Shown here piece by piece: positions 1 through 64,000 of a DNA stretch of 64,000 nucleotides; the first letter of the stretch is position 1; each line of letters begins with the position of its first letter. Origin of the DNA: a bacterium 0.1xD8-71 (GTDB taxonomy: Bacteria; Bacillota; Clostridia; Lachnospirales; Lachnospiraceae); NCBI GenBank assembly GCA_003612405.1, contig RAYR01000004.1, positions 124,001 to 188,000 on the forward strand, written 5' to 3'. The notes beneath the pieces are model-generated. The model was not told where the DNA came from. It was given only the letters and a program-made list of their open reading frames with translations, and searched no databases. The position numbers and the translations under genes were made by a program.

Positions 1-697
1 AACGGGATTCTATCACACCCGCACTCTCGAATTTACGAAGGGCATTGACAATAACAGATCTGGTGATTCCCACCTTATCCGCAATCTTACTGGCCACCAG
101 GATACCTTCCATACCGCCAAGTTCATCAAAAATATGCGTAATTGCTTCCATTTCCGAAAACGACAAGGTGCCAATCGCCGATTTCACCACCGCTATCTTA
201 CGGTTCTCTTCCGCATTCTCCTCGCTGACCGCCCGCAGCATCTCAAGACCCACCACGGTTGTTCCATACTCGCATAATATAATATCATCTATATCATACT
301 GCGCATCGCACTTATAGAGAAACAGCGTGCCAAGACGCTCCCCCGAAATCTCAATGGGCGCTATCACTGCCTGAAAACGCTTGGTATCCACACTTTCAAA
401 TCCCAGAGTCTCCAGATTCACATTCTCCTTCGTGGACAATACCCCCAAAAGACGCTCGTTAAGCATGGAATCAATAAATCCGCCCACATGATCCACAATA
501 AGTTCCGTGATGGATTCCACGGTATCGATATCCCCGATGCCCAGCACCTTTCCCTTTCTGCTGATGACTAACACATTAGAAGAAAGAATCTCTTTCAGCA
601 CATCACAGATATCATTGAATACTACCTTTCCTGAATTGTTGTTGTGTAAAAGTTTTCCAATCTTTCTGGTCTTATCTAATAATTGAACACTGCTCAT
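1..697 (-). CDS. codY: CodY, GTP/branched-chain amino acid-sensing repressor (partial, C-terminus cut by window edge)
   Basis: Global nutritional regulator that binds DNA when GTP and branched-chain amino acids are plentiful. The protein opens MSSVQLLDKTRKIGKLL, the typical CodY start, and continues through the GAF sensor domain (about residues 1-155). The DNA-recognition helix-turn-helix near residue 205-230 (ASKIADKVGITRSVIVNALR) is the last part visible before the window ends. Start ATG at 697 has AGGAG about 8 nt upstream. About 232 of roughly 260 residues are present. The gene lies downstream of topA on the same strand with its own promoter. A weak CodY-box-like stretch (AATTTTCAGACTTTC, 825-839, four mismatches to the known box) lies upstream and could be chance. 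Identification is secure. Confidence 0.96.
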   Translation of the reverse strand, partial: MSSVQLLDKTRKIGKLLHNNNSGKVVFNDICDVLKEILSSNVLVISRKGKVLGIGDIDTVESITELIVDHVGGFIDSMLNERLLGVLSTKENVNLETLGFESVDTKRFQAVIAPIEISGERLGTLFLYKCDAQYDIDDIILCEYGTTVVGLEMLRAVSEENAEENRKIAVVKSAIGTLSFSEMEAITHIFDELGGMEGILVASKIADKVGITRSVIVNALRKFESAGVIESR

Positions 698-750
698 GTA
701 TCTTGCTCCTCAATTCATGGTGCTATTACCGCACGTTTCTATATAAATTG

Positions 751-779
751 ATTTTATCACACCATTTGAGCGTTTTCAA
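751..779 (-). promoter_or_regulatory. Sigma-A-type promoter of codY
   Basis: On the minus strand TTGAAA (774-779) and TAAAAT (751-756) are separated by exactly 17 nt. Transcription would begin about 45 nt before the codY ATG, between the topA stop and codY. Confidence 0.75.
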
Positions 780-847
780 TGTATTTTTGATACAATTCAT
801 CACCGTTTAACACCAGTTGTGCACAATTTTCAGACTTTCCAAGCAAC

Positions 848-2926
848 TTATCTGGCTTCTGCCTTTGCCGCATCCTTGATAAATCCACAGTTTTCATCAG
901 AACACACAAGTTTATTTCCCTTTTGTAAAAGGATGGATCCACACCGGTCACATTTTTCATTTACAGGTCTTTGCCATACCATAAAATCACAATCCGGATT
1001 ATCGATACAGCCATAATATTTCCGGCCCTTCTTGGTCTTTTTCAGGACAATGTCTTTGCCACACTTAGGACACTCCACACCAATCTTCTCAAAATACGGT
1101 TTGGTGTTCCTGCACTCCGGGAAACCCGGGCAGGCTAAAAATCTTCCGTGCGGGCCATATTTGATAACCATCTGTCTGCCGCAGGCATCGCAAAACTCAT
1201 CCGAAAGCTCATCGGCAATCTCCACTTCCTCAAGTTCCTTCTCCGCCTTGTCCACAGCTTCCTGCAAATCAGGGTAGAAGTTCTTCACCACAGTCTTCCA
1301 CTTGACACTGCCTTCCTCTACTCCATCCAAGAGTGCCTCCATGGTAGCGGTAAAATTCACATCCACAATGGAAGGGAAGGCTTCCTTCATCATATTGTTG
1401 ACTACCTCGCCCAGTTCCGTCACATAAAGATTCTTATTCTCTTTCACAATATAACGCCTTGCCAGAATGGTGGTAATGGTCGGTGCATAGGTACTGGGCC
1501 TTCCAATCCCCAGTTCCTCCATGGCCCGTACCAGGGATGCTTCCGTATAATGCGGCGCAGGCTGGGTAAAATGCTGTTTTTCTTCTAAAGAACGTAAAGA
1601 TAACTTACTGTCCTCGGTAATCCCTCTGGCCAGTGTGTTATTCTCCTCCTTTTCATCATCCTGCGTGTAAACACTCATAAAACCATCAAACTTCACTTTG
1701 GACGCCGCCACCACAAATCTTTGTCCTGCGGCATCAATCTTCACGGAAGTAGTCTCATACACTGCCGCCGCCATGCGACTGGCCACAAAACGTTTCCAGA
1801 TCAGCTGATAAAGTCTGAACTGATCTCTGGAAAGAGATTCTTTGATATCAAGCGGCAGTCTGGTGATATCCGTAGGACGGATTGCTTCATGCGCATCCTG
1901 TATCTTCGGCCCGTTCTTTTTCTCCTGTTCCGTGCCGGAAGCATAGGCTTCCCCGTACTTATCCGTGATATATTCCTTAGCCACCGCCTCGGCCTCCTCC
2001 GAAACTCTAGTGGAATCGGTACGCAGATAAGAAATAATACCGGTAGTGCCGTTGCCCTTAATCTCCACACCCTCATAGAGCTGCTGTGCCAGACGCATGG
2101 TCTTCTGGGTAGAGAAATTTAAAACCTTACTGGCTTCCTGCTGTAACGTAGATGTGGTAAAAGGCAGCGGCGCCTTTCTGATACGCTCCCCCGTTTTGAC
2201 TGATGAAACCTTATATTCCGCCCCTTCCAGAACTTTCTTAATCTGTTCCAGCTCTTCTCTGGATGAAATCGTCTTCTTCTCATCCACCGTTCCGTAATAC
2301 TTTGCAATAAGGGGCTTTTTCTCCCCTGCAATATTAAGGGATGCCTCTAATGTCCAATACTCTTCCGGAATAAAATCATTAATCTCCTCTTCCCGGTCGC
2401 AGATAATGCGAAGCGCCACCGACTGCACCCGACCGGCACTCAACCCCCTCTTCACCTTCGCCCACAGCACCGGTGAAATCTTATAGCCGACCATACGGTC
2501 AAGACAACGGCGCGCCTGCTGTGCATCCACCAGATCCATGTTGATCTCTCTGGCGTTCTTCAAAGACTCCTTCACTGCTGTTTTGGTAATCTCGTTGAAG
2601 GTGATACGGTATACCTTTTTATTTTCCAGCTTTAATGCGTATAATAAATGCCACGATATGGCTTCCCCTTCACGGTCCGGGTCAGTTGCGAGATAAATCT
2701 TCTCTGCCTTCTTGACTTCCTTTCGCAGGTTCGCCAGAATATCACCCTTTCCACGAATCGTAATGTACTTTGGCTCGAAATCATGCTCCACATCAATACC
2801 GAGCACACTGCGCGGCAAATCCCGCACATGTCCGTTACTGGCCGCCACCTCGTAGTTGGCGCCTAAAAATTTCTTGATGGTCTTCACCTTCGCAGGTGAC
2901 TCCACGATCACTAAATACTTTGCCAT
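848..2926 (-). CDS. topA: DNA topoisomerase I (type IA)
   Basis: Relaxes negative supercoils by a transient 5'-phosphotyrosine link. The Toprim domain is at the N-terminus (LVIVESPAKVKTIKKFLG), and the catalytic tyrosine lies in the SYLRTDSTR motif near residue 300. Three C-terminal zinc ribbons are visible (CDACG...CPGFPEC, CPKCG...CIDNPDC, CDRCG...CSDENC). The length of 692 aa is normal for the family. I chose the ATG at 2926 (MAKYLVIVESP) over an upstream in-frame ATG at 2953, because AGGGGAAATTGCT precedes it and homologues start there. It is upstream of codY, an arrangement common in clostridia. Confidence 0.97.
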   Translation of the reverse strand: MAKYLVIVESPAKVKTIKKFLGANYEVAASNGHVRDLPRSVLGIDVEHDFEPKYITIRGKGDILANLRKEVKKAEKIYLATDPDREGEAISWHLLYALKLENKKVYRITFNEITKTAVKESLKNAREINMDLVDAQQARRCLDRMVGYKISPVLWAKVKRGLSAGRVQSVALRIICDREEEINDFIPEEYWTLEASLNIAGEKKPLIAKYYGTVDEKKTISSREELEQIKKVLEGAEYKVSSVKTGERIRKAPLPFTTSTLQQEASKVLNFSTQKTMRLAQQLYEGVEIKGNGTTGIISYLRTDSTRVSEEAEAVAKEYITDKYGEAYASGTEQEKKNGPKIQDAHEAIRPTDITRLPLDIKESLSRDQFRLYQLIWKRFVASRMAAAVYETTSVKIDAAGQRFVVAASKVKFDGFMSVYTQDDEKEENNTLARGITEDSKLSLRSLEEKQHFTQPAPHYTEASLVRAMEELGIGRPSTYAPTITTILARRYIVKENKNLYVTELGEVVNNMMKEAFPSIVDVNFTATMEALLDGVEEGSVKWKTVVKNFYPDLQEAVDKAEKELEEVEIADELSDEFCDACGRQMVIKYGPHGRFLACPGFPECRNTKPYFEKIGVECPKCGKDIVLKKTKKGRKYYGCIDNPDCDFMVWQRPVNEKCDRCGSILLQKGNKLVCSDENCGFIKDAAKAEAR

Positions 2927-3098
2927 AGCAATTTCCCCTATCCTGCACATCAAATGTCCTTGTGCGCTTCTTTCTGATAAATCATATTATGACGCACACC
3001 AATACATTTTATTAACGTGCAACACTATACACCATATTTTGAATGATGGCAAGTGGAAAAAAATAAAAATTGTATTTAGAATAGTCGGACACCCCCCC
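2927..3098. other. Intergenic region upstream of topA
   Basis: AT-rich spacer between the divergent topA gene and the small-gene promoter at 3099. I see no ORF or clear stem-loop here. The topA promoter should lie in it, but no convincing -35/-10 pair was found. Confidence 0.4.
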
Positions 3099-3127
3099 TT
3101 GACAGGATATTTGTGACTGCTTATAAT
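3099..3127 (+). promoter_or_regulatory. Consensus sigma-A promoter for a small transcript
   Basis: A perfect TTGACA (3099-3104) and a perfect TATAAT (3122-3127) are 17 nt apart. This is the best promoter in the window. It drives a transcript of roughly 370 nt that ends at the hairpin at 3466-3503, with a 5' leader of about 145 nt before the small ORF. Confidence 0.85.
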
Positions 3128-3202
3128 AAATCTCAAAGCATAACAATTTCTAGATAAAAATAATGTGTCAAATCAAACATTCTAACCTTTCGGAAAATCT
3201 AT

Positions 3203-3234
3203 GCTTTTAAATCAAACCAATTACATTTAAAAGC
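3203..3234 (+). promoter_or_regulatory. Stem-loop in the 5' leader of the small gene
   Basis: Perfect 10-bp inverted repeat (GCTTTTAAAT / ATTTAAAAGC) with a 12-nt loop, 45 nt upstream of the proposed start codon. The 3' arm runs directly into AGGAG. It could control translation or RNA stability; its role is unknown. Confidence 0.5.
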
Positions 3235-3278
3235 AGGAGATTGACCGGATTGCGCAACAGGATAGGAGGATGAGAGAT

Positions 3279-3425
3279 GTGGCAGAGGTGGTAAGGCATA
3301 TGGGACTAATCAGAACGATAAGATGGTTTTACGATGGCTACTGGAGAGCGAAGAGAGACCGCTGGCATCTGTCCGCCGCCAGGGCCGACAGCATCCTGCA
3401 ATTTCGTGAACAGGAACATCTGTAA
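3279..3425 (+). CDS. Small basic protein of unknown function (48 aa), free-standing gene
   Basis: This short reading frame is the only one between a consensus promoter and a terminator-like hairpin. The GTG start at 3279 has AGGAGG 9 nt upstream; an ATG at 3270 abuts that site and is too close to be used well. The product is rich in Arg, Trp and His (IRTIRWFYDGYWRAKRDRWH) and ends REQEHL. It has no signal peptide or membrane segment. I do not recognise the family. The transcript could instead be a regulatory RNA with incidental coding capacity. Confidence 0.5.
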   Translation: MAEVVRHMGLIRTIRWFYDGYWRAKRDRWHLSAARADSILQFREQEHL

Positions 3426-3465
3426 TAGTTCCTTCCTATTATAAATACTTGCAGAATCATGCGCT

Positions 3466-3503
3466 AAAACGCCCCATAACCAAAATCGGTTACAGGGCGT
3501 TTT
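3466..3503. terminator. Bidirectional hairpin terminator
   Basis: AAAACGCCC and GGGCGTTTT form a 9-bp stem, with an inner AACC/GGTT pairing. It ends the small transcript on the plus strand and could also stop the long pilus operon transcript, which finishes at 3564 on the minus strand. Confidence 0.65.
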
Positions 3504-3563
3504 CATTTCATACAATATCAATTGTCCCGCTGTCAGATATTCCATAGACCTCATCCGGACACC

Positions 3564-6500
3564 TTACTCAAGCAGGAACATCTGCGCCCTGGTCAGGACA
3601 ATGGAATCTGTGCCAATTGCATGCTGCTCCTTACCATCCTTCACATAATGGGTATCCAGCGCAATGAAGATTCTCGATACTTCCTCCTCATTTCCCTTCA
3701 GTGCCAGTACCGGTGCCTTGATACGGTATACGACTCCCTGCCGGAATTCACCATCTGTCACTTCCACAAGCCGGTTATTCTCCACCATCCAGACAGGACT
3801 TCCAAAGGGTGTGAAATCAGCGGTATTGATGCTGCCATCCGGCAGTACCAGCTCTGCATCCGGATTGGTTCCGTTCTCATAGTAGAAGGCAATCTGCGAT
3901 ACCTTGTCAAAGGCGATATTATTATCCACAAACTTGAAGTACACATCTACTGTCTCATCCAGAATACCGCCGTCCGTATCCGCTTCCATCTTAAACTCCT
4001 GGTCGAAAGGAATGGGAATACTCTCCACGGATGTGGCGGAGGCTCCAAAGCCCGCCACGATATCTATCTTCGGATTGTGGATACCCGCATTGTATGCCGC
4101 CATCAGGGCATTAACAAAGAGCTTGCACTCATCCACGCCTTCCTTAGGTTCTTCTCCGGCGTCTTTTTCATAGACATACGGATACTCGTTCTGTCCTATA
4201 TATACTACATTAGCTCTGCTGTAAATATAATAATTATTGCGGGCGTCTCTGGGGGAAACCTGATAGCCGCCTTCCTCCGTTGACCCATTATTATTTAAGG
4301 TATACCATCCTGTCACATATAACTCGCTGTCTCCCGTATTGTTATCAAAATCCAACAGATATTCAGGAGCCTTGAGCATTGTGGCTTCGCTGAAAAAGGC
4401 TGTTCCTTCCTCACTTCCCACCTCAAAAGGATAACGGCTGATGACGCCTTCATTAATCTTCTGTGCCTGTAATCCCGGCAGCGCATCCGCAAACATATCG
4501 CTGCTTAAGTCTTTATAGCGGTAATATCTTCCGCCGTTTTGGCCAAGTTTAGAATATGTCATCTCGTTGGTCTGTCCCAGCAGGGTGTTATTCAGTCCAA
4601 GCCGTCCTGTATCTTCCTGCGCTCCCGCGTAGGATATCAGCACACTCCTGCCCTCCTCAATATAAGTCGTCACCGCAGACTGCGCCTCTCCCAAAGAACC
4701 ACTGCTGCCAAAACCAAGTACCAAAATATCCCACTGATCCAGATATTTCCCATTTTTGGCAAGTCTCTCATTTAACTCTCCTGTGGTAATGGTCTCAATC
4801 TCATACTCTACATTGAGTTTATTCTCTGCCATCTCCAGATAACGCCCGAGCGTGGAATTATTAATCTTCTCAAAATTCATCTGTAGGTTGGCAGATTTAT
4901 TCTCTTTATCATCCAGAATCTGTAAAATGCTGACAGGCAGCTGGCTTTGTCCCTGGATGGTGAAATATCCTGTCATGGCATCCCTGCGATACTCATTGTT
5001 GGTATCGGAAACCTCCAGTTTCCATGGGATAATCCCCGACTCTACCCCCTCAAGCTGCACGGTGACCTGTCCGTCCCCACTGATATAACCGCCCACTTCT
5101 CCTGTGGGATACATTTCCTCCGAAGGTACAAAGACACCGTCATAGTTCAGATCCAGATAAAAATGCAGTGCGATATCGCCGTGATAACTATTGTCCTCCT
5201 CGCTCTCCCGATCACCGGTCACACGATAGAGAATTGTCCCTTCATATTTCCCATCCGGCGTCCGATTCATACTCTGCACAGGCGTTGTCTGCTCCTGGTA
5301 GTCAATACGCGGCTTAATCACATTAAGCTGTGCCCGGAATTCCGGATTTCCACGGACATCCCGCACCGTGTACAGATTATCCCCATAATTCTCCAGGGCT
5401 TCCTCCAGGAACGCATACATCTGGGTATTGTCCCCGATATATTTCTTATTGACAGACCGGTACTGCTTTCCGTCAGATTTCTTAACATTAATACAGTTGT
5501 TCTCTACCACTACAGGATAACCTGCCCGCAGATAATCAAGAAGTGCCTCTTTCTTCTGCTGTGTGATATCATTGGCATCATATTTAGCATCCCCGTCTGA
5601 TGCCCTGTCTCCAGTGTGATACACCAGGCCGTTTAAGTCACTGTTATTATAGACTGTATGCAGGTCTCTTCCCTCCCGATTCAGTCTCTGACCATCCAGT
5701 CCAATAAACACCATATCATATCTGCTGTTGATGTCTTCCCACTCACCGTTAAACTCCACCACAGATTTTACTTCCTGGGTAACATCCACCATCCTGGTAG
5801 CGCGGAATATCTGCTGTCCGTTCTCCCCGGAATCCTTCTTCTGCCAATATAAAGTCGTCGTGTTTCTATCCTCATTCTTTTCTACATGCAGATCAGAATC
5901 CAGATTGGCACTGGGTTGAAGTTCCAGAATAGATACATCCCGGTAATCCCCGATGATTCCCACGGAGAAATTAATGATATAGGCAACAGCCCTGGCTTTG
6001 CTGACTTCTTCTTCCAGCCAGTCATCCTCCTTCAACATCGTATTCTCTGCACGAATGGCAATCAATACTTCCCGGAATCCACGTTTTGCCTCATCGTCAT
6101 CAAAATAATCCGGAAAATCTTTGCTCACCAGCGGATTGCCATTCACCATATATATATTTCGGTTTACATAATGACAGTCATTATCCTCATTATCTTCATA
6201 ATCATCGCTGTCAAGACCTCTGAACAAATCGTCTAACAGATCTTCCTTGCCCATATCATAATAGAATCCCGCCAGGTCTTCCTTTAAAAATATCCTGGCC
6301 AGTTTATGATAATTACTGTCCTCATACCGCCCTGGATTCTCTATAATATCGTAATCCACGATAACGGGCATCAATTCTGTCACGGCTCTGTCAATTATCG
6401 CCAGGACTACAGACTCGGAAATATCACCCATACCGTCCGGATCATTCGTGATGATAGAATCCAGCACGGCACCGCTGTTTAGGAAAATGCCTGCACCATG

Positions 6501-8651
6501 CTCCAGATAGACCAGGTCTGCTTCCTTTACATCATCCACCTCAACTTCATCCGCCGGGATACTGATTACCTCAATTGCAAACTCGTCATACTCATTGTCC
6601 TGGTCTTCCAGCGCATTGAATACATATCTCTCAAGCCAGTTATTCCCCTTACAACACCGGAAATAAACAGGCGCATTATCTACCTCTACCTCCTGAGCCT
6701 CATCCTCATAATTTTCATCACTCTCAAAGGCCATCTTAAGCTGATATTTACCGCCATTTCCCAACCCAACATATTCAAATACCGGTAAACCGGTGGAGCC
6801 AAGGGCATAACTCATAGCCATATCTCCATCAGCTTCTTCATCCAACATTACACCATTCTCTACGGCAATCCCTTCCATAAGAGAATCATCAATGTCGTAC
6901 CGGTCATAGGGCAGAACTGCGCCATCCCAGTCAGGTACCTTTTCTTTATCCTTAATCCGGTAAAGCCTGGTTTCCTCAGAAGGATTGGTCTCAAAACGGA
7001 ATTCCAGAATATAGTACTGGGGTCCGGCATTATGAGACTTGTTCTCTTCCTCGGAATCATCCGAATCGTCGCCGCCATCCGAACTGCCGCCACCCTCTGA
7101 ATTGTTTCCGGCATCCGAACTGTCATCGTCTCCTGAATCGTTTCCAGCATCCGAACTGTCATCGTCCCCTGCGCCATTTCCGCCATCCGAACCGTTTCCA
7201 TCATCCGGCTTCGTATCCTCTTCCTTTGGATCATCGCCATCCTGACCCTGCTTATCATCGGCAGGTGCTCCGTCTTCCTCGCCCTGCGCTATGAGAAGCC
7301 GCCAGTCGGCATCTGCCGCTGCGGTATCACTGCCAGCGCTTACTGTACTGGATGCATCAGAACTGCTGCCGGCATCACTGTTACTGGAACTGCCATCGGA
7401 GCTGCTGTCTCCACTGTTACCGCTATCTCCACCGCCGGTACTGCTGTCTCCACTGTTACCACTATCTCCGTCACCGGTACTGCTGTCTCCGCTTGTACTA
7501 CCATCTCCATCGCCGGTACTGCCGTCTCCGCTTGTACTACCATCTCCATCGCCGGTACTGCCGTCTCCGCTGTTATCACCATCTCCATCGCCGGTACTGC
7601 CGTCTCCACTGTCTCCCTCATCGCCGGTATTATCGCCGTCTTCGCCTTCATCACCGGTGTTATCGCCATCCTCGCCGCCGGTGGTGTCGCCGTCTTCACT
7701 CTCCTCTGGCTCTTTTCCTTCTTCTGTCTTCTCGTCTTCCTTATCTTTATCTGTCTTGTCTTCCTCATCCTTAGGCGGTTTCTTATTTTCCTCCGGCAGC
7801 CCTAAAATCTGTGACTTGGTACCCACATATTCATAAGTACCGTCCTCATTCAGGTAATACACGCCTGTTGTACTGGAATAAGAACTCAGATCATCACAGG
7901 CTAACATCGCCGGCACATATCCTATCACAGCATCCGGATCATACTCAAAAGTCACATGCCATTCTCCACTGTCATTAAATGCATAGAGACTGTCCAGCCC
8001 GTCCAGACCAGTAGTCAGGGTTCCTTTTACCAGATTGTATTCTCCGTCCTCGCCTGCATCCGGATCCACTTCCGTCACATAGGCCATCAGCTTACCTGTG
8101 GGTCCCTGTCCGCCTGCCGGCCCCACATCGCCTACAGGATCATATAGTTTAATCCAATCCCGCCTCTCATCCAGACGGTCGATTGTTCCGCCGTATGCCT
8201 CTTCATAGGCTATCGTCAAAAAATCTTCATCCTCATAACCGGCAGGCAGAAGCGCCTCGGCCAGTTCCTGACGCTCTGTATAATCATAGAAAAGCATATC
8301 ATTCAGAAAAATCTGCTGAATATCCTTCTCGATCGGCGCCTGGCCTCCCGTCAGATAACCGATGGTTCCCGTGGACAGATGGTAAGTCTTATCGGCACCG
8401 CCAGGCGTATAGGTTGCTCTGGTAGGCGTAATATCCAGAATCCTGAAAGGATTCTCACTGTCGTGCTCTTCCACGATCTCTTTCATGCCAGTAAAGGATT
8501 CTTTGGCATAGACTTCCATATCCTGTACACGGCTTCCCAGTCTGTATACCCCCGTAACCGCCACTGCGGCAGCCGTTACCGATGCCATAGCCATAACAAC
8601 CGTTTTCCTATTCAGTTTTGGCTTCCCACTTCTCTGCATTTTCATCATCAT
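3564..8651 (-). CDS. Giant exported DUF5057-type protein at the end of the type IV pilus operon (possible PilY1-like tip protein)
   Basis: This 1695-aa protein has an N-terminal hydrophobic segment (about residues 18-38) that looks like a Sec signal or anchor. A low-complexity Asp/Gly/Ser/Thr region spans about residues 292-537. A region resembling DUF5057 lies at about 905-1060 (ILELQPSAN, YDMVFIGLDG, DLNGLVYH, YLRAGYPVVVENN). The remainder looks like a beta-rich extracellular domain. It is the last gene of the pilus cluster, directly after the large prepilin-like genes, the position of pilY1 in proteobacterial minor-pilin operons. A role as pilus-tip or surface adhesin is inferred from position and export only. 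No sortase motif or C-terminal anchor is visible. Confidence 0.75.
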   Translation of the reverse strand: MMMKMQRSGKPKLNRKTVVMAMASVTAAAVAVTGVYRLGSRVQDMEVYAKESFTGMKEIVEEHDSENPFRILDITPTRATYTPGGADKTYHLSTGTIGYLTGGQAPIEKDIQQIFLNDMLFYDYTERQELAEALLPAGYEDEDFLTIAYEEAYGGTIDRLDERRDWIKLYDPVGDVGPAGGQGPTGKLMAYVTEVDPDAGEDGEYNLVKGTLTTGLDGLDSLYAFNDSGEWHVTFEYDPDAVIGYVPAMLACDDLSSYSSTTGVYYLNEDGTYEYVGTKSQILGLPEENKKPPKDEEDKTDKDKEDEKTEEGKEPEESEDGDTTGGEDGDNTGDEGEDGDNTGDEGDSGDGSTGDGDGDNSGDGSTGDGDGSTSGDGSTGDGDGSTSGDSSTGDGDSGNSGDSSTGGGDSGNSGDSSSDGSSSNSDAGSSSDASSTVSAGSDTAAADADWRLLIAQGEEDGAPADDKQGQDGDDPKEEDTKPDDGNGSDGGNGAGDDDSSDAGNDSGDDDSSDAGNNSEGGGSSDGGDDSDDSEEENKSHNAGPQYYILEFRFETNPSEETRLYRIKDKEKVPDWDGAVLPYDRYDIDDSLMEGIAVENGVMLDEEADGDMAMSYALGSTGLPVFEYVGLGNGGKYQLKMAFESDENYEDEAQEVEVDNAPVYFRCCKGNNWLERYVFNALEDQDNEYDEFAIEVISIPADEVEVDDVKEADLVYLEHGAGIFLNSGAVLDSIITNDPDGMGDISESVVLAIIDRAVTELMPVIVDYDIIENPGRYEDSNYHKLARIFLKEDLAGFYYDMGKEDLLDDLFRGLDSDDYEDNEDNDCHYVNRNIYMVNGNPLVSKDFPDYFDDDEAKRGFREVLIAIRAENTMLKEDDWLEEEVSKARAVAYIINFSVGIIGDYRDVSILELQPSANLDSDLHVEKNEDRNTTTLYWQKKDSGENGQQIFRATRMVDVTQEVKSVVEFNGEWEDINSRYDMVFIGLDGQRLNREGRDLHTVYNNSDLNGLVYHTGDRASDGDAKYDANDITQQKKEALLDYLRAGYPVVVENNCINVKKSDGKQYRSVNKKYIGDNTQMYAFLEEALENYGDNLYTVRDVRGNPEFRAQLNVIKPRIDYQEQTTPVQSMNRTPDGKYEGTILYRVTGDRESEEDNSYHGDIALHFYLDLNYDGVFVPSEEMYPTGEVGGYISGDGQVTVQLEGVESGIIPWKLEVSDTNNEYRRDAMTGYFTIQGQSQLPVSILQILDDKENKSANLQMNFEKINNSTLGRYLEMAENKLNVEYEIETITTGELNERLAKNGKYLDQWDILVLGFGSSGSLGEAQSAVTTYIEEGRSVLISYAGAQEDTGRLGLNNTLLGQTNEMTYSKLGQNGGRYYRYKDLSSDMFADALPGLQAQKINEGVISRYPFEVGSEEGTAFFSEATMLKAPEYLLDFDNNTGDSELYVTGWYTLNNNGSTEEGGYQVSPRDARNNYYIYSRANVVYIGQNEYPYVYEKDAGEEPKEGVDECKLFVNALMAAYNAGIHNPKIDIVAGFGASATSVESIPIPFDQEFKMEADTDGGILDETVDVYFKFVDNNIAFDKVSQIAFYYENGTNPDAELVLPDGSINTADFTPFGSPVWMVENNRLVEVTDGEFRQGVVYRIKAPVLALKGNEEEVSRIFIALDTHYVKDGKEQHAIGTDSIVLTRAQMFLLE
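7340..7640. repeat. Coding tandem repeat (Ser/Gly/Asp minisatellite)
   Basis: Degenerate in-frame units of about 36-39 nt encode repeats such as GDGSTGDGDGS inside the 1695-aa exported protein. Near-identical neighbouring copies around 7470-7600 suggest recent duplication. The copy number would change linker length without a frameshift. Confidence 0.75.
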
Positions 8652-8714
8652 ATCATCTCACATACAGTTTGCTTCGTTGCCGGTTACTTCTATACCCTTT
8701 CGCCACACCTGATT

Positions 8715-11700
8715 CTAAGGAACCAGACTCCATGATGTACCGCCATCCGGACACTGAAATGTGCCATATGTATTCCATTGATCACCAAACACGATCCGAT
8801 GGATACCTCCTGAATACTCATATTTGACAGTACATTCCTTATATGTATCCGCATGTTCTCCATAGATATCCGTGGTCTCATAAAGCGTAGGTTTATAGCC
8901 TTTTATTTCCTTCACGGAACCGCTAAACGGGAACCCTCCCTCTGACGGCAGCGGGAAATACATCATATAAGTTTTACCGCCCCAATTTAAGCCTGTCAGA
9001 TTCACTACCCAGTCTGGATCCTTCTCATCCGGAAGCGGCTTGTATCCTTCCTGCTTATGCCATTCTGTCTGTTCCGGACTCCAGGTGTAAACACCATAAG
9101 AAGCAACTGTTATTTTATGATTGTTTACATCCCATATATTTGCTTTATTTTTCTTAATAAACTGGATTCTATAACTGTCTCCGTTCTTCTGCGCTTTCAC
9201 GAGAACGCCCGACAGATTAGCAGCGTTCCACAGACCGTCATTATAAATTCCCAGAACCGTGTACGTCTCCGTAATTGTATCCGTAAACGGGAAGTCACTT
9301 TCTGTCGGCAATGGGAAGTAGGTCTGGTACTGTCCGCCATTATAATCGAACTGCTTCACATTAAAGTTCATTGCCTTCTCTGTGGTATACCCTTTACTGT
9401 GCAGATCCCACTTTGTCCCATTTTCCTCAAATACATAGACCCCATAGGAATGGGTCACAATCTTTTTCTCCCCAGCCTTGATGTCCACCTTGACAGGTTC
9501 CACATAGTATGCCTTATGTTCCTTACTGTATTTGTAGCGCACATAGGAAAATTCTATATTCTCAGAATTCGTCTGACCATCCCGCAGTGCCACACCGGAC
9601 CATGATCCGGAAGACATCTGCCAGTCTGCACTCTCCATGTTCGGGAAGAGCACATTCCCTGCCATCTGTGCGGGCAGCGGGAACAATACCTGCCCCTTAA
9701 ACCAGTCATCCTGGATATTCATTGTAAATTCACTGGTGACCTTCACATGAATAATGCTGTCATCGAATTCATAATATCTCTCTTTACGCGGCAGATTCGG
9801 GAAATCAAATCCACTCCAGCCAATGATTCTGTAACGATCCGACTGCTTATTCTGATACACCATGCCCGGAACAATATGATAATTTCCACAGGCGCCGAGG
9901 ATGTCCCCCTGGTGCTCCAGTTTCATGAACATACTGCCTTTAGGATCTATCGTGACCTTGCCCGCAAATTCCTTTTTCCCCTCATAAGACATCGTTCCTT
10001 CATCAAAAACATATATCTTTTTCCACTGGCTAATATCCGTTCCTTCCCCTTCATAAAGACTGTTCTTATAATTCGTCCAAACGGAATTATCCTGTACAAT
10101 ATTCTCATAACCGGTAGGTTTAATCTCTCCGACAATACCTGTACCGTTACCCACCGAATAAATATTCACCGGATCATAGGTAATATTCTTCCCTTTATAA
10201 GAAACGTTGTTATATGAAAAGGTCAGCTTCGGTTTATCCAGTACACTGTAGTACACCTTTCTGTAGTCATACTTATCTCCCACATATCCATATGGCTTCG
10301 TAGGACTTAAATGATTGATATATTCATCCCAGATTTCCTGATTACTGTCCGACTGATGATGATTTCCCAACTTATGATTCTCCTTGGACACCGGATCTAA
10401 AGCCTGCATATAGAAGGTATAACTTCCGTTCAAATCCAGATCGAATAAGTCCGGCGCAATACGATAATCGGCACCGTCACCAGTGGTAAAATACAGGAGT
10501 ATTCTATCCGGTGAAGCTCCGGAATTATCCACAACGCGGACACATGTCACATACTTATGTCCTTCTGTTGACAAATCTTCTACAATCTCTTTGATAAGCG
10601 TCTCTTCACCATATTTCAAAGAACCGCCAAGAGGTGCCGCGTTCTCCTTGCCTTTCACCGACTTCAATTCAATGGCTTCTCCCACAAAGTATTCACATCT
10701 GCCCTGTTCATTGGGATATGTAGAAAGAAGCGACATTGCCTGAACAACAAACACAAAACTTCCGTCATCCGGCGTATTCTTCTCTAAATAAAAGGTTGCA
10801 CTGTGCTGATCCTGGTCAATCAGTTTCAGATGGTCTTTCGGTTTCCACCAGGACATAGAAGGATTATACTCCTGTGGATCCACAATACGCCATACATAGA
10901 TATTCCCGTACGGATTTCCTTCCCATGAAACATAGTGGTCTATCTCCGTGCTTTCGCCACACGCACTGCAAGTTTCACCGAGTCTTGGGCCGACAACATT
11001 CGCCGATATGGTAAATGTACAGCCAGGCGATATTTCATTGGGGCCATTCTCCTCGTTCGTGTCCGCTGATTTATACATATTTATCCCTGTGGCACGTTTT
11101 ATGTAAACCACAATCGTACAAGAGGCATGGTTTCCGTCCGAATCCACCGCATTGGTGGTAATCACCACATCAAAAGATGCCGCCGGTTCGTCCGCCGCTA
11201 TCTTCAAAATCCCGTTCGCTGTATCCGTAAGGTAAGTTCCGCCTGAGGGACTGCCTGGAGAAACCAGGGACCAGGTCACACTCTTATCCGTCACATTCTG
11301 CCCGGTTACTTTGGGCGTGGAAAAATGATAGGTCTCGCCAGGTTCCAGAATCACACTCGTCTCCCTGGCTATAATAGAAAGCGTCTTTTTCCTGTTGAGA
11401 GGCCCAATCTCCGCATCATTGACCGCCACCTTATTACGGATGGTCACGTTGTTGGAAGTATTATATTCCCGCTTGCCGTTCACAAAGGTCAGATTCAACT
11501 GTACCACACGCTTTTCTTCCACCTGGGTCAAGTCCACCTCGAACTTAGTCACATGCTCCGCCAGAACCACCCAGCCAGGGTCGCCAAAAGCCGGAAATCT
11601 CACATTAATGTTATTCTCTGCATCCACATCATCCGGCTGCACGGGCAGTTCAAAATAATAAAGTGTCTCGTCATTCTTATCCCAGTAGAAATGATAATGC

Positions 11701-12113
11701 TTGTTGCCATTACCTTCCTCTATGGTTGTAGCGGTGGTTGTGGTACCGTCAGGATTCGTTGTAGTCGTCACCACCGGAGCGCCGTTATACATAATGAGAC
11801 TCTTCGCCACAGGCTCGAAACCAAACTCGGAATCTTTCAAAGCCAGTGTAGCCAAACCTGTAGTGTCATACCCCACATAGTTGACACTCCTGGTAGTATC
11901 AATCAGAACGTCCGACATCTGGTTTAACGCAAGCTGCGCTTCCTGCTGTACGCTGATATCACTGTTGGCGGAAGCATAGCTTCTGGAACCCACCAGAATA
12001 AAGCTGCACACCGACGCAACCACAATCGCCAGAATCGCAACCGCAATCAAAAGCTCCACTATGGTGAACCCTCTCTGATCCTTTCTCATCGTCCTGCCCT
12101 TTTCCCGTAACAT
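8715..12113 (-). CDS. Very large prepilin-like protein (PilW-position minor pilin)
   Basis: The 1132-aa protein has a class III signal: a basic leader MLREKGRTMRKDQRG, cleavage before FTIVE, then a hydrophobic helix of about 20 residues. Glu5 of the mature form is present. After the pilin helix comes a beta-rich ectodomain of about 1100 residues. Two stretches are similar to each other (SHSYGVYVFEENGTKWDLHSKGY and ASYGVYTWSPEQTEWHKQEGY), so the C-terminal third probably contains repeated domains. Normal minor pilins have 150-250 aa. Start 12113 has GGGAG 8 nt upstream; ATG 12089 is possible. It probably sits at the pilus tip. Confidence 0.8.
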   Translation of the reverse strand: MLREKGRTMRKDQRGFTIVELLIAVAILAIVVASVCSFILVGSRSYASANSDISVQQEAQLALNQMSDVLIDTTRSVNYVGYDTTGLATLALKDSEFGFEPVAKSLIMYNGAPVVTTTTNPDGTTTTATTIEEGNGNKHYHFYWDKNDETLYYFELPVQPDDVDAENNINVRFPAFGDPGWVVLAEHVTKFEVDLTQVEEKRVVQLNLTFVNGKREYNTSNNVTIRNKVAVNDAEIGPLNRKKTLSIIARETSVILEPGETYHFSTPKVTGQNVTDKSVTWSLVSPGSPSGGTYLTDTANGILKIAADEPAASFDVVITTNAVDSDGNHASCTIVVYIKRATGINMYKSADTNEENGPNEISPGCTFTISANVVGPRLGETCSACGESTEIDHYVSWEGNPYGNIYVWRIVDPQEYNPSMSWWKPKDHLKLIDQDQHSATFYLEKNTPDDGSFVFVVQAMSLLSTYPNEQGRCEYFVGEAIELKSVKGKENAAPLGGSLKYGEETLIKEIVEDLSTEGHKYVTCVRVVDNSGASPDRILLYFTTGDGADYRIAPDLFDLDLNGSYTFYMQALDPVSKENHKLGNHHQSDSNQEIWDEYINHLSPTKPYGYVGDKYDYRKVYYSVLDKPKLTFSYNNVSYKGKNITYDPVNIYSVGNGTGIVGEIKPTGYENIVQDNSVWTNYKNSLYEGEGTDISQWKKIYVFDEGTMSYEGKKEFAGKVTIDPKGSMFMKLEHQGDILGACGNYHIVPGMVYQNKQSDRYRIIGWSGFDFPNLPRKERYYEFDDSIIHVKVTSEFTMNIQDDWFKGQVLFPLPAQMAGNVLFPNMESADWQMSSGSWSGVALRDGQTNSENIEFSYVRYKYSKEHKAYYVEPVKVDIKAGEKKIVTHSYGVYVFEENGTKWDLHSKGYTTEKAMNFNVKQFDYNGGQYQTYFPLPTESDFPFTDTITETYTVLGIYNDGLWNAANLSGVLVKAQKNGDSYRIQFIKKNKANIWDVNNHKITVASYGVYTWSPEQTEWHKQEGYKPLPDEKDPDWVVNLTGLNWGGKTYMMYFPLPSEGGFPFSGSVKEIKGYKPTLYETTDIYGEHADTYKECTVKYEYSGGIHRIVFGDQWNTYGTFQCPDGGTSWSLVP

Positions 12114-12222
12114 CTTTCACACTCCCTGTTCTTTCCACTGCAACTGCACGCCCGCAGCCACTTTCTTAGCTGTCAGTCTGCCGTTTCCCTCTCCTTAACC
12201 GTTACACTTTATCTTTCAATGA

Positions 12223-12780
12223 TTAAGGCGTTGGCATCGGTCTTGCTTCCACCTCGGATTTCCCGGTAAGCTCTGTCAGGACAATAGCGTAATTCTTACT
12301 GCCGCCCCTGACATAGAGTTCCTCATAAAGGACGCCGCTTGTGCCGGCCTTAAATCCGCCGCTGCTGCGGTCAAACCGTATCTCTATCGAGCTCCCCGGC
12401 ATAAGTGGTGTCTCCGCACCGCCACTGTCTTTGGCAATGTATCCTACTTCTACTTTATTGGTTCCCACCTTCTGTGGTTCCCCATCTGTCACCGTCCCAT
12501 CGCTCTCTGTGACATGCATCCGGGTATAGATTCCATCATCATTTCGGTAAAGTTCCATATAAGCATCCGCCTTACCCATGGTGGTCACCTTACAATCCCC
12601 GATGGAACGTTGGATATTATTGGCACAGCTTTTGGCATTGGCACTGAATATCAGAATAATGGAATAGAATACCGTACCCATGATGATTGCTATGATAGCG
12701 AGTACAATAATCAGTTCAATTATGGAATAACCTCTGTTATCGTTATGAAGTTTGTCTCTATCATATCCTTTACGTTCCAA
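12223..12780 (-). CDS. Prepilin-like minor pilin (GspH/FimT-like size)
   Basis: This 185-aa protein has a leader MERKGYDRDKLHNDNRG followed by YSIIELIIVLAIIAIIMGTVF, a typical prepilin cleavage site and helix with Glu5. The start is a TTG at 12780 preceded by an AAGGA-containing stretch. It lies between two giant prepilins on the same strand and would belong to the minor-pilin priming complex. It is the only minor pilin in the cluster of ordinary size. Confidence 0.82.
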   Translation of the reverse strand: MERKGYDRDKLHNDNRGYSIIELIIVLAIIAIIMGTVFYSIILIFSANAKSCANNIQRSIGDCKVTTMGKADAYMELYRNDDGIYTRMHVTESDGTVTDGEPQKVGTNKVEVGYIAKDSGGAETPLMPGSSIEIRFDRSSGGFKAGTSGVLYEELYVRGGSKNYAIVLTELTGKSEVEARPMPTP

Positions 12781-12804
12781 ACCCCGTATCCTTCTTCCTG
12801 TTTC

Positions 12805-15366
12805 CTACTTCTTAATCCAGTTCATATAGCGTACAATCTCGCCATAATCAATAATCAGATTACCGGCATCATCCACCGTCGGAGCTTCCGCACCGTTTTG
12901 CATACTGCCGTTTCCATTGACGAACATATCTATGGGCGTGATCGCATCACCCTCAATCTCACTCTTTGCTTCCAGCACTTTGTAAAGATCCATTTTATTC
13001 TGCTTAATGGAAACCACCGAGGCCGGATTGACCGTAATCTTGCCCTTGGCGATAATCAGTCCGGTAAAGTTCTTATCTACCAACACATCATCAAAAGAAA
13101 TAATCAGTCTGGTCTGATCGTCCACCGCCGATACGTTTAGCGGCTCTCTCGTCAGAATAGCCTTCAAACCGGAATCGGTCTCGTATTTTACAGTATTCTT
13201 ATGATTGTCATCCAGATACTTCTCTACATCTGTCTCTTTAATGACACCGTTAAACACATAATAATTCTTTGCCACCTCGGGATCCGTAGGCACCAGGGAG
13301 GCATCCTCTGTCAGATTAAAGGTAAGTGCTTTATATGTATTGGCAATCCCCGCCGAAAGGCCAAGCACCTCCGCCTCATCCTTTTGTTTATCCTTATCCA
13401 CTTCGTCAGCATTTGTCCCGGTCTCTGTATAAGCATCGGGATCCACCGGCGGATTCTCTGTTTCCTCTCCGCCTTCTTCCGGCGTCCCGCCTTCTCCTCC
13501 CTCACTGGGATTTAAGGTGCTCTGATCCACTCTGGTAAGCAGTGTCACACCGCTGTCTGCCAGCACGCTGCTCACAAGGCTGTTGCCCAAAATCGTATAC
13601 TGATTGTCCGGTGCCTCAAAGTCCCCTAAAAGGATTCCCCCGGAAGCATAGGTATTGATATATCGGTCTATGGATTCTTTGTTCGCATTAAAATTATAAT
13701 ACTGCACGAAATAACGTTCTGCGTTGGTCTCATCCATAACCAGATAATAATAGCGCAGGGTATTGCCCCGGTACTGCACATTCACCTTACGAATATGATC
13801 CATACTCGTTACGCCGAACTCGCTTAACGCTCTGTCTCCCAGGCGGTATACCTTTTTATTAAAATCTACCTCATGGAAGGTCTGCTCCCCTTCTCCGGAT
13901 GCACCTTCGTTCCCCGCACCGCCGGGTGCAAACATCTCCTCGATGTCGTTTACCTGTTCGCTGTTAATAGGATTCTGTCCTATAACCGTCTCGTCACCCC
14001 GGGTACCGATACACTCCGCCGGCACCAGATAGGCAATCTGACCGCCTTTAACTGCAATGGATTCCCCCATCATGACCGGATCACCCGTCACACGGGTTCC
14101 CGCTTTGATCTCATCCGCCTCTGTCCTTGTGGACGCCTGCCCGATATAAGAACGGCCTGCCAGCAGAAGTCTGTTAACACCTGACATATCCAACGTGGAA
14201 TTTTTGCCGTTAATGATGATGGCACTGCTGGATGCGGAATCCACTAACGATTTTCCTTCACTTGACAACGGCTCTCCCGGAAGCCCGTTATAGGTTGAAA
14301 CTCCATACCCATAATATTCCTTGGAAAGTGTGGCTTTACTGCCAGGTCCATTCAAGGACAGATCATTTGCCACATAGGTCTTGCTGCCCAGACTAACCGT
14401 GCCGCTATGCAGTGTGATATTCCTGGCATACACACGGTTATCCTCGCCCGGCATATCCCGGACCACCAGGCTGGCCGCAGGCCCTTCCACCACAATATCC
14501 CCTTTGGAAATCACTCTTCTGGAACCATCCAGCGCCAGGGTATTGGCCGGATAAATATTCAGTCCGCCCCCGTCCGTGTCATTGGTTCCCGCATAAATAC
14601 TGCCTTCCGTGGTGGTCGTACCGCCGCCGGTCACATCGATCCCCGCATTGCCAATCAAAGTATATTCATATAATCCGTCAATCGAACCGCCACTCTCAAA
14701 GATCAGCTTCGGCACATCCATACAGACATCCGTCTGCACGATGGATACCCGGTTTTCACTGTCCGTGTAGGACACATAGATGTTTTTGAGAATAATGCTG
14801 TTGTTGTTCACCATCTCCATCTCAGGCCGCATCTCGCTTTCTCCCGCTGGAGCACCATTCTGCCAGGATGCCACATCCACACCCACATACTCCGGATCAC
14901 CCGGTCCCCCGTTAAAAACATCCGTATCCACATAGGCTTTCAACTTCTCCCTGTTATAGTAACCGCTGCCCATGGAACTGTCTTTGAGCAGATCAATCAG
15001 GGTATCCATATACGTCGTTGCAAAAGCACTGTAGCGTTGATCCTCTGTTGCCAGATCTTCCCAATTCGCCATCACATCCCGGTAAGCCACGCCCACTGCC
15101 TCAGCGGAAGTCTGCCGTAATCCCGCCATGATCTGTTCCACCACTTCCTCAGCGGAATAGAAGCTGTTCTTGTTGCGGACATCGGCCACCTTGATCATAT
15201 AGTTCATATAAGACATCCAGAGCAGGGTGGTAGCCAGAATCCCGATCATCGCCATGGCAATAATCACAATTACAATCGCAGATCCCCTGTCATCGCGCTT
15301 CCTCCTGCACGCCCTATGTAATTGTATGATCTTCTTTCGCACCCTGTTCATACCCGTTCCGTTCAC
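12805..15366 (-). CDS. Large PilX-like pilus assembly protein
   Basis: The 853-aa protein begins with a basic stretch, then DDRGSAIVIVIIAMAMIGILATTLLWMSYMNYMIK. It resembles the PilX N-terminal domain, which has a type IV pilin helix but often lacks Glu5. The following region (FYSAEEVVEQIMAGLRQ) also matches the PilX style. The long C-terminal part (about 700 aa) is rich in Gly, Ser and Asn and looks like a beta-helix or adhesin-like ectodomain. The start GTG 15366 lies 4 nt after the upstream gene's stop; ATG 15351 is an alternative. It is likely part of the tip complex. Confidence 0.78.
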   Translation of the reverse strand: MNGTGMNRVRKKIIQLHRACRRKRDDRGSAIVIVIIAMAMIGILATTLLWMSYMNYMIKVADVRNKNSFYSAEEVVEQIMAGLRQTSAEAVGVAYRDVMANWEDLATEDQRYSAFATTYMDTLIDLLKDSSMGSGYYNREKLKAYVDTDVFNGGPGDPEYVGVDVASWQNGAPAGESEMRPEMEMVNNNSIILKNIYVSYTDSENRVSIVQTDVCMDVPKLIFESGGSIDGLYEYTLIGNAGIDVTGGGTTTTEGSIYAGTNDTDGGGLNIYPANTLALDGSRRVISKGDIVVEGPAASLVVRDMPGEDNRVYARNITLHSGTVSLGSKTYVANDLSLNGPGSKATLSKEYYGYGVSTYNGLPGEPLSSEGKSLVDSASSSAIIINGKNSTLDMSGVNRLLLAGRSYIGQASTRTEADEIKAGTRVTGDPVMMGESIAVKGGQIAYLVPAECIGTRGDETVIGQNPINSEQVNDIEEMFAPGGAGNEGASGEGEQTFHEVDFNKKVYRLGDRALSEFGVTSMDHIRKVNVQYRGNTLRYYYLVMDETNAERYFVQYYNFNANKESIDRYINTYASGGILLGDFEAPDNQYTILGNSLVSSVLADSGVTLLTRVDQSTLNPSEGGEGGTPEEGGEETENPPVDPDAYTETGTNADEVDKDKQKDEAEVLGLSAGIANTYKALTFNLTEDASLVPTDPEVAKNYYVFNGVIKETDVEKYLDDNHKNTVKYETDSGLKAILTREPLNVSAVDDQTRLIISFDDVLVDKNFTGLIIAKGKITVNPASVVSIKQNKMDLYKVLEAKSEIEGDAITPIDMFVNGNGSMQNGAEAPTVDDAGNLIIDYGEIVRYMNWIKK

Positions 15367-15370
15367 CCCA

Positions 15371-16813
15371 TCAATTGTTCTTACTGCCTTCGATCACAAT
15401 CATCCGCTCTTCTTCCGGAAAATCTTTGTCCGCAGCACCCTCGTGATAAACACTGACTTCCACATTATAGAAAAGCTCCGTCACTTCCCCGTCCTTCGGC
15501 GCAGCCCCCATAGGACTGCGAAGGCCGTCCAGGGTATAAATATTCATCTGGCTGGTACCGCTTAAATCCATGTCCTTGCCATTCACCGACAGCTGCCCCG
15601 GTGTATCCACGGTCTTGCCTTCCGCCTCCATATAGGCTTTGCCTGCAAGATTCGTCCCCAGGTTGGTCTTTAAGGAAAACTTTTCCTTATCCATATATGG
15701 GCCATGCGCATCACCCTCCCGTATTTGAACATCAGCCTCATAACTCATTTCCGCCGTCATCAGCTGAGCGTCCGATAAGACTTCGTCCGCATTGACCTGT
15801 GCTGTCGGCACCTGTTTGGCAATCAGCAGATTCAAAGACTCCAGATTTACCACATCCGACTCTTTTACAATCACGATTTCATCTACGATATTCCTGCCAT
15901 ATAAAGGATAGTAAAAGATATTGACATTGGCATCCTTTCCATCTATCACGCCGCAGCCCATATCTTCAATCCAGATCAGGGAACTCATATCTCCTTTGGT
16001 CGTAACCACAGTTCCCTGATATGCGAATTCATACTCTTCCGTGACGGACATATCTATCTTGCAATTGCCTTCCTCATCCATCTCACTACTCTTTGCCAAA
16101 GTAACCGTAATCGTTCTTCTCACACTGGTAAACAAATCATCCAGATTCTTAAAAGTGATCTGATCAAACCTGTCTTTCGTGATGCCGTTCGCTATCAGCG
16201 CGTCCTTTATGGGTGTAGAATCAGGCTCATTCGGCCACACACTTTGAAGCATTGCCTGCCGGTATTTATCCTGCTCCACAAAGGTTCCATTCTCTTTATC
16301 AATACTCCTGGCATCCCCGATGCCTTTATTCAACACCAAAGGGTCTCCATCCAGTGCATTGCGATGAGGCCCCGGCTCCATATATTCTCTGGCGTCCACC
16401 TTGACCAGGGCGTCAAACTCACTGCCCTGCATGGCCACCTTGCGCAGACTGAAATAATAAATACCCTCGCTGGGATTACCGGTAACCGGATCCACTTCCA
16501 GGGCTTCCATGCCATCCTCCTCCGCCACAGCCCCCTTGATCATATTATCATTTATCACATAAAATCCGTCCGTGGGATTATTAAACTGCGCCTGCAATTC
16601 CTCAATATCATAGGCTTTCAGCCCCTCCATGATATCCTGCGCCAGGGTGGTGGCCCGCAGGGTCTGCCGGGACTTGACGTTGATTCTGTTAGAAGAAAGG
16701 AACATATTTAACAACGGAATCACAATGATCGCCAGAATAATCACCGCAATCAGAAGTTCCAGCAGGGAAAACCCCGCATCTTTATTCAGTTTGCGTCTGT
16801 CTGTTCCTGTCAT
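15371..16813 (-). CDS. Large prepilin-like protein (PilV-position minor pilin)
   Basis: The 480-aa protein has leader MTGTDRRKLNKDAG and then FSLLELLIAVIILAIIVIPLLNMFLSS, a clear prepilin peptidase site and N-terminal helix with Glu5. The next segment (RQTLRATTLAQDIMEGLKAY) is typical of PilV-like minor pilins. ATG 16813 is chosen over the GTG one codon upstream because GGGAG stands at a suitable distance. It is first in the minor-pilin block PilV-PilX-pilin-PilW-DUF5057. Confidence 0.82.
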   Translation of the reverse strand: MTGTDRRKLNKDAGFSLLELLIAVIILAIIVIPLLNMFLSSNRINVKSRQTLRATTLAQDIMEGLKAYDIEELQAQFNNPTDGFYVINDNMIKGAVAEEDGMEALEVDPVTGNPSEGIYYFSLRKVAMQGSEFDALVKVDAREYMEPGPHRNALDGDPLVLNKGIGDARSIDKENGTFVEQDKYRQAMLQSVWPNEPDSTPIKDALIANGITKDRFDQITFKNLDDLFTSVRRTITVTLAKSSEMDEEGNCKIDMSVTEEYEFAYQGTVVTTKGDMSSLIWIEDMGCGVIDGKDANVNIFYYPLYGRNIVDEIVIVKESDVVNLESLNLLIAKQVPTAQVNADEVLSDAQLMTAEMSYEADVQIREGDAHGPYMDKEKFSLKTNLGTNLAGKAYMEAEGKTVDTPGQLSVNGKDMDLSGTSQMNIYTLDGLRSPMGAAPKDGEVTELFYNVEVSVYHEGAADKDFPEEERMIVIEGSKNN

Positions 16814-16967
16814 CACACGCTTACTCCCTGTCTCTTTGCACCTTCATGCCGCTTCTTTGTTCCGCCCTGCTCTTCTGCTTCGTCTGCTTTTCGCGCCGCC
16901 CTGCTCCCGCCTCGTCTGCTTCTTCGCGCCGCTCCGCACTTCTGCCTCGTCTGCTTTTCACACCGCT

Positions 16968-17807
16968 CTACTCTTCCGCTTCGTCTGCCTCTGCACCCTC
17001 TTCATCGTCCGCGCCGCCTTCCAGATCCGGGAGTCCGCTCTCACTGCGGACCACAATGGTACTGAAAATATTATCCGTACCAAGCAGTACCGAACTAAGA
17101 TTCGGCTGCACATACTCCTTGCCTTCCTGATTGGGCACACAATACATATTTACAGCTGTGGTTCCCTGTAAAAGACCTGTGGTCTCATCATACACCACCG
17201 TCAGTTCGTCAATAACCATACGGTCTGTCTGTAAGCAGATATTCTTCACACTGCGTTTTAATGCCTCGTAGGAAATCTCATAGGTCATGGTGACCTTACG
17301 GTTTTTCAGCCCATAAGGATTTAAGCCTCCCGTACCGTCATCCCCGCCCACCGTCAGGGGCGCCTCCGACTGCTGGGTTCCTTCATAATCCTCCAGTTCT
17401 TCCACCGCATCGATCTCATAGCTGATCTGCGTTTCTTCCTCTTCTACCCCTTCCAGGAAAGGCACTTCTATCAGCGGATCTATGGTGACTGACTGCACCT
17501 TGAGCGGGGCAATCAGCTCCTGGTTAATCGCCAGAAGAATTGCGTTTTCCTCCCGCACATCCACCGGGAACAGTTGATAAATCTCCTTTATCTCCTGCTC
17601 CATCCGTGTCATCTCGCTCTCGTAGGTACTCCTGTTAGCATCTTTGATCCTTAAATCCGCAATCCTGCTTTGTAATTGTATATTTTCCTGTTCCAGGGCA
17701 TCCGCTTTCTCCATCGTGGGCTGGAATATAAACAGGAAAGAACATACACCTGCCAGAATTCCCAGGAAACCGACCAAAAGTAATATATCTCTCTTTGAAA
17801 CTTTCAT
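16968..17807 (-). CDS. pilO: PilO-like type IV pilus alignment protein
   Basis: Inner-membrane partner of PilN in the T4P alignment subcomplex. The 279-aa protein has a short cytoplasmic start (MKVSKRD), one membrane helix (about 8-28) and a coiled coil (about 35-80). A periplasmic-type ferredoxin-like domain and a Glu/Asp-rich tail (DDEEGAEADEAEE) follow. RBS GGGGGAG lies before ATG 17807. The gene follows pilMN with a 12-nt gap. The assignment rests on architecture and position more than on motifs. Confidence 0.78.
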   Translation of the reverse strand: MKVSKRDILLLVGFLGILAGVCSFLFIFQPTMEKADALEQENIQLQSRIADLRIKDANRSTYESEMTRMEQEIKEIYQLFPVDVREENAILLAINQELIAPLKVQSVTIDPLIEVPFLEGVEEEETQISYEIDAVEELEDYEGTQQSEAPLTVGGDDGTGGLNPYGLKNRKVTMTYEISYEALKRSVKNICLQTDRMVIDELTVVYDETTGLLQGTTAVNMYCVPNQEGKEYVQPNLSSVLLGTDNIFSTIVVRSESGLPDLEGGADDEEGAEADEAEE

Positions 17808-17819
17808 CCCGCTCTCCCC

Positions 17820-19583
17820 CTATTCCGCCGTCACGCTATCGACTGCATCGTCTGTATCCGCCGTATCATCCTGCGCCTCAATACCATACTCATCCGCTAT
17901 CTCTTCCGGACTGTAGCCCACAGGCCAGTAGGACGCCGTCACTGTAAAGTTGATCGTCACAACACCGGTCTCCTGGTCTTCTTCCTCCCGCAGGGCGGCC
18001 ACTGTCACCATCTGCGGAATCAGGGAATGGAAAGTACGAAGCTTCTGTACGGTCGCGGCCGCTTCTTCCTTGGTGTCCACATCCATACTGATACTCACCC
18101 CATCCGCATTACTGGTCAGGGAGACCACACTCACACTGCTGGGAAGATTCTCTTCCAATTCCTCCAGGAACTCCTCCAGACCTTCATTCCTGTTCTCCGT
18201 GGCCTCGTACATGGCGCTTACCTTGGTGTATTCCGCCTTGGTAGCCACATATTCATTGTAGATGGGAATGATGTCCTCCAGATCATCGGCCTGCGCTTTC
18301 AGCTCCATATTGATCTTCTGGACTCCCATATAACGAATCAAAGAGACTGCCGCAAAAGCAACGCCCGCTACCAAACCGATCACCAGCAGCGAATAGGCCA
18401 GGACGGCACCGTTTGCACTCTTGGAATCCCCCTTGGATTTGTCTTTCCCCTTTTTATCAGTATCCTTCTTAAATCCCAATGGTGCCACTGCGGCACCCAC
18501 ACAGGCTATGTATTCCCCGAAACACTCGTTTTTGAAATTACGGGTCAGATTCCAGCCGGCCGCTTCTTTAAGAACCTCCACCGGCATATTAATCTCGGCG
18601 GAAATCAGCTCATCCAGCCCCATAAAATCCGCACCCAGACCTGTAATCATGATTCTGTCAATAGGGGTATTCGTATTGCGGGACATATAATAGTCGATGA
18701 CTCTGCCGATACCGCCTACCAGCGGCATAAATGCCGCCCGCACCTCATCCATGGCTTTCTCTCTGGCCGATTTCACCGGCACTGCCCCACTGTCAGCGCC
18801 TTCACTCCCGTCCTGCACTTCCTGTTCTGCCTGTGACGGGCCGACTTCGGCAATACATTCATTTCGCTGTAACACCCGGATTGCCTGTTCTACAGTAGAA
18901 ATATCGCCCCAGGTAAGCGTCTCCATCACAGCCTCTATGGCCTCATCCACACCATAAGAAACATTTCTGGTAAAAGTAAGCACAGAATCCTGCACCGCCA
19001 TCACCAGGGAAGCTCTCTCATCAATCTTAATAATCAGATTGGTCCCCTGCGCACACTCTTCTTTCACCACCTGGAAGATAGAGTTGCCGGCATAGTCGAT
19101 TGCCACCACCTCAAGCTTCAACGCCTGCGCCAGATCATAATAACCGGACAAAAGCGCCGACGGCACTGCCATGACAAGCAGCTTATACTGCTGAGAACTC
19201 TTGTTGTCCCCGATGGTTCCCAAAATACTGTATGCCAACTGATACTGACTTAAATCCACCGGGAAATAATCCGTAGCATTGGCATTAACTACATCTGCAA
19301 TTCTGTTTTCTTTTACAAAAGGAATCACTACCTCACGGCTGGCAATCCTGGATGATGTGATTGTGAACACCACCTGTTTGGCCTTGATTCGGTTCGCCGA
19401 AAGTGCACTTTTTAAATTCTCCACATACTCCGGGGAAATCGTCAGTACACCGTCATTAATCATTCCCTCATTGGTCGGGATTGTAAAACTTTTGTAGATT
19501 TTATGAGCCTTTGACTTATAATCTACCTCACAAACCCTGGTCAGCGAATAGCCGATCTCAATACTGATCGCTCTAGCAGCCAT
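17820..19583 (-). CDS. pilMN: PilM-PilN fusion protein (type IV pilus alignment)
   Basis: The N-terminal 355 residues have the actin-like PilM fold (ISIEIGYSLTRVCEVDY at the start, IMITGLGADFMGLDELI later). A linker rich in Lys and Ser is followed by a membrane helix (about 390-415). The C-terminal part is PilN-like, with a coiled coil and a ferredoxin-like domain (LPSSVSVVSLTSNADGVSISM). In most bacteria PilM and PilN are separate, but fused pilMN is known in clostridial T4P operons. ATG 19583 is chosen because AAGGAGG lies 9 nt upstream; an earlier ATG at 19607 overlaps that site. Confidence 0.88.
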   Translation of the reverse strand: MAARAISIEIGYSLTRVCEVDYKSKAHKIYKSFTIPTNEGMINDGVLTISPEYVENLKSALSANRIKAKQVVFTITSSRIASREVVIPFVKENRIADVVNANATDYFPVDLSQYQLAYSILGTIGDNKSSQQYKLLVMAVPSALLSGYYDLAQALKLEVVAIDYAGNSIFQVVKEECAQGTNLIIKIDERASLVMAVQDSVLTFTRNVSYGVDEAIEAVMETLTWGDISTVEQAIRVLQRNECIAEVGPSQAEQEVQDGSEGADSGAVPVKSAREKAMDEVRAAFMPLVGGIGRVIDYYMSRNTNTPIDRIMITGLGADFMGLDELISAEINMPVEVLKEAAGWNLTRNFKNECFGEYIACVGAAVAPLGFKKDTDKKGKDKSKGDSKSANGAVLAYSLLVIGLVAGVAFAAVSLIRYMGVQKINMELKAQADDLEDIIPIYNEYVATKAEYTKVSAMYEATENRNEGLEEFLEELEENLPSSVSVVSLTSNADGVSISMDVDTKEEAAATVQKLRTFHSLIPQMVTVAALREEEDQETGVVTINFTVTASYWPVGYSPEEIADEYGIEAQDDTADTDDAVDSVTAE

Positions 19584-19701
19584 GTTTTGTTTCCTCCTTC
19601 TACACATTCTCCCTGAATACTCTATGCTGTCGCAGTTTCATATATCATAATAAACCTGCCGGTGATGCCGTGCAGGTATTTTGCTCGAAAGTCGTATGAA
19701 A

Positions 19702-20457
19702 TCAGATAAATTGTCCTAAATACCATGTAAGCATCTTCTCTCCCCACAGAGCCGCTATCAGTACACCCATGGAAAGATATGGGCCCATCGCCAATACGTG
19801 GCTTTCGCCGCTTACTTTCATGCGGATCATATGAATGACCGCACCGAGGACGCACCCTAATAAAAAAGCCAGTATAATTAATTTCCAGCCGAGCAACAGC
19901 CCGCAGGCCGCCATCAGCTTCACATCACCGCCGCCGATAGCCCGGCCGCCGGTGGCATAATATAAAATTGCCAGAAAAGCACTGACAGATAGGAGGCCGA
20001 TCAGGTAGGTCAGGAAATTCCGATAGTCCGTACCCACCCGGATCAGCCCCAGTGCCAGTATAAACAAATTGATTCCAAAAGGAATCTCATAAGTCCTAAA
20101 ATCAATCACGCTCAGGACAAGGAGCGCAGAAGCCAGAAGACAATAGAGTAGGGATTCTATGCCCAGGCCGCCTGTCCATACGATCAAAACGTATAAGATT
20201 CCGTTCGCCGCCTCAATCAGAGGATACTGGACAGAAAGTTTGGCGCCGCATTTGCGGCACTTGCCCCGCAGTGCAAGGAAACTTATCACCGGTATCATAT
20301 CGTACCATTTCAGACGATATCCACAGCTCATGCAGTGGGAACCTGTCTTTACGATATCCTCTTTCTCCGGAATACGGAAGATGCAGACATTTAAGAAGCT
20401 GCCTATCACGATGCCGAAGAGGAATATGATGATGTATAGTATGATATCTGGTAACAT
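19702..20457 (-). CDS. pilD: Prepilin peptidase (leader peptidase / N-methyltransferase)
   Basis: Membrane aspartate protease that cleaves the class III leaders of the pilins. It has 251 aa and about seven hydrophobic segments. The N-terminal FGIVIGSFLNVCIFRIP and two CxxC pairs (CMSCGYRL, CRKCGAKL) form the cytoplasmic zinc site. The two catalytic aspartates are in VIDFRTYEIP and GGGDVKL. It lies between pilA and pilMN, with its substrates on both sides. Confidence 0.95.
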   Translation of the reverse strand: MLPDIILYIIIFLFGIVIGSFLNVCIFRIPEKEDIVKTGSHCMSCGYRLKWYDMIPVISFLALRGKCRKCGAKLSVQYPLIEAANGILYVLIVWTGGLGIESLLYCLLASALLVLSVIDFRTYEIPFGINLFILALGLIRVGTDYRNFLTYLIGLLSVSAFLAILYYATGGRAIGGGDVKLMAACGLLLGWKLIILAFLLGCVLGAVIHMIRMKVSGESHVLAMGPYLSMGVLIAALWGEKMLTWYLGQFI

Positions 20458-20504
20458 GTATTGTCCTTCTGTAGGGTGTAGATTAACGTATTACCCCCCC
20501 CCTG

Positions 20505-20540
20505 TGCAAAACAGCGTTTGTATGTACATGCTGTTTTGCA
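20505..20540 (-). terminator. Stem-loop after the pilin gene (partial terminator or mRNA stabiliser)
   Basis: Perfect 11-bp stem TGCAAAACAGC / GCTGTTTTGCA with a 14-nt loop, between pilA and pilD. It has no T-run; on the minus strand a run of nine G follows (20494-20502). It probably lowers read-through or protects the abundant pilin mRNA. Confidence 0.5.
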
Positions 20541-20603
20541 TAGAGAGCGAGGGGTGTCTTTCATATATTATGACCGACATATACGTCTTGGTTTCTGGTT
20601 TTA

Positions 20604-21095
20604 TCAGGTTCCAGGTGTAGGTGTGCTAGGAGCTGTGGTAGCACCTAACATTCTGTTACTAAACGTACCTTCCGTCTCTTCGTTGGCTGCAGAATATGTG
20701 AAGTTAAGACTGCCATCATTAACCGTCCATGCAATGGTGTAGTCCTCCCATGCGGTTCTGCTCTGCCTTCTTGTATGTAACACATTACTTGCATCCAATA
20801 AACCTGCATCAGCCAGAGCTGCGCCCTCGAAAGTGCTAAGATCCAAAGTCTGATCCGCTGTTCCGATGGTGATGCTTCCATTATCCGGATCTACAGCCGC
20901 CTCCGGATCAGCTGCATAAATCTGCAGTGCCGTTACGATTTCCGCTGCGTTCTGTAAATCTGTTGAGTTACGTGATCTCTCCACATATCTTAAGTACTGA
21001 GGTGCCAGTACTACGAGCAGGATTGCCATAATGGCAATAACGATAATCAGCTCGACAAGGGAGAAACCTTTGTCATTCATTCTTTCTTTTCTCAT
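20604..21095 (-). CDS. pilA: Major type IV pilin
   Basis: The 163-aa prepilin has leader MRKERMNDKG and mature N-terminus FSLVELIIVIAIMAILLVVLAPQYLRYVERSR, with Glu5 present. The globular part is small and acidic and ends in a Thr/Pro tail (TTAPSTPTPGT). Size and place between pilC and pilD make it the likely major subunit. ATG 21095 is preferred to the ATG at 21119 because AAGGAG stands 9 nt before it. Confidence 0.9.
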   Translation of the reverse strand: MRKERMNDKGFSLVELIIVIAIMAILLVVLAPQYLRYVERSRNSTDLQNAAEIVTALQIYAADPEAAVDPDNGSITIGTADQTLDLSTFEGAALADAGLLDASNVLHTRRQSRTAWEDYTIAWTVNDGSLNFTYSAANEETEGTFSNRMLGATTAPSTPTPGT

Positions 21096-21201
21096 TGCTT
21101 CTTTCTCCTTTTCCATCATAAAAAATTGGTTTGTGTTGCTCTATCTTAAACGCGGCCGCTCCCTACCTGGCGGCCGGGCTTAATTCAGTTTGTGATATTA
21201 T

Positions 21202-22416
21202 TTACAGGTTATCCAACGCCGCGTACATATTCACCATAGGCGCCATCACTGCCGCGATCAGGATGCCAACTATACCCGCCAGCACGATGATAATCATAGG
21301 CTCCATAGCCGCCATCAGGGACTGCACCGCCATTTCCACCTCTTCCTCATAATAATCCGCCAGTTTATTGAGCATTTCCTCTGTGGAACCTGCTTCCTCA
21401 CCGATTCTTATCATATGGAATACCATAGGCGGAAATAAGCCACAGGTCTGCAAAGGCTGGGATAAGGGCACGCCAATCATAATCTGCTCCAAAGCATTTT
21501 TGAGCGCCTCTTTAAACCATATATTCGTCATAGTGTCCGCTACAATATCCACCGCCTCAATCAGCGGCACGCCTGCCGTCAACAGCGTACTCAGCGTTCT
21601 GGACATCTGGGAGCAGGCCGATTTCACCACCAGATTCTTAATCGCCGGAATCTTTAACTGTATTTTACCAAAGACATGTTTACCGGAATTAGTCTTGGCA
21701 TAGGTCTTGATTGCAAACACAATAGCAATTACAACCGGAATGATAATGAACCAGTTATTCTTAATAAAATTACTTAATGCAATCACCGCCAGCGTAATCT
21801 TAGGAAGCTCTGCATCCAACTGCTCGAACATATCCATGTAACGTGGAATGACGAACACCAGCATAACAATCACCACTGCCACCGCCACACAGGCTACCAC
21901 AATCGGATAAATCATGGCTTTCTTCACAAGTGCCTGAGTCTTGGCGGATTTCTCAAACTGTATCGCCATACGTTCCATGGCGGTGTCCAGACTACCGGAC
22001 GCCTCACCGGCTCTGGCCATCTGCACCAAAAGTTCCGGAAATACCGCCGGATGCTGTGCCATGGAATCGGCAAAGCTTTCACCCTTTTCCACATCCGCAC
22101 GCACCGCATAAATTGCTTTCTGCATCTTTTTGTTTTCTGTGGAATCTGCCAGCATGTTGAGCGTCTCTATAATGGTAACGCCCGCCCTGGTGATACTGGC
22201 AAACTGTCTGCAAAACACTGCCATATCACGAGGTGTCGGCTTACTGCCAAAATCAAAGCTGATATCCTTGGTCAGCATGTTTTGTTCTGTTATTTCAAGC
22301 ACAATAAGACCCTGATTCTTCAGATCTCTGAGTACGAGCTCTTTGTTATCAGCGTCTTTACTGCCTTTGATTTCTTTTCCGCCTTTATCGATTGCAACAT
22401 AACCCCAAGCCGCCAT
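21202..22416 (-). CDS. pilC: Type IV pilus platform protein PilC (GspF family)
   Basis: Inner-membrane platform that couples the PilB and PilT motors to pilin assembly. Its 404 aa hold two GspF repeats (FCRQFASITRAGVTIIETLNML and SQMSRTLSTLLTAGVPLIEAVDI) and three membrane helices. The C-terminus has the usual APMVNMYAALDNL-type end. ATG 22416 (MAAWGYVAIDKGG) has GGGGGAATTGCT upstream and fits homologues. The gene is transcribed from its own promoter at about 22.6 kb. Confidence 0.94.
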   Translation of the reverse strand: MAAWGYVAIDKGGKEIKGSKDADNKELVLRDLKNQGLIVLEITEQNMLTKDISFDFGSKPTPRDMAVFCRQFASITRAGVTIIETLNMLADSTENKKMQKAIYAVRADVEKGESFADSMAQHPAVFPELLVQMARAGEASGSLDTAMERMAIQFEKSAKTQALVKKAMIYPIVVACVAVAVVIVMLVFVIPRYMDMFEQLDAELPKITLAVIALSNFIKNNWFIIIPVVIAIVFAIKTYAKTNSGKHVFGKIQLKIPAIKNLVVKSACSQMSRTLSTLLTAGVPLIEAVDIVADTMTNIWFKEALKNALEQIMIGVPLSQPLQTCGLFPPMVFHMIRIGEEAGSTEEMLNKLADYYEEEVEMAVQSLMAAMEPMIIIVLAGIVGILIAAVMAPMVNMYAALDNL

Positions 22417-22719
22417 AGCAATTCCCCCAAATTTATTTCTATATCGGCATAAAGTACGGATTTCATCTCTGAAAGCCATTCTATGATATTGTCTATACCT
22501 ATATATGATATACCCCGAAACGACCGTGACAATATCTGATAAGATTATCCGGTACTAATTTACTACATAGTCTAACATAATTCTGTAGTTTTTTCAATAG
22601 GTATAGAGTTTTTTCCTCACAAAACCAGATCGAAAGTACTACAAAAGCAAGAATCTCTATCCTTTCCCACACAGATCCAGTAGTACTGACCAGATTCTGG
22701 TAATCTTACCATATTCACT
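22417..22719. other. Intergenic region between the Rpn-family gene and pilC
   Basis: About 300 nt with no gene. It holds the pilC promoter (22569-22597) and a long 5' leader of some 150 nt. No terminator for the Rpn gene is obvious. Confidence 0.5.
22569..22597 (-). promoter_or_regulatory. Promoter of the pilC-pilA-pilD-pilMN-pilO-minor pilin operon
   Basis: TTGAAA (22592-22597) and TAGACT (22569-22574) are 17 nt apart on the minus strand. It is the nearest good promoter to pilC and would make the operon independent of pilB, from which it is cut off by the Rpn-family gene. Confidence 0.65.
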
Positions 22720-23634
22720 TTATGGTCGTACCGCCCCTTCCCTATACAAACTGACAGCCTCCTCTTCTTTCAACTGAAAGCAGGTCTGTAACATACTTAA
22801 AATATACTCCTGAGACTGTTTCTGCACCATAGCTTCCTGCACAAATGCTTTCGCGCAATGTATCATGCCTTCTTTTTTACCTTCTTTTTTACCTTCTTTT
22901 ATTCCCTGCTCCCGTCCTTCTCTCTTCATCCTCGTCAACGCATATTCCATGGTAATCTTCTCTCCTTTCTCCTGCTGTTTCTGTAATTCCCCAAGATTAT
23001 CTATAAAATCCGTCTCACCTGTCAGCGCATATAATATCCGCATGGTTCCTTCCACATCTGTTATTCTCTGTTTTGTGGGGATATATGCTTTCCCTTCCGC
23101 CAGATAATCAGCCACCACTCTCATATCACTTTTGAATCTCTGTCTTATCTCTTTAGGCAGGTGTTTCATCGGATATATGTGCAGACTGATATTATCAATA
23201 TATTCTCTGGCCATGCTGTGAATCTTTTTCCTGCCGAAAAAGCTATGCAGATCCGTTCCGGGCTTCCATCTTCTATCACCCCAATATAGTACGAGTGTAA
23301 TCGCCGGATAGGTATCCCCGCCATCATACTGCTGTCTGTAAATCGCTCCCTCATAACCTGCCTTACGGAGTAATATTCTATAGTCAGGTCTGGATTGATT
23401 CTCCAAAGTGTACTGCACGGCAATCCTGCCTTCCTTTATTTCATATTTGCTCACATCATTATACTGATTACGCAGCACACCGTTTTTTGCAGCATATAAT
23501 GATTCTGTAGGTGCCGGACGCAGATTCCTGGCATCTGTCACCTGCTCGCCTTCATAGACAAGAGCATTGATAATATCTGCAAACACCTCCGGACTCCTCT
23601 CAAACTGTTTCGCTGCCAGGTCTTTCTGTCCCAT
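22720..23634 (-). CDS. Rpn-family (PD-(D/E)XK nuclease / recombination-promoting) protein
   Basis: The 304-aa protein resembles the Rpn / PD-(D/E)XK nuclease family that is abundant in Lachnospiraceae and often labelled transposase. The N-terminal FADIINALVYEG and the core (RPDYRILLRKAGYEGAIYRQQ...YPAITLVLYWGDRRW) fit. A Lys/Glu/Gly stretch near residue 250 (GIKEGKKEGKKEGM) is typical of the family. RBS AGGAGGGG precedes the ATG. The gene interrupts the pilus cluster between pilB and pilC with its own promoter. No terminal inverted repeats or target duplications are obvious. Confidence 0.82.
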   Translation of the reverse strand: MGQKDLAAKQFERSPEVFADIINALVYEGEQVTDARNLRPAPTESLYAAKNGVLRNQYNDVSKYEIKEGRIAVQYTLENQSRPDYRILLRKAGYEGAIYRQQYDGGDTYPAITLVLYWGDRRWKPGTDLHSFFGRKKIHSMAREYIDNISLHIYPMKHLPKEIRQRFKSDMRVVADYLAEGKAYIPTKQRITDVEGTMRILYALTGETDFIDNLGELQKQQEKGEKITMEYALTRMKREGREQGIKEGKKEGKKEGMIHCAKAFVQEAMVQKQSQEYILSMLQTCFQLKEEEAVSLYREGAVRP

Positions 23635-23808
23635 ATGCCCCTCCTGTGTACAGAGCCATATGGACCTATATTGTACGGACTGCCCTCTGCAAACTCTGCC
23701 TGTATATGTGAAATCGTGGCAGAATCTGCCAGAATGTCTGATGTAGGTATGCCCCTACCGATAGATACAGCCGGCATCATAAGTCATGACGACCGGCTGC
23801 TTAATTAT

Positions 23809-23837
23809 AGAATATATCTTTTACTGGAATTTGTCAA
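23809..23837 (-). promoter_or_regulatory. Promoter of the Rpn-family gene
   Basis: TTGACA (23832-23837) is followed 17 nt later by TATTCT (23809-23814); a TATAAT overlaps at a longer spacing. A CAGCCGG/CCGGCTG stem-loop (about 23768-23799) lies in the leader. Confidence 0.55.
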
Positions 23838-23916
23838 TTAAAATTACATATATAAATATACTAAATTTCGTTTATTGTGTTTCCTGCACAACTTTTCCTT
23901 TTCAAAAAGCGCTGTC

Positions 23917-25611
23917 CTAGAGGTCAAAGGAAACTCTCATCATCTCCTGTACAGAAGTAATCCCTTCCATAACGTACTTGGTAGCACTCATGCGCAGCGT
24001 GTTCATTCCCTCCTCCAATGCCTTGCTCTTGATATCCTCAGCCGAACCATTCTTGCTGATGATGTTCTTTAAGGGCTGGCTTACTTCCATAATCTCATAG
24101 ACGCCAATACGGCCTTTGAAACCTGTACCGTCACATTTGGAACAGCCGCAGGGTTCATAGATTGTCACATCCGCATCCGGTGCAAGCAGCAACAGTTCCA
24201 GTTCCTCTGCATCTGCCTTTTTCTTTTTTTTACACTCCGGGCAGAGACGGCGTACCAGTCTCTGGGCGATAACGCCTATGGTAGAATCCGCGATCAGATA
24301 AGGCTCTATCCCCATATCAGCCAGTCGGGTAATGGTACTGGCCGCGGAGTTGGTATGCAGGGTCGATACCACCAGGTGGCCTGTGATAGATGCCTGTACG
24401 GCAATGGATGCCGTTTCCTGGTCTCTGATCTCACCGATCATAATAATATCCGGGTCCTGTCTGAGAATGGAACGCAATGCAGACGCAAAGGTCAGGTTGG
24501 CTTTATTGTTGACCTGTACCTGGTTGATACCGTCAATATTCGCCTCCACAGGATCTTCTACCGTAATAATATTCACATCTTCTTTATTGAGTTCGCTAAG
24601 TGCCGTATAAAGGGTCGTAGACTTACCGCTTCCGGTAGGCCCCGTCACCAGTAAAATGCCATGGGGATTCTTTAAAATATGATCAAATTTCTTCAGTTCA
24701 TCCGGGCGAAGTCCCAGCTGGCTTTTCTCTCTGGTCAATGCGTTCTTGGAAGTCAGACGCATAACTATCTTTTCTCCATAGACAGTGGGCAGGATAGACA
24801 CACGGATATCAAATTCTTTCCTGTCTACCACCTGTGTGATACGGCCGTCCTGGGGTTTTCTTTTCTCGGAGATATCCATACCGCCGATAATCTTGATACG
24901 TGCCACAATGGCCGGAAGCAGTCTGATACTGTAAGTAGCCTTTTCATAAAGAGCGCCGTCAATACGATAGCGGATCCGTACCTGGCGTTCCATGGGTTCG
25001 ATATGGATATCGGAAGCACGCTGTCTGACCGCCTGATCGATCATGCCTTTTACCAGCTGTACAATCGGAGAATTATTGACATCCTCACTGTACATATCCT
25101 CCTGTTCCACCATCTGACTTTCTTTTTCCCTGGTGTATTCTTCCAGTGCAGAGTTCACTTCCGCCTGTCCATAGTAACGGTCAAGTGCCAGCATAACGCT
25201 GCCAGTGGTGGCTACCACCGGTTCCACCTGTAGGTTGGTGATAATATTAATATCATCCATGGCCGCAATGTCCATAGGATCCGACATGGCTACCCTGAGT
25301 ACATTCATATTGTCAGGCGAATATTCAAACGGCAGGGCCTTATGTTTCTTCAGGACACTTGCCGGTACAAGGGAAAGAACATCCTGTTCAATCTCCACAT
25401 TCTGCAAATCCACCATATCATAATGAAACTGGTTGCTCAGCGCCCTGGCTATGTTCTCCTCTGTGGCGAGACCCTCATCCACCAGGGTTTCCCCCAGCTT
25501 ACGGCCGCTTCCTTTTTGCAGTTCCAGTCCCTTTTGCAACTCTTCTGCCGTTATGACGCCATTGTTGACAAGTACGTCTCCCAAACGCAGTTTTTTCCTG
25601 TTATAGTCCAT
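23917..25611 (-). CDS. pilB: Type IV pilus extension ATPase PilB (GspE family)
   Basis: Hexameric motor for pilus extension. An N-terminal MshEN/GspE-N domain (about 1-150, LGDVLVNNGVITAEELQKGLELQ) precedes the ATPase core. Walker A is VTGPTGSGKSTT (near residue 320) and the Walker B region is DPDIIMIGEIRDQETA. A tetra-cysteine zinc site is visible (CPECKKK...CGCSKCDGTGFKGR). The start is ATG 25611 with GGGGAGG 6 nt before. Length 564 aa is normal. It stands apart from pilC because the Rpn gene lies between them. Confidence 0.96.
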   Translation of the reverse strand: MDYNRKKLRLGDVLVNNGVITAEELQKGLELQKGSGRKLGETLVDEGLATEENIARALSNQFHYDMVDLQNVEIEQDVLSLVPASVLKKHKALPFEYSPDNMNVLRVAMSDPMDIAAMDDINIITNLQVEPVVATTGSVMLALDRYYGQAEVNSALEEYTREKESQMVEQEDMYSEDVNNSPIVQLVKGMIDQAVRQRASDIHIEPMERQVRIRYRIDGALYEKATYSIRLLPAIVARIKIIGGMDISEKRKPQDGRITQVVDRKEFDIRVSILPTVYGEKIVMRLTSKNALTREKSQLGLRPDELKKFDHILKNPHGILLVTGPTGSGKSTTLYTALSELNKEDVNIITVEDPVEANIDGINQVQVNNKANLTFASALRSILRQDPDIIMIGEIRDQETASIAVQASITGHLVVSTLHTNSAASTITRLADMGIEPYLIADSTIGVIAQRLVRRLCPECKKKKKADAEELELLLLAPDADVTIYEPCGCSKCDGTGFKGRIGVYEIMEVSQPLKNIISKNGSAEDIKSKALEEGMNTLRMSATKYVMEGITSVQEMMRVSFDL

Positions 25612-25645
25612 CTTTGCCTCCCCCACTGTACACTCATTTACATTT

Positions 25646-25674
25646 ATTTTACTCTCTATTTATATAAGGTGCAA
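25646..25674 (-). promoter_or_regulatory. Promoter of pilB
   Basis: TTGCAC (25669-25674) and TAAAAT (25646-25651) with a 17-nt spacer, about 35 nt before the pilB start. Confidence 0.6.
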
Positions 25675-25693
25675 GGTTTGATTTTCTTTTGCC

Positions 25694-26815
25694 TCATCCC
25701 GGACATCTGGCAAAATAACTGCCGCCCACCTGTTTTACCTGCCCTTCTGCACAAAGCTGCAATAACTGATGCAGCAATTCGGGAAAGGGCAGATGCCTGT
25801 GATAGGCTTCCTTGTATCGTTGCTGTAATACCTCTGCCGGCTGCGGATTCATATCCATAAGAGACAATATATCCTGTTGTTCTTTCGGCAAAAAGGACAG
25901 TTCCTGCTGATGCAGCTCTTCCCTGTCAGGATAATCGGCAAGCAGTTCCTGCAGCAGTTCTCCGGGGGTGGATACCAACCCTGCCCCCTGTCTAATCAGC
26001 CGATTACATCCCCGGCTCAAAGGATCTGTTCCCCGCCCCGGCAGGGCATAGACTTCCCTGCCCTGTTCCAACGCCATATCCACTGTAATCAGTGTACCGC
26101 TCTTGTCTTTGGCCTCAATCACCAGCACTGCATCCGCCATGCCACTGATAATCCGGTTTCTGGGCGGAAAGAGGACTGCCCGAGGGCCGACTCCTGGAGG
26201 ATATTCAGAACAGATTCCGCCCTGCTTCGTCAAGGCATCATACAGCTCCTTATTTTCCCGGGGATAACAGATGTCAACTCCGCAGCCCAATACTCCCATG
26301 GAGTACCCGCCGGCCCGCAGAGCCGCCTGCTGGCTGATCCCGTCAATTCCCCTGGCCATACCGCTGATAACCTGGACGCCGGCCCGGGCCAGTTGTGTCC
26401 CGAACTGTCCGGCCATGTACCGGCCATATTCCGTGCAGTCCCTGGCCCCTATAACAGCTACCGTTTTCTGCCCTGCCACAGGTAATCCTCCCATATAATA
26501 TAAGACATAGGGAGAATCGGGGATACTTTTCAGTTTCTCAGGGAAACCTGCTTCCGCAACTGTCACCATGTCAATACCTCTGTCTCTTATACGCTCATAT
26601 TCTCCCGGCACATCATATCCTGCCACGCTTTCAATTACATATGTTATTTTATTGTGATAACGTCGGGATACCTTTTCTTCCAGTTCTCCGGAGGACGCCA
26701 TCTGATAAATCTGCCGTGGTGTACCAATTGTTTCAAGCCCTCTAAGCAGGCCTCTGTTCCCCATACCCACTGCCTGGTACAGCCAGTGCATATAAGCTTT
26801 ATCCTCTTCTGTCAT
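25694..26815 (-). CDS. dprA: DNA-processing protein DprA (Smf)
   Basis: Binds incoming single-stranded DNA and loads RecA in transformation. The 373-aa protein has an N-terminal helical part, then the Rossmann-like DprA core (VAVIGARDCTEYGRYM, ARAGVQVISGMARGIDG, VLGCGVDICYPRENKEL, PPRNRIISGMADAVLVIEA). A C-terminal winged-helix-like domain follows. ATG 26815 (MTEEDKAYMHW) is chosen with GAAGGGGGA upstream. It follows yifB closely and sits between the T4P motor genes pilB and pilT, which supports a link to DNA uptake. Confidence 0.93.
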   Translation of the reverse strand: MTEEDKAYMHWLYQAVGMGNRGLLRGLETIGTPRQIYQMASSGELEEKVSRRYHNKITYVIESVAGYDVPGEYERIRDRGIDMVTVAEAGFPEKLKSIPDSPYVLYYMGGLPVAGQKTVAVIGARDCTEYGRYMAGQFGTQLARAGVQVISGMARGIDGISQQAALRAGGYSMGVLGCGVDICYPRENKELYDALTKQGGICSEYPPGVGPRAVLFPPRNRIISGMADAVLVIEAKDKSGTLITVDMALEQGREVYALPGRGTDPLSRGCNRLIRQGAGLVSTPGELLQELLADYPDREELHQQELSFLPKEQQDILSLMDMNPQPAEVLQQRYKEAYHRHLPFPELLHQLLQLCAEGQVKQVGGSYFARCPG

Positions 26816-26829
26816 CCATCTATCCCCCT

Positions 26830-28371
26830 TCACCAATATTTATGATCCATTCCTCTGTAACAGACAGCCTCCGACAAATGGATTTCCCTGATATCCCTGC
26901 TGCCTGCAAGATCTGCAATGGTGCGCGCCACTTTTAGAATCCTGTGGTAGGCTCTGGCGGAAAGCTTCATTGTGACAAACATTTTCTCCATATAACGGCT
27001 TTCGTCTGGCCCCAGTTTACAATATTTCTCCACCTCTCCCGCACCCATATCCCCATTGAACTGTATCGCAGTACCGGCAAACCGCAGTTTTTGCCGCTCT
27101 CTGGCTGCCATCACCCGTTTCCTGATATCTTCACTGCACTCTCCACGCTCATGATCGACAATATCATGAAATTCCATGGGCATGGCCTCCACACAGATAT
27201 CCATGCGGTCTAAGACAGGCCCCGATATTCGTCCCAGATAGCGCCTGACCTCATACGGTGTGCAGCGGCAGCGTCCCATATCCGGATAGAACCCGCATGG
27301 ACAGGGATTCATGGCTCCCACCAGCATAAAATCCGCAGGATAGGTATAGTTGCCGCTGCTTCTGGCAATCTGTACCTTTTTATCCTCCAGAGGCTGTCTC
27401 AAAATATCCAATGTTTCTCTCTTAAACTCTGCCAGCTCATCCAGAAAGAGAATTCCTCTGTGGGCCAGACTGATCAGTCCCGGCATGGGAATACGGCCGC
27501 CGCCTGCCAGTGCCCGGCCCGTAACTGTGTGATGAGGATTCAGGAAGGGTCTTGTCCTCTTAAGAGATGCCGCTGACTGCAACAGTCCCGAAATGCTGTA
27601 GATGGCAGATACTTCCAGACTTTCTTCCATAGAAAGAGGCGGCAGAATCGTAGGCATACGCCTGGCCAGCATCGTCTTGCCGGAACCCGGGGGACCTATG
27701 ATCAGAAGATGATGAAATCCGGCCGCCGCCACTTCCGCCGCCCGTTTCAGACCTTCCTGGCCACTGATATCTGCGAAATCAAGGTTTTCTTCCATATTCT
27801 GTTCTCTTATCGCTTCCAGATCCGACAGCCTGTCATGGCGGACAAGTGGACTCTCTGTCTTATGCCCCAGCAGAAATGAGATGGTATCATCAACATTCTC
27901 CATTCCAATGCTTTCTATCTCCTGTATCAAAGCCCCTTCCCAGGCGTTCCCGGCCGGCAGGATACATCTTCTGATACCCTGTCTGGCCGCCTCCTGCACA
28001 ATCGGCAGGACACCTTTCACCGGTTTCAGTTCTCCGGACAGGCCCAATTCGCCAATCAGCAGCGTATCCTCTACGGTTTCCTGGGGAATCCTGGCGAGTG
28101 CTATCATAATGCCAACCGCCACAGGCAGATCGAACATGGTTCCGCTCTTCGGCAGATCCGCAGGTGAGAGATTGACATTGATACACACGGGCGGCAGTTT
28201 GACGCCCATATTTTTAAGCGCCACCTTCACCCGCTCTCTGGCCTCCCGCACTTCTGAGCCCGGCAGTCCTACCATCTGAAAGCAGGGAAGTCCCTGGGAT
28301 ACGTCCACCTCCACCTGGATCAGATGACTGTGAATACCATAAACTGCCCCTGATGTAATTGTACTGAGCAA
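26830..28371 (-). CDS. comM: YifB/ComM family Mg-chelatase-like AAA+ ATPase
   Basis: The 513-aa protein has the N-terminal Lon-like ChlI domain (about 1-175, GLPCFQMVGLPGSEVREARERVKVAL). The AAA+ Walker A LIIGPPGSGKTMLARRMPTIL follows, with Walker B GILFLDELAEF and a C-terminal Mg-chelatase domain (YHRILKVARTIADLAGS). ComM is a branch-migration helicase that helps integrate foreign DNA in naturally competent bacteria. It forms an operon with dprA. The gene symbol is by family resemblance; function here is inferred. Confidence 0.9.
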   Translation of the reverse strand: MLSTITSGAVYGIHSHLIQVEVDVSQGLPCFQMVGLPGSEVREARERVKVALKNMGVKLPPVCINVNLSPADLPKSGTMFDLPVAVGIMIALARIPQETVEDTLLIGELGLSGELKPVKGVLPIVQEAARQGIRRCILPAGNAWEGALIQEIESIGMENVDDTISFLLGHKTESPLVRHDRLSDLEAIREQNMEENLDFADISGQEGLKRAAEVAAAGFHHLLIIGPPGSGKTMLARRMPTILPPLSMEESLEVSAIYSISGLLQSAASLKRTRPFLNPHHTVTGRALAGGGRIPMPGLISLAHRGILFLDELAEFKRETLDILRQPLEDKKVQIARSSGNYTYPADFMLVGAMNPCPCGFYPDMGRCRCTPYEVRRYLGRISGPVLDRMDICVEAMPMEFHDIVDHERGECSEDIRKRVMAARERQKLRFAGTAIQFNGDMGAGEVEKYCKLGPDESRYMEKMFVTMKLSARAYHRILKVARTIADLAGSRDIREIHLSEAVCYRGMDHKYW

Positions 28372-28732
28372 ATCTTCTTCCTCCTTTGTTCTTTGAATTA
28401 TCGTCTCTGAAATCTTCCGGCGATATGCCGTTTATGGAATAAAAGAATATAATAGAATTCAGATAATACTATCATGATAGTTGCGGATACATTTGTCAAG
28501 CACAAAAGTAAATTTGCAGAGCAAATTAACTTTGCGAGGACTGCTTCGCAGCCTCGGATGTGTTGGCCCAGGGATGTAGATCCGCTTCGCAGCCTCGGAT
28601 ACACAGCCTCAGACACACGGAGAACGCCCCTCTGGGCGTTCTCTGGTGTGAGACGGAGTTACTTCGTAGCTCCTAGAACTTCTTGGTGTCCCATCCAATG
28701 GCGGGACGTCTTTAGCAGTTCTTCTCACACAT
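28372..28732. repeat. Structured intergenic region with REP-like palindromic repeats
   Basis: This 361-nt non-coding stretch between pilT and comM holds two copies of a GC-rich module around GCTTCGCAGCCTCGGAT (28536-28559 and 28579-28600). It also has a perfect 10-bp hairpin GAGAACGCCC/GGGCGTTCTC (28620-28643) with further pairing outside it, and a smaller GGAG/CTCC hairpin near 28655-28675. The module is related to the one around rpsT. The hairpin may act as the pilT terminator, although no T-run follows. Confidence 0.6.
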
Positions 28733-29788
28733 TTACATCACCTTATTCTGCATCCCATCGGGATCCTGTGCGAACTGGATCGCCATCTCTCTGTCAATCT
28801 TTCCCTCGTAGAAAAGCTGTATAATGGCATCGTCCATGGTGATCATTCCCATTTTACGATTGGTCTGCATAACGGTTGCCAGCTGGTGCGACTTCCCTTC
28901 ACGAATCAGGTTCCTGACCGCATGATTGGCATGCATGACCTCAAAAGCCGCCACACGCCCTTCCCCATCTGATGTGGGAATCAGCTGTTGGGATATAACA
29001 GCCTCCAGCACGTTGGCAAACTGTACACGGATCTGCTGCTGCTGATGAGGCGGGAATACGTCAATGACACGGTCCACGGTACTGGCCGCTCCGATCGTAT
29101 GCAGGGTAGACAGTACCAGGTGACCTGTCTCGGCCGCCGTAACCGCTACGCTGATAGTCTCAAAGTCACGCATCTCACCCACCAGAATCACATCAGGGTC
29201 CTCACGAAGCGCAGCTCTTAAAGCATTGGCATAACTCTGGGAATCCAGGCCGATCTCTCTTTGATTGACCATAGCCAGCTTGTGCTGATGCAGATACTCT
29301 ATCGGATCTTCCAGCGTGATAACATGGGCATCCCGCTTATTATTTATCTTGTCAATAATCGCCGCAAGCGTTGTGGATTTACCGCTTCCGGTAGGTCCTG
29401 TCACCAGTATCAGACCCCTTTTGCGCTCATATAGATTGATGACGGATTCCGGCACCCCTAATACCTCGGGAGATGGCACCTGCGTACCCACCAGACGCAG
29501 CGCCAGTGCGGCAGACCCCCTCTGCTTGTACACATTGACACGATACCGTCCCAGTTCCGGAATGGAGAAGGACATATCATATTCTCCTCTGTCCTCAAAC
29601 CGCTCTCTTTGTACATCATTCATGATGGAATAAGCAATCGCCAAAGTATCCTGCGGTGACATTTTCGGATAATCCATAGTGATCAGGTTGCCGTTGACAC
29701 GCATCTTGGGCGGTATTCCCACCGTGATATGTACGTCCGATGCGCCGGCGTCGCATGCAGTATGCATAATTTCAATAATCGTTGGCAT
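28733..29788 (-). CDS. pilT: Type IV pilus retraction ATPase PilT
   Basis: The 351-aa hexameric motor disassembles the pilus and powers twitching and DNA pulling. It has the PilT N-terminal domain (DVHITVGIPPKMRVNG), Walker A LVTGPTGSGKSTTLAAI, the Asp box region LREDPDVILVGEMRD, and the AIRNLIRE-like C-terminal motif (HAVRNLIREGKSHQL). Length is that of PilT rather than PilB. The gene is separated from pilB by dprA and comM. Confidence 0.95.
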   Translation of the reverse strand: MPTIIEIMHTACDAGASDVHITVGIPPKMRVNGNLITMDYPKMSPQDTLAIAYSIMNDVQRERFEDRGEYDMSFSIPELGRYRVNVYKQRGSAALALRLVGTQVPSPEVLGVPESVINLYERKRGLILVTGPTGSGKSTTLAAIIDKINNKRDAHVITLEDPIEYLHQHKLAMVNQREIGLDSQSYANALRAALREDPDVILVGEMRDFETISVAVTAAETGHLVLSTLHTIGAASTVDRVIDVFPPHQQQQIRVQFANVLEAVISQQLIPTSDGEGRVAAFEVMHANHAVRNLIREGKSHQLATVMQTNRKMGMITMDDAIIQLFYEGKIDREMAIQFAQDPDGMQNKVM

Positions 29789-29848
29789 TTCCTCTACCCC
29801 TTTTGTATATTAATTTATTTCACAAACTCAGATAAGCGAAGAACTTTG

Positions 29849-30979
29849 CTACAGAATCGCAATCTCTACATATTCCGGTTCTTCCACCTTAACACCAGAT
29901 TGTTTTAACAGATTAATGTCCATCACATAACGGTTGTCCAGCGTCTTCATAATATCCTTGATCTCCAGATCCTCATACATCTCCGTATCCGCCAGATCAA
30001 TAACACTGTTATCACGAAACATCAGTATCATGGGCTGTAAGACATTCTGTTCATTGGCGGAAAGCACAAGCGCCTTTTCTCCGGTATTCAGTTCCACGCT
30101 GACGCCCGGTGCCAGAATGTTAATGGACTTAATCAAAGCATCCACCACCCTGCTGTCAAAAATCTGGGGATTGTCCAGAAAATACTTTAAAACCGCCACC
30201 TCAGATGTAGGTTCCTTCTCGAATTGTACAGCCGTCATCCTGTCATAAGTCTCCGCCAGCACCAATATCCTTGCGCCATTGCCCATTCTGACAGAAGAGA
30301 TATCCTCTCCTGTGGTAAGACTTGCAAGTCCTTTATGGGCCTGCACGCAGATACGCTTCACATTAGGCGCAGAAGAGAACGCGGTATCAATCAGATCATA
30401 GCCGCCTACTTCTGCCACCTCAATCCTCATCTTCTCCTCCAGCGTGGGATCCTCGCTCTCTATTATATCCATCACTGTCAGTTTGCCGATATCATGAACC
30501 AGAGCGGCCTGAACAATCTCCATCTGTTCATCCACTCTTATATTCATAACATGCGTAATCATTGCACAGAGAATTGCCACATTCAAGGAGTGCTTATAAA
30601 TGTAATCCTCTTTGCTGCGCAGGTTCTGTATAAAGTTAATTTTCTTATCCAGATGTCCGTAATCCTTAATGATATTGGCTGCAATCATCTGTATCCTGTA
30701 GACCCGCTTATTCTGCAATATCTTTTCAAGTTCCTCCTGGATCGAGAACACACACATCGTCTGAAAACGTTCAAATTCAAGATCTGCCTGTGTCATGGGA
30801 GGCACGGGTTCTGCCGGTTCCAGAATAAAGATACCGATCAACCCGAAATTGCGAATACTTTCGATGCCCTGCCTTGTCAGCTTAGAATTCCTTTCATACA
30901 ACAGGACGCCGTTTTTATTGTAAATGGGGCGTGCCAGTCTCATTCCCGTCTTCAGATTATCCCTCTTTACAAAACGCAT
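29849..30979 (-). CDS. HD-GYP domain protein with degenerate active site
   Basis: The 376-aa protein has the N-terminal segment common to HD-GYP proteins (MRLARPIYNKNGVLLYERNSKLT) and then an HD domain (about 130-290). ALVHDIGKL keeps the HD pair and ARILVLAETYDRMTA matches the family. The second metal-binding region is altered: the expected HHExxDGxGYP is replaced by VQAHKGLASLTTGED, and the HP motif by GGYD. Known HD-GYP proteins hydrolyse cyclic di-GMP; this one may bind without cleaving. The adjacent pilT suggests control of pili. Confidence 0.8.
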   Translation of the reverse strand: MRFVKRDNLKTGMRLARPIYNKNGVLLYERNSKLTRQGIESIRNFGLIGIFILEPAEPVPPMTQADLEFERFQTMCVFSIQEELEKILQNKRVYRIQMIAANIIKDYGHLDKKINFIQNLRSKEDYIYKHSLNVAILCAMITHVMNIRVDEQMEIVQAALVHDIGKLTVMDIIESEDPTLEEKMRIEVAEVGGYDLIDTAFSSAPNVKRICVQAHKGLASLTTGEDISSVRMGNGARILVLAETYDRMTAVQFEKEPTSEVAVLKYFLDNPQIFDSRVVDALIKSINILAPGVSVELNTGEKALVLSANEQNVLQPMILMFRDNSVIDLADTEMYEDLEIKDIMKTLDNRYVMDINLLKQSGVKVEEPEYVEIAIL

Positions 30980-31002
30980 ACCCTTGCCTCCTCCCCTCTG
31001 TC

Positions 31003-31647
31003 TTATGTGGCTCCCAGTGCTTCGTATCCTTCTTTGAGCTTTTCCAGTGCCTTCTTCTCTATCCTGGACACATAGCTTCTGGATATCCCGAGCCTGCGGC
31101 CGATCTCCCGCTGGGTGATCTCCCGCTCACTGAACAGTCCGTAGCGAAGCATGATAATTGCCTTCTCCCGTTCAGAAAGCCGCTCATGAATCAATCCTGA
31201 TAGTCTGCGAAGTCTGTCTTCCACTTCCATTCTGTCAATCACATCCACCTGCTCCTGTTCTATGATGTCGAGCAGATTAATCTCGTTTCCCTCCCTGTCC
31301 GTACCAATAGGATCATACAAGGATACTTCCCTGGATGTCTTCTTCTTGGCACGAAGCAGCATCAAAAGTTCATTGTCTATACAACGAGATGCATAAGTAC
31401 TCAATTTCCCCTTCCCTGCGTCGAAAGAATCTATCGCCTTGATAAGACCTATGGTTCCAATGGAGATCAGATCCTCCATATCCTCGTCTACATTCTGATA
31501 TTTCTTGGCAATATGCGCCACCAGACGCAGGTTGTGTTCCACCAGGATCTCCTTGGCTTCCTTTCGCTCTTCTTCGCTGCCTGTTTCAAGCCGCCTTAAA
31601 TACACGGCTTCTTCCTTCGCAGTTAATGGCTGGCTAAATGTTTTCAA
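31003..31647 (-). CDS. sigK: Sporulation sigma factor SigK (sigma-K family)
   Basis: The 214-aa sigma-70 family factor has region 2 (LVEHNLRLVAHIAKKY, DLISIGTIGLIKAIDSFD) and region 4 (ITQREIGRRLGISRSYVSRIEKKAL). The block SLYDPIGTDREGNEINLLDI is diagnostic of SigK/SigE. The short N-terminal region before EEAVYLRRLETG and its overall order fit SigK better than SigE. The TTG start (31647) follows GGGGG. The gene is uninterrupted: there is no skin-like element. Confidence 0.88.
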   Translation of the reverse strand: MKTFSQPLTAKEEAVYLRRLETGSEEERKEAKEILVEHNLRLVAHIAKKYQNVDEDMEDLISIGTIGLIKAIDSFDAGKGKLSTYASRCIDNELLMLLRAKKKTSREVSLYDPIGTDREGNEINLLDIIEQEQVDVIDRMEVEDRLRRLSGLIHERLSEREKAIIMLRYGLFSEREITQREIGRRLGISRSYVSRIEKKALEKLKEGYEALGAT

Positions 31648-31738
31648 AAGAAGCCCCCAAAGTCCATTTACTCTATTCTATGACCCGGTGGCATCCGAAG
31701 TGCCTTTCCATCTTTGGAAAATCAATCCTGTGCTTTAT

Positions 31739-31767
31739 ATTATACAAAAACGTAGTGTATAATTCAA
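31739..31767 (-). promoter_or_regulatory. Sigma-A-like promoter upstream of sigK
   Basis: TTGAAT (31762-31767) and a perfect TATAAT (31739-31744) are 17 nt apart, about 85 nt before the sigK start. It resembles a housekeeping promoter rather than a sigma-E one. Confidence 0.65.
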
Positions 31768-31833
31768 TATAGCGGCGGTCATTTTTATCGAAAAAAAGTA
31801 TACCTTCCGCACCGCACATAATCGGGGCGGCAC

Positions 31834-33030
31834 CTAATCCAGAAGGAATCCGGCCATCACATAATTACTTACATCTATCCCCCTATCCGACAGCTTTATA
31901 TATCCATCTTCCCTTAGCAGCAATCCCTGGGACATCATTTTATCCAGCACTGCCCCATAGACCGCCTCCATATCCTGCCCGAATTTGTCATGAAATCCCC
32001 GGCAGTTCACCCCGCACATCATGCGCAGTCCCAGAAACATATATTCTTCCATCTGTTCTTTTGCTCCGAGGACCTGTCTTTCTTTCACTCCCTGCTTCCC
32101 GCCGTTTTTCTGCCAGGATGCCAAATCCATACAGTCTCTGCCTGCTTCCGGGCTTTCCTGCATATTCTCTACATACGCCCTGTATTCTTCCATCGTTTCC
32201 GGTATGCGCCACCTGACATCACATACCATGGAGGAGGCTCCCAGCCCAAATCCCGCATAATCCCCTCGCTGCCAGTACACCTGATTATGACGGCACGCAT
32301 ACCCTTCCCTGGCATAGTTGGATATCTCATATCGGTGATACCCCTGCTCTTCCAGATATTCTCTGGTCATCTGGTACATTTCCCGGTCTTCTTCCTCTGT
32401 AGGGAAACAGTATTGTTCCTTTCTGTCATATAAGGGTGTCCCCTCTTCCAGAATCAGACTGTAAGCGGAGATATGTTCCGGCGAAAGAGCCGTCACCCGT
32501 TCCAGGGTTTCCCGGTAAGACGCTATGCTCTGCCCCGGCAACGCCGCCATCAGATCAATATTAATGTTCTGAAACCCAGCAGCTCTGGCCATCCTGTAAG
32601 TTTCCAGAAAGGTCTTATAATCATGAATCCTGCCAATCCGTTCCAGTTCCTCATCCTGCGTGGATTGCAGTCCGATGCTGAGACGATTAATACCACATGT
32701 TATATAATCTATGAATTTCTCCGCCGTCACCGTACCCGGATTACACTCCACGGTAATCTCCGCCCCCTCTGTCATCCGATAATATTCCCTGACCGTTTCC
32801 AGAATACGCCCTACAGCCTCTGCCGGAAGTATAGAAGGCGTACCGCCGCCCAAAAAAACAGAGATCACCCTGTGATCCCTATAAAATACCGACTGTTCTT
32901 TTATCTCCCGGAGTAATAGGTTTACATAACTTTTTATTTCTGCCGCAGACGCAGAAAAAGACAGGAAATCACAGTAGAGACATTTCCTGGCACAGAAAGG
33001 AATGTGTATATAGATACTTAAGTCTCTCAT
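31834..33030 (-). CDS. hemW: HemW-like radical SAM heme chaperone
   Basis: The 398-aa radical SAM protein has the cluster motif CARKCLYC (CxxxCxxC) near residue 13, then FLGGGTPSIL and the HemW-type C-terminal domain (YEISNYAREGYACRHNQVYWQRGDYAGFGLGA). It was formerly annotated as oxygen-independent coproporphyrinogen oxidase; HemW proteins bind heme instead. It follows lepA, the usual lepA-hemW order in Firmicutes. Confidence 0.93.
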   Translation of the reverse strand: MRDLSIYIHIPFCARKCLYCDFLSFSASAAEIKSYVNLLLREIKEQSVFYRDHRVISVFLGGGTPSILPAEAVGRILETVREYYRMTEGAEITVECNPGTVTAEKFIDYITCGINRLSIGLQSTQDEELERIGRIHDYKTFLETYRMARAAGFQNINIDLMAALPGQSIASYRETLERVTALSPEHISAYSLILEEGTPLYDRKEQYCFPTEEEDREMYQMTREYLEEQGYHRYEISNYAREGYACRHNQVYWQRGDYAGFGLGASSMVCDVRWRIPETMEEYRAYVENMQESPEAGRDCMDLASWQKNGGKQGVKERQVLGAKEQMEEYMFLGLRMMCGVNCRGFHDKFGQDMEAVYGAVLDKMMSQGLLLREDGYIKLSDRGIDVSNYVMAGFLLD

Positions 33031-33062
33031 CCGTAACGCCTGCCTTATCTTAAGTCTAACGC

Positions 33063-34877
33063 CTATTTATCATCCAGTTTGAGCACGCTCATAAAGGCAC
33101 TCTGCGGGATTTCCACGTTACCCACCTGGCGCATCCGTTTCTTACCTTCTTTCTGTTTCTCCAGAAGTTTCTTCTTTCTGGTGATATCGCCGCCATAGCA
33201 CTTGGCCAGGACATCCTTTCTCATGGCCTTAACGGTCTCTCTGGCTATAATCTTGCCGCCCACCGCCGCCTGGATAGGTATCTCGAAAAGGTGTCTGGGT
33301 ATCTCATCCTTTAACTTCTCACACATCTTCCGGCCCCGCTCATAGGCACTGTCTGCATGGACAATAAAGGACAGGGCGTCCACCTCGTCATGATTGATCA
33401 GAATATCCAGCTTGACCAGTTTCGACTGCTCATAACCTTTCAGCTCATAGTCAAAGGATGCATATCCTCTGGAGCGGGATTTCAAGGCATCGAAAAAGTC
33501 ATATATGATCTCATTCAAGGGCAGCTCGTATTTTAACAGCGCCCTGGTGGATTCAATATACTCCGTACTGATATAACGCCCTCTTCTTTCCTGACAAAGC
33601 TGCATAATGGGACCGATAAACTCCGTCGTCACCATGATCTCCGCACTCACCACCGGTTCCTCCATATAGTCGATCTCGGAGGGATCCGGCAGGTTGGAGG
33701 GGTTGGTCAGTTCAATCATTTCTCCACTGGTCTTGTACACTCTATAAATAACACCTGGTGCAGTTGTCACCAGATCCAGATTATATTCCCGTTCCAGACG
33801 CTCCTGTATAATCTCCAGATGCAAAAGTCCCAGAAAACCGCAGCGGAATCCAAACCCCAGGGCAATGGAGGTCTCCGGCTCGTAATTAAGAGAGGCATCG
33901 TTTAGTTTTAACTTTTCCAGGGCATCCCGCAGATCCGGATACTTGGCACCGTCCGCCGGATACATGCCGCAATAAACCATGGAATTAACTTTCTTATAGC
34001 CCGGAAGAGGCTCTGCGCAGGGATTGTCCAGATCCGTCACCGTATCTCCCACGGCGGTATCCTTTACATTCTTGATGGAAGCCGTCAGGTATCCCACCAT
34101 ACCGGCGCTTAATTCCTCACAGGGAATAAACTGCCCGGCGCCAAAATATCCCACTTCCACTACTTCAGCCGTAGCTCCTGTCGCCATCATCTTAATGGAT
34201 GTTCCTTTGCGTACCCTACCCTCCTTGATCCGGCAGAACACAATCACCCCTTTATAGGAATCATACACCGAGTCAAAAATCAATGCCTGCAAAGGCTTGT
34301 CCGGACTTCCCTGGGGCGCAGGGACCTTGTGTACCACAGCCTCCAGAACCTCCTCGATACCAATGCCGTTCTTCGCCGAGATCAAAGGGGCATCCTGGGC
34401 TTCTATGCCGATCACATCCTCAATCTCGTTCTTCACCCGCTCCGGCTCTGCGCTGGGCAGATCTATCTTATTGATTACCGGAAATACATCCAGGTCATGA
34501 TCCAGGGCCAGATAAACATTGGCCAGCGTCTGCGCCTCGATTCCCTGGGCAGCATCCACCACCAGGATGGCCCCGTCACAGGCAGCCAGACTGCGGCTCA
34601 CTTCATAGTTAAAATCCACATGGCCGGGCGTATCAATCAGGTTAAAGATATATTCGTTGCCATCTTTGGCCTGATAGACGATGCGTACCGTCTGGGCTTT
34701 AATGGTAATACCCCGTTCCCGTTCCAGATCCATATTATCAAGCACCTGGGCCTGCATCTCCCTGCTGGTCAAAAGTCCTGTCTTCTCTATAATCCTGTCC
34801 GCCAAGGTGGACTTGCCATGGTCTATATGGGCAATAATACAAAAATTCCTGATTCTGCTCTGATCTACGGCTTCCAT
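33063..34877 (-). CDS. lepA: Elongation factor 4 (LepA), back-translocating GTPase
   Basis: The 604-aa translational GTPase has G1 [15 protein letters not shown]3 DTPGHVDF and G4 NKIDLPSA. The C-terminal LepA-specific domain ([44 protein letters not shown]) is quoted only by its hallmarks: [17 protein letters not shown] and [28 protein letters not shown] precedes ATG. Length is exactly typical. Confidence 0.97.
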
Positions 34878-34943
34878 ATACTTCCTCCTGCAATTACTCT
34901 CATATGGGGAAAGTATATCAAATCCTATAAAAGATGTCCACTC

Positions 34944-36266
34944 TCATCTCTCCGGTTCTTGCCCGCTCAAAACCAGGTGCAGCACATGAGCCAATGGCTC
35001 ACAGGCGTTATGTATTTCCTCTTCCGTATTATTCTGGGCTCCCAGCTCAATTAAGAGTGTTTTGGGGCACAGGTGCATATTATACCGGTAGGCTTTCAGA
35101 TAGATTCTGCGCGCGATCCCCGGATAATACTCATTACAGGCTGTCTGCATCTGAAAGGAAAATGCCAGATTATCCTGTAGATAAGGATTCTCCAGGTATG
35201 AGATATCCCCCTTCGTGGTACGGCTTAACCCGTTAAAAAACATGAACTGCGCAGTGGGTCTGCCTTGCAGATCCATAACCAGGCGGCGGCTTGCAGGCAT
35301 CGCATCCCTGTGCAGATCGATCACCACCTCAATGGACGGATTCTCCGCAAGAAGTTTCTCGATCTCCGGCAGAGAATTGCTGTAGGCATAATCCCTGTCC
35401 GCATCATAGCAGACCGTATGGTGTATCACATTATAGCCGTACTGTTCCCGTAAGATCGACGCCAGATACTCGCCCGCACCCAAAATACCACTGTTCTCAT
35501 CCCCCGGCACGGAATCCGCAAAAGCCTCCTGGGAATGGGTGTGATAAATCAGAATCTGCGGTTTGTCCGCACTTCCCTGTATACGCATGTCCTTAGCCAG
35601 CAGTTCCTTCGCCTGCAAGAGCTCATCCCCTGCACGTGTAGTACTGTCCACCGCATAAAAAGCCTTGATGAGTTCGTCATAGTCAGCAAGCCCCTCCCAT
35701 TGATACCGAAAACTTTTCTCCTCCACCGGTTGGAAGAATATGGGATTGTCTGCTTCCTCCTCTTTCCCAGCCTCCTGGGACTGACCTTCTAAATAACGTT
35801 CGTTTTCTTTTAACAATTCCTTCTCCATACTCTGTTCCAGATGCATGGCATCCTCGCCATACTCCAGGCCGCCTTCCTTAATCGCCTTACGGTCCTCATC
35901 ACTGCCCTCCAGCACAAGCAGTCTGGCATAATCACTTTCCGTCACATTCTCCTGTTCCTCTTCCGCTTCCAGATAAAAGAGAAATACCGGATATTCCAAA
36001 AGCACCCCTTTGGTCAGCAGATCTCCCTGGAAGCTGCCGCCACCGTCCTCATTCATCCTGCGGATTGCAGGAAGATACGGCTCCATCACCAAATCCTCTG
36101 CCCACTCCAACAGCGGCCCTTGTCCTGTCTTTTGTTTATCTTCCTCCTTAACCCACTCTTTTAATATAAAGAAAAAAGATATAATAACAATCGTGATTAA
36201 AATTATTCTGGGAATATTCTTTTTCATGTCCATACTAAGATATATGCAGCAGGAACATGACTTCAT
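34944..36266 (-). CDS. spoIIP: Stage II sporulation protein P (SpoIIP), engulfment amidase/endopeptidase
   Basis: Membrane-anchored peptidoglycan hydrolase of the DMP engulfment complex. The 440-aa ORF has one membrane helix near the N-terminus (RIILITIVIISFFFIL), a long linker, and the catalytic SpoIIP domain from about residue 230. Its hallmarks are ILIYHTHSQEAF, EVVIDLHRDAMPA and LLIELGAQNNTEEE. The start is uncertain: 36266 follows the gpr stop by 9 nt, and an ATG at 36227 gives a start closer to the membrane segment. Neither has a strong RBS, so coupling to gpr is likely. Confidence 0.93.
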   Translation of the reverse strand: MKSCSCCIYLSMDMKKNIPRIILITIVIISFFFILKEWVKEEDKQKTGQGPLLEWAEDLVMEPYLPAIRRMNEDGGGSFQGDLLTKGVLLEYPVFLFYLEAEEEQENVTESDYARLLVLEGSDEDRKAIKEGGLEYGEDAMHLEQSMEKELLKENERYLEGQSQEAGKEEEADNPIFFQPVEEKSFRYQWEGLADYDELIKAFYAVDSTTRAGDELLQAKELLAKDMRIQGSADKPQILIYHTHSQEAFADSVPGDENSGILGAGEYLASILREQYGYNVIHHTVCYDADRDYAYSNSLPEIEKLLAENPSIEVVIDLHRDAMPASRRLVMDLQGRPTAQFMFFNGLSRTTKGDISYLENPYLQDNLAFSFQMQTACNEYYPGIARRIYLKAYRYNMHLCPKTLLIELGAQNNTEEEIHNACEPLAHVLHLVLSGQEPER

Positions 36267-36275
36267 GCCACCACG

Positions 36276-37142
36276 CTAGAAGATCAGCGCCTTGTTGATT
36301 CCGTCACAGAGAATGTGGCTGATCTGTTGAATCTGCTGATCCACATCTTTGGTTGTCACATACATATTATTTAACTCTTTCAGGGTTGCCGGCCTCTCAC
36401 CCATGGCATCTCCCACGATTGTGGCTGCATCCACCACGGTAGGTACTCCCAGTGCCAGCACCGGTACATTGAGGGTTTCCTGGGTAATGGCATTTCTGTG
36501 GTTGCCCACACCGGATCCCGGATGAATCCCCGTATTGGTAATCTGTATGGTACGGTTCAACCGCTTCGTGGAACGGGCCGCCAGTGCATCAATCACAATC
36601 ACTACATCCGGCTTGGTCTCTCCGATTACACCCTTAATAATCTCGGCCGACTCCATGCCTGTCTTGGCCATGACCCCCGGCACCAGACTGCTTACCAGAT
36701 GCATCTTGGAACGGTTGTACGCCACCTTTCCATACTCTTTGACAATATGTCTGTTGACAAAGAGATTATCTGCCACATTGGGGCCAAGAGAATCCGATGT
36801 CACTTCTCTATTTCCGAGTCCCACCACCAGAATAGACTGTTCCCTGTCCGGATCCGGTAAAATATTGCGGATCTGACTGGCCAGAATCTCTGAAATCTCC
36901 TGATGATAGTCTTCCTCCGGTTCCGTCATGGCCGGCGCTTCCAGCGTAATATAGGTTCCCATCGGTTTGCCCAGTGCCTTGGCACCGTTCTTGGTCTCGA
37001 TGAGAACCCTGGTAATATGCACATCCGCTTCCTCGTCATACTCCTCTTCCACTATGACTCCATGTAATTCGGATTCCTTCTCTCCAATCCCTTCTCTGGC
37101 TTCCAACGCCAAGTCCGTCCTGACATTTGACCAGCTGTCCAT
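36276..37142 (-). CDS. gpr: Germination protease GPR (spore endopeptidase)
   Basis: Degrades small acid-soluble spore proteins at germination. The protein (288 aa) starts MDSWSNVRTDLALEARE, where RTDLA is near the self-processing region. It keeps ILVVGLGNREVTSDSLGP, LVSSLVPGVMAKTGMESAE and VVIVIDALAARS. ATG 37142 is chosen over 37172 because AGGAG lies about 6 nt before it. It is in an operon with spoIIP. Confidence 0.95.
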   Translation of the reverse strand: MDSWSNVRTDLALEAREGIGEKESELHGVIVEEEYDEEADVHITRVLIETKNGAKALGKPMGTYITLEAPAMTEPEEDYHQEISEILASQIRNILPDPDREQSILVVGLGNREVTSDSLGPNVADNLFVNRHIVKEYGKVAYNRSKMHLVSSLVPGVMAKTGMESAEIIKGVIGETKPDVVIVIDALAARSTKRLNRTIQITNTGIHPGSGVGNHRNAITQETLNVPVLALGVPTVVDAATIVGDAMGERPATLKELNNMYVTTKDVDQQIQQISHILCDGINKALIF

Positions 37143-37272
37143 ATCCTGCTCCTTCCTTCCCGCGCTTTCCATAAAGTTGCTGTTTGCAGCATCTTATGTT
37201 ATATTTATATGCGTATTCTTTTTACTTGCCTATTTTCTTTTCTATTTTTTGCAAAAATAAACAAAATATGTA

Positions 37273-37301
37273 TTGACATCACCATTCCCATAAACTAATA
37301 T
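37273..37301 (+). promoter_or_regulatory. Promoter of rpsT
   Basis: TTGACA (37273-37278) is followed by TAATAT (37296-37301) with a 17-nt spacer; TATAAT overlaps at a 20-nt spacing. The leader of about 95 nt contains a CGTGTC/GACACG stem-loop (about 37329-37352). Confidence 0.65.
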
Positions 37302-37403
37302 AATATACGTGTGTTTCCATTAAAACGTCCGTGTCCGGCTTTAATGAGACACGTGTCAATACATTCAGTCATCCTTGACAGAAGGAGCATAGGAGGTGTA
37401 ATT

Positions 37404-37667
37404 ATGGCTAATATCAAATCTGCAAAGAAGAGGATTCTGGTAAACAAGACCAAAGCGGACAGAAACAAAGCGATCAAGTCCGGTGTCAAGACAGCGATTA
37501 AAAAAGTCAACGCTGCCATTGAGGCAAATGATAAAGAAGCTGCAAAGAGCGCACTGCTTGCTGCTACTTCCGCTATTGACAAGGCTACAAAGAAGGGTGT
37601 TTACCACAAAAATACATCCGCAAGGAAGGTATCCCGTCTTGCAATTGCCGTTAATAAAATGGCGTAA
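37404..37667 (+). CDS. rpsT: 30S ribosomal protein S20
   Basis: The 87-aa basic helical protein MANIKSAKKRILVNKTKADRN is a typical S20. ATG 37404 is preceded by AGGAGG 7 nt upstream; an upstream in-frame ATG at 37311 lies in the transcript leader and is not the start. It is a single-gene unit with its own promoter and terminator, on the opposite strand to its neighbours. Confidence 0.98.
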   Translation: MANIKSAKKRILVNKTKADRNKAIKSGVKTAIKKVNAAIEANDKEAAKSALLAATSAIDKATKKGVYHKNTSARKVSRLAIAVNKMA

Positions 37668-37679
37668 AAATTATGTCTT

Positions 37680-37822
37680 CGAGATCCGCTTTGCGGACTC
37701 GGATAAAATCGAAAATGTCAACAAAAAACAACCCATACCGTCATGTGGGTTGTTTTTTAATGTTGTTTCCCGAGGCCGCGGAGCGGATCTCGTAATCGAG
37801 CTTGCTCGATTTTATCAGCGGC
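37680..37822. repeat. Inverted REP-like element flanking the rpsT terminator
   Basis: A 23-nt module at 37680-37702 (core GATCCGCTTTGCGGACTCGG) recurs in inverted orientation at 37770-37792 with 20 of 23 matches. GATAAAATCGA beside the first copy is mirrored by TCGATTTTATC beside the second. The module resembles that near 28.55 kb. The unit as a whole is a palindromic, MITE-like stretch of about 145 nt. Confidence 0.6.
37727..37758 (+). terminator. rpsT intrinsic terminator
   Basis: AACAACCCA / TGGGTTGTT, a 9-bp stem with 10-nt loop, followed by a T-run. It lies about 60 nt after the rpsT stop, in the centre of the inverted repeat element. Confidence 0.85.
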
Positions 37823-38684
37823 TGTGTCCGCCGCCGCCATGATGGCCGCCACCACCACCGCCGCCGCTTCCGCCACTGCCGCCGCTGCTCCTCTGAATCT
37901 TGCGCTGTGTTACCGTTTTCCGGATGAATCTGTCTTTGCGCACCTGGAAAACAGGCTTGCCACCAGCCACATAGGTAACCGCTGTAGTCGTCTTCTTTCC
38001 TCTCTTAGACCGCCAGTTACATGCAGTAAAAATAACAGCCGATACAATTCCCACAAGCCAGGGAATATAACCCGGCACATACAAACTAAATACATTCACG
38101 CCCAGCATATCGTGATAAAAATCATTGATATAGGTCTTATATGCACGATATGGATCCTTCTCCACATAACGATACACATTATCAAGAATATGATCTATCT
38201 GCGCCGCTGAATAAGCTTCCTTCGCCTTGCCGGTGGTACATAACCAGGTATAGATACTGCCGTCATCTTCCCGGAACCAGTTGTCCACAAGTACCACGCC
38301 ATCCCCGTCCGGCCTGTCATAACCGAATCCATTCTCTTCCCAGAACTGCTCTGCATAAACTCTCACGAATTCGCTATACCTGACGCCCGGCTCGATTCCT
38401 CTGGCATATTCCTTTAATGATTCATTTAAAGTAATCAGTACAATATCACATCCGGTCTGTTTCTCCCTCTTTGCGATCAGCTCCTCAAGCTTCTTCTCCT
38501 GTTTCTCCGTCAGCACATCGCCATGATCAAAGACTCTCTGCTCTGTAGTACACTCTTTGTTCGTTCTCTGGTAATTGGCTACCCTGGCAATGCCCCAGTG
38601 TCCCACATTTAATAGTGCTACAATAATTCCCAGTACTGCCAGAATGATATAAATCCATTTAAAATAACGAAAATATTCTCTCAT
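37815..38684 (-). CDS. TPM-domain membrane protein with Gly/His tail
   Basis: The 289-aa protein has a membrane helix (about 9-30), then a TPM domain (about 50-195: DVLTEKQEKKLEELIAKREKQTGCDIVLITL, given by ends LTEKQEKKLEELI and CDIVLITL; DGVVLVDNW). A second hydrophobic segment (WLVGIVSAVIFTACNW) and a C-terminus of Ser/Gly ending in a Gly/His-rich stretch follow. TPM proteins are implicated in photosystem repair in plants and are of unknown role in Firmicutes. It is coupled (10 nt) to the upstream zinc-ribbon gene. Confidence 0.8.
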   Translation of the reverse strand: MREYFRYFKWIYIILAVLGIIVALLNVGHWGIARVANYQRTNKECTTEQRVFDHGDVLTEKQEKKLEELIAKREKQTGCDIVLITLNESLKEYARGIEPGVRYSEFVRVYAEQFWEENGFGYDRPDGDGVVLVDNWFREDDGSIYTWLCTTGKAKEAYSAAQIDHILDNVYRYVEKDPYRAYKTYINDFYHDMLGVNVFSLYVPGYIPWLVGIVSAVIFTACNWRSKRGKKTTTAVTYVAGGKPVFQVRKDRFIRKTVTQRKIQRSSGGSGGSGGGGGGGHHGGGGHSR

Positions 38685-38694
38685 AGCTCCCCCT

Positions 38695-39678
38695 CTATAA
38701 AATCTCCAATGCCCACACTAACATATAACAAGCTGCCGTCACTGCTGCAAACACAGAGGCCGCATAAGAGAGCACTTTCGCCTTGGATACCGGTGTGGTG
38801 CCAATCACCTTTCCGGTCTGGCCGTTGACATGATATTGATAGGTCTGCCCCTTGTAATGATACAGATACTGCCATACCGGCATCAGCGCATAATTCACGC
38901 CATTTCTGGAAAGATGCAGATCATTTCTTAAGGGTCTTATGGTATTATATTCTCCCAGAGAAGTCTGCATCATCTCGTGGGAGGCATTTCGAGCCTTCAC
39001 CTGGGCTCTGCCTTCCAGCTCCGGCGCACTCTGGTTATAAATCTCACCATAAAATCCTGACATATATTTCGGGTCAAACGCTTCCAATTGCCGATAATCA
39101 TATGGTTCCATCAGATCCATAATCCCGTCATCCATGGCATAAGAGGCATCTACCGGAATCTTATCAAAATCCACCTCCATTTTACGGATCACTTCATAAT
39201 AAGAAGTCTCTGTATACTCGGTATTCCCGCTGGTCCAGCTTCTGACCTTGATTCCCTCCCCTACATAATCATAGTCTGCGTTATAATCATAAAGCCAGAA
39301 AGGCACATAAATACCTTCCATTTTTTCCAGGCTCTTGGCAGACATAAAATCAGAAGGCGTAAATAATCTGTTGGAAAATTCCCATTCCAGAGAGCCGACG
39401 GCCGCCTCTTTACATATGCGGAAAGGAAGTATCATATGCGGTTCATACATCCCTTCTACCCGCTCATTTAACACCAGATAACTGCCGCAATGTTCACACC
39501 GGCAGGCTGATGTATAATCTTTGACTGCAATGGGTGCACCGCAATTAATGCACTGCGTCATGGAACTGTTATCAATCCTGTCCTCGCTGTTCTTCCCGTC
39601 ACAATGGGGACAGTACATAACCCCCTTATTGGGCTCATACACCACATTGCCGCCACAGTTTTTACATTTGTATAACAT
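38695..39678 (-). CDS. Zinc-ribbon membrane protein of unknown function
   Basis: The 327-aa protein opens with two zinc ribbons (CKNCGGNVVYEPNKG...CPHCDG and CINCGAPI...CRCEHCGSY). The central domain contains YVPFWLYDYNADYDYVGEG, and a C-terminal hydrophobic helix follows (SYAASVFAAVTAACYMLVWAL). It resembles TFIIB-type zinc-ribbon proteins common in Firmicutes. RBS AGGGGG precedes the ATG. Its tight linkage to the TPM gene suggests a shared membrane function; that is inference. Confidence 0.75.
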   Translation of the reverse strand: MLYKCKNCGGNVVYEPNKGVMYCPHCDGKNSEDRIDNSSMTQCINCGAPIAVKDYTSACRCEHCGSYLVLNERVEGMYEPHMILPFRICKEAAVGSLEWEFSNRLFTPSDFMSAKSLEKMEGIYVPFWLYDYNADYDYVGEGIKVRSWTSGNTEYTETSYYEVIRKMEVDFDKIPVDASYAMDDGIMDLMEPYDYRQLEAFDPKYMSGFYGEIYNQSAPELEGRAQVKARNASHEMMQTSLGEYNTIRPLRNDLHLSRNGVNYALMPVWQYLYHYKGQTYQYHVNGQTGKVIGTTPVSKAKVLSYAASVFAAVTAACYMLVWALEIL

Positions 39679-39788
39679 CTCATTCCCCCTGATCGTCCTT
39701 CACGGCATCCATATGCTGCAAAGAATATTTACCTTTTCCTATCTTATCAGATATCCGCCTAAAATAATACCCTTCTTTTGTACCACTT

Positions 39789-40481
39789 CTACTGCCTGCG
39801 TGTTCTTCCCTTTCTATAAATCGTCAGCACACAGATTCCAATAAAAAGAAGTGTCACTGCCACACACAGCAGGCCGGCCAGACTGCTGTCTGCCCCGAAT
39901 ATCAGCCCAAAAGCCTCCCGCATACTGGCCACGCCAAAGAAGGCAAAAATGACGAAGGAAAGGTTATTTAATATTCCCGCCGGCATCTTGCTCTTTAGCA
40001 CCACTCCCACTATCAGACCGATCAGATCAGCCAGAATCAGACCAAGCGTACATCCCAGGAATACATAACATGCATTATTAAAACTGTGATTTGTGTAGGC
40101 TGCCGCCAGCGTAATCGCTGACAACTGGGTTTTATCTCCCAATTCCCCGATAAAAAAGGATATGAAAATGCCAATCACGGGCCCGAAACGATGTTTTACC
40201 TCTTTCTCATCCTCTGTTTCCGCCTCTCCTTTGACGGTGCTGTAGGCAAACCAGAAGAAAGCAAGAGCTGCCGCCATCTTGATCACGCGCATATCCAGAT
40301 AACTGCCAAGCGCTGCGCCCACCCCCACAGCCAGAAGATTCAGAACAGCCGTAGCAAGCCAGGTACCTGTCAGAATATGGGGAATCTTATATTTCCCCGC
40401 CATCGCCACCAAAAGCAACTGGGTTTTATCCCCCATTTCCGCTATAAATATCGTTGCAAGCACTGTCAGAAAAATAATCAT
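39789..40481 (-). CDS. TMEM165/GDT1 (UPF0016) family cation transporter, probable Mn2+ exporter
   Basis: The 230-aa membrane protein has six hydrophobic segments and two copies of the family signature ExGDKTQ (EMGDKTQLLLVAMAG and ELGDKTQLSAITLAA). Members export Mn2+ or exchange Ca2+ or Mn2+ for H+. The manganese-riboswitch-like leader upstream supports Mn2+ as substrate here. RBS AGGAGAGAGG precedes the ATG. It is probably a single-gene transcription unit. Confidence 0.9.
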   Translation of the reverse strand: MIIFLTVLATIFIAEMGDKTQLLLVAMAGKYKIPHILTGTWLATAVLNLLAVGVGAALGSYLDMRVIKMAAALAFFWFAYSTVKGEAETEDEKEVKHRFGPVIGIFISFFIGELGDKTQLSAITLAAAYTNHSFNNACYVFLGCTLGLILADLIGLIVGVVLKSKMPAGILNNLSFVIFAFFGVASMREAFGLIFGADSSLAGLLCVAVTLLFIGICVLTIYRKGRTRRQ

Positions 40482-40541
40482 GTTACCTCTCTCCTATCTT
40501 TTGTCTTTGGTCATGTTCCTGCGTGTTTTACACGCAAACTG

Positions 40542-40573
40542 AAAAGGGACAGATACTATACGGTATCTATCCC
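40542..40573 (-). terminator. Riboswitch-controlled intrinsic terminator
   Basis: GGGATAGATAC / GTATCTGTCCC (one G-U pair) with a 6-nt loop, followed by TTTT, about 60 nt before the transporter start. It is the likely expression platform of the riboswitch. A second hairpin GCGTG/CACGC lies between it and the RBS. Confidence 0.8.
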
Positions 40574-40610
40574 CTGTAATTCCATCCAAGACACACGTAC
40601 AGCACTTTGC

Positions 40611-40724
40611 CACACATGAGTCTCATCAATTAAGATATACCAGATATCAGCCGGATTGCGGCCTTCATCAGTATGTTGGCATATCGCGCCCGTATTTCCG
40701 GCGCCGACTACTCCCTCATATATT
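40611..40724 (-). ncRNA. yybP-ykoY manganese riboswitch aptamer
   Basis: On the minus strand the RNA starts AUAUAUGAGGGAGUAG, carrying the GGGAGUAG loop of the family. It ends GAUGAGACUCAUGUGU, with the GAGAC loop and the 3' strand of P1 (9 bp including G-U pairs, 40715-40723 with 40612-40620). Between them are GC-rich helices (CGGCGCCGG region, GGCCGCAAUCCGGC) and a CAACAUACUGAUG segment. Binding of Mn2+ by this class normally prevents termination and switches the gene on. Its position before a TMEM165-family gene agrees. Confidence 0.85.
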
Positions 40725-40734
40725 ATACTATTCT

Positions 40735-40763
40735 ATTATATTGAGTTGGGAATCCAACGTCAA
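40735..40763 (-). promoter_or_regulatory. Promoter of the riboswitch-transporter unit, with inverted repeat in the spacer
   Basis: TTGACG (40758-40763) and TATAAT (40735-40740) are 17 nt apart. The spacer region contains GTTGG-ATTC-CCAAC, a perfect 5-bp dyad that could be an operator. It lies just after the purF-like stop codon. Confidence 0.75.
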
Positions 40764-40782
40764 CACATAAAGTAAAGTTCTT

Positions 40783-42189
40783 CTATTCCCGTCCGTCCCA
40801 GCAATACGTACACAGCTTACACCGGTCAATGCCCACAGATGAAATCATGTCATCCAGACGGTGATAGCGCAGCGATGTAAAGTTCAGTTTCTCTCCGATC
40901 TTCTTAAGCATTTCCCTGTATTCGGAACTCTCCGGATCCGCATAGACAGAAAGATTCGGATATTTGTTATCTCCCTCCAGTTCCTTGATCACCCGGCGGG
41001 CAATCAGCTCCATCTCCGAGGTGGAACGGGAGAAGTTCAAATATTTGCACCCAAAAAGAAGCGGCGGACACGCGGGCCGGATATGTACCTCCTTTGCTCC
41101 GCTCTGATACAGAAACTCTGTTGTCTCCCGAAGCTGTGTTCCCCGCACAATGGAATCATCAATCAGAAGCAGAGAACGGTTTTTGATCAGATCATGTACC
41201 GGAATCAGCTTCATTTTGGCAATCAGATCACGCTTACTCTGGATTGTAGGCATAAAAGATCTGGGCCAGGTAGGTGTATATTTGATAAAAGGTCTGGAAA
41301 AGGGAATCCCCGATTCATTGGCATACCCAATCGCATGAGCCGTTCCGGAGTCCGGTACTCCCGCCACGATATCCGGCTTCACATCATCCCGTTTGGCCAG
41401 CATGGCTCCACAGCGATAACGCATCTCCTCCACACTGACTCCCTCATAGGAAGAGGTGGGATAGCCATAGTAAATCCAGAGGAAGGTACAGATTTTCATA
41501 TCCTTCCCCGGTGCCACCAGGGTTTTCACCCCTTCCGGTGTCACCACAACGATTTCTCCCGGGCCCAATTCCCGCTCCGGTGTATAACCCAGATTCAGAT
41601 ATGCGAAGCTTTCAAAAGAAATACAACAGGCATTATCTTTCTTGCCAATGGTCACCGGTGTACGACCATACCGGTCTCTCGCCGCATAGATTCCTTTTGC
41701 CGTCATAATCAGCAGGGTCATGGAACCGTCAATCAATTCCTGGGCATACTGTATGCCTTCGATCAGATTGTCTTTTTGATTAATAACAGCTGCTACCAAT
41801 TCTGTGGCATTGATATCCCCGCCGCTCATCTCCAGGAAATGTCCTCTGCCGTTCTTAAAAATCTCCGCCACAATCTCATCTTTATTATTGATTTTGCCCA
41901 CCGTAGTAATGGCATAGGTTCCATGATGAGAACGGATAATCAACGGCTGGGGCTCGTAATCGGAGATACACCCTATCCCCAGCGTACCATGCATTTTGTT
42001 GACATCTTTATCAAATTTGGTACGAAAAGGCGTATTCTCAATATTGTGAATCGCCCGGTCAAATCCCTCTTCTTTGCTGTAAAGCGCCATGCCTGCCCGT
42101 CTGGTCCCCAGATGGGAATGATAATCCGTCCCAAAAAACAGATCAAATATACAATTCTCCTTTGATGCCACTCCAAAAAAACCGCCCAT
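40783..42189 (-). CDS. PurF-like amidophosphoribosyltransferase homologue without the glutaminase nucleophile
   Basis: The 468-aa protein aligns with PurF along its whole length. The PRPP loop LLIDDSIVRGTQ is intact. The four Cys that hold the Fe-S cluster of Bacillus-type PurF seem present: ICTFLWIYY, FGCKYLNFS and the C-terminal CTYC. The N-terminal glutaminase domain is changed. It starts MGGFFGV where PurF has (M)CGIFG, so the nucleophilic Cys is Gly. The oxyanion HNGNL stretch reads TVGKINN. RBS CAGGAGG leaves no doubt about the start. It may use free ammonia or have another role; no purine genes are adjacent. Confidence 0.88.
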   Translation of the reverse strand: MGGFFGVASKENCIFDLFFGTDYHSHLGTRRAGMALYSKEEGFDRAIHNIENTPFRTKFDKDVNKMHGTLGIGCISDYEPQPLIIRSHHGTYAITTVGKINNKDEIVAEIFKNGRGHFLEMSGGDINATELVAAVINQKDNLIEGIQYAQELIDGSMTLLIMTAKGIYAARDRYGRTPVTIGKKDNACCISFESFAYLNLGYTPERELGPGEIVVVTPEGVKTLVAPGKDMKICTFLWIYYGYPTSSYEGVSVEEMRYRCGAMLAKRDDVKPDIVAGVPDSGTAHAIGYANESGIPFSRPFIKYTPTWPRSFMPTIQSKRDLIAKMKLIPVHDLIKNRSLLLIDDSIVRGTQLRETTEFLYQSGAKEVHIRPACPPLLFGCKYLNFSRSTSEMELIARRVIKELEGDNKYPNLSVYADPESSEYREMLKKIGEKLNFTSLRYHRLDDMISSVGIDRCKLCTYCWDGRE

Positions 42190-42222
42190 GATGTCCTCCT
42201 GTTTCTTATGATTGTCTGCCTG

Positions 42223-42795
42223 TCATCGATGCTTTATATAAATCTCACAGCCGCACCGGCCGCGCTCCTTGACCCTGCGGAGTACTTCCTCCGCACGCCG
42301 GTACAGACACTTAAAATCTTCGCCTGCCTCACCGACTGCTGCCCCGGCGCTCAGCGTAACAGCTGGTATTTCCTCCTCCATATGCATCAGAAGGTCATTC
42401 AGATGTGCAATCCTTCTGCGGATACCTCCCACATTCTCCGCCGAAAGTCCTCCGATCCAGAGCGCAAATTCATCTTCCTCCACCCTGCCGATGCCGTCAC
42501 AGCTTCTGAAGTTCTCCTGTAGCATAACGGCTACACTTTTTAAAACCCGGTCTCCTGTATCATGGCCAAATCGTTCATTGATTTCCTGCATCCGATCCAC
42601 ATCCAGAATCAGAAGACACCCCTGGGCACCCTCTTTTTCAAGCGCCTTATCTACCATCTTCTTAAAATATTTCCCTGCCGCCACTCCGGTAAGGCTGTCA
42701 CACTCTTTGCCACTGTATACCTGGTCTGAGCGACTTTCTTTTCCATCATACTGCGTATCCTGTGACCTCCCATGGCGCCACAGTATATTTCTCAT
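42223..42795 (-). CDS. GGDEF-domain protein with altered signature
   Basis: The 190-aa protein has no membrane segment. A short N-terminal stretch leads into CDSLTGVAAGKYF (DxLT motif), then LILDVDRMQEINERFGHDTGD, and a signature that reads GRVEEDEFALW where diguanylate cyclases have R-x-GG(D/E)EF. The two glycines that hold the substrate phosphates are Glu, so cyclase activity is doubtful. ATG 42795 follows GGGAGGAGG. It is upstream of the purF-like gene with a 33-nt gap and is probably cotranscribed. Confidence 0.83.
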   Translation of the reverse strand: MRNILWRHGRSQDTQYDGKESRSDQVYSGKECDSLTGVAAGKYFKKMVDKALEKEGAQGCLLILDVDRMQEINERFGHDTGDRVLKSVAVMLQENFRSCDGIGRVEEDEFALWIGGLSAENVGGIRRRIAHLNDLLMHMEEEIPAVTLSAGAAVGEAGEDFKCLYRRAEEVLRRVKERGRCGCEIYIKHR

Positions 42796-42928
42796 TGCAT
42801 GTCCTCCTCCCAAACCGGATTATATCCTTTTTCATTATTTATCATACCAGACTCCCTTATTGAAAGCAATAACTCTCCTCTTTTGACAGGATGTCCCTTG
42901 TATTTCCCTTTTCCATACGATATCATAT

Positions 42929-42949
42929 ACCTTACAGTATCAGTACGGT
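42929..42949. promoter_or_regulatory. Dyad operator candidate for the MerR regulator
   Basis: ACCTTAC-N7-GTACGGT, a 21-bp near-perfect dyad 30 nt upstream of the merR-type start. MerR-family regulators bind such dyads between the -35 and -10 of their own promoters. Confidence 0.5.
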
Positions 42950-42979
42950 TTATTGATTAAAAGGACAAGGAGGGCATAC

Positions 42980-43795
42980 ATGAAAGACAAACTTCTCACC
43001 ATCGGCCAGTTTGCCGCCATGCACGGCATCAACAAAAAAACACTGATGTGGTACGATGAAATCGGTCTCTTCAAACCGGCTGTCATCAATCCGGAAAACG
43101 GATATCGCTGTTATAACTATTACCAAAGCCCCATTCTGGAGACAATCCTTTTGCTGCGCGAATTAGATGTCTCTATCAGCGAAATCCAGAATTTCATGCA
43201 AAACCGTTCCGCCGCCAGCCTGAAAGACCTTTTAGCTGTCAAGATTGCCGATCTGGACCGCAATATTACCCATTTGCAGGCAGTGCGGGAAACCTTGTGC
43301 ACCCATCATCAGAATATGGTCACTCTGCTGACTATGGATTTATCAAAGATTGATATTATCGAGAAGAAAGAACGCTGTCTGGTCACCGTAGATATAGACA
43401 AGGATACCTCCTTTGAACAGGAAGTGGAAATGATCACCGCCGAAACCATAAAATATCAGCTTGGCCGGCTCCATCAGGCATCCTACGGCTCCATGATTTC
43501 GGTTGCCAGTCTGCAAAGTGGTAATTATGACGATTATTCCAGACTTTTTATCGAAATTCCCTTCCTGCCATCCAAAGAAGGGCTTCATATCCAGCCCGGC
43601 GGGAAATACCTCAGGGCTTTTCACAAGGGAGACTGGGACAGGATGCCCCTGCGTTACCAGGCAATCCTTGATTACGCGGCAAGACAGGGGCTGGTATTAT
43701 CCGGTTATGCTTATGAAATGGGCATTAATGAAAATGTCATCGACCAGATTAATGACTATATCGTGCAGATAGAAATACCAATACTTGCATACTAA
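42980..43795 (+). CDS. MerR-family regulator with C-terminal effector-binding domain
   Basis: The 271-aa protein has an N-terminal MerR HTH (LLTIGQFAAMHGINKKTLMWYDEIGLFKP, shown by its ends LLTIGQFAAMHGI and TLMWYDEIGLFKP). A dimerisation helix follows (about 75-115), then a GyrI-like domain (about 120-270), as in multidrug-sensing BmrR-type proteins. ATG 42980 has AGGAGGG 6 nt upstream. The next gene on the same strand, 63 nt away, encodes a small exported Cys/His protein and may be its target. The ligand is not predictable. Confidence 0.88.
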   Translation: MKDKLLTIGQFAAMHGINKKTLMWYDEIGLFKPAVINPENGYRCYNYYQSPILETILLLRELDVSISEIQNFMQNRSAASLKDLLAVKIADLDRNITHLQAVRETLCTHHQNMVTLLTMDLSKIDIIEKKERCLVTVDIDKDTSFEQEVEMITAETIKYQLGRLHQASYGSMISVASLQSGNYDDYSRLFIEIPFLPSKEGLHIQPGGKYLRAFHKGDWDRMPLRYQAILDYAARQGLVLSGYAYEMGINENVIDQINDYIVQIEIPILAY

Positions 43796-43858
43796 CTGCT
43801 ATTGTGCTAAACTGATGACAAGAGTAATTATCTGTTTTATAAAAGGAGGGAGATTCCC

Positions 43859-44152
43859 ATGTCATTCAGAAAACTGTTCCGCACCACCGCGGCAGTCATG
43901 CTGATATCCGTCCTCTTTGTTACCCCGGTCTCTGCTCACGGACATCATCACAGGCAGACAGTACCGGCAACCGATACCAGCTGCCCGGTCTGCACCGTGG
44001 AAGGCTGCACTGAGGAAGGGCGTCATACCCATGACGGTTGCGATTACTGCGGTTATGACCATGCAGACGGTTACTGCGATGGTACCTGCGCGGCTGTCGA
44101 TACGACGACTACCCGAAGCAGGCGGGGCGGACATCATGGATGTCACCGCTAA
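43859..44152 (+). CDS. Small secreted Cys/His-rich protein, possible metal binder
   Basis: The 97-aa protein has a signal peptide (MSFRKLFRTTAAVMLISVLF, cleavage near SAHG). The mature part starts HGHHH, has two cysteine clusters (CPVCTVEGC and CDYCGYDHADGYC with one more Cys) and ends in GGHHGCHR. RBS AAGGAGGG precedes ATG. A strong terminator follows. The density of His and Cys suggests metal binding outside the membrane. I do not recognise the family. Confidence 0.72.
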   Translation: MSFRKLFRTTAAVMLISVLFVTPVSAHGHHHRQTVPATDTSCPVCTVEGCTEEGRHTHDGCDYCGYDHADGYCDGTCAAVDTTTTRSRRGGHHGCHR

Positions 44153-44172
44153 TAACAGAAAATCAAAGACAA

Positions 44173-44214
44173 AATAGGCAGTGCATGATATTTGTCCATG
44201 CACTGCCTATTTTT
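44173..44214. terminator. Strong terminator after the small secreted protein gene
   Basis: A 15-bp perfect stem (AATAGGCAGTGCATG and its complement) with a 9-nt loop and a T-run on the plus strand; the minus strand also carries a short T-run. Confidence 0.9.
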
Positions 44215-44322
44215 TATTGATTTGTTATGCACACCGTGCTATACTACTTCTCTTGAGTATGACAAATCTTATAACTTCCTATAAAATATTATGAATTTGT
44301 ATTATTTTGGAGGACATCCCAT

Positions 44323-45192
44323 ATGAAACTTCTGGTAAATCAAAAACTTGCAACACGCATCAGCATTATTACCACAGTAATCACATTAACAGGTATGTTA
44401 TTATTATGGGGCATTGTATCCAATAACGTTGCTTCCATCGTTAAAAACGATATTACCAATCAGATGACGGATGCTGTGGAGTCCAGAGCCTCTATCATTA
44501 ACGACTATGTTACTTCGGCGGAGGAATATATGACCGCTTTTGCTCTGGGAAGCGAAGTCCGCGATCTTCTTTTGAAGGATTGTATGTGGCTACGCCAGTT
44601 GATGGATGTCCTGCTGGGATTGGAAATGAAGGGTCTTCCCAACAGCGAATATGTATTTTTGAACGTAGATACGGGTGTCTATCTTTATCATCAGGATGAA
44701 TCCCTGTTAAATACACAGACCACCCACGACCTCTGTGACTGTCTGCGCAAGACCTTTGAGGATATTGGCCGCATCCTGGGAGAAATGGCTGATGGCAATA
44801 TGGCGGTAGATGTCACCAAAAACGAAGCCTATTATATCGGTGACTTTAAGATCCTGTCTGAAAGTCTGATTACAATCCGCACCAAACTCATGAATCTGAT
44901 GCGTGATATTTCCCGTGTGGCAAGCCAGGTAGACGCCAGCGCATACCAGGTATCCGCCGGCGTACAGACACTTTCCCAGGGAACCATGGAACAGTCGGCC
45001 TCCGTCGCCGGACTCGTATCCCATGTAACGGAACTCTCCTCACAGATCAGCGACAGTGCAGTCCGCTGCGGCAACGCCAGCGAACTGGTAGATAAAGCCA
45101 ACGGTTATGCCGATGAGGTTCGCGGTCTTGCCTCCAAATCCAGCCAGGCAAATATCTTAAAGAACCTGATCGGACAGTTCCGGATTGAATAA
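44323..45192 (+). pseudogene. Methyl-accepting chemotaxis receptor remnant with several in-frame deletions
   Basis: The reading frame is open for 289 aa and has a good RBS (TTTTGGAGGACATC). It encodes only pieces of an MCP: an N-terminal membrane helix (ITTVITLTGMLLLWGIVSNN), fragments of the dCache-like sensor (QLMDVLLGLEMKGLPNSEYV), part of the HAMP-proximal region and the start of the signalling domain (TMEQSASVAGLVSHVTELSSQ). It lacks a second membrane helix and the conserved signalling hairpin tip. Abrupt joins appear near LLLKD/CMWL, NTQTTH/DLCDC and NGYADEVRGLASKSSQ/ANILKNL. It is probably non-functional. Confidence 0.72.
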
Positions 45193-45256
45193 AGCAGCGA
45201 TATGGCTGACGTTTTCCGTATGGACAAATTTGTTTCTTATATGGAAATCTACTGAT

Positions 45257-46000
45257 TCATCGAAAAGCAGAACTTTTGTTCTGCTTTTCTTGCCTTGTCT
45301 CTCCTGACATTTGCTGATACTCCCTTGGGCTGATACCAACATATTTTTTAAATACTTTACAAAAATACTTTACATCTTCATATCCATGTTCATGTGCCAC
45401 TTCATAAACCTTACAATTACCGGATTTTAACATGTTTTTTGCCGATTCAATCCTCTTTTGTGTATAATATGTGGTAAACTTCACTCCAAGCTCTTTGACA
45501 AACAATGAGCTTAGATACTCCGGCGTTACATTGACTCTCCTTGCCAGCTCCTCTAAATTGAGTTCTGTTTTATATTCCTGATCTACAATTTTGATTACCT
45601 TACGAATCAGCGGATGTGCATTTTGACTCGTATGATCAATGTATATTTTATACTGAAAAATAATATTATTCATAATCGCTATATAATGCTGTGCAAAGAG
45701 CAGTTCATTTATCCATTCCAGAACTTTAAGGTTGCTTACATTCTCATATAAACCGTAGCTGGTCTTACGAATCACGTACAAGACAGAAATCGTCAAACTA
45801 ATCATCGCTTCTCTGATATCGATATAGGCATACTCTTTGGCATACAGATATTCAACAAACTCTTCCAGTTCCGTCAGATTTTCAAACTGTCTGAATTCTA
45901 TTTTGTAAAGCAGTCTTTGTTCTATCTCATTTGGATAAACCAAGGTATGGCAATGTAGATTACGAATCTTCTCTGCATCAATCAAAGCAGGGGCTTTCAT
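45257..46000 (-). CDS. AraC-type regulator, probably the C-terminal part of a YesN-like response regulator
   Basis: The 247-aa ORF ends in an AraC HTH pair (about 150-240: LNLEELARRVNVTPEYLSSLF, VYEVAHEHGYEDVKYFCKVFKKYVGISPREYQQ). The first 140 residues look like the linker of YesN-type response regulators. No receiver domain is present and there is no clear RBS at the ATG. It ends about 24 nt from an AT-rich foreign gene, so the 5' part may have been lost when the island arrived. It could also be a complete regulator of unusual length. Confidence 0.65.
   Translation of the reverse strand: MKAPALIDAEKIRNLHCHTLVYPNEIEQRLLYKIEFRQFENLTELEEFVEYLYAKEYAYIDIREAMISLTISVLYVIRKTSYGLYENVSNLKVLEWINELLFAQHYIAIMNNIIFQYKIYIDHTSQNAHPLIRKVIKIVDQEYKTELNLEELARRVNVTPEYLSSLFVKELGVKFTTYYTQKRIESAKNMLKSGNCKVYEVAHEHGYEDVKYFCKVFKKYVGISPREYQQMSGETRQEKQNKSSAFR
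45262..45289. terminator. Bidirectional terminator between the MCP remnant and the AraC gene
   Basis: GAAAAGCAGAAC / GTTCTGCTTTTC, perfect 12-bp stem, tetraloop TTTT. It overlaps the last codons of the AraC-type gene and serves the convergent transcripts. Confidence 0.75.
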
Positions 46001-46023
46001 AGACAGATTCCAATTAGAATAGT

Positions 46024-46671
46024 CTATCTATCTGCATAGAAAGCTCCATTTCCCTTTTTAATTTCTAATATTCCAATATTATTAGTTTGGTTTGAAGAGT
46101 TATAAGGGATTTCTGTCTTTGAAGCATTAGATAATTTCACAACAGCATAGGAACCTATATGACTACACGAAGAACCATATATTTGAAATTTTATAATGCT
46201 GCCTTTAGGTAGATAAGCATTCATAAATAATGGTACTTGTTCCTCATTAATAGAACCCCAATTTTTATAATCATCAATTGTAATAATTGGCTTATATTTT
46301 TCAGGATTGGCATATGCATCTTTTAAAATGTTGGAAATAATATTTTCATATCCATAATTCTGACTCCAGTAATGGTTATTTTCATCCTTTTTTGTTAAAG
46401 AAGTATAGGAATTTCCAACAATTGTTTTTACATATTCCAAAGTTCCTTCTTCTATATTTATTGCCTTAGGAAAGTTATATAGCAAAAATTTTGTTTCAGT
46501 GATTTCTTCTTTTGAGAATTCAATATCTTCAGATAAAATGTTAGAATCCACCTCAAAATTTAAAGAATCTGTTTCAGCAATTTCCTCAAATTCAATGGAA
46601 ACAGCATTTGTAAAAACAGTTCCAACTAATAAAGAACATCCAAGTAAAACAGATAAAATTCTTTTTTTCAT
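46024..46671 (-). CDS. Secreted protein of unknown function (215 aa)
   Basis: It has a lipobox-less signal peptide (MKKRILSVLLGCSLLVGTVF, cleavage near NAVS). The mature part is acidic at first and then has aromatic-rich stretches (NNHYWSQNYGYENIISN) and a C-terminal domain (GSIIKFQIYGSSCSHIGSYAVVKL). The base composition is much more AT-rich than the left neighbours. The family is not recognised. A run of 13 C lies 85 nt upstream of its start. Confidence 0.65.
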   Translation of the reverse strand: MKKRILSVLLGCSLLVGTVFTNAVSIEFEEIAETDSLNFEVDSNILSEDIEFSKEEITETKFLLYNFPKAINIEEGTLEYVKTIVGNSYTSLTKKDENNHYWSQNYGYENIISNILKDAYANPEKYKPIITIDDYKNWGSINEEQVPLFMNAYLPKGSIIKFQIYGSSCSHIGSYAVVKLSNASKTEIPYNSSNQTNNIGILEIKKGNGAFYADR

Positions 46672-46755
46672 TTCGCCATCTTTCTAAAAATACCACAAGA
46701 AAATTATGAGTAATAATTTCTGCGATATAAGTTTGCCATAATCAAATTAGTGGTA

Positions 46756-46768
46756 CCCCCCCCCCCCC
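46756..46768. repeat. Homopolymer tract of 13 C
   Basis: Thirteen consecutive C in otherwise AT-rich DNA between the divergent secreted-protein and MazF-like genes. Tracts this long are prone to slippage. Confidence 0.9.
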
Positions 46769-46842
46769 GAAAAATTTGCACTTTTTTGTGTTTAATCGAA
46801 ATAAGTCATCTATTATCTGCAAAAAGGAAAAATTTTCAAGAA

Positions 46843-46871
46843 GTGACAAATTTCGCTTTCCATGCTATAAT
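46843..46871 (+). promoter_or_regulatory. Promoter of the MazF-like gene
   Basis: GTGACA (46843-46848) and TATAAT (46866-46871) with a 17-nt spacer, 24 nt before the TTG start. Confidence 0.65.
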
Positions 46872-46894
46872 ATGTAAAAACGGAGAGGTGTAAT

Positions 46895-47443
46895 TTGACA
46901 AACGAAGAAAGACAACTATTAGGAAAAGCACAACGAATCAATGCATGGGATTCAAAAAAGCTGTATTATTGTGTTGGGAAAAGGCATCAGCGAAGCTGGA
47001 CTGTCAAAAGAGGCGAAGTATTTTTTGTTGATTTGGGAGAGAATGTCGGAAGTGAAGAGAACAAAATACGTCCTGTTGTCATCATACAGTCCAATTCTTA
47101 TAATATTTCCTCTCCAGTATTTACCTGCGCCATTATATCAACAAGCCCTGCAACAATACCAGATATCCAGATTCCTATTACTGGTACTTATACCTACACT
47201 GATCCAAACGGAAAATCTGCAACCCTTTCAGGGACAATAGACTTGGGGCAAATTAAAACAATCGGCAAAGAGCGAATTATCTCTGCCAAAATATGTAAAC
47301 TCTCTGCCGAAATGTCAGAATTGGATACAAAATTGCTGAATATTTTAGGTTTATCTTACATTGTAAAGAAAAAAGATAATGTCATCAGTTCTTTAAGCGG
47401 AAAAATTGATTACCTGAAAAAACAACTGAAAGACAAGGCATAA
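46895..47443 (+). CDS. PemK/MazF-family toxin without visible antitoxin
   Basis: MazF toxins cut mRNA or tRNA. The 182-aa protein has about 35 extra residues before the core RGEVFFVDLGENVGSEENKIRPVVIIQSN. Conserved segments follow (CAIISTSPA, TIDLGQIKTIGKERI), and a coiled C-terminus closes it. The start is a TTG after GGAGAGGTG. No small antitoxin gene lies directly up- or downstream: the upstream region is non-coding with a poly-C tract, and downstream is a 25-codon hydrophobic ORF. Confidence 0.85.
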   Translation: MTNEERQLLGKAQRINAWDSKKLYYCVGKRHQRSWTVKRGEVFFVDLGENVGSEENKIRPVVIIQSNSYNISSPVFTCAIISTSPATIPDIQIPITGTYTYTDPNGKSATLSGTIDLGQIKTIGKERIISAKICKLSAEMSELDTKLLNILGLSYIVKKKDNVISSLSGKIDYLKKQLKDKA

Positions 47444-47500
47444 AACAGTTGACATTGCATATAGTATAGTGGTACACTTGATTTAGTTAAAGGTACAGTT

Positions 47501-47578
47501 ATGAATGGCTTGGCGGTCATTCGGATTTTTTTATCAGTTATAATGGGCTTGGCGGCTCATTGGAAACTCCCATCTTAA
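47501..47578 (+). CDS. Hydrophobic 25-aa peptide, possible type I toxin
   Basis: The ORF starts MNGLAVIRIFLSVIMGLAAH and ends WKLPS, a single hydrophobic helix with a basic tail. AAAGG stands 8 nt before the ATG, and the stop codon lies inside the stem of an intrinsic terminator. Small membrane peptides with such a layout are known as type I toxins and holin-like peptides. No antisense RNA promoter was identified with confidence, so this is a candidate only. Confidence 0.4.
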   Translation: MNGLAVIRIFLSVIMGLAAHWKLPS

Positions 47579-47595
47579 TGATGGGAGTATTTTTT
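47566..47595 (+). terminator. Intrinsic terminator after the small hydrophobic ORF
   Basis: ACTCCCATC / GATGGGAGT with a TTAAT loop, followed by ATTTTTT. It overlaps the end of the 25-aa ORF. Confidence 0.88.
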
Positions 47596-48190
47596 ATGCA
47601 CTGACATAGCTTACGGGCACATTCATAATTTCTGAACAGAGTTCCTTCCCTGCTATATCACTATCTGAATAACTGTTTGTTGTAACTTCGATTCCAGATT
47701 CAACGCCTTGCATATTTATATATGTAAAATCTATTGCCGATAACTGCTGTTCCCTTAACATCTCCATATATTCATCATATCTCTCTAACTCCCCTTGATC
47801 TCGGAGGTGTTCAATTGCTTCTTTCATTTGGTCTCTTATTTCCCACTCTGGTTTGATTGTATCAATTTCCCTCTCTTGCAGAGAACAAATTGTTTCAGCC
47901 ACCTTGCAGTTATGCTTGATTGCTGCTGGCGATTGCGTTCTGTTTATTCCATACTTTTTGTTTATAAACTGCTTTCCCTTGTTGGTAAAACAGTAGCTTT
48001 TACAGCTTTCCACTTCTCTATGTTTTGGATTCACATAGCTTATTTCTTTTATCAGATGGTCTTTGACCATATTTTTAAGCCTTGTATCCGAAATATTAAT
48101 CTTGTTTGCATCTATACCCCTGATATTTCCAGCGGTAGCAAGTACCTTGAAGAATCTCTCATCCTTCGGATAAAATTTCTTAATGTGCAT
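47594..48190 (-). CDS. Mobile-element protein with predicted winged helix-turn-helix, unknown function
   Basis: The 198-aa protein begins MHIKKFYPKDERFFKVLATAGNIRGID. The first 75 residues look like a winged HTH (NISDTRLKNMVKDHLIKEISY, CKSYCFTNKGKQFINKKYG). It resembles the N-terminal part of replication-relaxation-type proteins found in integrative elements. The C-terminal half (YDEYMEMLREQQLSAIDF, SDSDIAGKELCSEIM) is not recognised. It is divergent from the next gene pair with a shared regulatory gap of about 190 nt. Confidence 0.5.
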   Translation of the reverse strand: MHIKKFYPKDERFFKVLATAGNIRGIDANKINISDTRLKNMVKDHLIKEISYVNPKHREVESCKSYCFTNKGKQFINKKYGINRTQSPAAIKHNCKVAETICSLQEREIDTIKPEWEIRDQMKEAIEHLRDQGELERYDEYMEMLREQQLSAIDFTYINMQGVESGIEVTTNSYSDSDIAGKELCSEIMNVPVSYVSA

Positions 48191-48381
48191 AAAATCATCC
48201 CTTTCGTTTCTGCCATTTTAGATAAAAATATTCTCTTCTAATCGTTGTTGGTATTCAGTAAGAAAATATTTTTAATGTCATTCTTACGGACTTGTGCTAT
48301 ATTATTACTATCATTTCCTTCTTGCTTTCAGGATTGAAAAGATAATCAATAGGGAAGCTCCCTCACAATTAAGAGGTATTT

Positions 48382-49419
48382 ATGACAAAACAGAAAATCT
48401 TACAAGAACTTCATGGTATCAATACAGATGCTGCAAATTACATATACACCGAAAATTATGCTGACCTAAATTCACTCGTTAATACAATATATAAGATAGG
48501 TCTTAATAAGGAAGAGTGCTTTTATGATGTCTTGAGAGCCTTTAGGTTGGCAAATATGCCGTTTTCTATTGCAGGCTACAATTATCTATGTGAAGACCTG
48601 AGAGACGAAATTTGGGGCAAATATGAGCCTCTTATCCATGACCTTGTTATCCACAATATGAGCCTTGATGAATTTCTTTCTGTTTATGGTTACGACAATG
48701 AATATGATGCCTTGAATGCTTCCGACAATAAAAGAAAAATATATATCAACACCATTAAAAAGAGAATTGAACTTATTGAGGATTATACAAAGAAATACAA
48801 TAATCTCGTTAAACTGTATGATACTGCCAATGTAACACAGATTCACAGTTCTACTTCTAACACAGATGCCTTACAGAACAGTTTTACAAATGCAGTAGTA
48901 GAACTTGTTAAAGCAAGAGAGAAATTCTATTACTATATCAATTATGATCTTGTAGGATATGATACAGAAGATTTGAATAAAACCTTAAAACAACAAAAAA
49001 CAAATAAAGAACGTTTCTGCATATTAAAGGATATCACTGACAATATATTTACTACTCTGCAAAAGGATAGCACTCTGAATTTTAGGGATTTCTTCATTAT
49101 TAAGGATAACAGGCGAGTTACATTTACATCTTATTTGACAGCAAAAGGACTAACAGGTAGTTCTTGGTTTGACTACAAGAAAACAACCAAGAAGAAATTT
49201 GTAAAGGAACGACACTTTTATTTGCAAATGGCTTTCTTCTTAGGATTGCCAACATCCAATGAAATAGAGAAATTCCTGAATTTCAATGGATATACCATAA
49301 AAAGCCCATTTAAACTGTTTCCAAATTCAGCTATTTATGATTATGATGTGTGCCGATACATAGATGCAGGTATTGATTACAACTTAATCAATGTGATGCT
49401 TGGCTATGAATTTATATAA
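48382..49419 (+). CDS. Unknown cytoplasmic protein, first gene of an island pair
   Basis: The 345-aa protein is rich in Asn, Lys and Tyr, with no signal or membrane segment. The middle (about 190-260) is charged and may be coiled. The last 75 residues (RHFYLQMAFFLGLPTSNEIEKFLNFNGYTI...DVCRYIDAGIDYNLINVML) resemble a helical repeat domain often found at the C-terminus of Lachnospiraceae phage and island proteins; that resemblance is from memory. RBS AGAGGT precedes ATG. The next gene begins 14 nt after its stop, so the two form an operon with a terminator behind. Confidence 0.6.
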   Translation: MTKQKILQELHGINTDAANYIYTENYADLNSLVNTIYKIGLNKEECFYDVLRAFRLANMPFSIAGYNYLCEDLRDEIWGKYEPLIHDLVIHNMSLDEFLSVYGYDNEYDALNASDNKRKIYINTIKKRIELIEDYTKKYNNLVKLYDTANVTQIHSSTSNTDALQNSFTNAVVELVKAREKFYYYINYDLVGYDTEDLNKTLKQQKTNKERFCILKDITDNIFTTLQKDSTLNFRDFFIIKDNRRVTFTSYLTAKGLTGSSWFDYKKTTKKKFVKERHFYLQMAFFLGLPTSNEIEKFLNFNGYTIKSPFKLFPNSAIYDYDVCRYIDAGIDYNLINVMLGYEFI

Positions 49420-49433
49420 AGGGGAGATTTATT

Positions 49434-50093
49434 GTGTTTGATTGGATGAAAAAACATAAAAAGCTGATTGCATTTATTATTTTTATGATTATCTTTGGAG
49501 TACCCTTAATCATACATATCCTGTTTAAACTTCATCCTAATATTGATTTCTTTGTTGCTGAATGGACTGCGGGGGAATTATTGAGTTACTATGGTTCAAT
49601 CCTTGCATTTTTAGGAACTGTTATTTTGGGTGCATTATCCTTATACCAAAATCAAATCATCAAGCAGGAATCAGACAAAAGAGCTGAACTATTGGAGCAA
49701 AGAGAACATGAAAGCAATATGCCAAGATTTAGATTAAGACATGTTGGAAGTCAGGGAAATATATTAAAAATGCAATTAGATATAGAAAATATTTCTGAAA
49801 ATATTGCTAACGATATTGTATTATTTGATGTAAAAATCCTCTCAAACAGTAAAGAGGTTTTGTGGGACAAAAAATCAGCCATTCATCTTGATACAATTCA
49901 GGCAAATGATAAGGCTACTATCTATTTGGGCAATCCTGCTCTTACAGAAGATAATTGCTGTTTTAAAATGAAGATGAACTGCAACGATAAATATGGTGAT
50001 ATTCATTCATATAAAATATGGGCTTTTTGCAAAACAATTTCATCCATACCTCATTTCCAAATAGAAGAAATCAAAAATACTGAAACTCCCTGA
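49434..50093 (+). CDS. Unknown two-helix membrane protein, second gene of the island pair
   Basis: The 219-aa protein starts with GTG after GGGGAG. Two membrane helices are visible (about 11-31 LIAFIIFMIIFGVPLIIHIL and 45-70 ELLSYYGSILAFLGTVILGAL). A short coiled segment (about 75-95) and a beta-rich cytoplasmic domain (about 100-215: MPRFRLRHVGSQGNILKMQLD) follow. The family is not recognised. A perfect 12-bp terminator hairpin follows 20 nt before the recombinase stop. Confidence 0.6.
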   Translation: MFDWMKKHKKLIAFIIFMIIFGVPLIIHILFKLHPNIDFFVAEWTAGELLSYYGSILAFLGTVILGALSLYQNQIIKQESDKRAELLEQREHESNMPRFRLRHVGSQGNILKMQLDIENISENIANDIVLFDVKILSNSKEVLWDKKSAIHLDTIQANDKATIYLGNPALTEDNCCFKMKMNCNDKYGDIHSYKIWAFCKTISSIPHFQIEEIKNTETP

Positions 50094-50114
50094 ACCTTGC
50101 CATTCAGGGAGTTT
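50083..50114. terminator. Bidirectional terminator between the unknown pair and the recombinase
   Basis: AAACTCCCTGAA / TTCAGGGAGTTT, perfect 12-bp stem with an 8-nt loop. It serves both the plus-strand gene pair and the convergent recombinase gene. Confidence 0.85.
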
Positions 50115-50119
50115 ATGCT

Positions 50120-52090
50120 TTACTCTTTATTTATCATACCAAAATATTCCAGTGCTTCTATAATCATCCTCTCTTTCTCTATTGGGCAGTTTGGAACCCT
50201 GTTTCCCTCTGTTTTAGGTTTATTGAAATTTTCCCCTACATCTAATCCACATTTCTTCTTAATTTGTGATATATACAAGTGAGAAACTTTCGTCTGGTAA
50301 TGCTCCCACACATAATCTTTAATTTCCTGATATGTTGCTGTGCCAATACATTCTCGCATATCTGCTTCACTTAAATCAATTTCTATCTCAATCTTAGTGG
50401 ATTTGCCACTTGATTTTTTACGCGACAAGAGGACGCATGTTTCCACATGTGAACCATTGTCCAAACAAATTTCCATATCATGTGGAATGATAGGAAGCTT
50501 AAAAGTAATGGACTTAAGCCACTGGCCGTTAGGCTGCTCTTCTTCGTATATTTCCACCATCTCTATAAGATGCGTAAGAAACTCTCGTCGGTCCGCTTCT
50601 TCCATGACTGCATTCATCTTGTGAAAATAAATAAGCGTGTCATATATATTATCGCCACATACCTTGTCTGCCATAATAGAACGCTTCTTAGCTTTTGCTT
50701 CTACCAAGACATTTTCTGCCTCTTCGATTTTATCATAAACCCTGCTAAGCCTATTTTCTAGGTCTGTTTTTCTTCGCCCATAATGTTTATCTTCATAATC
50801 CAAATTATCAAGGTCAGCAAGAATAGCATCTTTGTTAAGATAACACTGGCGTAGGTCTTTTTCTAAAGCAGCTATTTCCTGATCAAGTGCTGTCGTGTCC
50901 ACTTCCATATCTATCTTGGAACGTATAAGCCCTGCGAACTTTTTGTTACTTACAAGTTTACTAAGAACCTCTATAACCGCTTTATCAAGCTTATCCTCTG
51001 AGATCTGCTTCTTATAATCACATTTATGTCCTCTGGTCATATTGCGGTGTTTACAGCCATAATAGAAATAACCATTATAGCGGGTTCCATCTTTTCTGCT
51101 TTTAATGGATTTATTACCATACATGCTGGCACCGCACACAGGACATTTCAACAATCCGGAAAGTAAATGAATCTTCTGACCATTTGGCAAATTCACTTTC
51201 TCATATTTCTTTGCCTGCGCAGCCACTTTTATTTGTGCCTGTTCCCAAATATCTTCAGGAATCAGAGCCTCATGAATGCCATCCACAAGCAGATAATCAT
51301 CCTTATACACCTGTCGATAATCATTTCTGCTTCCATGAACTTTTTCTGTTCTTCTGCGGCCGTAGGCAATCTTACCGCAATATACCGGATTCTGAATAAT
51401 TTTTCGTATTAAAGAAGCATCAAATAGAGGATTCTTGCCGTTCTGTCTGGCAATTTTATGTATTCCATGATTTTCTAAATATTTAGCTATACCATTAGCA
51501 CCTAAGTCTGTATTGATATACTGCTCATATATCATTCTGATTGCAACAGCTTCTTCCTCATTTATGACAAGCTTACCATCCTCCAGCGAATAGCCATATG
51601 GCGCAAATCCACCATTCCATCTTCCCTCTCTAGCCTTCTGCATACGGCCTTCCATTGTTTGCACACGGATATTTTCACGCTCAATTTCAGCCACAGCGGA
51701 TAATACAGAAATCATAAGTCTTCCGGCTTCCTTTGATGAATCAATACCATCCTCAACACAGATAAGATTCACTCCATAATCCTGCATTGTCTGCAGTGAA
51801 TTTAATACATCCGCAGCATTACGACCAAATCTCGAAAGCTTAAAAACGAGAACAAAAGACACATCATCCTTACCGGTCTTGATATCTTCCATCATACTCT
51901 TGAAAGCCACACGACCCTCTACAGACTTTCCGGACTTACCGGCATCCTCATATTCACCTACAATCTCATAATCATTAAACTCACAAAATGCTTTCATTCG
52001 TGATTTCTGTGCATCCAGGGAATATCCATCTATCTGCATAGATGTGGATACACGGGTATATAAATAAACTTTTGTTTTTTCTTTACTCAA
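50120..52090 (-). CDS. Large serine recombinase (integrase) with an extra C-terminal domain
   Basis: The 656-aa protein has the resolvase catalytic domain (YLYTRVSTSMQIDGYSLDAQ, with the catalytic Ser in RVSTSMQ), then the recombinase domain (PYGYSLEDGKLVINEEEA). A zinc ribbon (CPVCGASMYGNK...CKHRNMTRGHKC) and a long coiled coil (about 380-460) follow. The last 75 residues form a domain also found at the end of RlmD at 61.7 kb. It starts at a TTG after AAAGGATTGAG. It probably moves the island. Confidence 0.93.
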   Translation of the reverse strand: MSKEKTKVYLYTRVSTSMQIDGYSLDAQKSRMKAFCEFNDYEIVGEYEDAGKSGKSVEGRVAFKSMMEDIKTGKDDVSFVLVFKLSRFGRNAADVLNSLQTMQDYGVNLICVEDGIDSSKEAGRLMISVLSAVAEIERENIRVQTMEGRMQKAREGRWNGGFAPYGYSLEDGKLVINEEEAVAIRMIYEQYINTDLGANGIAKYLENHGIHKIARQNGKNPLFDASLIRKIIQNPVYCGKIAYGRRRTEKVHGSRNDYRQVYKDDYLLVDGIHEALIPEDIWEQAQIKVAAQAKKYEKVNLPNGQKIHLLSGLLKCPVCGASMYGNKSIKSRKDGTRYNGYFYYGCKHRNMTRGHKCDYKKQISEDKLDKAVIEVLSKLVSNKKFAGLIRSKIDMEVDTTALDQEIAALEKDLRQCYLNKDAILADLDNLDYEDKHYGRRKTDLENRLSRVYDKIEEAENVLVEAKAKKRSIMADKVCGDNIYDTLIYFHKMNAVMEEADRREFLTHLIEMVEIYEEEQPNGQWLKSITFKLPIIPHDMEICLDNGSHVETCVLLSRKKSSGKSTKIEIEIDLSEADMRECIGTATYQEIKDYVWEHYQTKVSHLYISQIKKKCGLDVGENFNKPKTEGNRVPNCPIEKERMIIEALEYFGMINKE

Positions 52091-52108
52091 CTATCTCAAT
52101 CCTTTCAA

Positions 52109-53028
52109 TTATGTACCTGTCTGCTGTGCTTTCTTCATAATATCCTTAACAACATTAGTACCCTCTATCTTATTCATGCCAAAACACTTCTTTCCTGCGT
52201 CCTTCAAAGAAGCCCCGATATGATAGCCTTCCACACCATCAATAATCAAAAAACGGTCATGAAAGGCTATAGTCTTCTTAACCGTTAACATAGGATACTG
52301 GGCATTGAAATTATTTATATCTTGTGCAGTAATCCTTGTACTTGGAAGTGTATATGCAAAAACATTAACACCTGCATTTTTCTTGGCAAGGATATTTAAT
52401 GTAATCACATCAATATATCCATCAATTAGAATAATTTCCTTCTTTGCATGTCCGATAATATCTGCAAGAAAACTGAAGGCATCAAAAATCTGTCCATCAT
52501 AAAAAATCTTCTGATTATCTTCCTCATGATTTGCCATATACTCAAAGATTCTACCAAACTTCTCATCTGCATCCTTTTGGTATTCCAATTGCTTCAGCTC
52601 TATAGAATTAATCTTTTCAAACATAAGCGCGTTATTAGCAATAAAATGACGCATCTCCTTAAAAGCACGCATAATAAAAATGCTTTGCTTGGTAGCTAAT
52701 TCCCCTTTTAAAACCGTAGCCAACATATATATGCCCTGCTCTGTAAATGCATATGGTAATTTTCTACGGCCTCCTCCTTGCCCAGAAAAAAATGTATTTT
52801 CTCGTGAAGTCACAAATTGTGACTTCACCAAATCAACTTCATCCCTTGTCATTTGAAACATAAAATCTTCTGGAAATCTATCAATGTTTCTTCTTACCTG
52901 CTGATTCATAGCCTTTAGCTCATAACCATAAATATCTGCTAAGTCACTATCATCACCTGCTCTCCTCGAAGCATATACACATGGTCTCTAATAGATTCTA
53001 CAATTTTTAATTCTGTGGTATCTTCCAT
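52109..53028 (-). pseudogene. ORF6N-domain / PLD-like protein gene broken by a 4-nt deletion
   Basis: The downstream 266-aa part (from 52909) holds the ORF6N core (FPEDFMFQMTRDEVDLVKSQF, RKLPYAFTEQGIYMLATVL) and a C-terminal phospholipase D-like domain (KEIILIDGYID, FHDRFLIIDG). The missing N-terminus is upstream in another frame: from ATG 53028 it reads MEDTTELKIVESIRDHVYML and RGEQVMI, then stops. The join near 52950 reads GATGATAGTGAC, where GATGATAGATAGTGAC would restore the frame, so one GATA of a tandem pair has been lost. ORF6N proteins are phage-type regulators. Confidence 0.75.
52804..52828. repeat. Palindrome copy A (inside the ORF6N coding sequence)
   Basis: Perfect 12-bp arms GTGAAGTCACAA / TTGTGACTTCAC around a single central A. 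On the minus strand it encodes VKSQFVTS. Confidence 0.85.
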
Positions 53029-53060
53029 AAATCCTCTTTTCATACTATAAGTAATTTCCG

Positions 53061-53087
53061 TTTGAAGTCACAATTTGTGACCTCAAA
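53061..53087. repeat. Palindrome copy B (upstream of the ORF6N gene)
   Basis: TTTGAAGTCACAA-T-TTGTGACCTCAAA, 13-bp arms with one mismatch, 33 nt upstream of the ORF6N start, in the likely promoter region. It has the same sequence core as copy A. Confidence 0.8.
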
Positions 53088-53153
53088 AATAAAGTATTTA
53101 AAACTTTTACATTATTTATGTTCGCAATATTCTTTCGCAAATTTACTCTGCAT

Positions 53154-53180
53154 CCGTGAAGTTGCAAATTGCGACTTCAC
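53154..53180. repeat. Palindrome copy C (between the XRE and ORF6N genes)
   Basis: CGTGAAGTTGCAA-A-TTGCGACTTCACG, 13-bp arms with one mismatch, ending 2 nt before the XRE stop codon. It shares the GAAGT-N4-5-ACTTC architecture with copies A and B. Confidence 0.8.
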
Positions 53181-53182
53181 GT

Positions 53183-53551
53183 TTACATCTCCTCAAGACT
53201 CTCAATCTTCTTTAGAGCTTCCATATAAGCTAAAAGTCGCTTCTGCTGTTCTTCCTTAAGTCCATGATAATCTTCAACTATGCGAATATCCTGAGGTGTA
53301 AATCTACTCTCTGGCATTGCAGTAGCAATCTCATCCTCATCTTCTATTCCCTTACCAGTAAGAAGCTGCTCCGGAGTAATCTGCAAAACATTGCAGATAT
53401 CCATAATCTTTTCTACCGTTGGATTAGTCTTTTTCTTCTTCCACTCACTAATCGTACTGGTAGCAATACCGACCTGCTTTGCAAATTCTGCCTGTGTCAT
53501 ATTTCTTTCTTTTAATACTTTTATAATTCTTTCACTTATAGTCATACTCAT
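53183..53551 (-). CDS. XRE-family transcriptional regulator
   Basis: The protein (122 aa from the chosen start) has an N-terminal Cro/C1 HTH (SERIIKVLKERNMTQAEFAKQVGIATSTISEWKKKKTNP, given by MTQAEFAKQVGIATSTISEW). A short acidic linker and a C-terminal helix follow (RIVEDYHGLKEEQQKRLLAYM), a dimerisation motif common in element-borne regulators. ATG 53551 is preferred; ATG 53572 lacks any RBS. It precedes the ORF6N gene on the same strand with palindromes B and C in between. Confidence 0.85.
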   Translation of the reverse strand: MSMTISERIIKVLKERNMTQAEFAKQVGIATSTISEWKKKKTNPTVEKIMDICNVLQITPEQLLTGKGIEDEDEIATAMPESRFTPQDIRIVEDYHGLKEEQQKRLLAYMEALKKIESLEEM

Positions 53552-53605
53552 TTTCTCACATTGTGCATTCATTTATATGATATTCATTTATATGAATATA
53601 GATTA

Positions 53606-53977
53606 TCATGCATGCTTAACATATTCAACATCAAAATATACTTTTTTCTGTCGCGCCCTATTATATGCTTTATACCAATCCAGCATATCTCTTTTTAACA
53701 AATACAAATCCGGATCCGGCAATGATTCAAAATCCATTTTATCCGCATACTTTGCCACCATAGCACCTACAAACTCTGCAAAATTGCTCCATTCATCTCT
53801 TTCTTTTACTACAAATACTCTACTTCCTACCATAAAATCCTCCATTCTTTGCATACAAAAAGACCTAGTAATATCTGCATCCACGCAGGTACCAACCAGG
53901 TCTCTTATACATTTACTATATTCATTTTTATAAAACTCACTATTCTCATTAAGTCTAAAACAAAAGATTGCAAGCAA
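53606..53977 (-). CDS. Element-associated protein of unknown function
   Basis: The 123-aa reading frame opens with TTG at 53977. A plausible internal start is the Met of MEDFMVGSRVFVV. The C-terminal part (MDFESLPDPDLYLLKRDMLDWYKAYNRARQ) is charged and helical. No known domain is recognised. It lies between the XRE gene and the proposed transfer origin, an arrangement in which small accessory genes of mobilizable elements are often found. Confidence 0.5.
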   Translation of the reverse strand: MLAIFCFRLNENSEFYKNEYSKCIRDLVGTCVDADITRSFCMQRMEDFMVGSRVFVVKERDEWSNFAEFVGAMVAKYADKMDFESLPDPDLYLLKRDMLDWYKAYNRARQKKVYFDVEYVKHA

Positions 53978-53978
53978 T

Positions 53979-54070
53979 GATATTCGCTAGCGAATATCAA
54001 AAACGCTTGTCGGGGAGAAGTCTCCCCAAACCCCTGAAACCTCGCCACAGGCTCGGAGCAGTTATAATAT
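53979..54070. other. Candidate transfer origin (oriT) or structured region beside the relaxase gene
   Basis: It contains a perfect 20-bp palindrome (GATATTCGCT and its complement, 53979-53998) and, 13 nt on, a hairpin GGGGAGA-AG-TCTCCCC (54012-54027). A GC-rich stretch follows, in a region otherwise AT-rich. oriT sites lie next to relaxase genes and have such inverted repeats. No known nick sequence was recognised, and the hairpin could alternatively terminate the mob transcript. Confidence 0.35.
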
Positions 54071-54088
54071 TTTTCATAAACTACATAT

Positions 54089-55528
54089 TTATAAACTTGG
54101 ATTATTCTTCTTTTTCTGATAATCCTGCTCCTGCATTTCCTGTAGATTTAAAAATCTTTCCACATTCTGTTTTGCCATTAACAGTTCCTGCATCCTTTCC
54201 TTCGCTGGCTTATATTCTACATAAAGTTCCTTCTTCTCCTGAAGTAATTTCTGAAATTCTTCATCCAGAGCCTTTACGGTCGGAAGCTTTCCGTCCATTT
54301 TTTTGAATGCTTCTTTAGCTGCACTCCTTAGCAATAACACATCCCTATGCGCTTCAAAAAATTCCTTACTGTAACCGCTGGCCTTATACTGAATAAAAAC
54401 ATCTTGTGACTTCGAATAATTAAAAATATGCTGGCGTAACGACTTTATCTCAGCCATTCTCGTTTCAATTTCCTTCTGCCTAGATGAGATATAGGAAAAC
54501 CTGTCCCTTGCTTCAGTAGCCTTAGCTGACAGGTCATCAAAATTTTTTAAGCCATGCTCGCAAAGATACAATAATGTTTTTGATATAGCTTTCACATTAT
54601 GAACCTTGGCCCATCTTTCATAACCAGGACCCTTTTGCTTTGCAATAATATTCTGAATATCCAAAACCAAATCCAGTTTCTTTTCTGAATCACTTAATGC
54701 AACACTGTCTGATACATCATCAGAAACCTTACTAGCTCCAGTATCTACAACAAGCTCTCCTGCAATTCGTTTTACTATATCATCGTCCGCATATCCATTT
54801 CCAAGTGAACGAAGTCTAAGGTAATTTTTCTGACCTTCCGCCTTTACTGAAATATATTTTCCTCTTTTTATTTCAAATCCATGTTCTACCATGAACCTCA
54901 AAAATTCATCCATATCCTTTGGTTTTTTATTTTCAAAAATCCAATCTATCACCCCACGGATATCATCACGCCTACTAGACTTCCGAGAATATGTTGTTCT
55001 CTTCTGCCACTGCCCCGGTTTCTTTTCCGGTATCACAGACATCCCATGTTCCAAACAGATCAAATCACTCAATCTTCGTAATGCCAAGGATGACAAAAAG
55101 AAATTTTGATACTTATGTGTTGCATCCATATTGGTGGAATTATATACAATATGATTATGTATATGAGCTTTATCCACATGCGTAGCTACGATAAAAGCAT
55201 GCTTCCCCTTAGTCCATCGCATAGCAGTTTCATATCCTATTCTATTTGCCTCTTCAGGTGTAATCTCCCCAGGCTTAAAGGACTGACGAATCTGATAAGC
55301 TATCACATCTTTTTCCTTCTTTAATCCTCTTCCGGTATTTATTTCATATTGATTTTTTGTAAGTTCAAATTCCAGATCCACAGTATCTGGATTGCACTCA
55401 TAGGAAGATACAAACTCCCCGTTTTCTGTTTTCAAATCATTTTTTGCATAATCTGTTCTGTCCTTTAGACACTGACCTACAGACCTACCCTTCTGTAGAT
55501 GCATTGGTATCAATCTTGTTGCGGCCAT
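54089..55528 (-). CDS. Relaxase (MobA/VirD2 type, MOBP-like)
   Basis: Nicks oriT and leads the DNA strand into a recipient cell. The 479-aa protein has motif I near the N-terminus (SVGQCLKDRTDYAKN region with Tyr), then motif III HVDKAHIHNHIVYNS with the metal-binding histidines (about residue 120). A long helical C-terminal region follows (KEIETRMAEIKSLRQHI, EEFQKLLQEKKELYVEY). The mobC gene lies 14 nt upstream. No type IV secretion genes are present, so transfer would need a helper. Confidence 0.93.
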   Translation of the reverse strand: MAATRLIPMHLQKGRSVGQCLKDRTDYAKNDLKTENGEFVSSYECNPDTVDLEFELTKNQYEINTGRGLKKEKDVIAYQIRQSFKPGEITPEEANRIGYETAMRWTKGKHAFIVATHVDKAHIHNHIVYNSTNMDATHKYQNFFLSSLALRRLSDLICLEHGMSVIPEKKPGQWQKRTTYSRKSSRRDDIRGVIDWIFENKKPKDMDEFLRFMVEHGFEIKRGKYISVKAEGQKNYLRLRSLGNGYADDDIVKRIAGELVVDTGASKVSDDVSDSVALSDSEKKLDLVLDIQNIIAKQKGPGYERWAKVHNVKAISKTLLYLCEHGLKNFDDLSAKATEARDRFSYISSRQKEIETRMAEIKSLRQHIFNYSKSQDVFIQYKASGYSKEFFEAHRDVLLLRSAAKEAFKKMDGKLPTVKALDEEFQKLLQEKKELYVEYKPAKERMQELLMAKQNVERFLNLQEMQEQDYQKKKNNPSL

Positions 55529-55542
55529 ATTTTATCTCCTTC

Positions 55543-55878
55543 CTATCGATTCATTTTTGTCAATTCATCAAGAATTCCACGAAGCAGTTCCTTAATCTCT
55601 AACTGTTCTTCCTGAAGCTCCTTGATATCTGTTTCATAAATATTACCTGTTTCATTGGCCCTCTTAGCTACCTGATTTAGATTATTGGAATTGATTCTTG
55701 CAAGTCTCAATATTTCTGTAAGTTCTGATAAATCCAGTCGTATAACATAACCATCCATTGCCATCTTCCTAAGGTACGCTGTTGGTTTCTTGATTCCGGA
55801 AAGCTTCATTTTCTTCTGAATAATCTCGTATTCACTATCTGTTACTCTAAAATTTAATTGCTTATATCTGTATTCCAT
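55543..55878 (-). CDS. mobC: MobC relaxosome accessory protein
   Basis: The 111-aa protein has a ribbon-helix-helix-like start (YRYKQLNFRVTDSEYEIIQKKM) and the MobC signature LARINSNNLNQVAKRANETGNIY. ATG 55878 has AAGGAG 9 nt upstream; an in-frame GTG at 55902 overlaps that site. It precedes the relaxase gene. Confidence 0.9.
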   Translation of the reverse strand: MEYRYKQLNFRVTDSEYEIIQKKMKLSGIKKPTAYLRKMAMDGYVIRLDLSELTEILRLARINSNNLNQVAKRANETGNIYETDIKELQEEQLEIKELLRGILDELTKMNR

Positions 55879-56083
55879 AATGGTGTTCTCCTTCTTATCC
55901 ACATCCCATCCGGATAGGATAGGATTGATATTATTCTATTAAGTTTATTTATATTATTTTTATTACCGGATGAATTTCATACTTCCGTACTGATGAAAAT
56001 CAGCGGTTTGTAAATCTGTTTTTCATACTCCTTGGCTGTCAAAATGACAGTTCTAGACTTGTACTTATGACAGTAGTTCCACA

Positions 56084-56452
56084 TCAGGCGGATAATGCTG
56101 AAATATCTGCTACATATATTTTCGCAGGCCTTCCCAGTCCCTGCTTCTTTCTCCTTATTAGACCTACCTTTTCCAGTTCCATAAGTAGCTTCGTTGCTTT
56201 TTGATGTGCACACCTAAGTGTCATCTGAATCGTTTCCAAAGTACAATAAACAAAAACATCCCCTTTCTTATCTCTCCAATCATTTCTTTCGGATAATGAC
56301 CTGCGATCCAAAAGAATTCCATATAAAAGCATTGCATCCTCAGAAAGGCCCACATATTTTTCATCTGTTAAAATCACCTTCGGAATCCTAAAAAATGGCA
56401 TTCTCTCTTCCCGATTCATTTCGTTTGTTGTCATTACATTTTCCTCGTTCAT
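56084..56452 (-). CDS. Truncated RepA-type replication initiator (N-terminal winged helix)
   Basis: The 122-aa protein matches the N-terminal domain of RepA_N initiators: FFRIPKVILTDEKYVGLSEDAM, LLYGILLDRRSLS, ATKLLMELEKVGLIRRKKQGLGRPAKIYV. Full-length RepA is much longer; this stops soon after the KIYV stretch, as in many integrated elements. RBS AGAAGGAGGAAG precedes ATG. It could act as a regulator or be a relic. Confidence 0.8.
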   Translation of the reverse strand: MNEENVMTTNEMNREERMPFFRIPKVILTDEKYVGLSEDAMLLYGILLDRRSLSERNDWRDKKGDVFVYCTLETIQMTLRCAHQKATKLLMELEKVGLIRRKKQGLGRPAKIYVADISALSA

Positions 56453-56480
56453 TTCTTCCTCCTTCTAAAAATAAGCATAA

Positions 56481-56509
56481 GAAAAGCACTTCAGATTTCT
56501 CTAAAGTGC
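56481..56509 (-). terminator. Hairpin terminator upstream of the repA-like gene
   Basis: GCACTT-AGA / TCT-AAGTGC imperfect stem followed by TTTTCTT on the minus strand, 30 nt before the repA-like start. It may end read-through or act as an attenuator. Confidence 0.5.
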
Positions 56510-56627
56510 CTGTAAACAATGTTTCTCTTCCTTCAATTACCTACGCAGTGCCCCTATTTGCCCACAAATGCCCCTCCTTTCCTCCGTCTTATGATTTAAC
56601 ATATCATAATAAAATCTGTAATAATTG

Positions 56628-56657
56628 AAAAAGGCCGAAACCACAAGGGTTTCAGCC
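56628..56657 (-). terminator. Terminator of the kinase/phosphotransferase operon
   Basis: GGCTGAAACC / GGTTTCGGCC, 10-bp stem with one wobble or mismatch, followed by TTTTT, about 95 nt after the AraC-phosphotransferase stop. Confidence 0.85.
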
Positions 56658-56750
56658 TCTCTTATCACTTTAATAATAATATGCTTTTCCGATTTTTTGG
56701 TATAGCAAACACACCATTATTATACGAATGTATGTTAGGTATGTCAATAT

Positions 56751-58043
56751 TTAAATTTTTAAGTTTTCAAAGTGATCAATCATCCATTCTGTCATACTTA
56801 CATTTACTTCATAGATATCTTTATACTTGTCTTTATCAGCAAACCACGATGTTGCTATGAACTGATTTGCAAGTAAAACATATGGAATTGCTTCTTTCTC
56901 AGATTCAGTAAGTTTTGCAACCGCATCGTACCCATACATGATTTCTCTGAAAATCTCAATCCATTTTTTTAACTTGTCTGGATTATCTAATTCAAAGCTT
57001 TCTGATAAAATAGCGGAAGCTGCATAGCATGGATCATAAATTCTCACACTGCACTCACTCAAATCAAAATCAATAAATCCCCACTTATCATCGTTCGTAA
57101 TAATATTGCTTGGATTAGGATCTCTATGAATAATCTGTTTTGGTAGTTCATCATATAATTCTCTAAAACGACGCTGGTAAGACTCTAAAAAACTCTTATC
57201 AATAACCACCTTTTCATTAAGTGCAGGAATTGCCCATTCACAAACATTTTTAAGAATATTCATATCATCCACTACAACATCTATCTTTGCTAATGCAAGA
57301 CTCAGCTGACCGACTATCTCTCCAATAAATCTGGCCTTTTCTAAATATTCATCTAAATACACCGAGCCAACTTTTATATTTTCGCCTTGTATTCTTTTGC
57401 TTAGAACATAATATAAACCTGCATCTTCTACGTAATATTTACCGTCCTTTGTAGGAATAGTCTGTGCCGCTAACAGACCGATTGATTCTAAAGCATGTGA
57501 AATATCAATAGTTTTCTTAATACTTCCAAGGTTTGCAGAGAATTTAATCACATAATCCTCTCCAACATATTTCGCACTATCACTTATTTCCCCAGTTTCT
57601 CCGTAAACAACATCTGCAATTTTTTCATTTTCCAATTCCCAATTTATTAAAATATCTCTAATTTTCTTCTGACTCATTATGATATGTTCCTCCTGTAAAA
57701 TATTAATTCGATAAGGCTTCTTTGCCTTATACATTTTAAGGTAGACCTTCGGTGTATATCCGATTTCACGAACAAATGATTTATAGAATCCAGCGTAAGT
57801 TTCATACCCATAAGATAATGCCACATCTATTTTTTTATGCCCCAAGCTAATCTCATGAATTCCATGTAATAGCCTTCTTCTAGTAATGTACTGCATGACC
57901 GGCATACCGACAGCACTTTGAAACAAACGATAAAAGTGAAATAGCGAAAAACCTGCAAGGTCACTTAATTCTTCCACTGATATTTCAGCTTTTAAATTGT
58001 CTTCTATATAATCCAAAATTCTTTGTATCGCTTTTCTATCCAC
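56751..58043 (-). CDS. AraC-type HTH fused to an aminoglycoside-phosphotransferase-like kinase
   Basis: Residues 1-105 are an AraC/MarA-type double HTH (IQRILDYIEDNLKAEISVEEL, YETYAGFYKSFVREIGYTPKVY). Residues 130-430 form an APH/choline-kinase-type domain with catalytic loop IIHRDPNPSNII and metal-binding GFIDFDLSE. Such a fusion could sense and modify the same compound. The GTG at 58043 has AGGAGG 7 nt upstream; the ATG two codons earlier abuts it. It lies 83 nt after the second P-loop kinase on the same strand and before a terminator, so it is the last gene of that operon. Its substrate is unknown. Confidence 0.82.
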   Translation of the reverse strand: MDRKAIQRILDYIEDNLKAEISVEELSDLAGFSLFHFYRLFQSAVGMPVMQYITRRRLLHGIHEISLGHKKIDVALSYGYETYAGFYKSFVREIGYTPKVYLKMYKAKKPYRINILQEEHIIMSQKKIRDILINWELENEKIADVVYGETGEISDSAKYVGEDYVIKFSANLGSIKKTIDISHALESIGLLAAQTIPTKDGKYYVEDAGLYYVLSKRIQGENIKVGSVYLDEYLEKARFIGEIVGQLSLALAKIDVVVDDMNILKNVCEWAIPALNEKVVIDKSFLESYQRRFRELYDELPKQIIHRDPNPSNIITNDDKWGFIDFDLSECSVRIYDPCYAASAILSESFELDNPDKLKKWIEIFREIMYGYDAVAKLTESEKEAIPYVLLANQFIATSWFADKDKYKDIYEVNVSMTEWMIDHFENLKI

Positions 58044-58126
58044 CGCCATCCCTCCTTTCTAATTTGTCGTAGCTACATACATATCATAAAATATTGGTCA
58101 TAGAAAATATTTCCTACATTGCTGAT

Positions 58127-58768
58127 TTAAATTCTTTTTAGTTTCAGATATAACTCTACCATCTGCATAGTTTCATCAATACTTCTGCTTTCATCTTTCA
58201 ATAATATCTGAAAACTAGAGTGTAGGAACTTATCATAATTTTCCTGAGAATTCACTTTCTCTAAGCACGCTCGAAAATTAGCAATTGCTGCATCCGGATT
58301 CTTTTCTTTTAACAATAACTGATAAAGAAACTGCTTTTCACTATCAGGTCTGTCAAAAAATCTTGATACTGAAATGGATGGATCCGCTAACATAATCAGC
58401 ACATGGTCCTTATCAGTAATTTTTCCAAGAGTCTCTAAAGAGATATTCGTATCTACAAATATCTTTTTATCCGTCGTCTTTACAAGATCCTCCAATATTC
58501 GCAGTTCCAATATTTCACACTCTTTAGCTACATCTTCAATCCATTTTGCATATTCATCCGGGGTTCTTCTGATAAAGTCCGCCCAATCCTTTAGATTAGC
58601 TGTATATCCAAGATTCGGAAACTCATTCCAATCAAGACCACCCATTAAAGATTCGTGATAATTTTCCTCACAAGCAATGCCGTCATATTTTTCTGCCAGT
58701 CTTTTTACCATCGTGGATTTGCCCGCATATGCACTACCGTTAAAAAAATATACATTCTCTAAATCCAT
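58127..58768 (-). CDS. P-loop kinase-like protein, paralogue 2
   Basis: The 213-aa protein has Walker A FNGSAYAGKSTMVKRL near residue 10. Other hallmarks are KKIFVDTNISLETL, HVLIMLADPSI and SRFFDRPDSEKQFLYQLL. The fold looks like small nucleoside or antibiotic kinases (the AAA/zeta-toxin/chloramphenicol phosphotransferase group), but no exact family is recognised. ATG 58768 with AAAGG upstream is chosen; the reading frame opens upstream and overlaps the preceding gene by 11 nt. It is clearly homologous to the gene before it, a local duplication. Confidence 0.7.
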   Translation of the reverse strand: MDLENVYFFNGSAYAGKSTMVKRLAEKYDGIACEENYHESLMGGLDWNEFPNLGYTANLKDWADFIRRTPDEYAKWIEDVAKECEILELRILEDLVKTTDKKIFVDTNISLETLGKITDKDHVLIMLADPSISVSRFFDRPDSEKQFLYQLLLKEKNPDAAIANFRACLEKVNSQENYDKFLHSSFQILLKDESRSIDETMQMVELYLKLKRI

Positions 58769-58787
58769 ACCTATATTCCTTTCCATT

Positions 58788-59432
58788 TTATAATCCAAAA
58801 TGTTTCTCTATAATTTTTAAAGTACCCTCTACAGTATCGTGATCCGTTCTTTCTAAAAACTTAAAACCACTTTCCAACATATTGCGTCTTTCCTGTTCAT
58901 TATCCAAATTAAGTGCCTCAATAACATTATCTAACAATTCTTTTCCATCCGGAAAGGACAATATAAATTGATACACTTCATCCTTATCAGCGCGGTCAAA
59001 ATAATGCTGTAGCTTCATTTCATCTGGTGCAAATAAAAGAAATACATGCTCATAATCACTAATTTCCTTTAAAATATCTAAAGGAATGATTCCGTCAACA
59101 ATAATTTTCTGGTCTTTTGGAAAGCTTAGTAAATCGGCAATTGTAAACTCTGCTTCTTCTCTAAGTTCTGCCTGCATCCAATCTGCATACTGTCTTGGTG
59201 GTTGCGCAAAATATCCATGCCAGTCAGCACTTCTGTCAAGACTAATCGCAGGTTGTTCCTTCTCGCTAGCAACCGAAACATATTCATCATAATGATCCCC
59301 TTGACGATATCTTATAAATCCATGCTTTTCTTCTAATAATCTTGCCATTGTAGTTTTTCCGCCATAAGCTCCACCACATAAAAAATAAACATTCTTCAAA
59401 TGTTCTTTGATAATATTATTTGCTATCTTCAT
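58788..59432 (-). CDS. P-loop kinase-like protein, paralogue 1, behind an attenuator
   Basis: The 214-aa protein has Walker A CGGAYGGKTTMARLLEE (residue 18 on). It continues with KIIVDGIIPLDILKEI, HVFLLFAPDEM and HYFDRADKDEVYQFIL, paralleling the next gene. AGGAGG stands 8 nt before ATG. The terminator of a leader-peptide attenuator ends 24 nt upstream, so transcription into the gene should depend on antitermination. By context it may modify or sense an antibiotic or a ribosome-stress signal. Its substrate is unknown. Confidence 0.72.
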   Translation of the reverse strand: MKIANNIIKEHLKNVYFLCGGAYGGKTTMARLLEEKHGFIRYRQGDHYDEYVSVASEKEQPAISLDRSADWHGYFAQPPRQYADWMQAELREEAEFTIADLLSFPKDQKIIVDGIIPLDILKEISDYEHVFLLFAPDEMKLQHYFDRADKDEVYQFILSFPDGKELLDNVIEALNLDNEQERRNMLESGFKFLERTDHDTVEGTLKIIEKHFGL

Positions 59433-59455
59433 CTATATTTCCTCCTGCTTCGCAT

Positions 59456-59559
59456 AAAAAAAATCACTTATTGCTAAGTGATCTCAAAAAATACATATGA
59501 AAATATATCTGCATCAGAAATGCAGATTACTCACATGCGCAGTAAGACCAATTGAGATA
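59456..59559 (-). promoter_or_regulatory. Transcription attenuator (antiterminator and terminator) before the kinase operon
   Basis: The terminator is ATCACTTA-GCAA-TAAGTGAT followed by seven or eight T (59456-59482). Strand 2 TATCTCAAT (59551-59559) can pair with strand 1 ATTGAGATA in the leader peptide codons (59623-59631), a perfect 9 bp. Alternatively it can pair with TTGAGAT (59481-59487), which runs into the terminator stem. A separate ATCTGCAT/ATGCAGAT hairpin (59507-59527) lies between. A ribosome stalled on the leader codons would free strand 2 and prevent termination. Confidence 0.8.
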
Positions 59560-59621
59560 CACTAGCAACAAAAATAAAACAAAGCACAACTTTGCCGTTC
59601 ATTCAAACATTGCTACAAAAA

Positions 59622-59645
59622 CTATCTCAATCTAATTACTAACAC
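59622..59645 (-). CDS. Regulatory leader peptide MLVIRLR
   Basis: A GTG-started ORF of seven codons (GTG TTA GTA ATT AGA TTG AGA) and TAG, with AAGGAGG 7 nt upstream. It ends Arg-Leu-Arg. The R-x-K/R (+x+) motif is where macrolide-bound ribosomes arrest in leaders such as that of ermD (MRLR). The AGA TTG AGA codons are strand 1 of the attenuator. Confidence 0.75.
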   Translation of the reverse strand: MLVIRLR

Positions 59646-59677
59646 ACGTAAGCCTCCTTCCGTTACCAACTATCTAT

Positions 59678-59706
59678 ACTATATACTATGCTTTACATGA
59701 TTGCAA
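59678..59706 (-). promoter_or_regulatory. Promoter of the attenuator-controlled kinase operon
   Basis: TTGCAA (59701-59706) and TATAGT (59678-59683) are 17 nt apart on the minus strand, about 25 nt before the leader peptide RBS. Confidence 0.65.
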
Positions 59707-59717
59707 GTTATTCCCAT

Positions 59718-60170
59718 TTATCTGTGAATGTACATTCTTGTCATTTCTGGTTCTTCATCACCCTGAACCATACATAAGAATTCCCATCCATAATGTTCAT
59801 AAAAGCCAATATGGTCCGTCACCAAATATAAAGGCATTACTCCTTTATTTCTCATATCATCAACAACTTTATTTAGCAAATTCCCAGCCAGTCCATTTTT
59901 TCGATGTTCTTCTTCTGTATATACAGCACATACATTTGGAGTCAAATCTTTTCTATCATGAAAGTCATTTTCTATTACCCCAAGCCCTGCGACAATGGAT
60001 TCATCATATAAGCATAGATACCAACCATACTCGGTTTTTCCCGATAAATACGCTTCCATACACTCAAGGTATGCCTCTTCCGGCACGCCCCACTTACTAT
60101 GAAACCACTCAGCCGCAATAGCTACTAATTCCGGCCGTTCTCTTAATGTTATAATTTTATATTCATTCAT
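59718..60170 (-). CDS. GNAT-family N-acetyltransferase
   Basis: The 150-aa protein has the acetyl-CoA fold: VAGLGVIENDF (strand 4) and the pyrophosphate loop variant YTEEEHRKNGLAGNLLNKV. IGFYEHYGWEFLCMV at the end is typical of small-molecule or aminoglycoside-type GNATs. ATG 60170 is used; the upstream extension in the same frame lacks support. The substrate is unknown. It precedes the attenuator-controlled operon on the same strand. Confidence 0.82.
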   Translation of the reverse strand: MNEYKIITLRERPELVAIAAEWFHSKWGVPEEAYLECMEAYLSGKTEYGWYLCLYDESIVAGLGVIENDFHDRKDLTPNVCAVYTEEEHRKNGLAGNLLNKVVDDMRNKGVMPLYLVTDHIGFYEHYGWEFLCMVQGDEEPEMTRMYIHR

Positions 60171-60196
60171 ATTGCTAATATGCTCCAATAAGATGA

Positions 60197-60221
60197 AAGG
60201 CAGGCTAAAATAGCCCACCTT
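60197..60221 (-). promoter_or_regulatory. Hairpin upstream of the GNAT gene
   Basis: AAGG-TG-GGCTA-TTT-TAGCC-TG-CCTT forms a nearly continuous stem ending about 26 nt before the ATG. It may terminate the upstream transcript; only a weak T-rich stretch follows. Confidence 0.4.
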
Positions 60222-60283
60222 ATCTCTAATTCTTAATTAAATTCTGCATTATTATGTTTCAAAAAATCCGCTTGCTCTTCTCT

Positions 60284-60562
60284 TCACGACTTGCCAGACA
60301 CTCTCTTTCCTTCGCGAACGATTCTTTGAATACTTTTCTCCGAAAGTGAAAACTGCTTGGCAAGACTGGCAATAGAGCTGCCACCCTGATATTTCTGGCT
60401 AATCTCGTGATTTCGCTGTATTAGGTATTGTCTTGTATCAGTATGACTCCCCCACTCCTTTTTAGATGTGCTGGGAATATATATTGCTTTTCCATTTACA
60501 TATTGCTGAATAGTTTCTATTAATTCTTTTGGCAGAACCTCTTCTGCTCTAATATAGCTCAT
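60284..60562 (-). CDS. CD3324-family small DNA-binding protein (Mor-like)
   Basis: The 92-aa protein starts MSYIRAEEVLPKELIETIQQYV, has GKAIYIPSTSKKEWG, and ends in an HTH (GGSSIASLAKQFSLSEKSIQRIV). This matches the CD3324 family, related to the Mor activator of phage Mu and common in Clostridia. AGGAGG precedes ATG. It may regulate the neighbouring acetyltransferase genes; the target is not known. Confidence 0.82.
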   Translation of the reverse strand: MSYIRAEEVLPKELIETIQQYVNGKAIYIPSTSKKEWGSHTDTRQYLIQRNHEISQKYQGGSSIASLAKQFSLSEKSIQRIVREGKRVSGKS

Positions 60563-60684
60563 AGTATCCTCCTAAATATAATTTCTTAGAATTCATCTGA
60601 GCTTAACTATTCTTTTTATTTTAAGCTCAGACTACTGAGCCAAAACATATCTTTTTTTCATAAATAAAATGCCCCTTTCCTTTA

Positions 60685-61113
60685 TTAAAAAGACTTCCCT
60701 AGGCAATTAACATCACCATTATTGAGTCCGCATTTTTTATAAAACTCTAGATTATCATTTATAGAAATAAGTTCTATTGTGTGAATATCTTTTACTTTAA
60801 GTTGCTCTTCTAAGGCGCTAAGCAACTTACGCCCTACTCCTTTTCTTTTCCATTTTGAAGCAACAAAAATTTCTGAAACAAAGAACATATCATAGTCTGC
60901 ATAAGGATCCACAAATCCCAAAAGACCACCTATAATTTCACCGTCTTCTACTGCCACTAAACCCAAGGCTTCAAATCCGCACAAAATGGACTGTACTCTT
61001 CTTACTGCCTTTTCCTGAACCCAAGCCTCATTCCAAGGCTCCTCTGAATATGCCTGCCCCATTACTCCGGCAATTTCCTCGATATCATTTTGATTAACTA
61101 CTCTTATCTCCAT
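60685..61113 (-). CDS. GNAT-family N-acetyltransferase (aminoglycoside 6'-type size)
   Basis: The 142-aa protein has the acetyl-CoA loop FVASKWKRKGVGRKLLSAL and ends DNLEFYKKCGLNNGDVNCLGKSF. The C-terminal FYKKCGL is shared with AAC(6')-type enzymes, but a substrate cannot be read from sequence. Its ATG follows directly on the stop of the upstream GNAT gene, so the two are translationally coupled. Confidence 0.82.
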   Translation of the reverse strand: MEIRVVNQNDIEEIAGVMGQAYSEEPWNEAWVQEKAVRRVQSILCGFEALGLVAVEDGEIIGGLLGFVDPYADYDMFFVSEIFVASKWKRKGVGRKLLSALEEQLKVKDIHTIELISINDNLEFYKKCGLNNGDVNCLGKSF

Positions 61114-61647
61114 TTATTTACCCTCATGGCCTCGTATTACATAAAAGCGATACAATTCTTCTTTTTCATCATCAATGTCTTTGTACATTTTCTTTTCTAT
61201 TAATTTGAAACCAGATTTCTCTGCTACTTTCCATGATGGTGTATTCGCATCGAGAATAGTTGCTATTATTTCAGACTCACTATATTGTTTAAAGAAAAAC
61301 TGAACATATGCATTTATCGCCTCTGTCATATATCCTTTTTTCCTAAAAGGTGTTCCTATAAAATAACAAATACCAACCTTATCCACATCTTCATAATATG
61401 TAGAACCAACAGAGCCTATGACCTCTTCTGTTTCTTTTAGTATAACAGTGCAAGGTATATAATTTTCTCTTGGATTATCATTATTTGTTAATTTTAGAGC
61501 CTCTTCAATCCAATCATTGATCCACTCTGAACAATTAGCATCAAACCCAACTTGACTAAGACTCCCATCTTGAGACATACCAGAAAAGATAATCTCGTCT
61601 CCGCGCTGTATGGATCGAATAATCAATCTATTAGTTTCTAGCCACAT
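61114..61647 (-). CDS. GNAT-family N-acetyltransferase (RimJ/RimL type)
   Basis: The 177-aa protein starts MWLETNRLIIRSIQRGDE (the ETxRLxxR motif of the RimJ/RimL group). It has IGTPFRKKGYMTEAINAYVQF for acetyl-CoA binding and ANTPSWKVAEKSGFKLIEK near the end. AGAGGTG precedes the ATG. It is the gene nearest to rlmD and its composition is AT-rich, so it belongs to the island. The substrate is unknown. Confidence 0.85.
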   Translation of the reverse strand: MWLETNRLIIRSIQRGDEIIFSGMSQDGSLSQVGFDANCSEWINDWIEEALKLTNNDNPRENYIPCTVILKETEEVIGSVGSTYYEDVDKVGICYFIGTPFRKKGYMTEAINAYVQFFFKQYSESEIIATILDANTPSWKVAEKSGFKLIEKKMYKDIDDEKEELYRFYVIRGHEGK

Positions 61648-61735
61648 TTAAATCACCTCTTCTGATTAAGTATAAGTTCCATCCTAATATATGAAAACCT
61701 CAATTTTAATTATAAATAAACTTGCTCCAGTATGT

Positions 61736-63436
61736 TTATATCATCTGAAACGCCTTCAGTGCCTCCACAATTGCCTCTTCCTTCTCCTTCGGGCACCGTG
61801 GCTGTCTAGCATCCTCCGACTTTGGCAAATTGAAATTCTCAGCCAATTCAATACCACATTTCCGTTTTACCTGAGCAATATAGAGATTCGAAACCTTCAT
61901 CCCGTCATTATGCTCCGCCACATACTTCTTTATCTCCTCATATGTGGCCTTGCTCTCAGCAGAAGTGATATCCATCTCATCCATATCCAGTTTCACTTTC
62001 ACATGATGTTTTGCCTCATGAAGTTTGGACAATAAACATACCGTCTCCACATGCCCGGTCCACGAAAACTGATCCACTGCCACGCACCTTTTCACCACAT
62101 ACCCATGCTCCAGAAACACCTCCAGATCCCTGGCCAGGCTGGTGGGCTTACAGGAAATATACAGAATATTCTCCACCCTATACCCAATAATCTTTAAAAG
62201 CGCCTTCGGGTGCACCCCGTCCCTTGGCGGATCCAGGACGATCATATCCGGCTTCTCCGTGATCGTATCCAGTACTTTCAATACATCTCCGGCAATAAAT
62301 TCACAGTTATGTAAACCATTTAGGGCTGCATTTTCCCTGGCTGCCACAACGGCCTCCTCCACAATCTCCACGCCGATCACTTTCTTCACTACAGGCGAAA
62401 GCATCTGCGCTATGGTGCCTGTACCGCTATAGAGATCATACACAATCTGCATCTCTTTGTCTCTCATGGCATCCAAAATATATTCTCTGGCCGTACGATA
62501 CAACAGTTCTGCGCTCAGGCTGTTGGTCTGAAAAAAAGAAAACAAGGAAATCTTGAATTGCAATCCCAGCAGTTCCTCATAAAAGTAATCCCTGCCATAC
62601 AGGATATCCGTCTCATCACTTTGCACCACATCCGCCTGAGAATCGTTTTTCACATGCATGATCCCCACAATTGTTCCTTGCAAAGGAAGCTGTTGTAACT
62701 TCTCCTGCCATGCCACAAGCATCTGCGTTTCCGTCAAATCCGCAGTCTGGGTGGTGGTCACCAGTGCCAAGAGTATCTCTCCTGTCCGTACGGCTTTGCG
62801 AACCAGAAGATGCCGCAGATAACCCTCATGACGCAATCTATGGTAGAAGCTGACAGATAAGCCCTCCTCTTTTCTCTCCTGGAAAAAATCCAGTGTACAG
62901 GCAAGAATCTGACGATAATCCTGATCCACAATCTGACAGTCTTTTACTGATACAATATCATAAAAGCTCCCTCTCTTATGCATACCAAGCGCCAGAGGGC
63001 CGTCCTTGACCTCGTCCCCAAAGGTAAACTCCATCTTATTGCGATAGGCAAAAATCGCCGGATTTGCCTTGGCACTTTCAAAGCTAAAATCTTCCTCCTG
63101 TCTGGAAAGTGCAGGTTCCAAAAGGCGTTTTACCTGTTGTTCCTTAATTTTCAATGTCTCCTCATAGGGCAAAGACAAGTAAATACAACTGCCACACAGG
63201 CCAAAATGAGGACAGGGACTTTTCTGCTCCAATGCAGAAGGTTCCACTACCTCCAGAAGGCGTCCTTCCGCCTTTCCCTTTCTGGCCTTATTAATCACAG
63301 CGCGCACTTTCTGTCCCGGCAGGGCATTTTTCACCACGCACACGCCCTCGTCACAGGTCACAATGCCTTTATTCGGGAAATCGATTCTTGTCACGATTCC
63401 TTCAATCTGTTGTCCTTTTTTCATCTTTATAAGCAT
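61736..63436 (-). CDS. rlmD: 23S rRNA (uracil-C5)-methyltransferase RlmD/RumA type with an extra C-terminal domain
   Basis: The 566-aa protein has an N-terminal TRAM domain (GQQIEGIVTRIDFPNKG), a cysteine cluster (CPHFGLCGSC), and the SAM-dependent core (VYDLYSGTGTIAQML, VLDPPRDGVHPKAL). The catalytic loop YISCKPTSLARDL is followed by an extension after residue 475. The last 75 residues (ATYEEIKKYV ... KVSNLYIAQVKRKCG ... PRCPKEKEEAIVEALKAFQMI) are nearly the same as the end of the serine recombinase at 50.1 kb. An ATG at 63424 is an alternative start. The island ends at its 3' end. Confidence 0.92.
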   Translation of the reverse strand: MLIKMKKGQQIEGIVTRIDFPNKGIVTCDEGVCVVKNALPGQKVRAVINKARKGKAEGRLLEVVEPSALEQKSPCPHFGLCGSCIYLSLPYEETLKIKEQQVKRLLEPALSRQEEDFSFESAKANPAIFAYRNKMEFTFGDEVKDGPLALGMHKRGSFYDIVSVKDCQIVDQDYRQILACTLDFFQERKEEGLSVSFYHRLRHEGYLRHLLVRKAVRTGEILLALVTTTQTADLTETQMLVAWQEKLQQLPLQGTIVGIMHVKNDSQADVVQSDETDILYGRDYFYEELLGLQFKISLFSFFQTNSLSAELLYRTAREYILDAMRDKEMQIVYDLYSGTGTIAQMLSPVVKKVIGVEIVEEAVVAARENAALNGLHNCEFIAGDVLKVLDTITEKPDMIVLDPPRDGVHPKALLKIIGYRVENILYISCKPTSLARDLEVFLEHGYVVKRCVAVDQFSWTGHVETVCLLSKLHEAKHHVKVKLDMDEMDITSAESKATYEEIKKYVAEHNDGMKVSNLYIAQVKRKCGIELAENFNLPKSEDARQPRCPKEKEEAIVEALKAFQMI

Positions 63437-63480
63437 ATTCCTTTCACAACATACAAATTTGTGCCATTTTGATACAACCT

Positions 63481-63512
63481 AAAAAGGCGGGAGATGCAAC
63501 ACATCCCCCGCC
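63481..63512 (-). terminator. Terminator of the small acidic-tailed membrane protein gene
   Basis: GGCGGGGGATG / CATCTCCCGCC, 11-bp GC-rich stem with a TGTTG loop, followed by TTTTT on the minus strand. Confidence 0.92.
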
Positions 63513-63527
63513 CGCTAACGCCAGGAT

Positions 63528-63800
63528 TTATTCTCCCGATTCTTCTTCCTCATCCTCGAAGAAATCATCGTCAAAATCATCGTCGAAATCATCCTCAAAA
63601 TCTTCCAGATAATCAGGTGTCAGATAACGGTAAACAGCATATGCAATGGCAGCAACCGCAGCGATCGCACCGATTACGGCAAATACCCACAGAAGTTTAT
63701 TGCACTTCTTCTCCTCTTCTTTTTTCCTGCCCAGAAGCTCATTCACATGCGCATTATCCAGAATCTCATCCAATTTATTCAAAACCTCTGCTTTTCTCAT
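63528..63800 (-). CDS. Small single-pass membrane protein with an acidic tail
   Basis: The 90-aa protein starts MRKAEVLNKLDEILDNAHV, has a Lys/Glu stretch (GRKKEEEKKC), one membrane helix (LLWVFAVIGAIAAVAAIAYAVY), and a tail of almost only Asp, Glu and Phe (DDFDDDFDDDFFEDEEEE). ATG 63800 with GAGAGGG upstream is preferred to the ATG eight codons earlier. Proteins of this layout are common in Lachnospiraceae; the function is unknown. Confidence 0.75.
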   Translation of the reverse strand: MRKAEVLNKLDEILDNAHVNELLGRKKEEEKKCNKLLWVFAVIGAIAAVAAIAYAVYRYLTPDYLEDFEDDFDDDFDDDFFEDEEEESGE

Positions 63801-63924
63801 GATATACCCTCTCTTTCCTGTCATTTCGTTATCACATTCATAAACCTACATGAATTTAATATACCACTTCTTCTTGTTTTTTACTATATGTTCCCAATAA
63901 ATTTTTTATGAAAAATATAAAAAA

Positions 63925-64000
63925 TCACACTTTTTGCAGCTTCGCAAATCCAGCATACATGATTTTCTGTCCCATTTCATCAAAAACCACTGTCACCTGG
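63925..64000 (-). CDS. pcrA: C-terminal end of a probable UvrD/PcrA-type helicase (partial)
   Basis: The last 24 codons read QVTVVFDEMGQKIMYAGFAKL followed by QKV and TGA. This resembles the C-terminal Tudor-like tail of PcrA helicases (VxFD...GxKxxxxxFAKLxKI). Only the tail is in the window, so the call is tentative. Confidence 0.55.
   Translation of the reverse strand, partial: QVTVVFDEMGQKIMYAGFAKLQKV

Follow-up and report, generated by a model that had tools for sequence, protein, structure and literature searches.

A macrolide-type attenuator leader ahead of a P-loop kinase that may inactivate the inducing drug

The literature treats RLR in a leader peptide as a signature of macrolide-resistance attenuators (PMC6310831; PMC4335068; PMC10314930), and the wider motif +x+ (Arg/Lys-x-Arg/Lys) as one of macrolide and ketolide arrest (PMC8298421). 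A leader indicates what its gene responds to. The locus studied here raises the question of why such a leader should stand in front of a small kinase. The window, the whole stretch analysed, is 64,000 nucleotides of contig RAYR01000004.1 from the Lachnospiraceae bacterium 0.1xD8-71. We computed the anatomy of the leader, the pairing kept in its relatives, the recurrence of +x+ leaders and the kinase fold. The features, all on the minus strand, are as follows.

59706-59678, minus: possible promoter TTGCAA-17-TATAGT (9 of 12 matches in promoter scan)
59622..59657, minus: SD GGAGG and leader ORF as one block (sequence; conserved in six loci)
59657-59653, minus: SD GGAGG (sequence)
59645-59622, minus: leader ORF GTG-TTA-GTA-ATT-AGA-TTG-AGA-TAG, encoding MLVIRLR from a GTG start (sequence)
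59631-59623, minus: strand 1, ATTGAGATA (sequence and fold)
59559-59551, minus: strand 2, TATCTCAAT, partner of strand 1 or strand 3 (sequence and fold)
59507..59527, minus: intervening hairpin ATCTGCATTTCTGATGCAGAT (terminator-like scan)
59487-59481, minus: strand 3, TTGAGAT, antiterminator partner of strand 2 (sequence and masking fold)
59482-59456, minus: intrinsic terminator ATCACTTA-GCAA-TAAGTGAT and T run, 8-bp stem, GNRA loop (sequence and fold)
58788..59432, minus: kinase 1, P-loop small-molecule kinase directly behind the leader (domains, predicted structure)
58127..58768, minus: kinase 2, paralogue from a row set with no accepted +x+ leaders (domains, grouping)
56751..58049, minus: AraC-type HTH fused to an APH-fold kinase (domain matches)
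about 56658-56628, minus: terminator-like hairpin GGCTGAAACC..GGTTTCGGCC and T, after the fusion gene (by eye)

All parts of a stall-and-antiterminate design were found by reading the window sequence. As an earlier note on this DNA had proposed, a short ORF with the +x+ arrest motif, a helix of strands 1 and 2 (1:2), the alternative 2:3 helix and a GNRA-loop intrinsic terminator ahead of the gene could each be located. The ORF is SD-led, and the terminator lies 23 nt before the kinase 1 ATG (59432). Compared with 200 dinucleotide shuffles, the fold of the leader region has z = -4.37, and no shuffle was as stable. The leader terminator (59482-59456) is absent from the terminator-scanner output for the region, presumably since its stem contains just two G-C pairs. 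Terminator-like and promoter-like sites show no excess over shuffles in the region, and the promoter is therefore graded weak. In the window the 2:3 helix measures just 7 bp and shares 2 nt with the 8-bp terminator stem; it therefore weakens the terminator but does not abolish it.

Blocking the leader in the fold computation, which mimics a stalled ribosome, gave the predicted switch. In the window the terminator core fell from 1.00 to 0.18 and the 2:3 helix rose from 0 to 0.83, and in a transcript stopping short of the terminator 3' arm the 2:3 helix went from 0.00 to 1.00; by this computation the window's helices are mutually exclusive and ribosome-switched. The same switch was found in two related loci (L067 and L077) and was weaker in three (L068, L075 and L078). 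The masked terminator core still reached 0.92 in L068 and 1.00 in L075, where core and 2:3 helix can form together, and in L078 the 2:3 helix prevails already without masking.

The kinase loci compared are the best 80 of at least 224 relatives, comprising 14 close and 66 distant loci. Within this sample a +x+ leader is present in five of the 14 close loci and a leader lacking +x+ in one (L068), while none was found in the other eight (L069-L074, L076 and L079; up to 620 nt inspected). The leader block is conserved in L066, L067, L068, L075, L077 and L078, with +x+ in all except L068, and from this common block kinase 1 orthologues encode MLVIRLR, MLVMRLR, MLVITMRLR and MLVMKLR. By eye, the 2:3 pairing is maintained through base changes in L068, L075, L077 and L078. 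A loose filter scored L079 as a close-class match, which was judged to be chance, as were others such as L072 (-23), and it missed L075, whose leader lies more than 300 nt upstream. The complete design described in the earlier note is borne out by the anatomy, the masking switch and the leader and pairing kept in relatives; these observations support a macrolide-type stall-and-antiterminate leader in the window, and on a firmer footing than the note had given it.

Leaders with +x+ turn up again before distant members of the family, written in other codons and set in different attenuator arrangements; a cultured carrier of this distant type is Pseudobutyrivibrio xylanivorans DSM 14809 (L126). 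Among the 66 distant loci, L096 and L138 have too little upstream DNA, which leaves 64 for counting. A strict filter for an ATG leader with [RK][LIT][RK], which was picked after the leaders had been seen, found one in 43/64 of these loci (again from the best 80 of at least 224 relatives), compared with 0.32 expected in shuffles (maximum 3 across 50 shuffle sets) and 0/143 other genes in the kinase loci. The first, looser filter gave 44/64, against 7.0 expected and 14/143 other genes. No leader was accepted in 17/64 loci of the same sample, some of which (L083, L087, L092, L100, L111 and others) have loose-filter ORFs that were not accepted, and +x+ has been lost from three distant leaders (L122, L123 and L137). 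The 42 leaders listed use 24 different 9-nt codings of RLR, KLR, RTR, RIR or RLK, which argues that selection acts on the peptide; the 43rd, KNK in L083, is doubtful, and L117, a near copy of L109, was omitted from the coding count and included in both filter counts.

Across 33 distant leaders two alternative helices keep their pairing with compensating changes. For the SD-adjacent helix, a control offset by -1 column equals the helix in doubly changed cells (7 in each) and exceeds it in pair types (14 against 12), though only 50.4% of the control's cells pair. Freeing of the SD by a ribosome stalled at +x+ was considered for the distant leaders and rejected: for 30 of the 33 aligned leaders the SD was unpaired at 0.58 ribosome-free, 0.59 stalled and 0.44 with the ribosome on the stop codon, so that SD release is suggestive at most.

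Kinase 1 has a predicted structure of pLDDT 93.5 with the adenylate/NR/shikimate kinase fold, that is, a P-loop nucleoside/metabolite kinase fold with Walker A and NMP-kinase-like features, and the folds closest to it belong to nucleotide and metabolite kinases. The P-loop and the acidic/Arg residues are kept among relatives (the alignment for model and tree has 99 rows and omits L065, L066, L117 and L138). It reaches no curated Pfam or NCBIfam cut-off, in line with the earlier note, which recognised no macrolide resistance family in it, and has no match to curated APH/Mph families at E up to 0.1. Chloramphenicol phosphotransferase (CPT) is also a small P-loop kinase, but neither kinase matches it at E up to 0.1 or any Pfam/NCBIfam family over cut-off; CPT is absent from the 50 fold matches listed for kinase 1, which excludes nothing. 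A GNAT fusion occurs in 19/80 kinase loci (best 80 of at least 224 relatives). The order is reversed and the kinase fold unrelated when compared with AAC(6')-Ie/APH(2'')-Ia, which also joins kinase and GNAT in one polypeptide, and such a fusion is reminiscent of drug-modifying bifunctional enzymes. Kinase loci adjoin GNAT- and kinase-like cargo, as seen by eye in L066 and L067.

Our preferred reading, which we consider probable, is that a macrolide-type, drug-inducible transcription attenuator controls a P-loop kinase that most likely inactivates the inducing drug. With no drug, MLVIRLR would be translated freely, strands 1 and 2 would pair, and the terminator, with strand 3 left free, would stop transcription. 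With a macrolide or ketolide in the exit tunnel, the ribosome would stall once Leu occupies the P site and the second Arg the A site, and would cover strand 1; strands 2 and 3 could then pair, the terminator would lose its base and the kinase would be transcribed. The kinase would most likely phosphorylate and inactivate the drug, and the GNAT fusions would also acetylate. We infer both the macrolide signal and the drug-modifying function; judged from sequence, the small-molecule kinase is probably macrolide-inducible and drug-modifying, and the earlier note's interpretation is partly supported. With a macrolide-sensing type of switch in front of it, this uncharacterised kinase family stands out as a strong candidate for an inducible antibiotic-resistance enzyme of a new kind.

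The attenuators of mef(E)/mel (Mega) and erm(D)/erm(K), with the leader MRLR, are likewise described as an SD-led RLR ORF with alternative helices and a terminator (PMC4335068). The window differs in leader sequence (GTG start, MLV...) and gene, and Rfam gave no match, either to the whole window with gathering cut-offs or to the leader region with E values of up to 1. HflXr of Listeria (lmo0762) is reported to combine an RLR small ORF and a terminator/antiterminator with an unexpected kind of resistance gene (PMC6310831), in that case a homologue of a ribosome-splitting factor rather than a small kinase. Mph macrolide phosphotransferases, which have the APH fold, would be functional analogues of the P-loop, adenylate-kinase-like kinase 1 if the preferred reading is right.

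HflXr is also the precedent for the most serious alternative, namely that the attenuator does respond to macrolides but the kinase (with GNAT) serves to protect or reprogramme translation and not to modify the drug, its substrate being, for instance, a nucleotide, a tRNA, a ribosomal component or a translation factor. A non-drug-modifying, ribosome-acting protein is reported behind an RLR leader in that system (PMC6310831), and the fold neighbours of kinase 1 would suit such a role. However, family members match generic P-loop families only, with no RNA- or ribosome-binding domain above cut-off, and the GNAT fusions and neighbouring cargo better fit small-molecule modification; we regard this alternative as unlikely, though still of some weight. 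It is less probable again that the leader responds to translation stress in general, or to several drugs that target the ribosome, and not specifically to macrolides, like toiL before topAI-yjhQ in E. coli, for which responses to five or more antibiotic classes are reported (PMC12121999): stalls at other codons could likewise cover strand 1, but the re-coded leaders keep exactly +x+, the motif linked to macrolides and ketolides (PMC8298421). That a chance short ORF and inverted repeats merely resemble an attenuator is extremely improbable and, on sequence grounds, close to refuted by the conserved block, +x+ and pairing together with the fold z-score, despite the unenriched promoter- and terminator-like matches and the occurrence of the leader DNA in 97 other related genomes only as pieces of up to 45 bases (98 genomes searched with its own).

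Returning to drug inactivation, the kinases of gut and rumen Clostridia may, more tentatively, form a widespread and unrecognised class of inducible enzymes that inactivate macrolides: drug phosphotransferases with the adenylate kinase fold, often acetyltransferase-fused, many with their own +x+ leader and some on mobilizable elements. Because the macrolide-arrest motif persists in dozens of diverged leaders before one uncharacterised kinase family, the function of that family can be tested directly. Should the kinases prove to modify macrolides, commensals of livestock and other animals would harbour a resistance class that is invisible to searches for known resistance genes; should they have another activity, their induction by tunnel-bound drugs would add a new arm to the ribosome-arrest response. 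The leader-kinase arrangement is found in gut and rumen bacteria, and the window's kinase locus adjoins mobilization genes. A search of plasmids found no leader DNA and one 39% paralogue of kinase 1, on pRUMAL02, with no SD-led +x+ leader within 350 nt. Kinase 1 has no match in phages, and 151 pattern matches in viral contigs included 0 relatives. No paper on a +x+ leader before such kinases was recognised in the literature, judged mainly by titles and abstract openings.

The earlier note had also placed three genes in one controlled operon. Two paralogous P-loop kinases (29% identical to each other) and a third gene fusing an AraC-HTH to an APH domain are indeed present, but a single conserved operon of all three is not supported. 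Kinase 2 belongs to a set of 21 rows, none assigned a +x+ leader (labels were given by hand from leader and locus inspection, and one loose-filter match, L043, was judged chance), and in L066 it is only 67% identical while the preceding genes are 97-99% identical. AraC-APH is missing from the 3 kb downstream in L066, in a genome with AraC-domain matches only, and lies on another contig in two other genomes carrying leader-kinase; it is probably separate cargo. Its top matches are amicoumacin kinase, homoserine kinase, aminopropanol kinase and APHs, with no Mph model in the 25 of 31 families or the 50 rows listed. The terminator claimed after it is visible by eye as a terminator-like hairpin but not listed by the scanner.

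In favour of the preferred reading, four further genomes of the same family (L146, L147, L149 and L179) carry the SD-GTG-TTA block in front of Mef(A)-family efflux genes. There the 18-nt block GGAGGCTTACGTGTGTTA (SD, spacer, GTG, TTA) is identical to that of the window, whereas the leaders, MLIFVR or MLICVR, lack +x+ and the gene is an MFS pump. A block search of the class matched in 1/341 genomes, again at a Mef-type gene; the pattern gave 0 in G000, which holds the window's own leader, and is uninformative on kinase leaders. The reversed control pattern gave three matches across two genomes, and a block match that allows 3 mismatches is therefore no rarity on its own. The L146 Mef protein scores 555.7 bits to NF000245, below the model cut-off of 675, and is 98-99% identical to the L147 and L149 pumps and 68% to that of L179.

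Kinase 1, a P-loop small-molecule kinase gene, is preceded by approximately 270 nt containing a strong ribosome-binding site, a short ORF, two hairpins, of which the leader hairpin is long, and a terminator with a GCAA loop.

58788-59432, minus strand: kinase 1

The leader ORF (GTG TTA GTA ATT AGA TTG AGA TAG) encodes MLVIRLR. Folding of the leader region yields -77.7 kcal/mol, while shuffled sequences average -58.7 (z -4.37; 0 of 200 shuffles as good), and a search of Rfam matched it to no family. The earlier note's observation of an attenuator with macrolide-type anatomy before the kinase gene is borne out: leader ORF, hairpins and GCAA-loop terminator are all present in the sequence.

Three leader RNA segments, strands 1, 2 and 3, can form either a 1:2 helix or an antiterminating 2:3 helix, strand 3 overlapping the base of the terminator. 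When strand 1 is masked (the nucleotides, up to P-site +15, that a stalled ribosome would cover while holding Leu6 in its P site), the window gives the expected switch, the terminator core falling from 1.00 to 0.18 and the 2:3 helix rising from 0.00 to 0.83. In a transcript stopping before the terminator's 3' arm, masking moves 2:3 from 0.00 to 1.00, and blocking strand 3 weakens the terminator region from -10.9 to -2.4 kcal/mol. Among related loci, the core on masking is 0.03 in L077, as in the window, and likewise 0.16 in L067, whose kinase is 95% identical and hence not independent. It remains at 0.92 in L068 and 1.00 in L075, because the core can coexist with 2:3, the terminator base being lost. 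In L078 the 2:3 helix prevails even without a ribosome.

These relatives come from a species-level genome collection scanned with an alignment of eight kinases, and the 80 loci considered are the best 80 of at least 224. Fourteen of the 80 are 58-99% identical to kinase 1, and six of these carry the block GGAGG.TTACGTGTGTT.GTAAT; no such leader was found in the other eight (L069-L074, L076, L079).

Leader peptides at the six close loci
L066 (almost identical to the window sequence, hence not independent), L067: MLVIRLR
L075: MLVMRLR
L077: MLVITMRLR
L078: MLVMKLR
L068: ORF stops after MLVM

By eye, and in too few sequences for a statistic, the 2:3 helix changes bases with pairing kept (CTCAA/TTGAG in the window, CTCAG/CTGAG in L068), and L075, L077 and L078 lengthen it by pairs that differ. 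The leader cut to MLVM may not be dead, because MsrDL (MYLIFM) arrests at its own stop codon (PMC10314930).

The leader block also provides a link to a resistance gene that is already known. Within the family, 397 genomes were searched for a 23-nt leader pattern (up to 3 mismatches), and 5 contain it. One is the window's genome and another is G317, whose leader is that of L077; in the other three the pattern sits before an efflux gene of the Mef(A) family (L146, L147, L149).

L146, 1500-2991: Mef(A)-family efflux gene, carrier of the leader block

The L146 protein scores 555.7 bits (E 6e-167) against NF000245, under the model cut-off of 675. The reversed pattern also gave three matches in two genomes; therefore what gives mismatched matches their weight is solely the gene that follows and the first 18 bases, which are exact in L146, L147 and L149. 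A further Mef(A)-family case (L179; protein 68% identical), which has the 18-nt block too, lies in G303, which also holds a leader-kinase of the distant type (L059). The leader peptide before these Mef genes is MLIFVR or MLICVR; it lacks the Arg/Lys-x-Arg/Lys (+x+) motif and resembles IFV-type stalling leaders.

The remaining 66 of the best 80 loci share 27-38% identity with kinase 1, and +x+ leaders recur among them. A strict filter, chosen after the leaders were seen (SD-led ATG ORF, at most 14 codons, [RK][LIT][RK], 60-135 nt before the kinase), was passed by 43 of the 64 distant loci with at least 200 nt upstream, compared with a mean of 0.32 in dinucleotide shuffles (maximum 3, 50 sets) and 0 of 143 other genes of the 80 loci. 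Under a looser filter, set before this one, 44 of 64 passed (shuffle mean 7.0, maximum 11, 20 sets; other genes 14/143; control paralogues 1/22). Among the 21 strict-filter misses, the leader of L084 contains RTR but starts with GTG, L122, L123 and L137 keep a leader with the +x+ lost, and 17 have no accepted leader. The peptides vary while the motif stays (e.g. MVMFLRLRNI, MSGCLRLRNI, MVMRLRK, MFTAMAMRTRMI, MYCHFLYNNNKLR), with 24 codings of the motif in 42 leaders (RLR 24, KLR 11, RTR 3, RIR 2, RLK 2); KNK in L083 is one further, doubtful case.

In 33 aligned distant leaders, the hairpin 3' of the leader ORF has 95.9% of cells paired and 39 doubly changed, neither value being matched by shuffles (0/500). 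The competing helix adjoining the gene's SD is 91.4% paired with 5 doubly changed pairs (2/500 shuffles). A control slid by -1 column, in which 50.4% of cells pair, equals it in doubly changed cells and exceeds it in pair types, and support for this helix therefore comes mainly from the pairing itself. By eye, leaders ending KLR, RIR, RTR or RLK at L080, L081, L082, L084 and L088 have a short hairpin with a T-rich tail behind them, which may represent a third attenuator layout.

Kinases with +x+ leaders group together in a quick tree built from 99 kinases (0/500 shuffles as low), near-copies contributing to this. The 21-row set containing kinase 2, the downstream paralogue, has no accepted +x+ leader and one loose-filter match (L043). 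A third paralogue in the window's genome (G000 C35:222141-222800, L061; 39% identical) has no +x+ ORF within 350 nt.

The window leader would operate in the manner of the mef(E), erm(D) and hflXr attenuators (PMC4335068, PMC6310831), and is counted among macrolide attenuators by anatomy only. Regulation of kinase 1 is very likely of the macrolide type. The +x+ motif is the ketolide/macrolide arrest motif, and for erythromycin the residues preceding it also matter, RLR being less critical (PMC8298421), so the inducer can be named only by class, as a likely macrolide or ketolide. Given such regulation, drug modification by the kinase is the leading, though unproven, function, and a fairly probable one. 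Our literature search found no description of this kinase family as a gene controlled by such a leader.

The window cargo is flanked by rlmD (TIGR00479; 61736-63436) and by RepA_N, NikA-like and relaxase genes (stretch 54089-63436). By eye, L066 and L067 are likewise bordered by the end of an rlmD-like gene and, at the opposite side, by RepA-/NikA-like genes, with differing accessory genes between. This arrangement with swapped cargo suggests that a mobilizable element uses the 3' region of rlmD, and the kinase cargo looks like an interchangeable load of that element. In L066 kinase 2 is only 67% identical, the genes preceding it being 97-99% identical. Directly upstream of the leader (59718-61647) lie an HTH gene of the CD3324 family, one GNAT gene (Pfam) and two further ORFs that look GNAT-like by eye, kept in L066 at 97-98% identity.

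Just after the AraC-HTH/APH-like fusion gene that follows kinase 2, a consensus promoter (TTGACA-17-TATAAT, 12/12; 56719-56747) stands approximately 60 nt before a terminator-like hairpin, together possibly a short RNA or an attenuator of the mobilization module. A second, partial gene like this fusion (G000 C49:251205-251780, L178; 51% identical) lies near a contig end. The window's genome also has one strong RrnaAD match and two weaker ones that reach the Pfam cut-off, among which an erm-type gene of the host may lie:

G000 C49:8484-8687 (L152): RrnaAD match, 38.3 bits
G000 C19:43314-43682 (L153): RrnaAD match, 25.9 bits
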